A stretch of DNA of 32,927 bases, taken from NCBI GenBank assembly GCA_028684955.1, contig JAQUEY010000013.1, forward strand, positions 1 through 32,927. Reading direction: 5' to 3'. Every line of letters begins with the position of its first letter. Position 1 is the stretch's first letter. Below the pieces are notes generated by a model. The model was not told the DNA's origin. It saw only the letters and a list, made by a program, of their open reading frames with translations, and did no database searches. The DNA is from Eubacteriales bacterium. Lineage in GTDB: Bacteria; Bacillota; Clostridia; Saccharofermentanales; UBA5734. This document shows, in pieces, positions 1 to 32,927 of the stretch. The position numbers were made by a program, and so were the translations under genes.

Positions 1-16
1 CAAACTCTCAAATAAA
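1..16 (-). rRNA. rrs: 16S rRNA, 5' end only (runs off the left edge)
   Basis: Read on the minus strand, bases 16 to 1 give TTTATTTGAGAGTTTG. This matches the conserved start of bacterial 16S rRNA, which continues GATCCTGGCTCAG in Firmicutes. Only about 16 bases are in the window. The identification is strengthened by a strong promoter and an rRNA-type leader directly upstream on the same strand. The exact mature 5' end is inferred from Bacillus-type 16S genes. Confidence 0.8.
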
Positions 17-153
17 TTTTTATCTGAGAGCCATTTGGCTCTTTGATTACTCTTAAACTCAATTCCTAAGAATTGATAAAGGCTCGTCTTTGTCTGTCTG
101 CATTGTTCAATTTTCAAGGTCCGTGCGCCGCGTTTCGCTCAAGGCGCTTTGCT
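17..153 (-). other. rRNA operon leader with antitermination/processing elements
   Basis: This is the untranslated leader between the rRNA promoter and the 16S start, read on the minus strand. It contains CCTTGAAAATTGAACAATG (102-120), an element of the type found in Firmicutes rRNA leaders and spacers and resembling the boxA region. Two short hairpins lie nearer the 16S: AGAGCC/GGCTCT at 27-42 with a 4-nt loop, and AATTC/GAATT at 61-74 with a 4-nt loop. They may belong to the RNase III processing stem. No protein-coding gene is supported here. Confidence 0.65.
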
Positions 154-182
154 ATAGTACCACCCGTCTTTTGGGTTGTCAA
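154..182 (-). promoter_or_regulatory. rRNA operon promoter
   Basis: On the minus strand there is a perfect -35 box TTGACA (177-182), a 17-bp spacer and a -10 box TACTAT (154-159). Upstream (183-215) are A/T tracts that could act as an UP element. The strength and position, about 140 bp before the 16S start, fit a stable-RNA promoter. Confidence 0.85.
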
Positions 183-439
183 CACTCTTTTTTCAAAGTT
201 TCCAAAACTTTTTGCAGCTGCCCGAAATCGCCCCGCTGCACCAGGAAAACACGGAAATCCTATTAAGACACTATATGAATAATTTTCGACTGGGTTTGTC
301 ATTTTCAAATATATTTATTGATCTTTATATGCATTTCAGCTGCTATTTTAGCTGATAATTGCTTTGACTCTGTTGACAAATTAAGCTGACACCCAGATGA
401 TAGATCTATAGATGACTCTTGTAAGAAGGGGTAAGAACG
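183..439. other. intergenic region between the divergent rRNA promoter and the AraC-type gene
   Basis: No gene is supported. The left part carries the A/T tracts upstream of the rRNA promoter. The right part has a possible promoter for the AraC-type gene: TTGACA at 373-378, then a weak GATGAT at 396-401 after 17 bp. A perfect 10-bp palindrome, ATCTATAGAT, lies at 404-413, just downstream of the -10 and before the ribosome binding site AAGAAGGGG (423-431). It could be an operator for autoregulation, which is an inference. Confidence 0.45.
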
Positions 440-1276
440 ATGACTTCGATCCTTTTTCCATTAAACTTGTTGACCGGAAATGAAAGTGAGCGTCCTTATA
501 TCCTGGATGGACTGGCAACGGATTACATCATGCATAAAACGGTTCGCCAGGAAGCTAAACCAGGGTGTTTATGGTTGCTGACACGCAAAGGTTCTGGACA
601 GCTCTTTGCGGCTGGGCAACGGACAACTGTTTCCCAGGGTCAGGGCCTCTGGATCAATCCTGGCCAGACATACGAACTGACAGCCAACCCGGAAGGTTGG
701 ACGGTGGATTGGCTGGCTTTGTCTGGCAGCGGGCTGGACTGCCTGATGCAGACAAACCCGGAACTCAGCCAGCCGACGGTCTTCCATTTGGCCGATGATG
801 CAGCCATGCACGATTATTTTATAGCTATCTTGGAACAAGGGCCGGACTATTCCCGTTCTGCCTATGATCGTTATTCCATGGAGGCTTACTCTTGTGTCTT
901 GCAAATCCTCCAGCAGATCCGGACCGACACCGGCTCGGGTCGCGGGAACCGGGAACAGCGTTTGAAGCCTGTCCTCGACTACATCACTGAGCATTTCCGT
1001 GAATCGATCACCTTGGATGTCTTGTCCCAGGTCATGGGTGTCACACCCCAGCATCTGTGCACGGTTTTCCGGAAACTGATGGGGCTTAGAATTTTCGAGT
1101 ACATCAACCAGATCCGGATCCAGGCTAGCAAAGCTGACCTGATCAGCGTTCCAGACAAATCTGTCAAGGCGGTCGCCAATGACTGTGGTTTCGACGATGT
1201 CAGCTATTTCTGTTCGATCTTCAAACGTTTTGAGAAAGTCACCCCCGGAGATTTCCGCAAACTGTATCACGTTTGA
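440..1276 (+). CDS. AraC-family transcriptional regulator
   Basis: The protein is 278 residues, the usual size of a two-domain AraC/XylS regulator. Residues about 20-130 look like the cupin-type ligand-binding domain. Residues about 175-275 hold the two helix-turn-helix motifs. The first is around SITLDVLSQVMGVTPQHLC. The second, around VKAVANDCGFDDVSYFCSIF, ends with the family signature KVTPGDFRK. The ATG at 440 has AAGGGG about 10 bases upstream. The gene stands alone between an rRNA operon and ppdK, so context gives no hint of the ligand. Such proteins usually control sugar-use genes, but no target is visible here, and autoregulation through the palindrome at 404-413 is only a guess. Confidence 0.9.
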   Translation: MTSILFPLNLLTGNESERPYILDGLATDYIMHKTVRQEAKPGCLWLLTRKGSGQLFAAGQRTTVSQGQGLWINPGQTYELTANPEGWTVDWLALSGSGLDCLMQTNPELSQPTVFHLADDAAMHDYFIAILEQGPDYSRSAYDRYSMEAYSCVLQILQQIRTDTGSGRGNREQRLKPVLDYITEHFRESITLDVLSQVMGVTPQHLCTVFRKLMGLRIFEYINQIRIQASKADLISVPDKSVKAVANDCGFDDVSYFCSIFKRFEKVTPGDFRKLYHV

Positions 1277-1297
1277 TCACCGCACACAGCACCAACG

Positions 1298-1333
1298 AAA
1301 AGGGAGCCTCTCCACTGGAGTGGCTCCCTTTTT
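1298..1333. terminator. bidirectional intrinsic terminator between araC-type gene and ppdK
   Basis: The arms AAAGGGAGCC (1299-1308) and GGCTCCCTTT (1322-1331) pair, and an inner CTCC/GGAG pair extends the stem around a 3-nt loop. A T-run follows on the plus strand and an A-run precedes the left arm, so the hairpin can stop transcription of both convergent genes. Confidence 0.9.
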
Positions 1334-1360
1334 CATGTTTCATGTCAGGAAAGGCGGACG

Positions 1361-4000
1361 TTACTTCTGGCCGAGGGTGTCGCCGCCGGCGATGGCTGCC
1401 TGGGCAGCAGCGAGGCGGGCGATCGGCACGCGGAACGGTGAGCAGGAGACATACGAGAATCCGAGCGAATGGCAGAAAGCGATCGAGGCCGGATCACCAC
1501 CATGCTCACCGCAGATGCCGAGCTTGATGTTCGGGCGGGTGGCACGGCCATAGTCGCTGGCGATCTTCATCAGCTTACCAACACCATTGATGTCGAGGCG
1601 GGCGGTCGGATCGCTTTCGAAGATCTTGACCCGGTAGTAAGCGTCGAGGATCTTGCCTGCATCATCACGGGACAGGCCGTAGGTCATCTGGGTCAGGTCG
1701 TTGGTGCCAAAGCTGAAAAACTCGGCTTCGGTGGCGATTTCGTCCGCGGTCAGCGCGGCGCGCGGGATCTCGATCATGGTGCCGACCTGGTACTTGAGGT
1801 CGACTCCGGACTCGGCGATGACCAGGTCTGCGGTGCGGACGATGATGTTCTTGACGAATTTCAATTCCTTGACGTCACAGACGAGCGGGATCATGATCTC
1901 CGGCGTAATGTTGAGGCCTTCTTTATTGACCGCGATGGCCGCTTCGATGATCGCCCGGGTCTGGATCTCGGCGATTTCCGGATAGGTGACGGCCAGGCGG
2001 CAGCCGCGGTGGCCCATCATCGGGTTGAGCTCGTGCAGGTCGTTGATGATGTTGGTGAGCTGTTCACTGCTGATGCCGAGGGCCTGGGCCAGTTCGGCGA
2101 TTTCATCTGCCTCGTGGGGCAGGAATTCGTGCAGCGGCGGATCGAGGAGGCGGATGGTGACCGGTTTGCCCTTCATGGTCTTGAAAATGCCGGCGAAATC
2201 TTCACGCTGCATCGGCAGGATCTTCTCGAGCGCCGTGCGACGGGCATCTTCGGTCTTGGCAACGATCATCTGGCGGAAGGCGAAAATGCGGTCCGGTTCG
2301 AAGAACATGTGCTCGGTCCGGCACAGGCCGATGCCTTCGGCACCGAGGGAGACCGCAACTTGGGAATCCTTGACAGTGTCGGCATTGGTGCGGACCTTGA
2401 GGGTGCGGACTTCGTCCGCCCATTCCATGATCGTGGCAAAATCACCGGAGAGGCTGGCTTCCTCGGTCTTGATCGCACCGGCATAAACGGCACCGGTGGA
2501 ACCATCGAGGGAGATCCAGTCGCCTTCGTTGAAGCGGGTCCCATCGGCGACCAGGAAATATTTCTCACTCTCGCGGATCGACAATTCGGAACATCCGGAG
2601 ACGCAGCATTTGCCCATGCCACGGGCAACAACAGCGGCGTGGGAGGTCATGCCACCACGGCCGGTCAGGATGCCCTGCGAGACATTCATGCCCTGGATGT
2701 CTTCCGGGGAGGTCTCAAGGCGGACCAGAATGACCTTTTCACCGCGCTCGGAGGCGGCGGTGGCGTCATCGGCATTGAAATAGACCTGGCCGCTGGCGGC
2801 ACCGGGGGATGCCGGCAGGCCCTTGGCGACTGTTTTGCCAGCTTTGAGAGCAGCAGGTTCGAACGTCGGATGCAGCAGGGCGTCTAGCTGTTTGGGATCG
2901 ATCTTGAGGAGGGCTTCTTTTTTGTCGATCATGCCTTCGGCGACGAGGTCGACGGCCACCTTGAGGGCGGCAGCGGCGGTGCGCTTGCCGTTGCGGGTCT
3001 GGAGCATGAACAGCTTGCCGCGCTCGATCGTGAATTCCATGTCCTGCATGTCACGGTAGTGGCGCTCGAGTTTTTCAGCAATCGCTACGAACTGGTCATA
3101 GACTTCCGGCATGACTTCCTTCAACTGGTCGATCGTCTGCGGGGTGCGGATGCCGGCGACGACGTCCTCGCCCTGGGCATTCATCAGGAATTCGCCATAG
3201 AGCTTCTTCTCGCCCGTGGCCGGGTTTCTCGTGAAGGCGACGCCGGTGCCCGAGGTCTCGCCCATGTTGCCATAGACCATTTCCTGGACGTTGACGGCAG
3301 TGCCCCAGTCGCCCGGGATGTCGTTCATGCGGCGGTAGATGATCGCGCGGTCATTGTTCCAGGAGCGGAAGACGGCCTTGACGGACTCGATCAGCTGTTC
3401 GCGCGGATCCTGCGGGAAGCCAACTCCCTTGTGTTCCTTATAGAGGGCCTTGAAGCGGGCGACGACTTCTTTCATCGCGTCGGCATCGAGGTCGGTATCT
3501 AACTTGGCACCGACTTCTTCTTTGACGGCATCAAGCACGTGTTCGAATTTGATTTTTTCGATCTCCATGACGACGTCGCTGAACATCGCGATGAAGCGGC
3601 GATAGCTGTCATAGGCGAAGCGCGGGTTGCCGGTCAGGGCTGCCAGGCCTTCGACGACTTCGTCATTGAGACCAAGGTTCAAAATGGTGTCCATCATGCC
3701 AGGCATCGAGGCCCGGGCACCCGAGCGGACGGAGACCAGGTATGGGTCCTTCGGATCGCCGAACGTCTTGCCGATTTCGGCTTCGGTCTTGGCCAGGGTG
3801 GCGAAAATTTCATCTTCGATGTCCTGGGCAATTTTCTCCCCGTCGTCATAATAACGGGTGCAGGCTTCGGTTGTGATCGTGAAGCCGCGCGGAACGGGCA
3901 GGCCCAGGCCGGTCATTTCCGCCAGGTTGGCGCCCTTGCCGCCGAGAAGGTTTTTCATCTTGGCGTTGCCTTCAGCGAACTGATAGACATACTTGGTCAT
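1361..4000 (-). CDS. ppdK: pyruvate, phosphate dikinase
   Basis: The enzyme interconverts pyruvate + ATP + Pi and PEP + AMP + PPi. In anaerobes it often runs in the glycolytic, ATP-forming direction. The 879 residues match the bacterial family (about 875). The order is an ATP-grasp nucleotide-binding domain (about 1-340, with GGKGANLAEM near the start), a swivelling phosphohistidine domain with GGMTSHAAVVARG, whose catalytic His is residue 454, and a C-terminal TIM-barrel PEP/pyruvate domain (about 515-870) containing ICGEHGGDPASIAF and a Cys in YVSCSPFRVP. The ATG is preceded by AAGGAGG at 8-9 bases. The gene is monocistronic, with its own promoter (4093-4121) and a shared terminator (1298-1333). 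No PPDK regulatory protein gene is adjacent. Confidence 0.98.
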   Translation of the reverse strand: MTKYVYQFAEGNAKMKNLLGGKGANLAEMTGLGLPVPRGFTITTEACTRYYDDGEKIAQDIEDEIFATLAKTEAEIGKTFGDPKDPYLVSVRSGARASMPGMMDTILNLGLNDEVVEGLAALTGNPRFAYDSYRRFIAMFSDVVMEIEKIKFEHVLDAVKEEVGAKLDTDLDADAMKEVVARFKALYKEHKGVGFPQDPREQLIESVKAVFRSWNNDRAIIYRRMNDIPGDWGTAVNVQEMVYGNMGETSGTGVAFTRNPATGEKKLYGEFLMNAQGEDVVAGIRTPQTIDQLKEVMPEVYDQFVAIAEKLERHYRDMQDMEFTIERGKLFMLQTRNGKRTAAAALKVAVDLVAEGMIDKKEALLKIDPKQLDALLHPTFEPAALKAGKTVAKGLPASPGAASGQVYFNADDATAASERGEKVILVRLETSPEDIQGMNVSQGILTGRGGMTSHAAVVARGMGKCCVSGCSELSIRESEKYFLVADGTRFNEGDWISLDGSTGAVYAGAIKTEEASLSGDFATIMEWADEVRTLKVRTNADTVKDSQVAVSLGAEGIGLCRTEHMFFEPDRIFAFRQMIVAKTEDARRTALEKILPMQREDFAGIFKTMKGKPVTIRLLDPPLHEFLPHEADEIAELAQALGISSEQLTNIINDLHELNPMMGHRGCRLAVTYPEIAEIQTRAIIEAAIAVNKEGLNITPEIMIPLVCDVKELKFVKNIIVRTADLVIAESGVDLKYQVGTMIEIPRAALTADEIATEAEFFSFGTNDLTQMTYGLSRDDAGKILDAYYRVKIFESDPTARLDINGVGKLMKIASDYGRATRPNIKLGICGEHGGDPASIAFCHSLGFSYVSCSPFRVPIARLAAAQAAIAGGDTLGQK

Positions 4001-4092
4001 GGTCTCTATTCCTCCTTGTCATCTGCCAGGATTTGCAGCTGGCAGGCCGTGATGCAGTGCGCCGGCAAGTTTTGGAGCACGATAGCGGTAGT

Positions 4093-4121
4093 AGTATAGC
4101 ACTTTCCCAAAGCTTGCAACC
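4093..4121 (-). promoter_or_regulatory. probable ppdK promoter (extended -10)
   Basis: On the minus strand, TGCTATACT (4093-4101) is an extended -10. At 17 bp upstream lies a weak -35, GGTTGC (4116-4121). It sits about 90 bp before the ppdK start and is the best promoter-like site in the gap. Confidence 0.6.
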
Positions 4122-4230
4122 AATCAACTTGACTTTTTTGGCAGATAAAACAAAGTCTGTCAGCCATTTCGATACTGACAGCAAGATCTGGACAGGTCAT
4201 CGTACAAGATCCGTTGCGTTCCCAATCCAT

Positions 4231-4272
4231 AAAAAACCCGGCCTGGAATCGGAATATCCTTTCCAGGCCGGG
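4231..4272 (-). terminator. intrinsic terminator after glyS
   Basis: On the minus strand a 12-bp perfect stem, CCCGGCCTGGAA (4272-4261) with TTCCAGGCCGGG (4248-4237), is followed by six T. It lies about 37 bp past the glyS stop and ends the yicC-remA-gmk-rpoZ-glyS operon. Confidence 0.92.
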
Positions 4273-4308
4273 CCTCATGTGTGAACTTGAAGATGAAGAC
4301 TAAGCGGG

Positions 4309-5697
4309 TCAGATGAACTTATCAGAAAACCAAGCTTCGAGCTGATCGATTTTGACACGGACTTGCTGCATGGAGTCTCGTTCGCGAATCGTGACACTCT
4401 GGTCTTCAAGCGAATCAAAGTCGAACGTGACACAGTAGGGGGTGCCGATTTCGTCCTGGCGCCGGTAGCGTTTACCGATCGACTGACGATCGTCGAATTC
4501 GCAGAACCACTTCTTTGAGAGCTTGTGGTAGATCGGTTCGGCGGCTTCAGACAATTTGGCCGACAGGGGCAGGATGGCAACTTTGACTGGAGCCAAGGCT
4601 GGGGAAAAACGCAAAACGGTGCGAACATCACCGGGAGCGATTTCTTCTTCGTCGTAGGCTGAGCAAAGAAAGGCCAGGGCGACCCGGTCGGCACCGAGCG
4701 AGGGCTCGATGACATAGGGGATGTATTTCTGGTTGGTCGCCGGGTCAAAGTAGGAGAGATCCTCACGGGCGTGCTCAATATGCTGCTTGAGATCGTAATC
4801 GGTCCGATCGGCAACACCCCAGAGCTCACCCCAGCCGAACGGGAACTGGAATTCGAAGTCGGTCGTGGCCTTGGAATAGAAAGCCAGTTCTTCCTTGGCA
4901 TGGTCGCGGGTGCGGATTTCATCCGGTTTGAGGCCGAAATCAACCAGCCACTGGTAGCAGAAATTGCGCCAATAAGCAAACCACTCGAGGTCGGTCCCAG
5001 GTTCACAGAAAAATTCCAGTTCCATCTGTTCGAATTCACGCGTGCGGAACGTGAAGTTACCCGGCGTGATCTCGTTCCGGAACGATTTGCCGATCTGGCA
5101 GATGCCGAACGGGATCTTGCGCCGAGTGGTGCGCTGGACATTCTTGAAATTGACAAAAATACCTTGGGCGGTTTCAGGACGCAGATAAAGCTGGGTGCTG
5201 GTGTCTTCGGTAACGCCCTGGAAGGTCTTGAACATCAAGTTGAACTTGCGGACATCGGTGAAATTTTTGGCGCCACAAACCGGGCAGGCAACTTCTTTTT
5301 CCCGGATGTAGGTGACCAGCTGCTCATCATTCCAGCCATCGACAGCCAGGTCAATGCCATTGGCATGATTGAAATCTTCGATCAGCTTGTCGGCGCGGTG
5401 ACGGCTCTTGCATTGTTTGCAGTCGATCAGGGGGTCGGAAAAGCCGCCGACATGACCAGAAGCAACCCAGGCCTGGGGATTCATCAGGATCGCGCAGTCG
5501 ACTCCGACATTATGGGGGTTTTCCTGAACGAATTTCTGCCACCAGGCTGCTTTGACATTGTTTTTGAGGAGGACACCCAACGGACCGTAGTCCCAGGAAT
5601 TGGCCAGGCCACCATAGATCTCCGAACCAGGGAAAACAAATCCGCGGTTCTTGGCCAGGGCAACGATTTTGTCCATGGATTTTTCTGTCGCGAGCAC
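4309..5697 (-). CDS. glyS: glycyl-tRNA synthetase (single-chain, dimeric type)
   Basis: The enzyme charges tRNA-Gly. It is the class II alpha2 type, not the alpha2beta2 type. The 462-residue protein opens with the signature [17 protein letters not shown]. It has zinc-type Cys pairs at C93/C96 and C138/C141, class II motif 2 around [20 protein letters not shown], motif 3 [14 protein letters not shown] near residues 328-341, and a C-terminal anticodon-binding domain ending near [15 protein letters not shown]. The start is uncertain. GTG at 5697 has GGAGG 11 bases upstream, inside the end of rpoZ. An in-frame ATG at 5676 ([12 protein letters not shown]) fits the family N-terminus but has no visible ribosome binding site. 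It is the last gene of the operon and starts 6 bases after rpoZ, with no T-box leader seen. Confidence 0.97.
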
Positions 5698-5703
5698 GAT
5701 GCT

Positions 5704-6153
5704 TCAGTCCTCCGTTTCCACCAAGTCATCGGTTGTGTCTGACTCGGTTGTCTCTGCTTCATTTTGGGCTTCGATGTTTTTTTCGATTTCATCGACGATG
5801 ATCTTAGCATCACTTTCGTCGAACTCTTCTCCCGTACTGCCGACAATCTGGTCCAGTTCCTCGCGGATCGCTTCAGCCGAGCTGGCATTGAGTGCTGCAT
5901 TGCGGGCTGCCAGGCGGGCAGCTTCGATTTCCGGACGCAGCTGAATGTAGGGTGTCACATGGCCACGAACCAGCCGGACTGTGTCATTTGCGATCTCTTC
6001 ACAAGCCAGGGTGACCAGGTTCGGTGAATCAGAGTCGGTCAGGGGCTGGGCACCATCGACCAGCTGGCGGGCGCGTTTGGCCACAAGGATGGCCAGGGTG
6101 TAGCGGTTTTCAGCTTTTTTCAGCAATTCTTCCATGGGTGGTTTGACGAGCAT
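5704..6153 (-). CDS. rpoZ: RNA polymerase omega subunit with acidic C-terminal extension
   Basis: Omega helps assemble and stabilise the beta' subunit. The N-terminal part (about 1-70) has the family pattern, starting MLVKPPMEELLKKAENRYTL and followed by AILVAKRARQL. At 149 residues it is nearly twice the common length (about 70-90). The extra C-terminal 70 or so residues are very acidic (runs of E and D, ending DDLVETED) and look disordered. AAAGGAGG lies 7-8 bases before the ATG. The position directly after gmk is the usual one in Firmicutes, which supports the call. The tail has no recognised function. Confidence 0.93.
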   Translation of the reverse strand: MLVKPPMEELLKKAENRYTLAILVAKRARQLVDGAQPLTDSDSPNLVTLACEEIANDTVRLVRGHVTPYIQLRPEIEAARLAARNAALNASSAEAIREELDQIVGSTGEEFDESDAKIIVDEIEKNIEAQNEAETTESDTTDDLVETED

Positions 6154-6191
6154 CGTAAGTTCCTCCTTTAAAGTGAACCAGTCGTTGTGAG

Positions 6192-6812
6192 TCAGTGGCT
6201 GAGGACAAAGGATTCGACCCCTTTGAGCCTTTCGTAGCGGCAGTGTTCGGCATCCATGATCGCCAGGATGCGGTCGACGGTGGCGGTCAGTTCGTCATTG
6301 ATGACCACATAGTTGAAGAGATTGGCTTTGTTAATTTCGATCCGGCCTTTGAGCAGCCGTTGTTCGACAACTGAATCATCTTCGGTCCCGCGCTTGGTCA
6401 GGCGGCTGCGTAGCTCGGTCAGTGTCGGGGGCATCAGGAACATCATGACGACATCTGAATAATTTTCCATCACGGCCAGAGAGCCCGGCACAGTGATGTC
6501 CATCAGGACGTCACGCCCCTCATCGCGCATGGCTTCGAGTGGGGAGCGCGGCGTTCCGTAGTAATTGCCGCAATAGTTGTCATGTTCGAGGATCTCTCCT
6601 TCGACCAGAAGCTGATGGAATTGTTCGGGTGTCCGGAAATAATAGTGGATGCCTTCGATTTCTCCGGACCGGGGCGGGCGGGTCGTGATGGATATGGAGT
6701 GGGCCACTTGCGGCCGTCGCCTCCGGACCTCATCAATGACGGTCCCTTTGCCGACTCCGGATGGACCGGACAGGCAAAACAGCAGACCACGCTGCCTGGG
6801 CATCTCACTCAT
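6192..6812 (-). CDS. gmk: guanylate kinase
   Basis: The enzyme phosphorylates GMP (and dGMP) to GDP with ATP. The 206-residue protein has a P-loop GPSGVGKGT (residues 16-24), a GMP-binding region SITTRPPRSGEIEGIHYYF, and a lid-type segment around RLTKRGTEDD. The ATG at 6812 is chosen because AGGAGG lies 6 bases upstream and it overlaps the remA end by 8 bases (ATGAGTGA), typical of translational coupling. An earlier in-frame ATG at 6839 would lengthen the overlap and lacks a good site. It lies between remA and rpoZ, the usual Firmicutes order. Confidence 0.97.
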   Translation of the reverse strand: MSEMPRQRGLLFCLSGPSGVGKGTVIDEVRRRRPQVAHSISITTRPPRSGEIEGIHYYFRTPEQFHQLLVEGEILEHDNYCGNYYGTPRSPLEAMRDEGRDVLMDITVPGSLAVMENYSDVVMMFLMPPTLTELRSRLTKRGTEDDSVVEQRLLKGRIEINKANLFNYVVINDELTATVDRILAIMDAEHCRYERLKGVESFVLSH

Positions 6813-7059
6813 GGGTTTCCTCCTGCATGGCTTTTTCAATTTCTTCGACTGTCAAGGCCGACAAGACTAGATGGTCGCTGTCCATGACCAGAACGGAGCG
6901 GGTCTTGCGGCCCGATGTGGCATCGATCAGGACCGATCGATCGCGGGCATCCTGGATCAGGCGCTTGACGGGGGAACTGTCCGGGTTGACCACGGCAATG
7001 ATCCGGCTCAGGGCCACCAGGTTGGAAAACCCGATTTTGACGAAAACAGGCTGGTCCAT
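6805..7059 (-). CDS. remA: RemA-family (DUF370) DNA-binding regulator
   Basis: This 84-residue protein belongs to the DUF370/RemA family. In Bacillus subtilis RemA is a DNA-binding protein needed for expression of biofilm matrix and some osmoprotection genes. The family core is visible as VKIGFSNLVALSRIIAVVNP followed by SSPVKRLIQDARDRSVLIDA and the conserved TSGRKTRSVLVMDSDHL. AGAGGAG precedes the ATG. It sits between yicC and gmk, exactly as in many Firmicutes. Its targets here are unknown. Confidence 0.94.
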   Translation of the reverse strand: MDQPVFVKIGFSNLVALSRIIAVVNPDSSPVKRLIQDARDRSVLIDATSGRKTRSVLVMDSDHLVLSALTVEEIEKAMQEETHE

Positions 7060-7074
7060 GAAATCTCCTCTGGC

Positions 7075-7962
7075 CTACTCGATGTTCTGGATCTGTTCGC
7101 GGATTTTCTCCAGCTCGCTCTTCATCTCGACCACCTGCTGCACCAGCTCCAGGTCATTGGCTTTCGAACCGATGGTGTTGATTTCCCGGTTGATTTCCTG
7201 GAGCAGGAAATCGAGCTTTTTGCCGATGGCGCCTTCTTCGAGCAGGATCGAGGCCAGTTGGTGCAAATGGCTGTCCAGACGAACCAGCTCCTCATCAATT
7301 GCACATTTGTCTGCAAAGAGCAAGACCTCAGCGGCCAGGCGCTGTTCATCGTAGAATTTCCTGGACTGGTCATTGAGCAGCGATTCAACCCGTTCGCTCA
7401 GGCGCTGGCGGTATTCGGCAGGGACCAGGGGCGCACGGATGGCGACCTTTTCCTTAAGTTCGAGCAACCGGACCGCTTTGGCCTTGATGTCTGAGATGAG
7501 TTTGCTGCCTTCGTTGTGACGCATGGCCATCAAGTTGTCAATGGCCTGTTCGAGGGTGGCTTCCAGAAGTTTCCAGACACTCTCGGGGTCGATCTGGGCA
7601 GACTCGACCCGCAGCACATCATTGAAGCGGGCGATCTGGCTGGCTGACAGAGTTTCCGGTCCGGTGACCGTTTCGCTGATCTGGCGCAAGGCCTGGGCAT
7701 AGGCTTTGGCCAGGCCGAGGTCGCAATGAACGGAATAGGCAGATTCGCTGTTGTCCTCGAAATTGATCGACACATCGATTTTGCCCCGGGACAGGCGACG
7801 GCTGACCAGCTCGCGCGTCCTGGTCTCGAGCGACTGGAGCACCCGGCTCTGGCGGACCTGGATGTCACAGAAACGGTTGTTGATCGACTTGATTTCGACG
7901 GTCACCCGGCGATCATCCTGGATTGTTTCCCCACGGCCATAGCCGGTCATACTGTAGGCCAT
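7075..7962 (-). CDS. yicC: YicC/YloC-family protein (putative endoribonuclease)
   Basis: The start MAYSMTGYGRGE is the family signature. The C-terminal half ends with the conserved DUF1732 pattern FLLQEINREINTIGSKAND followed by a coiled-coil-like helix. At 295 residues it has the family length. E. coli YicC has been linked to endoribonuclease activity on small RNA targets, and the role in Clostridia is less clear. The ATG at 7962 is chosen over an upstream TTG (7974) because it has GAGGTGG directly before it and matches the family N-terminus. It is the first gene of the operon, 15 bases before remA. Confidence 0.93.
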   Translation of the reverse strand: MAYSMTGYGRGETIQDDRRVTVEIKSINNRFCDIQVRQSRVLQSLETRTRELVSRRLSRGKIDVSINFEDNSESAYSVHCDLGLAKAYAQALRQISETVTGPETLSASQIARFNDVLRVESAQIDPESVWKLLEATLEQAIDNLMAMRHNEGSKLISDIKAKAVRLLELKEKVAIRAPLVPAEYRQRLSERVESLLNDQSRKFYDEQRLAAEVLLFADKCAIDEELVRLDSHLHQLASILLEEGAIGKKLDFLLQEINREINTIGSKANDLELVQQVVEMKSELEKIREQIQNIE

Positions 7963-8012
7963 TTTCCACCTCAATCACGGTCATTGGAACTAGGTTCTGG
8001 GCAAGCTTTTCG

Positions 8013-8041
8013 ATTATATACCGGGTGTCAAATCCATGCAA
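8013..8041 (-). promoter_or_regulatory. promoter of the yicC-remA-gmk-rpoZ-glyS operon
   Basis: On the minus strand, TTGCAT (8036-8041), a 17-bp spacer and a perfect TATAAT (8013-8018) lie about 50 bp before the yicC start. This is one of the best sigma-A-type promoters in the window. Confidence 0.85.
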
Positions 8042-8062
8042 CTGGCGAAAACGGCTGAAAGC

Positions 8063-8773
8063 CTAGAGTCTCAGGGGTTTGAAGGAAAGTCTGTCTGCGG
8101 ATGCAAGGGTGTATTTGACGCCCTCGAGCAGGAATTCCGGGGTCTGGTAGGCCGGAACAGGGGCGTGGATGTGACCGAAGTAGCAACGGGAGACTCCGTA
8201 GTCTGAGAGCAGGCGGGTCAGTTCGGTCGGTTTGCGGTCACGGGCAAATGGCGGGTAATGCAGGAAGGCAATTTGCTCGCATCCGGGACAGTCGATTGCG
8301 GCGGCGGCCTGGAGTGAAAGGCGCAGGCGACCGATCTCGCGGGCGTAGATCCTGGCATCATCGGCACAAAAGGCGGGATCGTCGGGCAAGATCCAGCCAC
8401 GGCTGCCACAGATGATGGTCGAATCTTCGACCATCAAGGCATTGTTGCGCATGAATTTCAGAGTAAGAAGCTGATGCTTCTGGCATAGATCTTCCAGCTT
8501 GGAAAGTGATGTCCACCAGTAATCATGGTTGCCGCGGGACAGGATCTTGGTGCCAGGCAGTTCATGGAGAAATTGCAGGTCAGGCAACGCTTCCGCCAGG
8601 GTCAGGGCCCAGGAAATGTCGCCTGGCAGAACGACTGTATCATCCGAGGTCACCGTCTGCAGCCAGTTTTCCCGGATCCGCTCGGTGTGGTTGTTCCAGT
8701 GTGCTCCAAAAACAGCCATGGGTTTGTCGACACCATTGGCCAGATGCGGATCAGACAGGACAAACAGAGCCAT
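8063..8773 (-). CDS. calcineurin-like metallophosphoesterase
   Basis: The 236-residue protein carries the full dimetal phosphoesterase motif set in order: SDPHL (residues 7-11), GDISWA, GNHDYWW, a later HYPP and GHIHAP. It is a cytoplasmic-type enzyme with no signal peptide. The substrate cannot be told from sequence; relatives act on phosphodiesters or phosphomonoesters of various kinds. GGGAGGT lies 9 bases before the ATG. The gene begins 2 bases after the uvrC stop, so it is in the crh-like/uvrC operon. No strong terminator follows; the only hairpin seen is the weak GGCT/AGCC just after the stop. Confidence 0.9.
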   Translation of the reverse strand: MALFVLSDPHLANGVDKPMAVFGAHWNNHTERIRENWLQTVTSDDTVVLPGDISWALTLAEALPDLQFLHELPGTKILSRGNHDYWWTSLSKLEDLCQKHQLLTLKFMRNNALMVEDSTIICGSRGWILPDDPAFCADDARIYAREIGRLRLSLQAAAAIDCPGCEQIAFLHYPPFARDRKPTELTRLLSDYGVSRCYFGHIHAPVPAYQTPEFLLEGVKYTLASADRLSFKPLRL

Positions 8774-8775
8774 GG

Positions 8776-10659
8776 TCAGCTGACCTCCCCATGAAAATGG
8801 CGGTAAACGGCATCGGCTACCGCTGATCCAAGACCTTTGACCGTATTCAGTTCATCCAGCGTAGCCTCGCTGACAGCCTTGATCGTCAGGAACTCTTTGA
8901 GGAGCAGGCGACGCTTGGCAGGCCCGACCCCTGGAATGTTTTCCAGCGACATCCGGATGGTCCGTTTTTTGGCCATGGACTGGTTCAGTTTGCGGGCAAA
9001 CCGATGGGCCTCATCCTGGATGGCTGTCAACAGACGCAAAAGTCCCAAGTTTTCAGCTCCCTGTTCTTCCAGGCGCTGGCGCAACTCCAGGACTGCCCCG
9101 CTGGGCAGGGCCAGGCCACGGGTCCGGTGGCGGTCATCCTTGACCATGCCGGCAACAGGAATTTCCAGGTCGAATTCTGAAAGGACTGTCTGGGCCGCAT
9201 GGACCTGGCCGATCCCACCGTCGACCAGGATCAGGTCCGGCCGGCTGCCAAAAGGTTCATCAGGCAGGCGAGCCAGGCGGCGGCGCAAGACTTCACGCAT
9301 CGCCGCATAGTCATCGGGTGCCTCCAGCGTCTTGATCTTGAACTGGCGATACTGCTGGTTAGCCGGCTTGCCATCCATGAAAACCACCAGGCTGGCGGCC
9401 ATATCCTGGCCACCGGTATGGGAGATATCGATTGCTTCGATCCGGTGAATGCCCTGGGCTGCACCTGTCACTTGGGCCAGTTCGCGGATCGCCTCCTGCA
9501 GGGCAGTCTGGCCGTGACCGCCCAGCATGGTATGGCGGCGCAAAGACTGGGCCGCATTCTCGTTAGCCAGCAAGATCAGCTTGTGAGCGTCGCCACGCTT
9601 GGGTACATGGAGCTGACAGCGTCCCTTGCGCAAGGTTTTCAAGTAATCTTCCAGACCATCGCAGCCGGCTGGTTCTGCAGCCAGCAGTATCTCGCCAGGA
9701 ATCCGGGCTGCATTGGGATAATACTGGAGCAGGAAAGCCGCCAGAAGTTCCGGATCATCGTCTTGCTCTTCGGGAAAGAAAAAAGCGGCCGAGGAAACCA
9801 TCCGGCCGTCGCGGATTTCCAGTTTCTGGATACAGGTTTCCGTACCGTTCCTGGCAATGCCAATCACATCGCGATCGCTGTCCTGGCTACTGACAGCCAG
9901 CTGGTTTTCCATCAGGCGTTCCAGAGCGGCCAGACGGTCACGCCACAGGCTGGCTTCTTCAAATTTGAGATTGTCAGCGGCGGCTTCCATTTTCTGGCGC
10001 ATGTCGAACAAGATCGGACTGTATTTGCCCTCGAGAAACTGGCAAATCGATTCCATGACGGCACGATAACTTTCAGCCGGCACATCTCCACGGCACGGTC
10101 CGATGCAACGCCCGATATGATAATTCAGGCAGGGCCGTTCCTTGCCGATGTCACGCGGAAAGACGCGCTTGCAGGTTTTGGTCGGAAAAAGCGTGCGCAA
10201 GACACTCAAAGCCCGGTAAAGGTCGCCACTGAGGTAGGGGCCATAATAGCGCGCCCCTTCGTTCTTGTCGTCTCCGACCCGGAAAGCCTTGACGATCCGG
10301 GGGTAAAGTTCATTCATGGTGATGCGGATGTAGGGATAGCCTTTGTCGTCGCGCAGCAGGATGTTGTAGTGCGGCTGATGCTGTTTGATCAGAGTCGCTT
10401 CCAGCAGCAGAGCTTCCAGCTCACTGCTGGTGACGATGAACGAGAAATCCGCAATATGTGAGATCATGGCCAGGACCTTGGCATTACCCTGGGGATTGGC
10501 CGTAAAATAACTGCGCAGGCGGTTTCTCAGGTTGACAGCTTTGCCGACATAAATAATAGAACCCGAAGCGTCCTTCATCAGGTAAACACCCGGGTTCGTT
10601 GGTACAAGGTCGAGCCGGGCATCAACCGGCGGCGGATTGGGTTCTGGAGCTTGGATCAT
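8776..10659 (-). CDS. uvrC: UvrABC excinuclease subunit C
   Basis: UvrC makes the two incisions beside a DNA lesion in nucleotide excision repair, after UvrA/UvrB damage recognition. The 627 residues show all domains in order: GIY-YIG nuclease (PGVYLMKDASG then IIYVGKA, about residues 23-43), a Cys-rich segment (CKRVFPRD, CLNYHIGRCIGPCRG), a UVR UvrB-interaction motif (about 220-245), an RNase-H-like 5' nuclease with IDISHTGG near 406 and LVDGG near 476, and two helix-hairpin-helix motifs (NIPGVGPAKRR, VKGLGSAVADA). No clear ribosome binding site precedes the ATG. The gene follows the crh-like gene by 25 bases. uvrA and uvrB are not in the window. Confidence 0.98.
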   Translation of the reverse strand: MIQAPEPNPPPVDARLDLVPTNPGVYLMKDASGSIIYVGKAVNLRNRLRSYFTANPQGNAKVLAMISHIADFSFIVTSSELEALLLEATLIKQHQPHYNILLRDDKGYPYIRITMNELYPRIVKAFRVGDDKNEGARYYGPYLSGDLYRALSVLRTLFPTKTCKRVFPRDIGKERPCLNYHIGRCIGPCRGDVPAESYRAVMESICQFLEGKYSPILFDMRQKMEAAADNLKFEEASLWRDRLAALERLMENQLAVSSQDSDRDVIGIARNGTETCIQKLEIRDGRMVSSAAFFFPEEQDDDPELLAAFLLQYYPNAARIPGEILLAAEPAGCDGLEDYLKTLRKGRCQLHVPKRGDAHKLILLANENAAQSLRRHTMLGGHGQTALQEAIRELAQVTGAAQGIHRIEAIDISHTGGQDMAASLVVFMDGKPANQQYRQFKIKTLEAPDDYAAMREVLRRRLARLPDEPFGSRPDLILVDGGIGQVHAAQTVLSEFDLEIPVAGMVKDDRHRTRGLALPSGAVLELRQRLEEQGAENLGLLRLLTAIQDEAHRFARKLNQSMAKKRTIRMSLENIPGVGPAKRRLLLKEFLTIKAVSEATLDELNTVKGLGSAVADAVYRHFHGEVS

Positions 10660-10684
10660 CGTTTCGGTAAATACCAGGGCGGCA

Positions 10685-10945
10685 TTAAAATTCCGGATTG
10701 GTCAGATACGAGCTGATGGTTTCGAGTGCTTCGGCTTCGTCACTGCCATCAGCAGTGACGCGAATCTCCATGGCATTTTCAACGCCCAGCGACATCACTC
10801 CAAGCAAGCTCTTGGCATTAGCTCGACGTTCTCCCTTGGCCAGGTAAACGCTAGAACGGAATGTGGATGCTTTCTGGATCAGGACAGCGACAGCTTTCAT
10901 CTGCAAGGCATCGTCGCAGTTGAATTGAACCGTTTTACTAACCAT
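10685..10945 (-). CDS. Crh-like HPr-family protein (Gln15, Ser46)
   Basis: This 86-residue protein aligns along its full length with HPr. The phosphocarrier residue His15 is replaced by Gln15 (ALQMKAV where HPr has GLHARPA), while the regulatory Ser46 is kept (NAKSLLGVMSLGV). That is the pattern of Bacillus Crh, which is phosphorylated only on Ser46 by HPr kinase and acts as a co-regulator of CcpA. So it should not carry PTS phosphate. A true HPr with H15 and S46 lies at 30819-31070. GGAGGAGG precedes the ATG. It is first in an operon with uvrC and a metallophosphoesterase. Whether it is orthologous to Bacillus Crh or arose independently cannot be told here, so no symbol is given. Confidence 0.88.
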   Translation of the reverse strand: MVSKTVQFNCDDALQMKAVAVLIQKASTFRSSVYLAKGERRANAKSLLGVMSLGVENAMEIRVTADGSDEAEALETISSYLTNPEF

Positions 10946-10976
10946 TCGAGTTCCTCCTCCTGATGGTCAAAGGACA

Positions 10977-10998
10977 AAAAACCGCCAGTACGGCAGTT
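10977..10998 (-). terminator. hairpin with short T-run between rimI and the crh-like gene
   Basis: On the minus strand, AACTGCC (10998-10992) pairs with GGCGGTT (10986-10980), including one G-T pair, around a 5-nt loop, and a T-run continues to 10977. It could be a weak terminator for the rimI operon. It also lies just after the predicted -10 at 11008-11013, so it could instead be a 5'-terminal stem-loop on the crh-like transcript. Confidence 0.45.
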
Positions 10999-11007
10999 CT
11001 TAGCGTA

Positions 11008-11037
11008 AGTATAGAGTTTGTGTCGATCCTTTGTCAA
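11008..11037 (-). promoter_or_regulatory. promoter of the crh-like/uvrC operon
   Basis: On the minus strand, a perfect TTGACA (11032-11037), an 18-bp spacer and TATACT (11008-11013) lie about 63 bp before the crh-like start. A 17-bp near-perfect palindrome (11046-11062, AATAACGG/CCGTCATT around one base) lies just upstream of the -35 and could bind a regulator. Confidence 0.8.
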
Positions 11038-11091
11038 TATGACTGAATAACGGACCGTCATTTGTTCATGTTGCATATATAAAATTTCATC

Positions 11092-11586
11092 TTACAGAAT
11101 ATTTTTAAGCATAATGTTGGCATCTTCGTTGTTATCGGCGTAATAGCCCCGGCGAATGCCGACTTGGACAAAGCCCATTTTCCGGTACAGGCGAATCGCC
11201 TGTTCATTGCTGGTCCGGACTTCCAGGTCAACGACTGCGATCTGGTTGTCCAAAGCCCATGCCAGCAGCGCAGACAGTAGTTTCTCTCCGATCCCATGGC
11301 GCCGGAAGGATGGCAGAACTGCCAGATTGGTGATCTGAGCTGTATCCGCCGCCTGGTAGCAGGCGATGTAGCCGACAATTTCATCTGATGGAGTGACAGC
11401 CACAAAGTAATGGGCAAGCGCTGGATTGGCCAGATCGGAACGCAGGGATTGCTCAGTCCAGGGAATGGCAAAGCAGGTTTGCTCGAGCCGGACCAGACCG
11501 CTCAAATCACCTGGATGTGCAAGCCGGATTGTTCCATGCCAGGTGCGGTCAGTGCCTTCCGGGGTGGTTGTCCTAACGCTTGTCAT
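11092..11586 (-). CDS. rimI: ribosomal-protein-alanine N-acetyltransferase (RimI type)
   Basis: This is a GNAT acetyltransferase of 164 residues. The domain begins near TIRLAHPGDL (residue 19). It has the acetyl-CoA loop RRHGIG (95-100), then VDLEVRTSNEQAIRLYRKMGF and a final YYADNNEDANIM, the pattern of RimI, which acetylates the N-terminus of ribosomal protein S18 in E. coli. It follows tsaB by 7 bases, and tsaB-rimI is a common pairing in bacteria, which supports the name. The first 18 residues are extra relative to the core domain, and no good ribosome binding site is seen, so translation probably relies on coupling to tsaB. Confidence 0.88.
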   Translation of the reverse strand: MTSVRTTTPEGTDRTWHGTIRLAHPGDLSGLVRLEQTCFAIPWTEQSLRSDLANPALAHYFVAVTPSDEIVGYIACYQAADTAQITNLAVLPSFRRHGIGEKLLSALLAWALDNQIAVVDLEVRTSNEQAIRLYRKMGFVQVGIRRGYYADNNEDANIMLKNIL

Positions 11587-11593
11587 GGCTGAT

Positions 11594-12352
11594 TCAAGGC
11601 TGTGGGGAGGCCTTTTTCAGGCGCTCGGCAGAGGATGGTGTCAAATAGGTGGCGTTCAAATGAAAGGGGTTGCCATCTGCACCAGATCGGAAATAGGCTT
11701 CTGCCAGCAGAGCTGCTGCCGCAGCACTGGGAGCGTCATGGATCGGGTCCAGTCGGACCAGATCCAGGGGAGCAGCAGAAACCGCATGCATCTGCGCCTC
11801 CTGCGCAACCGCTGCGCCATCTCCGGTGAGCAAAATGGAGATTTGGGACAAGGAGAACTGGTCTACCTGACGGGCCAATTGCGCCAAAAACTCCGATACC
11901 TGGTAATTGCCAGGCTGGACCAAGGGGGTGTGACTGAGACCTGCCGCGACGGCCATCAGGTCAGACTGGCGGTAACAGGCAGCATAAACGCGACCATTTC
12001 TGGCATCGAGCACGGGACAGACCAGCGTCCGGGCCATCTGGCGCCAGGGAAAAGCCAGCGTTTCCAAGGTCGAAACCCCCATGAGGGGTTTGTGTGCAGC
12101 AAAAGCCAAGGCCTTGAAACTGGACAAACCAATGCGTGTACCGGTAAAAGAGCCAGGACCTTGGGTCACCGCCAGCAAGTCGACCGCTTCCAGACTGGTT
12201 TCGCACGAATCAAGGAGGGCCATGACCTGAGGCATGTGAGTCACAGCATGATTGTAGCCAAGGTTGAACCGGCTCTCCCCCACCAGGCGGCTGTCCTTGA
12301 CCAGAGCTACTGCCAGGCTTTTACCGGTGGTGTCAGATGCCAGGATGAGCAT
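11594..12352 (-). CDS. tsaB: tRNA threonylcarbamoyladenosine biosynthesis protein TsaB
   Basis: TsaB is the non-catalytic partner of TsaD in making t6A37 on ANN-decoding tRNAs. The 252-residue protein starts MLILASDTTGKSLAVAL and has the ASKHA-fold signature VTQGPGSFTGTRIGLSSFKA and a following GVSTLE. The ATG at 12352 is chosen because GGAG lies 8 bases upstream and it matches the family start. An in-frame upstream ATG (12391) would add 13 atypical residues inside tsaE. It overlaps the end of tsaE by 20 bases. tsaD is not in the window. Confidence 0.95.
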   Translation of the reverse strand: MLILASDTTGKSLAVALVKDSRLVGESRFNLGYNHAVTHMPQVMALLDSCETSLEAVDLLAVTQGPGSFTGTRIGLSSFKALAFAAHKPLMGVSTLETLAFPWRQMARTLVCPVLDARNGRVYAACYRQSDLMAVAAGLSHTPLVQPGNYQVSEFLAQLARQVDQFSLSQISILLTGDGAAVAQEAQMHAVSAAPLDLVRLDPIHDAPSAAAAALLAEAYFRSGADGNPFHLNATYLTPSSAERLKKASPQP

Positions 12353-12914
12353 CTTGCCAGCTCCTTTCCAAAACGGCCAGTTCCTTTTCATGGTCTGGCC
12401 AGAACAGCGTCATGACACGCTGCTGAGGTGTCTCTGGTGCGGTCAGGCGGATGAGGATTTTCAACGTCGAAAGCGGCAAGATGTCCTCGATCAGGGTGCC
12501 CCATTCGATGAGGCAGATCCCCTCGCGGGAAAAATAGTCATCAAGGCCGAGGGCCAGAAAATCTTCCGATGAGGCCAGTCGGTAGACATCAAAATGGTAC
12601 AGAGGCATCCCGCTACCGGTCGCCGGATGTTCCATCAGCAAGGTGAACGTGGGACTGGAAACGGGCGTTTGACAACCAAGGCCATCGGCAATGCCGCGGG
12701 CCAGGGCTGTTTTACCAGCACCCAGGTCTCCATCCAGGCTGATGACCGTGCCTGGCACGAGCAGATTGGCCAGTAGCAACCCCAGTAAAGCGGTGTCTTC
12801 AGCAGACACAGTCACCACATGCAGAGCATGAAGGCCAGGTTTGAAGCCGTCCGGTGTAAGTTCAGACAGATTATCCAACCCTCGGTTATCGGTGGCATCA
12901 GGTGCAATGCTCAT
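12333..12914 (-). CDS. tsaE: tRNA threonylcarbamoyladenosine biosynthesis ATPase TsaE
   Basis: TsaE is the P-loop ATPase that works with TsaB/TsaD in t6A formation. The protein is 193 residues. The Walker A is GDLGAGKT (62-69), followed by the family motifs SSPTFTLL, YHFDVYRL and CLIEWG. It is longer than the usual 150 or so because of about 35 extra N-terminal residues. The ATG overlaps the amidohydrolase stop as ATGA and has AAGGAGG 5 bases upstream, so this start is well supported despite the extension. Confidence 0.95.
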   Translation of the reverse strand: MSIAPDATDNRGLDNLSELTPDGFKPGLHALHVVTVSAEDTALLGLLLANLLVPGTVISLDGDLGAGKTALARGIADGLGCQTPVSSPTFTLLMEHPATGSGMPLYHFDVYRLASSEDFLALGLDDYFSREGICLIEWGTLIEDILPLSTLKILIRLTAPETPQQRVMTLFWPDHEKELAVLERSWQDAHPGI

Positions 12915-14164
12915 CGGTCCTCCTTGCGATAGACCATCTGGCCCTTGATCCAGACCAGAAGAGCCTGGCTGCGGTAATCAAAAGGATGTGCACTGAAAAG
13001 GGCCAAGTCGGCCTGTTTGCCAGTCTCCAGCGTCCCATGGGACGACCCGATGCCAGCCAGTTGGGCCGCAACGGATGTGATGGCCGCAAGGGCCAGGTCC
13101 TCCGGTAAACCAGCCTGGCACGCGATGGCAGCATTGACCGCCAGATACTGGATCGGGATCACAGGATGGTCGGTCATGATCGCCACGGGCAGGCCAGCTT
13201 TGGCCAGGATTGACGCATTACTCACATCGGCGCGCGTCAACTCAGGCTTGCTGCGATCGGACAAGATCGGGCCAACGATGATGCCTTCCAAGCGGCCCTG
13301 GCCTGGCTGGCCCTGACCACGACCTTCTGCCAGACCTTGGCGGTATTCCTCAGCCAGAATGTCCACAATCCGGTATCCTTCCGTGCAGTGGTCAAGGGTA
13401 TAGCGCAAGCCGAATTCGTTGGCGATCCGCACAGCAGTCAGGATGTCGTCCGCGCGGTGGGCGTGGAATTTGACCGGCCGTTCGCCGCGCAGCACAGGTA
13501 GCAAAGATTCCAGACGAACATCCAGGTCCGGCTGGTCCACATCCGTTTTGCCAGCAGACTCAGCCACTCTGGCTTTCTCGATCTTGTCCCGGTAACGTCC
13601 TGTCTTTTGCAATGCTTCACGGAGAACAGCAGCCGTCCCCATGCGCGTCGCAGGACTGCGGTCCTTGCCGCCATGGACAGTTTTCGGATTCTCTCCCAGG
13701 GCAGCCTTGAGCGCTGCCTGGCCCTGGATGGTCATGGTCTCCACTCGCTGACCCTGGGTGTGCAACAGCGCAAATTGCCCTGACAGGACATTGGCGCTGC
13801 CCGGTCCGGTCAGGACGGCCGTCACACCGGCAGCCAGTGCTTCAGCAAAGCAACGGTCCTCACTGTAGATACCATCGGTTGCCAGCAGATGAGGCGTGAC
13901 CGGGTCGGTCTCTTCGTTGCCGTCCTCACCTTCCTTGCCCAAGCCATCATTGAACAGGCCTACATGGCAATGGGCATCGATCAGGCCTGGCATGAGGTAG
14001 GCTCCCTGGGCATCCAGTATCTGGTCCTGTGCTTGTGCCAGATCAGGCGGGAGTTCGCCAGACCCGACAGCGGCGATCCGGTCATCCTCGATCATGAGGT
14101 AGCCCATCTGGATCGGTGGTCCTGCCTGGGTCAGCAGATGAGTATGTACGATAGCGGTGCGCAT
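12911..14164 (-). CDS. amidohydrolase-superfamily enzyme
   Basis: This 417-residue protein is a metal-dependent hydrolase of the imidazolonepropionase/dihydroorotase-like superfamily. An N-terminal beta-sandwich part (IEDDRIAAVG) leads to the metal-binding HxH in GLIDAHCHVG (H65, H67). Later come likely ligands in KFHAHRADD and LDHCTEGY and the Asp of MTDHP. The C-terminus returns to the sandwich (TLETGKQADLALF). The substrate is not evident. A Gln/Gly-rich stretch, EGRGQGQPGQGRLEG, interrupts the barrel. It is first in an operon with tsaE, tsaB and rimI (ATGA overlap with tsaE), which probably reflects co-transcription rather than shared pathway. The ribosome binding site AAAGGG is moderate. 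Confidence 0.88.
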   Translation of the reverse strand: MRTAIVHTHLLTQAGPPIQMGYLMIEDDRIAAVGSGELPPDLAQAQDQILDAQGAYLMPGLIDAHCHVGLFNDGLGKEGEDGNEETDPVTPHLLATDGIYSEDRCFAEALAAGVTAVLTGPGSANVLSGQFALLHTQGQRVETMTIQGQAALKAALGENPKTVHGGKDRSPATRMGTAAVLREALQKTGRYRDKIEKARVAESAGKTDVDQPDLDVRLESLLPVLRGERPVKFHAHRADDILTAVRIANEFGLRYTLDHCTEGYRIVDILAEEYRQGLAEGRGQGQPGQGRLEGIIVGPILSDRSKPELTRADVSNASILAKAGLPVAIMTDHPVIPIQYLAVNAAIACQAGLPEDLALAAITSVAAQLAGIGSSHGTLETGKQADLALFSAHPFDYRSQALLVWIKGQMVYRKEDR

Positions 14165-14197
14165 GTCAGATCCCTTTCATCAACAGGTGAGACTCTT

Positions 14198-14203
14198 AGT
14201 ATA
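14198..14203 (-). promoter_or_regulatory. possible -10 of the amidohydrolase-tsaE-tsaB-rimI operon
   Basis: TATACT on the minus strand lies 34 bp before the start codon and downstream of the rpsI terminator. The matching -35 at 17 bp (CTTCCG) is poor, so this is a tentative promoter. Confidence 0.4.
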
Positions 14204-14240
14204 GCGCATCCGCTGGAGCACGGAAGCGTGAGTCGCGTGC

Positions 14241-14277
14241 AAAAACCGGACAGAGGCGTTTGATTCCTCTGTCCGGT
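14241..14277 (-). terminator. intrinsic terminator after rpsI
   Basis: A 12-bp perfect stem, ACCGGACAGAGG (minus strand, 14277-14266) with CCTCTGTCCGGT (14256-14245), has a 9-nt loop and is followed by a T-run (14244-14241). It ends the rplM-rpsI operon. Confidence 0.93.
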
Positions 14278-14350
14278 CTAAAGTTGCAGTGAAAAAGCTT
14301 GGCTGGCGATGATCGGACGACCGGCGGACTGGCCAAGCTTGATCGGGCAA

Positions 14351-14761
14351 TCAGCGCTTGGAGAACTGGGACGCCTTACGAGCTTTTTTGAGGCCGTATT
14401 TCTTGCGTTCCTTCATGCGTGAATCGCGGGTCAGGAATCCAGCCTTTTTGAGGATGGCTTTGTTGGCTTCCTCGTCAGCTTTGACCAGGGCGCGGGACAG
14501 GCCATGGCGGATGGCGCCAGCCTGGCCGGACAAACCGCCACCGATGACTTTGCAGATGATGTCGTACTTGTCAACGTTGTTGGTGGCGACCATGGGCTGG
14601 TTGACGGTCAGTTTTAAAGTCTCCATACCGAAATAGTCATCCATGCTCTTGTCGTTGATGGTGACCTGGCCTTTGCCAGGCAGGATACGGACGCAGGCGA
14701 CGGCGTTTTTGCGGCGGCCAGTGCCGTAGAAATAGGTTTTAGCAGCTTTTTTGGTAGCCAT
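14351..14761 (-). CDS. rpsI: 30S ribosomal protein S9 (uS9)
   Basis: The 136-residue protein has the S9 pattern: [15 protein letters not shown] near the start, then [19 protein letters not shown], and the basic C-terminus ending QFSKR that reaches the ribosomal P site. GAGGAG lies 10-12 bases before the ATG. It follows rplM by 24 bases, the universal L13-S9 pairing. Confidence 0.99.
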
Positions 14762-14785
14762 GTCTTAATGTCTCCTCGCTTTCAA

Positions 14786-15220
14786 TCAGATCGAGAACTT
14801 GAGCACTTCGGGCATCTGGGCGGCATGATCATGTTCGGGTCCGGCGAAAACGTGGAGTTTCCGGAACATCTGGCGGCCGAGTGCATTCTTGGGCAGCATG
14901 CCTTTGACAGCCAGCTCAAAAGCCTTGTCCGGGCGCTTGTCCATCAGGTTTCTGTAGCTGACCTCCTTGAGGCCGCCAGGATACTGGGTGTGGTAGCGGT
15001 ACAGCTTCTGGTCCAGCTTCTTGCCGGTCAGGACCATCTTGGCCGCATTGACCACGATGACATAATCACCGGTGTCCAAAAACGGAGTGAATTCCGGCTT
15101 GTGCTTGCCGCGCAGGACGCTGGCCACTTCGCTGGCCAGGCGGCCCATGGTCAGGCCTGCTGCATCGACAACATACCATTTTCTCTGAATCTCTGCGGAC
15201 TTGGCCACAAAAGTACTCAT
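14786..15220 (-). CDS. rplM: 50S ribosomal protein L13 (uL13)
   Basis: The 144-residue protein has the L13 signatures [37 protein letters not shown] and the later [20 protein letters not shown]. The ATG at 15220 is chosen over an upstream TTG at 15238 because the family starts here and GGAGGT lies 10 bases upstream. It is the first gene of the rplM-rpsI operon. A leader hairpin (15245-15272) precedes it. Confidence 0.99.
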
Positions 15221-15244
15221 GTGTCTGATTACCTCCAATTGATC

Positions 15245-15272
15245 AGATCCAGAATAAAGACAGACTGGATCT
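15245..15272 (-). promoter_or_regulatory. leader hairpin of rplM (possible L13 autoregulatory leader)
   Basis: In the rplM 5' untranslated region AGATCCAG (minus strand, 15272-15265) pairs perfectly with CTGGATCT (15252-15245) around a 12-nt loop. Firmicutes rplM transcripts are known to carry a structured L13 leader. Whether this hairpin belongs to that class needs a covariance-model match. Confidence 0.45.
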
Positions 15273-15296
15273 AACTTTCATCGTAAATGCTTCCTC

Positions 15297-15324
15297 ATTC
15301 TAGCAGGTTTGTCCGACCTGTCAA
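15297..15324 (-). promoter_or_regulatory. promoter of rplM-rpsI
   Basis: On the minus strand a perfect TTGACA (15319-15324), a 16-bp spacer and TAGAAT (15297-15302) with an upstream TGC (extended -10) lie about 77 bp before rplM. Confidence 0.85.
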
Positions 15325-15453
15325 GCACGAATTTAAATTAGCCGACTCAAAATCGATTTTTCTTCGATTTTCGACATTTTTTGCTGCAATGGGACCGGAC
15401 TTGGCCTTCGTGCCGGGGGCGGAATCGTGGCAGCGGCGCGGGAGCTGCTTTCA

Positions 15454-15482
15454 TTGTTTGTCAGGTGGATGTCTGCTATAAT
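15454..15482 (+). promoter_or_regulatory. promoter of the SNF2-family gene
   Basis: A perfect TATAAT (15477-15482) with TGC directly before it forms an extended -10. At 17 bp upstream is a weak -35, TTGTTT (15454-15459). The site is 82 bp before the chosen start, which argues against the longer frame that begins at 15381, upstream of this promoter. Confidence 0.7.
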
Positions 15483-15563
15483 CAGGTTTTGGATCATTTC
15501 CCTTTTCAACTGGCATTGGCATTGATTGGCACTGCTCGTTTCTTGAACAGCTTGGGAGACAAC

Positions 15564-18500
15564 ATGTTCACCATCAAAACCAGCACCATCCGCGAACGGA
15601 CGACCAATGGACCCACGTACATGAATGGCCGGGCCTGTTACCGAAACGGCCAGGTTGGCGAGGTCAGCTTTGACTCTGACAAAGGGCTGATCCTGGCGCG
15701 TGTGGAGGGGACTCAACCCTACCAGGTGCGGATCATTCTCAACCGGGATGGCGCTATCCATGACACCAGTTGCACGTGCAGCGCTTTTACATCCTACTGG
15801 GGCGACTGCAAGCATATTGCCGCGGTCCTGTTGTATTGCATCGACCATTTTGGTGCGGCCAAAGGCGAAACTGCCCAGCAGCAGACACGAAAGAGCCGGA
15901 TCAAAGCGCGTGAATTCATCAGCCAGGCCAGCAGGCGGGCTCAGATCTTGCAAAATCAGGGCAAGCAGCTGCTCAAGCTGCATGCGGTCATGGCCTGCGG
16001 CAACAATCCGAGCACGTTACCCACGCTGACTTTGCAAGTCTCCAATGGCCGGCTTCATCCTGTAGGTCATGTCGAACAGTTCCTCGATGCATTGTGCAGG
16101 GATCTGCCCTTTGAAATTGACGAACAGTTGACTTACGATCCATTCATGCACCGGTTCGATCCATCGGATGAAGCGCTGCTCAATCTCCTGCTCGATGCTT
16201 ATGAGCAAGATTACAAAGCTACCTTTGGCTCTGCTGCGTCATCCCGTTCCGAGAAGGTCCTGATCCTCAACGCCAGCCGGGCTGCAGCCTTTTTACGGTT
16301 GGCAGCCCATCAGAATCGCTATCGCTGGTCCACCCTCAAGGGGACGGAGAGTTACCCGATCCGTGTCAGTGAATCGGCCATGCCAATTCGCCTGCTGGTA
16401 ACGGAATCCGGCAGCAGCGACGGATTATACAGTCTCGTGCGTCAACCTGGCCCCGCATTGCTGCAATTGACAGCTTCGCGCAACATTTATCTGGTTGACG
16501 ACACGTTTTATCTGCCGTCGCGGGAAACCATCCGCCTGCTGGATCCGGTGCTCTCGATTTTTGCTGTTCCTGGCACCAATTTACTGACTCTGAGTGAAGA
16601 GGAAGTGGCCGAGCTGGCCGGTTTACCTGATCCGGCTCTCCAGGCAGTCTGCCCGATCGACTTTTCGGAACAGTTGCAGCAAAGGCTGGTCAAGGAACCG
16701 CTGACTGCAACGATCCGGCTTGAAAGTATCCAGGACGGCCTGAAGGCTGATCTGCTGTTTCACTATGGCCAGCTGACCATCAGCCCCTATGCGCCAGCTA
16801 CACCAGCCAAGGGTATTGACGAGCACGAAACGATCATTGTCCGCCAGAAGCTGGCGGAACAAGCAATCCTGGACAAACTGGAGCTGGCGGGTTTCCGGCG
16901 CCAGGGGTTATTCCACCTCATCAGCGATTATGAAGCGATCTACCGTTTCCTGGATGAGGGTCTAAAATCACTGCAGGACAAAACAGTCCGCTTGCTCGAT
17001 GGAGCCAGCCAGCCTTTCCAGATCCTGCCAGCACCTGATCTTTCGGTCCAAGTCCATGAACAGCCTGAAAACAAGCATCTGGAAGTCCGGATCGCCTGGA
17101 ACGATTTACCATCAGAAGACAGACCAGTCTACATCCAGGCGTTGCGTGACCAAAAGCCTTATTGCCTCTGCCAGTCTGGCCATTTTCGCACCGTCAACCA
17201 TGAACACAGCGGCCAGCTGCTGGAATTTTTCAATCTCCTTGAAACCTGGGGAGCCAAACCGACCCGGGAACGATTTGCCTTGCCCCGCTATCGCATACTC
17301 AGTCTGGCGACGCATGCCGCAGCACAAGAACCTGGCCAGGGGAGCCGTTCTGGTGCAGGAATGATCTCGATCGATCCCGGTCTGATGGAGATGGCCCGGG
17401 CGCTCGAGGATCCCGGGCACCAGAATTTCCGCCTGCCCCACGGCATTACCGTGCCCTTGCGGCCCTACCAGAAATTCGGCTTCAACTGGCTTTGCACCCT
17501 GGACGCTTATGGTCTGGGTGGCATTCTGGCAGATGACATGGGCCTTGGCAAAACCTTGCAGGCCATCGTCTACATCGCCGCCACCTATCGCAAGACGCGC
17601 CGACCGTCCCTGGTTATTGCACCAACCAGCCTGGTCTACAATTGGCAGCGCGAATTCGAAAAATTTGCTCCTGCTCTGAAAGTGCTGGTCTTTGACGGCA
17701 ATCGCCAGCAACGGACCGCACTTCTGGACTCTATTGGCAAACATGCCTGTGTGATCACGTCTTATTCCCTGGTTCGCCGGGATTATCTGGAATTGGCTGA
17801 TCTTTCGTTTGCCAGCTGCTTTCTGGATGAAGCTCAGAACATCAAGAACCCTGAGACGCTCAATGCCCGCTCCGTCAAACAAATCCGGGCAGACCGGACT
17901 TTCGCCCTGACCGGCACCCCGATAGAAAATTCCCTGACAGAACTGTGGTCCATTTTCGATTTTTTAATGCCCGGTTACCTGTCCAGCCGGCGCCAGTTCG
18001 AACTGCGCTATGAAGTGCCCTACTGGAAAGACCCTGGCAGTGATGTTCTGTCTGATCTGCACCGGCAGATAGCGCCTTTTGTCCTGCGCCGGATGAAAAA
18101 AGATGTCCTGCGTGAATTACCTGACAAAATCGAAACCCGTGTCGTTTCAGAAATGACTGCGCCCCAGCGTGCCCTGTATGAGGAATACCTCGCGACTGCG
18201 CGTCAATCATTCGAGCAGGAGGTGGCTGTCAATGGATTTGCCAGAAGCCAGCTATACATCCTGGCTCTTCTGACGCGTCTGCGCCAGATCTGCTGCCACC
18301 CCGGACTGTTCCTCAATGACTTTACCGGCGACAGCGGCAAGCTCCTGCTGCTCGACGAATTGATCGCCGATGCCTTGGACGGCGGCCATCGCATCCTGAT
18401 TTTTTCCCAGTTTGCCCAGATGCTCCAGATCATCCGCAACCGCCTTGCTGCCAAAGATCTGGATTGTTTCCTGATTGACGGTCAGGTCGCTGCCGATGAA

Positions 18501-18845
18501 CGCCTGGCTCAGGTCGATCGCTTCAACAGTGGCGAAGGCCAGATTTTCTTGATTTCATTGCGGGCTGGCGGCACGGGCCTGAACCTGACCGGCGCAGATA
18601 CGGTCATCCATTATGATCCCTGGTGGAACCCTGCTGTCGAAGATCAGGCGACTGATCGCGCCTACCGGATCGGGCAGGAAAACATCGTGCAAGTTTTCAA
18701 GCTCTATGCACGGGATACACTGGAAGAAAAAATCCAGGCGATCCAGGAACAAAAACAGGTCATGATCGAGGCAGTCATCAAACCAGGACAGAATTTGCTG
18801 TCACAGATGACCGTCGATGAGGTCAGGAGTCTGTTCAACACCTGA
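15564..18845 (+). CDS. SWIM zinc-finger SNF2-family helicase-like ATPase
   Basis: This is a DNA-dependent ATPase of the SNF2/RapA-like superfamily, 1093 residues from ATG 15564 (GGGAG 5 bases upstream). A SWIM zinc finger comes first (C70-T-C72 and C82-K-H84). About 500 residues of bacterial SNF2-associated region follow. The SNF2 ATPase core has Walker A DDMGLGKT (K663), Walker B DEAQ (755-758), motif III LTGTPIENS, and the C-terminal helicase lobe with GGTGLNLTGADTVIHYDPWW and DRAYRIGQ (about 1030-1037). The architecture is common in Firmicutes, but its cell role is poorly known; chromatin, transcription or repair remodelling have been proposed for relatives. It stands alone and is convergent with the next gene. 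Confidence 0.95.
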   Translation: MFTIKTSTIRERTTNGPTYMNGRACYRNGQVGEVSFDSDKGLILARVEGTQPYQVRIILNRDGAIHDTSCTCSAFTSYWGDCKHIAAVLLYCIDHFGAAKGETAQQQTRKSRIKAREFISQASRRAQILQNQGKQLLKLHAVMACGNNPSTLPTLTLQVSNGRLHPVGHVEQFLDALCRDLPFEIDEQLTYDPFMHRFDPSDEALLNLLLDAYEQDYKATFGSAASSRSEKVLILNASRAAAFLRLAAHQNRYRWSTLKGTESYPIRVSESAMPIRLLVTESGSSDGLYSLVRQPGPALLQLTASRNIYLVDDTFYLPSRETIRLLDPVLSIFAVPGTNLLTLSEEEVAELAGLPDPALQAVCPIDFSEQLQQRLVKEPLTATIRLESIQDGLKADLLFHYGQLTISPYAPATPAKGIDEHETIIVRQKLAEQAILDKLELAGFRRQGLFHLISDYEAIYRFLDEGLKSLQDKTVRLLDGASQPFQILPAPDLSVQVHEQPENKHLEVRIAWNDLPSEDRPVYIQALRDQKPYCLCQSGHFRTVNHEHSGQLLEFFNLLETWGAKPTRERFALPRYRILSLATHAAAQEPGQGSRSGAGMISIDPGLMEMARALEDPGHQNFRLPHGITVPLRPYQKFGFNWLCTLDAYGLGGILADDMGLGKTLQAIVYIAATYRKTRRPSLVIAPTSLVYNWQREFEKFAPALKVLVFDGNRQQRTALLDSIGKHACVITSYSLVRRDYLELADLSFASCFLDEAQNIKNPETLNARSVKQIRADRTFALTGTPIENSLTELWSIFDFLMPGYLSSRRQFELRYEVPYWKDPGSDVLSDLHRQIAPFVLRRMKKDVLRELPDKIETRVVSEMTAPQRALYEEYLATARQSFEQEVAVNGFARSQLYILALLTRLRQICCHPGLFLNDFTGDSGKLLLLDELIADALDGGHRILIFSQFAQMLQIIRNRLAAKDLDCFLIDGQVAADERLAQVDRFNSGEGQIFLISLRAGGTGLNLTGADTVIHYDPWWNPAVEDQATDRAYRIGQENIVQVFKLYARDTLEEKIQAIQEQKQVMIEAVIKPGQNLLSQMTVDEVRSLFNT

Positions 18846-18863
18846 AGAGCGCAACACGTGCAG

Positions 18864-21350
18864 TCATTGCTCCTTTCCAAGGATGATGTTGTTGTACTCG
18901 GAAGCCCAGTAGCGGTCCAGCTGGCGGACCAGACTGGATGGCAGCGCTTCTTTGTCGTAGGTTCTGCCCTCTCGAGTGATGACCATTTTGTTATTCATGG
19001 CTTTCACCATCTGATTTAACTGGCTGACCTGCTCAAAATAGGGCGATTTCGCTGCCCCGGCCAAGTCCAGGACGGTTGTCGCCAGGAAGTTGGGGCTTGT
19101 GATGTCTTTGGCGACTTCTGGCAAATCATAATTGGCCCAGATCAGCCACGGTGTTTCATAGATTTTCTGCGTCTCCAGCTGGGTCAGATCGGCCAATGGC
19201 TTCCCGAAAAGGTCTTCATAGAAGTTCTTGAAAACATTGTTGTTGCCAGGCAAGTGATCTCCGAACAAAACAATCAAAGTCGGCTCTTCGACCGTGGAAA
19301 AATAGTAGATCAAATCGCGCAAGGCATCGTCAGACTGGCGCACAAGGCTCAAGTAGAGCTCCACAGACTCAACTTCTGTCATGGTCGGCATCCTGATGTT
19401 GTACTCGAGCCCGGAGAGAATTTCTTCCGAACTGCTGTACGGAAAATGGTTTTGCATCGTGACGGAAAAGATGAATAGCCGCTCGTCAGGTTGTTTGCCC
19501 TCGAAGCTGCGGATAATCTGGTTGAAATCAGCTTTGTCGCTGATAAAATCACGCACTTTGCCACCAGTTGGAAAATCTTCCATGCTGATGAACTGGTCAA
19601 AACCCATGGCTGGGTAGACAAGATTCCTGTCCCAGAATGTTCTCAGGTAAGGATGAATGGCCACACTACGATACCCTTGCTGGCCCAGCAGATCCGGCAG
19701 GGCATGGGTGGGTCCCATGAAATAACTGTTGTAGGGCAAGCTACCATCAGCCATGAACAGCATGCTGCTCCCGGTCAAAAATTCAAATTCGGAATTGCAT
19801 GTCCCGCCGCCGAAAATGGAGACGAGCAACTTGCCGTGTCGAGCGTTGGGCGAGTTTTGCAGCTGGTCAAAAAACGGCATCACGGGTTCGGTCGTCTGGA
19901 TCGGCCGGATATTGTCAAAGTCTGCAAAAGATTCACTCATGATGGCAATGATGTTGGGCTTATCCGGTGAAGGTATGACGGTCTTCTGGCTGGCAGGGAT
20001 GTCGAAAAAGCCAGGCTGTGGCTGCGAAAGTTGCTCTGGCTGGCTGATGTTGAGGTTACGGGTGCTCTGGAGGAACGGGATGACAACACCATTCTGGTTG
20101 TAGTTGACCATCTGGTTCCAGGGATAACGCGTGATGCCGGGATACTGGCTGATCAAAGCAGGATTGAGGACCAGGCCATTGAGCAGTGCAATCAGGGGAA
20201 TGAGGGACGAGGCTGAGGCGATCCAGCGAGTACGGCGGGAAGCGTGGGTGTCGCGGGTTTTTCCCAGCAAGAGGAAAAATATGGCCAGAAGGAGGACCGC
20301 AGCCAGGAATCGACTGTTGATGACAAAGTCCAGCTGATTAATGGTGTGGGCGGCCTCGGTGACAGAGCGCAGATCGCCTGCTACAAAAGGATCCCCACGG
20401 AAAAAGAGCTTGATGTGATTGGCGGTTCCCAAAGCCATGAACAGCAGATGGTTGACCATGATGGCCAGCCGGATCCGGCCCAGCAGGCTGGCCAGGAGCA
20501 ATTCAAACAGCAGCAGGGTCAGATAGGACAGCCAGAATACCGGGGCAGCCAGCATGGCATCACGATTAAGCGTGTTCAGGATTTCAATGCTGGCCAAAGT
20601 CAGGAAAGGTGCTGCCAGCAAGGGTACTACAATGGCCTCCTGCAGCAAGGCATCCAGCCCAGGCAAAGGCAGCAGCACAAGAACCAGAATCAAAAGCATC
20701 AGGACCAGGGCCCTGACAAAGGCCCCCACATTAAACTGGCGGTAGGTCAGGCCCAAGACGGTGGCCAGGCCAGTGTCACGGCCATTGACCAGCATGGCAG
20801 CCTGGGTGGCATGCGACGTGTGGATCGACAGACGGGCACTTTCCGGCAATTGATCGATGGAAAGTATGACACTGTAGGTTTGACCGGCTGTCTGGGATCC
20901 AAATTGCAGGGGTATCCTGGTGCGGGCAAACAGCTTCAAATTCTCCCGGGTCAACAGCGTTTGTTCGGACGCCACCGGCTCTCCTGCGGCTTTGACGCTG
21001 ATCCGGATCGATGTTTCCTCTGGTAGGTCCGTGTCTTCAGGCAGGTCAAATGATAACGTCAAGGCAACCAGTCCGTCTTTGACTGAATGGAAATTCTGAA
21101 CCAGCAAATCGCCTTGCTTGAGGCGGTAAGGCAGATAGTCACTGTCAACAGTCGTTGTCTTCTCATCCAGGTTGAAAAAAGAAGGCCAGGCTTGCCAGCT
21201 GATGTAAGCGATCGACACCAGGAAGATCGAAAGGAAAAACAGGCGCAAATTGATCGGGGAAGATGACGAAAGTGCGGCTATCCATCCGGTCTTGCCCACG
21301 GAATGCGAATTGCCAGATTTGTGGCGATGTGGAAAAATGAAACGAGCCAT
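18864..21350 (-). CDS. LTA-synthase-family membrane sulfatase/phosphoglycerol transferase
   Basis: The C-terminal half is an alkaline-phosphatase-fold domain of the LtaS type. PNIIAIMSESFADFD holds the first metal ligand, GGGTCNSEFEFLTG the catalytic Thr (T517), and LFGDHLPG later ligands. Such enzymes move glycerol-phosphate from phosphatidylglycerol onto glycolipid outside the cell. The N-terminal half has one membrane helix (about 38-58), an extracytoplasmic beta-rich segment (about 60-195), then about five or six further helices. That is longer than Staphylococcus LtaS, so it may be a variant with another polymer role. The start is uncertain: ATG 21350 has AGG nearby and ATG 21368 is an alternative. 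An upstream TTG (21458) lies before the likely promoter. It stands alone, convergent with the SNF2 gene at a 18-base gap with no clear terminator. Confidence 0.88.
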   Translation of the reverse strand: MARFIFPHRHKSGNSHSVGKTGWIAALSSSSPINLRLFFLSIFLVSIAYISWQAWPSFFNLDEKTTTVDSDYLPYRLKQGDLLVQNFHSVKDGLVALTLSFDLPEDTDLPEETSIRISVKAAGEPVASEQTLLTRENLKLFARTRIPLQFGSQTAGQTYSVILSIDQLPESARLSIHTSHATQAAMLVNGRDTGLATVLGLTYRQFNVGAFVRALVLMLLILVLVLLPLPGLDALLQEAIVVPLLAAPFLTLASIEILNTLNRDAMLAAPVFWLSYLTLLLFELLLASLLGRIRLAIMVNHLLFMALGTANHIKLFFRGDPFVAGDLRSVTEAAHTINQLDFVINSRFLAAVLLLAIFFLLLGKTRDTHASRRTRWIASASSLIPLIALLNGLVLNPALISQYPGITRYPWNQMVNYNQNGVVIPFLQSTRNLNISQPEQLSQPQPGFFDIPASQKTVIPSPDKPNIIAIMSESFADFDNIRPIQTTEPVMPFFDQLQNSPNARHGKLLVSIFGGGTCNSEFEFLTGSSMLFMADGSLPYNSYFMGPTHALPDLLGQQGYRSVAIHPYLRTFWDRNLVYPAMGFDQFISMEDFPTGGKVRDFISDKADFNQIIRSFEGKQPDERLFIFSVTMQNHFPYSSSEEILSGLEYNIRMPTMTEVESVELYLSLVRQSDDALRDLIYYFSTVEEPTLIVLFGDHLPGNNNVFKNFYEDLFGKPLADLTQLETQKIYETPWLIWANYDLPEVAKDITSPNFLATTVLDLAGAAKSPYFEQVSQLNQMVKAMNNKMVITREGRTYDKEALPSSLVRQLDRYWASEYNNIILGKEQ

Positions 21351-21750
21351 AACTACCTGCCAGAACATCACTTGCTTTGGGATTGCCTGGTGTGCGGTTG
21401 CGGCTTTGGGGCAATCTTTCCTGATTTTAGCACGGTCTTGATCGAACGGGTATGCCAAGATCCTGCCGGAGCGACCGATTCATGGGAAAAAGACCCTGGC
21501 TGGCCAAAATCGAACGTCTTGCTTTGTATCCCCAGATACATTCTTGATTTGTATTTTCCAACTGTTCTGGTCTGGTCACTCGCTGATAACGCCTGCCCCC
21601 ACTGTGTTTTCAGGTAATGGGCATACGTAGTTTATAATCCGATCGATTTTGTCGGAATCGTTTACTTTCATATTTTATGTGATTTTGTTACAATAAAACC
21701 CGTCAGCAATCCATTTGGTCACCGAACCTGTAGAAAGAGGAGATCAACAC
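21351..21750. other. divergent intergenic region between the sulfatase and lipoprotein genes
   Basis: No gene is supported. For the minus strand there is an extended -10, TGCTAAAAT (21424-21432), about 75 bp before the sulfatase start, with no good -35. For the plus strand there are two -10-like sites: a perfect TATAAT (21633-21638) and TACAAT (21689-21694) in an A/T-rich stretch. Neither has a convincing -35. The lipoprotein ribosome binding site AGAGGAG is at about 21736-21742. Confidence 0.5.
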
Positions 21751-22821
21751 ATGAAAAAAACTGCATTGATCCTGATCACTGCTGTTGTCCTGCTCGCTTT
21801 TGCCCTGACCGCTTGCGGCCAGACTGCAACCACAGCGGCAACAACCGCCGCCACCGCCGAAACGACCGCCGCTGCTGCTGAGACTTCTGCTGCTGCTTCC
21901 GGGCTGCGCCTGGGCTTTGGCTCTGTCGTCACCGCCAGCAAAAGTGCCAGCGTCACTGCCGAAAAAGAAGGCATCGCTGAGTCCTACTCGTACTATGCTG
22001 CCGTCCTGATCGACGCCGACAGCAAGATCCAGAAAGTCTGGATTGACTCCGTTGTTCATCGTGGCAACTTTGACGCCACCGGCGCCCTCACCTCTGACAT
22101 CGCAGCGCTTGGCGCCACCAAGCGTGAGCTCGGTGATGCCTACGGCATGAAGAAGGCTTCCCCGATCGGCAAGGAATGGTGGGAACAGGCTGATGCCCTC
22201 GAAGCTTATTTCGTTGGCAAAACAGTCGCAGACATTGACGCAGCTGCCCGCGAAGGCGAGAAGAACATCTTTGTCGACCTCAAGACTTCCTCCACCTTCG
22301 GCCCTGACCATTACGTCGAAGCTCTGAAGAAAGCTGTCGCTGCTGCCGAAAAGGCCACCCCGACCGCAGCCACCAAGCTCGGTTACGGCGCCTCCATCAA
22401 TGCTGCCAAAAGCGCCAATGCCGCTGCTGACAAGGACGGCAAGTTCCAGTCCTACAACAGCATGGCCATCGCTGCCATCGACGACGCTGGCAAAGTCCAA
22501 GACGTCTGGGTCGATGCTGTCGTCCATGACATCACCTTCAACGCCAAAGGCGAACTGACCTCTGATGCCACTGCCCTCGGTGCCACCAAGCGCGAGCTTG
22601 GCGATGCCTATGGCATGAAGAAAGCCTCCGCCATCGGCAAAGAGTGGTGGGAACAGGCTGATGCCCTCGAAGCTTACCTCGAAGGCAAAACCATGGCCGA
22701 AATCGAAAGTGCTGCCCGCGAAGGTGACAAGAACATCTTCGTCGACCTCAAGACATCTTCCACCTTTGGCCCTGACCACTACATCGAAGCTCTGGAAAAA
22801 GCCGTCACCAACGCCCAGTAA
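21751..22821 (+). CDS. lipoprotein with two 156-residue repeats, possible flavin carrier
   Basis: A 21-residue signal peptide ends in the lipobox L19-T-A-C22, so the mature 335-residue protein is anchored outside the membrane. An Ala/Thr-rich linker (about 25-50) leads to two tandem repeats offset by 156 residues. Each holds GATKRELGDAYGMKKAS (starting at 121 and 277), KEWWEQADALEAY and VDLKTSSTFGPDHY (starting at 175 and 331). The last motif resembles the end of FMN-binding domains, where D-x-x-S-G-A-T carries FMN on the Thr; T182 and T338 fall at the matching place, but the motif reads TSST. The next gene is apbE, whose product attaches FMN to such Thr residues. This suggests extracytoplasmic redox work, not proven. 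AGAGGAG precedes the ATG at 21751; a longer frame from 21715 is not used. Confidence 0.8.
   Translation: MKKTALILITAVVLLAFALTACGQTATTAATTAATAETTAAAAETSAAASGLRLGFGSVVTASKSASVTAEKEGIAESYSYYAAVLIDADSKIQKVWIDSVVHRGNFDATGALTSDIAALGATKRELGDAYGMKKASPIGKEWWEQADALEAYFVGKTVADIDAAAREGEKNIFVDLKTSSTFGPDHYVEALKKAVAAAEKATPTAATKLGYGASINAAKSANAAADKDGKFQSYNSMAIAAIDDAGKVQDVWVDAVVHDITFNAKGELTSDATALGATKRELGDAYGMKKASAIGKEWWEQADALEAYLEGKTMAEIESAAREGDKNIFVDLKTSSTFGPDHYIEALEKAVTNAQ
21901..22815 (+). repeat. tandem duplication inside the lipoprotein gene (period 468 bp)
   Basis: Two copies are offset by exactly 468 bp (156 codons). Similarity is clear at the protein level throughout. At DNA level the stretch around GAACAGGCTGATGCCCTCGA (22183 and 22651) is identical for more than 20 bases. 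No frame change occurs, so the repeat is an internal gene duplication. Confidence 0.9.
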
Positions 22822-22867
22822 CACCGTCCCGTTTCACTTGAAGAATTTTCTTTGCTGACTACAATGA

Positions 22868-22892
22868 GAGGGGGTGCACACCGCACCCCCTC
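22868..22892 (+). terminator. intrinsic terminator after the repeat lipoprotein gene
   Basis: A 10-bp perfect stem, GAGGGGGTGC (22868-22877) with GCACCCCCTC (22883-22892), and a 5-nt loop are followed by a T-rich tail, ATTCTTTACC. It lies 46 bp after the stop. It would separate the lipoprotein transcript from apbE, unless read-through occurs. Confidence 0.8.
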
Positions 22893-22953
22893 ATTCTTTA
22901 CCTTGGTGAAACCATCCGGATCAACTGCAGAAAAGCCCTTGATTCAACAGTAA

Positions 22954-24162
22954 ATGAGTATGCAATCAATGATGAAAAATAACACACATCTTTCTTTTTC
23001 AGCACGTCTATCCGTCATCATCGTGGTCTTGACAGCTCTCGTGCTGACCAGCTGCACGTCTTCACAAGCATCCACATCTTCTTCTGGTTCTGTGGCTCCA
23101 GAAAGCCAGACCACCTCGCCAGCCTCTTTAGACGCACCGGTCAAATACTCCAGTTCATTTACATCGAGCTTTGATACCGTGATCACATTGATCGGATACG
23201 CCAACGACCAGGCAGAGTTTGACCACTGGGCTGATCTGGCTGAATCAGAATTCCAAAAGCTCCACCAGCTATTTGATATCTACCACGAGTATCCCGGCAT
23301 CAACAACCTGATGTCGGTCAACCGTCAGGCAGGTAAAGGCCCGGTCCGGGTCGATACCCAGATCCTGGACTTGATTGAATTCTACCTGGTCAATGACCAA
23401 CTGGCCCCTGGCCTGGTCAGTCCATCTCTCGGATCAGTCCTGTCAGTCTGGCACGATCATCGTGAAGCGGCAGAATCAGGCCAGGCCACCGTTCCAAATC
23501 CAGTCGATTTGCAGGCAGCCGCCGAACACATCGATCCAGCCTCCTTGAAAATCGATCGCCAGGCTTCGACACTAGAGTTGACGGATCCACTGGTCCGGCT
23601 TGATGTGGGTGCTGTCGCCAAAGGCTATGCGACTGAAATTGTTGCCCAACTCCTGAAAGAGCAGGGTATGACCTCAGGCATTATCAGCGCCGGTGGCAGC
23701 AATGTCCGGCTGATCGGCAAACCGGCAGACCCAGCCCGGGAAACCTGGGCGATCGGTATCCAGAATCCCTTTGTGTCCATGCTGATCCCGGAAGGACAAT
23801 CGGTGGATGTCATCCTGGCCAATGAGACCTCCATAGTCACCAGCGGTGACTATCAACGCTATTACCTGGTCGATGGCGCAATCTACCACCACTTGATCGA
23901 CCCGAAAACACTAATGCCCGCCAACCACCAGCGCGCTGTCACCATCGTCACTCCTGACAGTGGTCTGGCCGACTATCTTTCCACAGCTGTGTTTTTGATG
24001 CCCTATGAGGACGGGCGTCAACTCGTTGAGAGCCTGCCCGACTGTGAAGCGCTCTGGATCTTCCAGGATGGTTCGATGCAGGCAACCGATGGGCTGCTGG
24101 CACGCTTGAAAGACAAGGCCAACGGCAATGCCAAAGATATGGCAGAGGCACTGGCCAAGTAA
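22954..24162 (+). CDS. apbE: ApbE-family FAD:protein FMN transferase (lipoprotein)
   Basis: ApbE moves FMN from FAD onto a Thr of target proteins outside the membrane. The protein is 402 residues. A hydrophobic signal ends in lipobox L31-T-S-C34, then a Ser/Thr-rich linker. The catalytic domain has DVGAVAKGYATE (217-228), GGSN (247-250), HLIDP (313-317) and the Mg-binding D340/T344 in ADYLSTAVF. All key residues seem present, so it should be active. The start is unclear: ATGs at 22954, 22960, 22969 and 22972 are in frame and none has a good ribosome binding site. It follows the repeat lipoprotein, the likely substrate, by 132 bp with a terminator between. Confidence 0.95.
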   Translation: MSMQSMMKNNTHLSFSARLSVIIVVLTALVLTSCTSSQASTSSSGSVAPESQTTSPASLDAPVKYSSSFTSSFDTVITLIGYANDQAEFDHWADLAESEFQKLHQLFDIYHEYPGINNLMSVNRQAGKGPVRVDTQILDLIEFYLVNDQLAPGLVSPSLGSVLSVWHDHREAAESGQATVPNPVDLQAAAEHIDPASLKIDRQASTLELTDPLVRLDVGAVAKGYATEIVAQLLKEQGMTSGIISAGGSNVRLIGKPADPARETWAIGIQNPFVSMLIPEGQSVDVILANETSIVTSGDYQRYYLVDGAIYHHLIDPKTLMPANHQRAVTIVTPDSGLADYLSTAVFLMPYEDGRQLVESLPDCEALWIFQDGSMQATDGLLARLKDKANGNAKDMAEALAK

Positions 24163-24193
24163 TATCCCATCGTGTGATAAGGTATCAATGAGG

Positions 24194-24239
24194 AAAACCC
24201 CGCTGCCTGGATCAGATAATTCTGGCAACGAGGTTTTTT
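24194..24239 (+). terminator. terminator after apbE
   Basis: Imperfect hairpin: AAAACC (24194-24199) pairs with GGTTTT (24232-24237), and inner CG and TGCC/GGCA pairs extend it, followed by a T-run. It lies 31 bp after apbE. It overlaps the stop codon of the ppnP fragment on the other strand and could act weakly in that direction too. Confidence 0.65.
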
Positions 24240-24354
24240 ATCGTGCAAAGGTTTTCTTCTCTCCATTCGCAAACAGGACCATACGACTCGTGACCTTGCC
24301 GTCGAAATAGATATTGGCCGGCTTGAGAATGGTGACGTTTTCAAATCGATCCAC
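24238..24354 (-). pseudogene. ppnP: truncated ppnP (nucleoside phosphorylase) remnant, 38 codons
   Basis: A GTG start at 24354 with AAAGGAG 8 bases upstream opens a 38-codon frame that reads [20 protein letters not shown] and then [13 protein letters not shown] before a TAA stop at 24238. This matches the N-terminus of PpnP (DUF1255), a small cupin-type pyrimidine/purine nucleoside phosphorylase of about 94-104 residues. The rest of the family (GEYEFGT and the C-terminal cupin strands) is missing: the frame ends directly at the apbE terminator. It is third after ptsI and the isochorismatase-like gene on this strand. It is most likely a deletion relic; a working 38-residue product is unlikely. 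Confidence 0.75.
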
Positions 24355-24390
24355 AGAATCTTCTCCTTTTTGTGCCCTGATCCGGGCTCA

Positions 24391-24960
24391 CTATTTGATC
24401 AGTCTGGAAAGTTGCTTGAAAACCGGTGTCCCTGCCTGCTTGAGCCAGTCAAACACAAGCGTCTCGACATTGGTCACCACGGCGCCACAGGCCCGGATCA
24501 GATCCAGGCCATTGTCCCGGTTGGCATCGGTGCGTGAGCCGACTGCATTCTGAGCCAGGAAGCACTGGTAACCGGCAGCCTGGAGAGCGCGCGTCGTCTG
24601 GAAGACGCAGACATGGGTCTCCATGCCGGCGATTACCACTTTCTTCCGTCCAGTCGCCTGAATCGCCGCCAGGACTTCCGGTGTCACCGCAGAAAACTGG
24701 AGTTTCTCGAAAACACCCAGAAAATTCGCCATTTGGCTGAACAGCACTTGGATGGGTGCGATGGTCGGGCCCAGGCCCTTGGGATACTGCTCTGTAGCCA
24801 GAACAGGGATGCCCATCGCCTCCGCAGCCTGGACCAGGACCCCGGTCTTCTCCAAGATCGATTCGTTATGCGCAATGGCCGGGGCCAGCCGTTCCTGAAT
24901 GTCGATGATCATAAGGATCGAATCACCCGCAGAAACCGTCAGTTTGTCAAAATCAATCAT
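24391..24960 (-). CDS. isochorismatase-family cysteine hydrolase
   Basis: This is a 189-residue alpha/beta hydrolase of the isochorismatase/nicotinamidase superfamily. The catalytic triad is visible as D20 (MIIDIQERL), K86 (FEKLQFS) and C118 (GMETHVCVFQT), with the cis-peptide region GMETH just before. Members of this subgroup are mostly of unknown substrate. GGAG lies 6 bases before the ATG. It starts 32 bases after ptsI with no terminator between, so it is probably co-transcribed with ptsI and followed by the ppnP fragment. A link to nucleoside or pyridine metabolism is only suggested by the ppnP neighbour. Confidence 0.9.
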   Translation of the reverse strand: MIDFDKLTVSAGDSILMIIDIQERLAPAIAHNESILEKTGVLVQAAEAMGIPVLATEQYPKGLGPTIAPIQVLFSQMANFLGVFEKLQFSAVTPEVLAAIQATGRKKVVIAGMETHVCVFQTTRALQAAGYQCFLAQNAVGSRTDANRDNGLDLIRACGAVVTNVETLVFDWLKQAGTPVFKQLSRLIK

Positions 24961-24992
24961 GCCCTACTCCAATAGGTTCAGTTTAAGAAAAA

Positions 24993-26750
24993 TCAGACCA
25001 TGAAGGCTTTGAGTTCTTCCGGCAGGGCCTCGGCCAGATAAGCTTCGATCTCGGCCGCAGTCCCCAGGGTCAGCGCTTTGTCAGCCACAGACTTGGCATA
25101 ACTGAAATCCACGCTGGTGATGATTTTCCTGATCCGCAAGAGCCCTGAAGGTCCGACCGAAAATTCCTGCAGACCAAGGCCCAGCAGCACGAGAGTTGCC
25201 CGCGGATCCCCAGCCATCTCGCCACACATGCCGGCAAACTTGTCCCCGCCTGCAGCACGGGCAGGCTCTATGACCGATTTGATCAGGCGCAGCATAGCCG
25301 GATGGAAACTGTTGTAAAGGTAGCTGATTTTCTCATTCATGCGGTCAACGGCCAAGGTGTACTGAGTCAGATCGTTGCTGCCAATCGAGAAAAAATCAGC
25401 TTCCTGGATCAGGACATCTGCGATGACGGCAGCTGAAGGGATCTCGATCATGATGCCAACCTTGATGTCATCGGCATAGGTCTCGCCACGCAGCTTGAGC
25501 TGTTCCTTGGCTTGTTCCACCTTGGCCTTGGCAGCACGGAGTTCATCGAGCGAGCTGACCATCGGGAACATGACCAGCGCCTGGCCATGGACAGCCGCGC
25601 GCAGAATAGCCCGCAACTGGGTCAGGAACAGATCATCGCGCTCGAGACAGATGCGCAGGGCACGGTAACCGAGGAAAGGATTCTCTTCCTTAGCGATGTT
25701 GAGGTAGTCGACGCTCTTGTCACCACCGATGTCCATCGTCCGGATGATGACTGGCTTACCGCCAAGACCCTCGATCATGGTGCGATAGGACAGGTATTGT
25801 TCTTCTTCGTCCGGAGCCTTGTCACGGTCCATGAACAAAAACTCGGTCCGGTACAGTCCGACACCTTCGCCGCCGACAGCCAGGACTTTTTCGACATCGC
25901 CCGGGCCCATGACATTGGCTGCGAGCTGGACATGGACCCCGTCTTTGGTCACGGTTGGCTGATCCTTGAGCACTGCCAGAGACGCTTTGACCGCGGCCCT
26001 GCGCTCCGCTTCTGCCCGGAGGGAGTCCGCCATCTCATCAGTCAAACCGATGTGGACCAGCCCGGAGCTGCCATCAACAGCGATCCGGGCCCCAGAGGGC
26101 TGGGATTTGGCAACCGAAACCACATCGTGGCAGCCAAGAACGGCTGGTATGCCCATGTTATTGGCCAGGATGGCGGTATGGGACGTCTTGCCCCCAATCT
26201 CGGCCACAATACCCAGCAGGTTTTTCGTGTCGACAGATGCCATCATCGAAGGCGTGATGTCACGGGCGATCAAGATCAATGCCTCGGGCAGCGAGCTGAT
26301 GTCAGGCTCTTCAATCCCTAGAAGGAGATTGACCAGACGGCGGCCGATATCCCGGATATCCTGGGCCCGTTCCCGGAAGTAGGCATCTTCCAGGGATTCG
26401 AAGATGTCCGCTTGGGCGGAAATGCCTTTCTGAACGGCGCCAACGGCAGGAAGATGCTCAGATTCCACACTTGTCAGGAAACCCTCCGTCAGGATCGGGT
26501 CACCCAGCATCATCAGGTGGGCATCCATGACGGCAGCCTGCTCCTCGAGTCCGGCAGCACTGGCCCGGTCACGGATGGCAGTCAGTTGTTTTTCTGCCAG
26601 ATCAAGGGCGATGCGTACCTTGTTTTTCTCTTCTTCAAGCAGATCGTCAGCGATGCTGTGATGGGTAAAATCAGGATGGTGAATCTCCTCAAGAACCAGG
26701 CACGGACCCATCACCAGACCAGGGGCGGCGTTGACACCTTTGAGTTGCAT
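24993..26750 (-). CDS. ptsI: PTS enzyme I (phosphoenolpyruvate-protein phosphotransferase)
   Basis: Enzyme I takes phosphate from PEP and passes it to HPr. The 585 residues are the family length. An N-terminal HPr-binding helical domain is followed by the phosphohistidine domain with GGKTSHTAILANNMG (H191) and the PEP-binding barrel with RTEFLFMDRD, SIGSNDLTQYTLAVDR and GMCGEMAGDP (C509). The ATG at 26750 has GGAGGAG 5 bases upstream; an earlier frame from 26780 is rejected. It is transcribed away from the fructose operon that includes ptsH (30819), so EI and HPr are in one locus but not one operon. An isochorismatase-like gene follows. Confidence 0.98.
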   Translation of the reverse strand: MQLKGVNAAPGLVMGPCLVLEEIHHPDFTHHSIADDLLEEEKNKVRIALDLAEKQLTAIRDRASAAGLEEQAAVMDAHLMMLGDPILTEGFLTSVESEHLPAVGAVQKGISAQADIFESLEDAYFRERAQDIRDIGRRLVNLLLGIEEPDISSLPEALILIARDITPSMMASVDTKNLLGIVAEIGGKTSHTAILANNMGIPAVLGCHDVVSVAKSQPSGARIAVDGSSGLVHIGLTDEMADSLRAEAERRAAVKASLAVLKDQPTVTKDGVHVQLAANVMGPGDVEKVLAVGGEGVGLYRTEFLFMDRDKAPDEEEQYLSYRTMIEGLGGKPVIIRTMDIGGDKSVDYLNIAKEENPFLGYRALRICLERDDLFLTQLRAILRAAVHGQALVMFPMVSSLDELRAAKAKVEQAKEQLKLRGETYADDIKVGIMIEIPSAAVIADVLIQEADFFSIGSNDLTQYTLAVDRMNEKISYLYNSFHPAMLRLIKSVIEPARAAGGDKFAGMCGEMAGDPRATLVLLGLGLQEFSVGPSGLLRIRKIITSVDFSYAKSVADKALTLGTAAEIEAYLAEALPEELKAFMV

Positions 26751-26883
26751 ATCGACTCCTCCTTCAATCCATTCTTTCAAGTCTTGTTCATTTTAACAGA
26801 GAGCGAAGCATAGAAAAATGCCAGTTCATTTAACAGCCAATGAGAATGAAGCAAAATGGACGATATTTTTCATCTTCTCTTTC

Positions 26884-26913
26884 ATTTTAACTCGAGTCTG
26901 ACCGTTCAGGCAA
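26884..26913 (-). promoter_or_regulatory. possible ptsI promoter
   Basis: On the minus strand, TTGCCT (26908-26913), an 18-bp spacer and TAAAAT (26884-26889) are the best pair upstream of ptsI, about 134 bp before its start. A second TAAAAT nearer the gene (about 26791-26796) lacks a -35. Confidence 0.5.
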
Positions 26914-27030
26914 TCATCAAGCACAAATTTTCAATCATCTTTGAAAATCAAAGGATTCGCACATTGCACAAATTAGCCAAACAGTTCTTGGTTGTATTCT
27001 CGAATTTTCATTCACAACTCTAAATCGTGC

Positions 27031-27058
27031 TTGATTTATCAATCACGAGTGTTAAAAT
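27031..27058 (+). promoter_or_regulatory. promoter of the fructose operon
   Basis: TTGATT (27031-27036), a 16-bp spacer and TAAAAT (27053-27058) lie about 100 bp before the IIA start. Inverted repeats cover the -35, the spacer and the region just past the start site, as expected for a repressed promoter. Confidence 0.65.
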
Positions 27059-27114
27059 ACGATCATAAACAATCACTCGTGCCGATAAACAACTGATCTC
27101 TGTCCACAGCCCCT

Positions 27115-27135
27115 TGCTCCGGGTGAACCGGAGCA
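27115..27135 (+). other. leader hairpin of the fructose operon
   Basis: In the 5' untranslated region TGCTCCGG (27115-27122) pairs perfectly with CCGGAGCA (27128-27135) around GTGAA. It ends about 12 bases before the ribosome binding site GGAGG and has no T-run, so it is more likely to affect stability or translation than termination. Confidence 0.55.
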
Positions 27136-27156
27136 GGCAAACCCTTGGAGGAACCT

Positions 27157-27606
27157 ATGCTGATTAATGAAGACCTGATTGTCCTGAACCTGCCGGCCAA
27201 GTCGAAAGAAGAAGCGATCCAGATGCTGGCGGAGAAAGCTGCCGCAGCCGGTCGTGTTGCAGATATCGCCGGGTACCGTGATGCAGTCCTTCATCGCGAA
27301 GGCGAGTATTCGACAGGCATGGGTTTTGGTGTTGCAATCCCTCATGGTAAAACCAACGCTGTCACAGAGCCGCTCCTGATGTACGCCACAGTGGAATCGA
27401 TGGACTGGCAGTCTCTGGATGGCAATCCGATCGATGTCATCTTCATGATCGGGGTTCCAGCAGACAACGCGGGTGATGTCCATCTCAAGATCCTGGCCAA
27501 CTTGTCTCGCCGTCTGATGAAAGAAGAATTCCGCACCAATCTTCGGGCCGCCCAGTCTCCTGCTGCAGTCCTCAAAGTTCTGCAAGATTACGAAATCGGA
27601 CTCTGA
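27157..27606 (+). CDS. PTS fructose-type IIA component
   Basis: This is the soluble EIIA of the fructose/mannitol family, which carries phosphate from HPr to IIB. The 149 residues have the phosphorylation site GVAIPHGKTNAVTEP (H63) and the flanking YRDAVLHREGEYSTGMG. The ATG at 27157 has GGAGG 5 bases upstream; an in-frame TTG at 27145 overlaps that site and is rejected. In many bacteria this domain is fused to IIB and IIC; here it is separate and first in the operon, four genes before the matching IIBC's end. It has no HPr-like domain. Confidence 0.95.
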   Translation: MLINEDLIVLNLPAKSKEEAIQMLAEKAAAAGRVADIAGYRDAVLHREGEYSTGMGFGVAIPHGKTNAVTEPLLMYATVESMDWQSLDGNPIDVIFMIGVPADNAGDVHLKILANLSRRLMKEEFRTNLRAAQSPAAVLKVLQDYEIGL

Positions 27607-27611
27607 TCGCC

Positions 27612-28382
27612 ATGTTGCAGGGAGAAAGACATCTGCGTATTCTTGACATGCTCAAGCAGAGCCGAACCATCACGGTCCGTCAGCTTTGCGACTCCCTGGA
27701 AGCGTCCGAAGCCACAATCCGGAGAGACCTCGCGACCCTGGAGGCGGAAGGCAAGCTCGAACGGACCCACGGAGGTGCGATCCTGACCAGCCTGACCACC
27801 CTGACCCTTGAGGAGAGCTACAACCAGAAAGAGAACCTGTTCGAGACCCAGAAGCGGGCCATTGCCCGCAAGGCCTTCGAACGGCTGGTTGATTTTGACA
27901 GCATCATCCTGGATGCTGGCACCACCACACTGGAGCTGGCTCGCCTGATTGGCCAGTCCACTCTCCATCTGACGGTCATCACCAACTCGACCACCGTTTC
28001 CAGCCTGATTGCCCAGAATCCGAATGTTGAATTGATCGCCATGGGCGGCAAAGTCCGGCTCAATGTCCTGGCAGCAGTCGGACACATGGCCATCGAATTC
28101 CTGCGCCGGTTCAATGTCAACAAAGCCTTTGTCGCAGCCAATGGAGTCTCCATCGACAGCGGCCTGACCACACCCGACCTCGACGAAGCAGAAGTCAAGC
28201 GCACCATGCTCAGCTGTGCCAGCGAACGCTACGTCCTGGTCGACCATTCCAAGTTCAACCGAGTGGCGCTCTGCCAGATTGCTCCTTTGTCGATGGTCGA
28301 TGTCATCATCACAGACAGCGAAATCGACGAATCCCTGCTGGAGATCTACCACAACAACGATATCGAACTGATCCGATCTTGA
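27612..28382 (+). CDS. fruR: DeoR-family transcriptional regulator of the fructose operon
   Basis: The 256-residue protein has an N-terminal helix-turn-helix (about 18-45, VRQLCDSLEASEATIRRDLA) and the DeoR signature LERTHGGAIL. The C-terminal sugar-phosphate-binding domain contains ILDAGTTTLELA, TVITNSTTV and the later VDHSKFNR. Regulators of this type next to fruK usually repress the operon and respond to fructose-1-phosphate. That this one binds the repeats at 26911-27081 is inferred. It starts 5 bases after the IIA stop with no strong ribosome binding site, so it is probably translationally coupled. Being inside its own operon implies autoregulation. Confidence 0.92.
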   Translation: MLQGERHLRILDMLKQSRTITVRQLCDSLEASEATIRRDLATLEAEGKLERTHGGAILTSLTTLTLEESYNQKENLFETQKRAIARKAFERLVDFDSIILDAGTTTLELARLIGQSTLHLTVITNSTTVSSLIAQNPNVELIAMGGKVRLNVLAAVGHMAIEFLRRFNVNKAFVAANGVSIDSGLTTPDLDEAEVKRTMLSCASERYVLVDHSKFNRVALCQIAPLSMVDVIITDSEIDESLLEIYHNNDIELIRS

Positions 28383-28393
28383 AAGGAACTGTG

Positions 28394-29326
28394 ATGATTA
28401 CAACGGTCACCCTCAACCCAGCCATCGACCGCACGGTCGTTGTGGAAAAATTTGCCTTCGGTGAGGTCAACCGGGTGCAAAGTGTACGCGAGGACATGGG
28501 CGGCAAAGGGATTAATGTAGCCAGGATCCTGAAAGCACTCGGCTCAAAAACCAAGGCGACAGGATTTATCGGCCACAGCAACATCGGCCATGTCCGTTCC
28601 CTCTTGGAACACGACGGTCTAGACACTGACCTGATCGAGATTGCGGCCGCCACCCGGACGAACACCAAGCTGATCGAGACCGCATCCCGGACCACAACCG
28701 ATATCAACGAAGCGGGATTTTCTGTTGCTGCAGCGGATATCCAGGCGATCGAAACCAAAATCGACGAATTGTCCGCCCAAAGCCAGTTCATCGTTTTTTC
28801 CGGCAGCCTGCCCAAAGGTCTGCCCTCTGATTTTTACCGCCAGCTGATCAGCCGGGTCCGCCCCCCTTGCCAGAGCGTGCTCGATGCCGATGGCATCTTG
28901 CTCCTGGAAGGTCTCAAGTCTGCCCCAGCCTTGATCAAACCCAACATTCACGAGCTCGAGAGCGCCCTTGGCACTCGGCTGGCAACAGAAGCAGCGATCG
29001 TTTCTGCCTGCCGCCAGCTGATCGAAACGTACGGCATTGTCTATGTGCTCGTTTCCATGGGCGGCGACGGCAGCATCCTGGTCAGCAGGGACCAGGCCCT
29101 TTTCGCCGAGCCGCTCAAAGTCGACGTGCGGGGCACGGTCGGAGCAGGTGATTCCATGCTGGCCGGCTTTGTCCATTGCCTGTCCCAAAATCTTGGTCTG
29201 GAGCAAGCCCTGTCCTGGGCGACGGCCTGTGGAGCCCTGGCCGTCAGCAAAGTCGGGACCGAAAGTTTCTCCCGCCAGGATGTCGAACGGATGGCCGCCC
29301 AGGTCATCCTCCGTCCCACCCGGTAA
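28394..29326 (+). CDS. fruK: 1-phosphofructokinase
   Basis: The enzyme phosphorylates fructose-1-phosphate to fructose-1,6-bisphosphate. It is a PfkB/ribokinase-family kinase of 310 residues: the start MITTVTLNPAIDRTV, the substrate motif GGKGINVARILKALG, and the ATP/anion-hole motif GTVGAGDSM with catalytic D253. The ATG at 28394 has AAAGGA 6 bases upstream; a TTG at 28379 overlaps the fruR stop and is rejected. The IIBC partner makes fructose-1-phosphate, so this gene completes entry into glycolysis. Tagatose-6-phosphate kinases are close relatives, but the fructose-type IIBC supports FruK. Confidence 0.95.
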   Translation: MITTVTLNPAIDRTVVVEKFAFGEVNRVQSVREDMGGKGINVARILKALGSKTKATGFIGHSNIGHVRSLLEHDGLDTDLIEIAAATRTNTKLIETASRTTTDINEAGFSVAAADIQAIETKIDELSAQSQFIVFSGSLPKGLPSDFYRQLISRVRPPCQSVLDADGILLLEGLKSAPALIKPNIHELESALGTRLATEAAIVSACRQLIETYGIVYVLVSMGGDGSILVSRDQALFAEPLKVDVRGTVGAGDSMLAGFVHCLSQNLGLEQALSWATACGALAVSKVGTESFSRQDVERMAAQVILRPTR

Positions 29327-29376
29327 TAAGCCGACGCAAGGCTTGTTATAACTATTTATCTTGAGGAGGCGTGTTC

Positions 29377-30750
29377 ATGAAAATCCTAGCAGTCACAGCC
29401 TGTCCGACTGGCATCGCCCACACCTACATGGCCGCAGAAGCAATCGCTGATGCAGCCAAGAAAAAAGGTTATGATGTCAAAGTTGAGACCCGTGGTTCAG
29501 TCGGTGTTGAAAACGAACTGACCGCCGATGAAATCAAATCCGCAGACGCCATCATCCTGGCCTGCGACACCACCGTCCCGATGGAGCGCTTCGGTGGCAA
29601 GAAAGTCCTTATGGTCGGAGTCTCTGACGCCCTCAAGGACGCCAATGGCCTGATCGAGAAAGCCCTGAATGCCCCGGTCTATGGCTCTGCCAACCTCGCT
29701 GACCAGGTCAGCGCGATCAAGGAGCAACGCGCAGCCAACCGCACCGGTGTCTACAAACACCTGATGAACGGTGTTTCGTTCATGATCCCGTTCGTTGTCG
29801 CCGGCGGTATCGCCATTGCCCTGTCCTTCCTCGTCGGTGGCTACATCGGCTTCCAGGAATCCGGCACCTTGGCTGCTTACCTGATGAGCATCGGCGGTGG
29901 CGCTGGTTTTGCCCTGATGGTTCCGATCCTCGCTGGTTACATCGCTTATTCGATCGCTGACCGTCCCGGTCTGGCTGTCGGCATGATTGGCGGCTCCGTC
30001 GCCATCCAGCTCAACGCCGGCTTCCTCGGTGGCCTCGTCGCTGGCTTCCTTGCCGGTTATGTCGTCCTTCTGATCAAGAAGTACATCAAGCTGCCCAAAT
30101 CCCTCCAAGGCATCATGCCTGTCCTGATCATCCCGGTCCTTGGTTCTCTGATTGTCGGTCTTTTGATGTTCTATGTCCTCGGCGCACCGGTCGCAGCCAT
30201 CAACACGGGCATGGCCAATTTCCTCAACGGCCTGTCTGGCACCAACGCCGTCCTGCTCGGCCTGGTCATCGGTTTGATGATGGCTTTCGACATGGGCGGC
30301 CCGGTCAACAAAGCCGCCTATGCCTTTGGTACTGCCACCCTCGCCCAGCTCACCGCTGGTGAAGGATCCGCTGTCATGGCTGCTGTCATGGCTGCCGGCA
30401 TGACCCCGCCACTCGGCCTGGCCCTGGCCTCCGTCCTGTTCAAAAAGAAATTCACCGATTTCGAAATTGAGTCCGGCAAGGCTGCCTGGGTCCTTGGTGC
30501 CTCTTTCATCACCGAAGGTGCCATCCCCTTCGCCGCTGCCGACCCGCTGCGGGTCATCCCTTCGATCATGGCTGGTTCTGCCATCACCGGCGCCCTCTCC
30601 ATGCTCTTCAACGCCACACTGAGCGTCCCTCACGGCGGTGTCTTCGTTCTCTTTGCTGTCGGCAATATCCCGATGTACCTGGTCTCGATCCTGGTCGGTA
30701 CGGTTGTGACCGCCCTTCTGATCGGCACGCTGAAGAAAAGTGTAGCCTGA
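29377..30750 (+). CDS. PTS fructose-specific IIBC component
   Basis: This is a membrane permease that imports and phosphorylates fructose to fructose-1-phosphate. The 457 residues begin with the IIB domain (about 1-100; phosphocysteine C9 in AVTACPTGIAHTYMAAEAI), then a linker, then IIC (about 125-455) with eight to ten hydrophobic segments and the family motifs MAFDMGGPVNKAAYAFG and SFITEGAIPFAAADPLRVIP. AGGAGG lies 7 bases before the ATG at 29377; GTG at 29371 is less likely. It follows fruK by 50 bases; a small hairpin (AAGCC/GGCTT, about 29332-29348) in that gap may mark RNA processing. The IIA is separate (27157-27606). Confidence 0.97.
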   Translation: MKILAVTACPTGIAHTYMAAEAIADAAKKKGYDVKVETRGSVGVENELTADEIKSADAIILACDTTVPMERFGGKKVLMVGVSDALKDANGLIEKALNAPVYGSANLADQVSAIKEQRAANRTGVYKHLMNGVSFMIPFVVAGGIAIALSFLVGGYIGFQESGTLAAYLMSIGGGAGFALMVPILAGYIAYSIADRPGLAVGMIGGSVAIQLNAGFLGGLVAGFLAGYVVLLIKKYIKLPKSLQGIMPVLIIPVLGSLIVGLLMFYVLGAPVAAINTGMANFLNGLSGTNAVLLGLVIGLMMAFDMGGPVNKAAYAFGTATLAQLTAGEGSAVMAAVMAAGMTPPLGLALASVLFKKKFTDFEIESGKAAWVLGASFITEGAIPFAAADPLRVIPSIMAGSAITGALSMLFNATLSVPHGGVFVLFAVGNIPMYLVSILVGTVVTALLIGTLKKSVA

Positions 30751-30763
30751 GATCTGGATCTGG

Positions 30764-30769
30764 TATAAT
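30764..30769 (+). promoter_or_regulatory. internal promoter of ptsH (extended -10)
   Basis: TGGTATAAT is a perfect extended -10, at 50 bp before ptsH and just after the IIBC stop. The -35 at 17 bp (TGTAGC, 30741-30746) is weak. It would allow HPr expression when the fructose operon is off, which the general PTS needs. Confidence 0.6.
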
Positions 30770-30818
30770 CCAAGTATCTGACCGGCTCGTTTATGATTCA
30801 TTTTAGGAGATTAGAACC

Positions 30819-31070
30819 ATGCAAACCATCCAAGTCACTGTTCCTTTCAAAGAAGGCCTGCACGCCCGTCCTGCCACTGAGCTCGTCAAGGTCTGCATGA
30901 CCATCAAAAGCGACATCACCTTGATCAAGGACGACTCGCATGTCAACCCCAAGAGCATTCTCGGCATCATGTCCCTGGGTGCGTCGCACGGAACCGCTCT
31001 GACCGTCCAGGTCGAAGGGGCAGACGAAGTGGAAGCGATTGAAAAGCTCAAGTCTTTCTTCGCTGGCTGA
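30819..31070 (+). CDS. ptsH: phosphocarrier protein HPr
   Basis: The 83-residue protein has both HPr phosphosites: His15 (GLHARPATEL) for EI and Ser46 (NPKSILGIMSLGA) for HPr kinase. It is therefore the true PTS phosphocarrier, unlike the Q15 paralogue at 10685-10945. AGGAGA precedes the ATG by about 9 bases. It is the last gene of the fructose operon, with an internal promoter (30764) and a strong terminator after it. Confidence 0.98.
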   Translation: MQTIQVTVPFKEGLHARPATELVKVCMTIKSDITLIKDDSHVNPKSILGIMSLGASHGTALTVQVEGADEVEAIEKLKSFFAG

Positions 31071-31120
31071 GTTTTGCCAAGTCGTGCTGGTGCGCTGGTC
31101 TAACCCTTCCAATCACAGTT

Positions 31121-31164
31121 AAAAAGAGTTGCCTCGAACGATCGTTCTGAGGCAACTCTTTTTT
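31121..31164. terminator. bidirectional terminator between ptsH and the TauE-like gene
   Basis: The 10-bp arms GAGTTGCCTC (31126-31135) and GAGGCAACTC (31149-31158) enclose a palindromic loop (AACGATCGTT). T-runs or A-runs flank both sides, so it can serve both convergent genes. Confidence 0.93.
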
Positions 31165-31214
31165 GTGTGACCCAAGTATCAGCATTCATCCAGGACCTGT
31201 ACGCTAAAATTCCT

Positions 31215-31973
31215 CTAGAAAAACATCCGGACCGCAACAACTGCTGTCATCGCTATGATCAGATAACGGAAAGTTTTTTCCGGCAATTTGCGGATGACCC
31301 AGATCCCGATCCGGGTGCCGATGAAAATCGCGGGCAAAGCCGAGAGGGCCAGAATGGCTGTTGTCCAGGTGATGTTGTGCCAGGCGAAAACCTGCAAAGG
31401 CAGCTTGAGCACATTGATGATCAGGAAAAACCAGGCAGTCGTGCCCAGGTAGTTTTGTTTGTTCAGACGGATCGCCAAGAGGTAAATGGCAAATATGGGG
31501 CCGGCCGCATTGCCGATCATGGTGGCAAAGCCCGACAGCACCCCGATCAGGATGGCAAACCAGCGCGCTTGCGGCACCTTGAGTTGATCACCCTTCACTT
31601 CCTGCCAGACCATCGCGACCAGACAGACCAAGACAATGCTGGCGATCAGATATTTGAACTGCTGGTCATTGATAAAACGTCCAACCAGGCTGCCCAGTGC
31701 CAGTCCTGCCAAGGCTGGCGGCAGGAGCTTTTTGATCTCGTCCCATTTGCCATGCCTGGCATAGGCTTTGACTGCAAACACATCGCCGATCAGGAACATG
31801 GTGAGCATCAGGCCGGTCGATTCGATCGCACCAAAGGCACTGGCCAGAATCGGTATCGCGAGCAGCACAACACCGCCGATACCCGTCTTGCCAATGCCGA
31901 TGATGACCGCAACGATCAGGCCGGCGATGATTTGCCATTGCGTGAGATTCTGGAAAATGGCGAGTAAATCCAT
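31215..31973 (-). CDS. TauE/SafE-family membrane permease
   Basis: The 252-residue integral membrane protein has seven or eight hydrophobic segments. The family repeat pattern is visible twice: GIGKTGIGGVVLLAIPIL near the N-terminus and GVLSGFATMIGNAAGPIFAIY in the middle. TauE/SafE proteins are thought to move sulfonates, sulfoacetate or other small organic anions, usually outward. The substrate cannot be predicted. ATG 31973 is chosen over a TTG at 31991; the ribosome binding site is weak (TAGG). It follows the dehydrogenase gene on the same strand by about 97 bp with no clear terminator, so they may be co-transcribed. Confidence 0.9.
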   Translation of the reverse strand: MDLLAIFQNLTQWQIIAGLIVAVIIGIGKTGIGGVVLLAIPILASAFGAIESTGLMLTMFLIGDVFAVKAYARHGKWDEIKKLLPPALAGLALGSLVGRFINDQQFKYLIASIVLVCLVAMVWQEVKGDQLKVPQARWFAILIGVLSGFATMIGNAAGPIFAIYLLAIRLNKQNYLGTTAWFFLIINVLKLPLQVFAWHNITWTTAILALSALPAIFIGTRIGIWVIRKLPEKTFRYLIIAMTAVVAVRMFF

Positions 31974-32070
31974 GGAATAACCTACTTTCAAACTGCAAGT
32001 CCTTCCATGTTAACAATTGTCCCGGCTAAGGGCAATTCCAGAATCTTGTGCAAGCGATCGAGGGCAATGA

Positions 32071-32927
32071 TCAAGTCATTGTGTCGATCGGGTGCGCATG
32101 CTGCAGCAGATATCGTTCAGCCTGGGCATTCCACAGTCCACCATGGCGGGCACAGAGCTGCGCCAGTCCGGCGAACAGGGGATCTGTCTGGCCCAGGCGG
32201 GCAAAATCATCAATGGCCGTCAGGGGAAGTGCAATCCCCGTATAGACCAGTTTTTTGCCACCCGGGATCTTGGGCAAATGCAGTGTTGTCTCCGCTGCGC
32301 AATCGAGGCCGCCGACATGGGTGACCATGACCGCCGGATTGATCCGTCCTGCCGCTGACAATTCGAGGGATTCTTTCATGTCATCCGTATTGCCTCCTGT
32401 TGTGCCTATGACATGGGTTGCATTGTAATGGACATTGTAATAATTGAGCCCGGCTGTAAATGTGGTGTCGGTCGGCCCGGCAAAAAAATTCAGGCAGCCA
32501 TCGTGACCGAGGATTTTGTCGGCCAGTTCACAGACAGCAGCAACCGGGGCAAAGACCAGGACATCGTCAAACCCTTCGCCTGCGGTCAAGTCGAGCAGTC
32601 CTTGCACCGGATCGGCCATTTCAGCCGTATTGGCAAAGACCAATTCGACGCCCGCACGGGCAGCGACTTCCGGGGTGAACAGGCTGGCAGCGCGGGCCAG
32701 GCGTTCGTTGTTGATGTCGGTCACAACCAGCTGGCGCGGCAGGATATTGCCATGCAGGGCAAAATCAACAGCTCCCAGGCCCATCGGACCCGCTCCGGCC
32801 AGAATGGCCAGCCGGCCACCGGGTTTGATGCCCATTTGATGGGCATAGCTTCCTGCCTGGGTGTGGAAACTGGCATGATAAGCTCCGATGATGCAACTCA
32901 TTGGTTCAGCCAGGGAAGCCAGGAAGA
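32071..32927 (-). CDS. zinc-type (MDR) dehydrogenase, L-sorbose-1-phosphate reductase-like, partial
   Basis: The 3' part of a medium-chain dehydrogenase is visible, about 284 residues. The frame stays open to the right edge (LASLAEPMSCIIGAYHASFH lies at the edge), so the N-terminal catalytic zinc domain is outside the window. The NAD(P)-binding motif is LAGAGPMGLGAVDFA, followed by VVTDINNERLARA. The C-terminal half, with INPAVMVTHVGGLD, resembles L-sorbose-1-phosphate reductase and related sugar-phosphate dehydrogenases. That assignment is by memory of the family and is moderate. An in-frame ATG at 32901 is internal, not the start. Confidence 0.8.
   Translation of the reverse strand, partial: FLASLAEPMSCIIGAYHASFHTQAGSYAHQMGIKPGGRLAILAGAGPMGLGAVDFALHGNILPRQLVVTDINNERLARAASLFTPEVAARAGVELVFANTAEMADPVQGLLDLTAGEGFDDVLVFAPVAAVCELADKILGHDGCLNFFAGPTDTTFTAGLNYYNVHYNATHVIGTTGGNTDDMKESLELSAAGRINPAVMVTHVGGLDCAAETTLHLPKIPGGKKLVYTGIALPLTAIDDFARLGQTDPLFAGLAQLCARHGGLWNAQAERYLLQHAHPIDTMT

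Follow-up and report, generated by a model that had tools for sequence, protein, structure and literature searches.

The window, a 32,927-nt stretch of contig JAQUEY010000013.1 from a Eubacteriales bacterium, encodes beside apbE a two-domain lipoprotein that is quite probably a PplA-like flavinylated electron carrier, from a divergent branch of the FMN_bind superfamily with a non-SGAT attachment site. In the mechanism that we propose, the neighbouring ApbE would cleave exported FAD and attach FMN by a phosphoester to T182 and T338, yielding an extracellular electron carrier that is anchored in the membrane and bears two flavins. Electrons would then follow a PplA-like route from NADH via Ndh2 and demethylmenaquinone to the flavins of the lipoprotein and onward to extracellular or cell-wall acceptors. 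If true, this broadens the set of proteins open to modification by ApbE, fills the place of the missing flavin carrier in Clostridial ndh2/eet operons, and offers two ApbE lineages that can readily be compared to learn how the enzyme chooses its targets.

The two-domain lipoprotein gene and the adjoining apbE

The lipoprotein gene, encoding 356 aa (21751..22821, forward strand, as for all features of the window below), carries the lipobox LTAC (21805..21816), read from the sequence, with Cys22 as the lipidated residue. Profile boundaries placed domain 1 at residues 50–196 (21898..22338; AlphaFold pLDDT 95) and domain 2 at residues 206–352 (22366..22806). The repeat period of 156 residues (468 nt) corresponds to a 147-residue domain and a short linker. 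Protein identity between the domains is 66.7%, and a 300-nt core of the repeat shows 78% DNA identity. Each domain contains an EWWEQ segment, which starts the first helix of domain 1 (22174..22188) and recurs in domain 2 (22642..22656), and each reaches the motif DLKTSST, at residues 176–182 (22276..22296) and 332–338 (22744..22764), respectively, whose final residues T182 and T338 are the predicted FMN attachment sites. An earlier note on this DNA had described two 156-residue repeats with D-L-K-T-S-S-T and a Thr six residues after the Asp in each, and we confirmed the coordinates, reading frames and residues. Comparison with the gene of a congener (L034) revealed 76 synonymous and only 16 non-synonymous codon differences, indicating that the lipoprotein gene is real and conserved.

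The downstream gene (22954..24162, 402 aa) encodes an FAD:protein FMN transferase, which matches PF02424 over its full length (E=5.5e-61) and has its own lipobox, LTSC, so that the neighbour is, as had been proposed from the sequence, an intact ApbE that is also a lipoprotein. A search of the genome found this ApbE to be the only one. The intergenic region forms a strong 10-bp GC-rich hairpin (22868..22892), with −23.1 kcal/mol and z=−4.4 for the surrounding 56-nt stretch and a weak T tail. This hairpin is a candidate partial terminator or stabiliser, which may lower apbE expression relative to that of its substrate and thus keep the carrier in excess over the enzyme.

The lipoprotein family and its electron-transfer operons

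We searched for the family in the loci of relatives and in 391 genomes of the class. The domain is present in many Clostridia, with strong matches in 41 of the 391 sampled genomes. Surveys of flavin-based electron transfer, in which ApbE sites are recognised by PF04205 and [ST]GA[ST], would not see the family, and the available parts of these surveys do not mention it (PMC8238504, PMC11334425). The number of domain copies per protein is one (for example, L117 and L144), two (the window, L120 and L122) or six (L137). The six-domain protein of 985 aa (L137:1303-4257), in which every motif reads DL-x-A-S-V-T and which is followed by apbE, is a candidate six-flavin wire.

Neighbours within seven genes of the lipoprotein were counted, with representatives identified by Pfam, and these comprised an NDH-2-type dehydrogenase (ndh2) at 20 loci, a polyprenyl synthase at 17, Hpre_diP_synt_I/EetB at 16, UbiA at 14 and NusG_II/EetA at 12. 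A second set of loci added six more with ndh2 on the same strand, bringing the total to over 20. The order ndh2, polyprenyl synthase, UbiA, eetA, eetB, lipoprotein, apbE is intact at L038, L122, L123 and L135, and many family loci contain the FLEET gene set, that is, ndh2, quinone-synthesis genes, eetA, eetB and apbE together. The Listeria EET locus likewise includes Ndh2 and quinone genes, each with a role in the electron route. In that locus, the protein that receives the flavin is PplA, and export of FAD for the ApbE protein FmnB is aided by EetB (PMC9973259). Like PplA, members of the family are lipoproteins, two flavin sites being predicted in the window protein, and many of their operons likewise bring together ndh2, genes of quinone synthesis, eetA, eetB and an ApbE. 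The family differs from PplA in its motif and in its one to six domains; moreover, PplA was shown experimentally to be a substrate of FmnB (PMC9973259), whereas flavinylation of the lipoprotein family is predicted.

The window genome has its ndh2, polyprenyl synthase and UbiA genes in a cluster on a separate contig (C232), which makes the electron route less certain there. Neither eetA nor eetB was found in this assembly of 270 contigs; both genes are present in four of four congeners. Of the possible functions, a PplA-like role has the best support, and we hold it with reasonable confidence for the family and with less for the window genome. A different reading, which we regard as the lesser possibility, is that the protein is flavinylated but works outside extracellular respiration, delivering electrons to a specific envelope enzyme or to iron uptake, or exchanging them with Rnf. 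Such a role would agree with the association of Clostridial eetA/eetB with Rnf as well (PMC9973259) and with the lack of ndh2 or eet genes adjoining the pair in the window genome and in several families (for example, L125, L129, L132 and L136); it is less readily reconciled with the more than 20 loci that combine ndh2 and quinone genes in the operon of the lipoprotein, or with the ndh2, polyprenyl synthase and UbiA cluster of the window genome. We retain the PplA-like reading, under which members of the family probably serve electron export in many anaerobic Clostridia.

Predicted flavin attachment and the probable partner ApbE

Motif conservation was counted over 97 domains: a first set contributed the 77 that extend as far as the motif, and a second set contributed 20. 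The columns read D/E, L, x, S/T/A, S/K/T/L, V/A/S and T/S, with D/E at the first position and Thr or Ser six residues later in all 97 domains (77/77 and 20/20), which rules out a chance motif. The conservation of a hydroxyl residue at this position, on which the proposal of the earlier note depended, thus holds throughout. The GA dipeptide occurs in none of the 97 domains, so that the usual D-x-x-[ST]-G-A-[ST] pattern of ApbE substrates is absent from the family. Gly at the fifth motif position (+4) was found in three domains (once in L021, twice in L289), and Lys or Leu occupies the Gly position in some members. Neither Pfam nor NCBIfam has a model that matches the lipoprotein, in agreement with the suggestion that standard searches could miss a motif devoid of GA.

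Some tolerance within the motif is documented: in a tested substrate, the Gly-to-Ala and Ala-to-Val changes each left about 50% of flavinylation, and Asp-to-Ala changed it little (review PMC12052999, citing Bertsova 2019). In the crystal structure of SaFMN3-D2, the motif Gly gives a backbone amide to the phosphate (PMC10339131), a contribution through the backbone that makes Ser at this position plausible. We found no tested ApbE substrate in the literature that is devoid of both Gly and Ala, and a literature search on non-canonical flavinylation motifs returned nothing relevant. The partner ApbE lineage would accordingly be one that tolerates a motif with neither residue. Substrates outside FMN_bind (DUF2271, DUF3570, Flavodoxin_4 and FMN_red) were likewise found or supported by apbE linkage, as far as the available parts of the surveys go (PMC8238504, PMC11334425); in the same parts, DUF2271 retains an [ST]GA[ST] site, which the lipoprotein family does not.

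Linkage was scored at loci picked by the lipoprotein domain and not by apbE. An apbE gene lies directly 3′ on the same strand at 52 of 56 testable loci (41/45 in the first set and 11/11 more), the four others being L039, where the domain is truncated, L141, L148 and L154. Among the sampled genomes, ApbE is encoded in 41/41 of those with the family versus 245/350 of the others (p=1.2e-6, phylogeny ignored). The co-occurrence of repeat and apbE across genomes, put forward in the earlier note as a check, is therefore strong, and the family combines export, through its lipobox, with apbE in the same locus. Adjacency alone is no proof that ApbE acts on the lipoprotein, since the single ApbE of the window genome also has canonical targets there, FMN_bind and RnfD.

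These canonical targets bear on a second alternative, in which the family descends from FMN_bind but has lost the covalent flavin and binds flavin non-covalently or holds another ligand, the adjoining ApbE serving other proteins such as Rnf. The missing GA dipeptide and a negative Foldseek search (described below) are also in its favour. We consider it improbable, because a hydroxyl residue kept at +6 in every domain would not be expected after such a loss, because apbE adjoins the family at nearly all loci, and because of the genome G081, a complete genome in one contig. G081 encodes one ApbE, directly after a two-domain lipoprotein in a full operon, and contains neither FMN_bind (E up to 0.05) nor NqrB/RnfD. 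Ten DNA matches of the D-x-x-[ST]-G-A-T type occur in this genome, none of them in a flavoprotein-like protein: they fall in carbohydrate-binding modules, a lipase, transporters, EF-P and similar proteins. This orphan-ApbE argument extends to FMN_bind, NqrB/RnfD and D-x-x-[ST]-G-A-T sites, and not to SGAS sites, Flavodoxin_4, FMN_red or DUF2271. We thus favour covalent attachment, and T182 and T338 are likely to be flavinylated.

A phylogeny of the enzymes pointed in the same direction. Four genomes (G252, G291, G341 and G112) encode a second ApbE beside a canonical FMN_bind gene, and these second ApbEs are separated from the ApbEs beside the lipoprotein family by a branch with 100/100 support. 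A clade made up of family-adjoining ApbEs alone was rejected, as ApbEs from genomes that do not have the family share it; the lineage is associated with the lipoprotein family but not exclusive to it. We lean towards the broader reading that the family is an undescribed branch of covalent flavoproteins (D/E-L-x-S-S-V-T), which has an adapted ApbE lineage, replaces PplA in the EET of many Clostridia and shows GA to be dispensable.

In genomes of the same taxonomic order, eetA-eetB-apbE triads with an ApbE of the same lineage, and with neither the lipoprotein family nor FMN_bind adjoining, occur at L256:7081-9222, L259:263-2341, L260:7192-9222, L261:7581-9790 and L266:7333-9656, where the substrate may belong to another unseen class. 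In genus g31 (L117, L286:8175-10412, L287 and L288), apbE is followed in the same operon by X141, an uncharacterised membrane-like protein of ~115 aa, and by a protein of metallo-beta-lactamase fold.

Relationship of the repeat domain to FMN_bind

Membership of the lipoprotein in the FMN_bind superfamily, as a divergent branch, is close to certain. The window protein does not pass the gathering cut-off of PF04205 in a Pfam scan, and this model reached E<=0.1 in three of 35 family members, with a best value of 0.0045. A domain profile compared with the PDB matched 2kzx, an FMN_bind protein of solved structure, at E=2.6e-6, the Thr falling in register with that of SGAT; 8p2b, a crystallised flavinylated domain, was matched weakly (E=0.53), its SGAT Thr again aligned. 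Alignment by hhalign of the repeat-domain profile (A1) to those of other families placed the Thr in the same register each time: a bridge family (A4) was matched over the full length at 7e-20, the 2kzx family (A3) at 1.6e-10, a third family with SGAT (A5) at 9.6e-8, and canonical FMN_bind from relatives (A2) at 7e-4. The profile-profile comparison thus upholds the relationship with FMN_bind that had been suspected from motif spacing. A phmmer search of the PDB with the single lipoprotein as query returned a lysozyme as its sole match, which was rejected as due to chance; it took the domain profile to reveal the link.

The motif itself changes stepwise across relatives. The bridge family contains DVVSGAT, DVVAGAT, DVTSSAT and DVTTSAT; the variants among relatives include DLKTSST, DLKTSVT, DLKAGVT, DVTSSAT and DVVSGAT, and one alignment connects DLKTSST with DVVSGAT and DDISGAT as a series. 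One polypeptide (L110) combines a Pfam FMN_bind domain (9.4e-14) with two bridge domains. That the resemblance to FMN_bind is due to chance and the repeat an unrelated lipoprotein domain, as its position below every Pfam cut-off (best FMN_bind E=0.0045 in any member) and the unrelated folds heading the Foldseek results might suggest, is largely refuted by this motif series and by several independent in-register profile matches, one of them to a solved FMN_bind protein. At L110:1073-2707, the canonical motif reads VDGVAGAT and the bridge motif DVTSSAT, and no apbE was seen in the fetched stretch. Single-domain relatives from the 2kzx family, each adjoining apbE (L103, L104 and L109), have DAIAGVT, DAVAGVT or DTIAGVT in place of SGAT, which is another departure from the canonical motif.

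Compared with the FMN_bind (PF04205) structures 2kzx, 3o6u, SaFMN3-D2 (8p2a) and CbFMN4-D1 (8p2b), the in-register homology covers the second half of the domain. The predicted order of elements in the family, three strands followed by helix, motif and helix, agrees with theirs, with the Thr at D+6 ahead of the last helix, and both groups are extracytoplasmic and adjoin apbE. The family differs in its motif, D-L-x-S-S-V-T against D-x-x-[ST]-G-A-T, and in a longer domain with the additional segments TKxELGDxYGM and EWxEQ, and it falls below the Pfam cut-off.

The AlphaFold model of the domain (pLDDT 95) contains three long strands, a helix at 94–105, the motif and, at 137–146, the final helix, which is the order of elements expected for FMN-binding domains (PMC10339131). 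The 50 best Foldseek matches of this model included no FMN-binding domain, the best being unrelated folds. In a control search, a 2kzx-family model recovered both 2kzx and 3o6u, whereas SaFMN3-D2 came up at E=0.066 only, and with a control of such weak sensitivity the negative result is weak evidence against the relationship and no refutation.

Conservation was assessed over 78 aligned domains in 43 effective clusters. D50, K75, Y82, W94, G107 and K108 of the domain are invariant and Q97 is conserved at 99%, the most conserved stretches being EWxEQ and the motif. The EWWEQ segments of the window protein contain this Trp (100%) and Gln. Placement by the SaFMN3-D2 and CbFMN4-D1 structures (PMC10339131) would put the segment of domain 1 on the side of the flavin pocket, where W94 and Q97 may contact the flavin.
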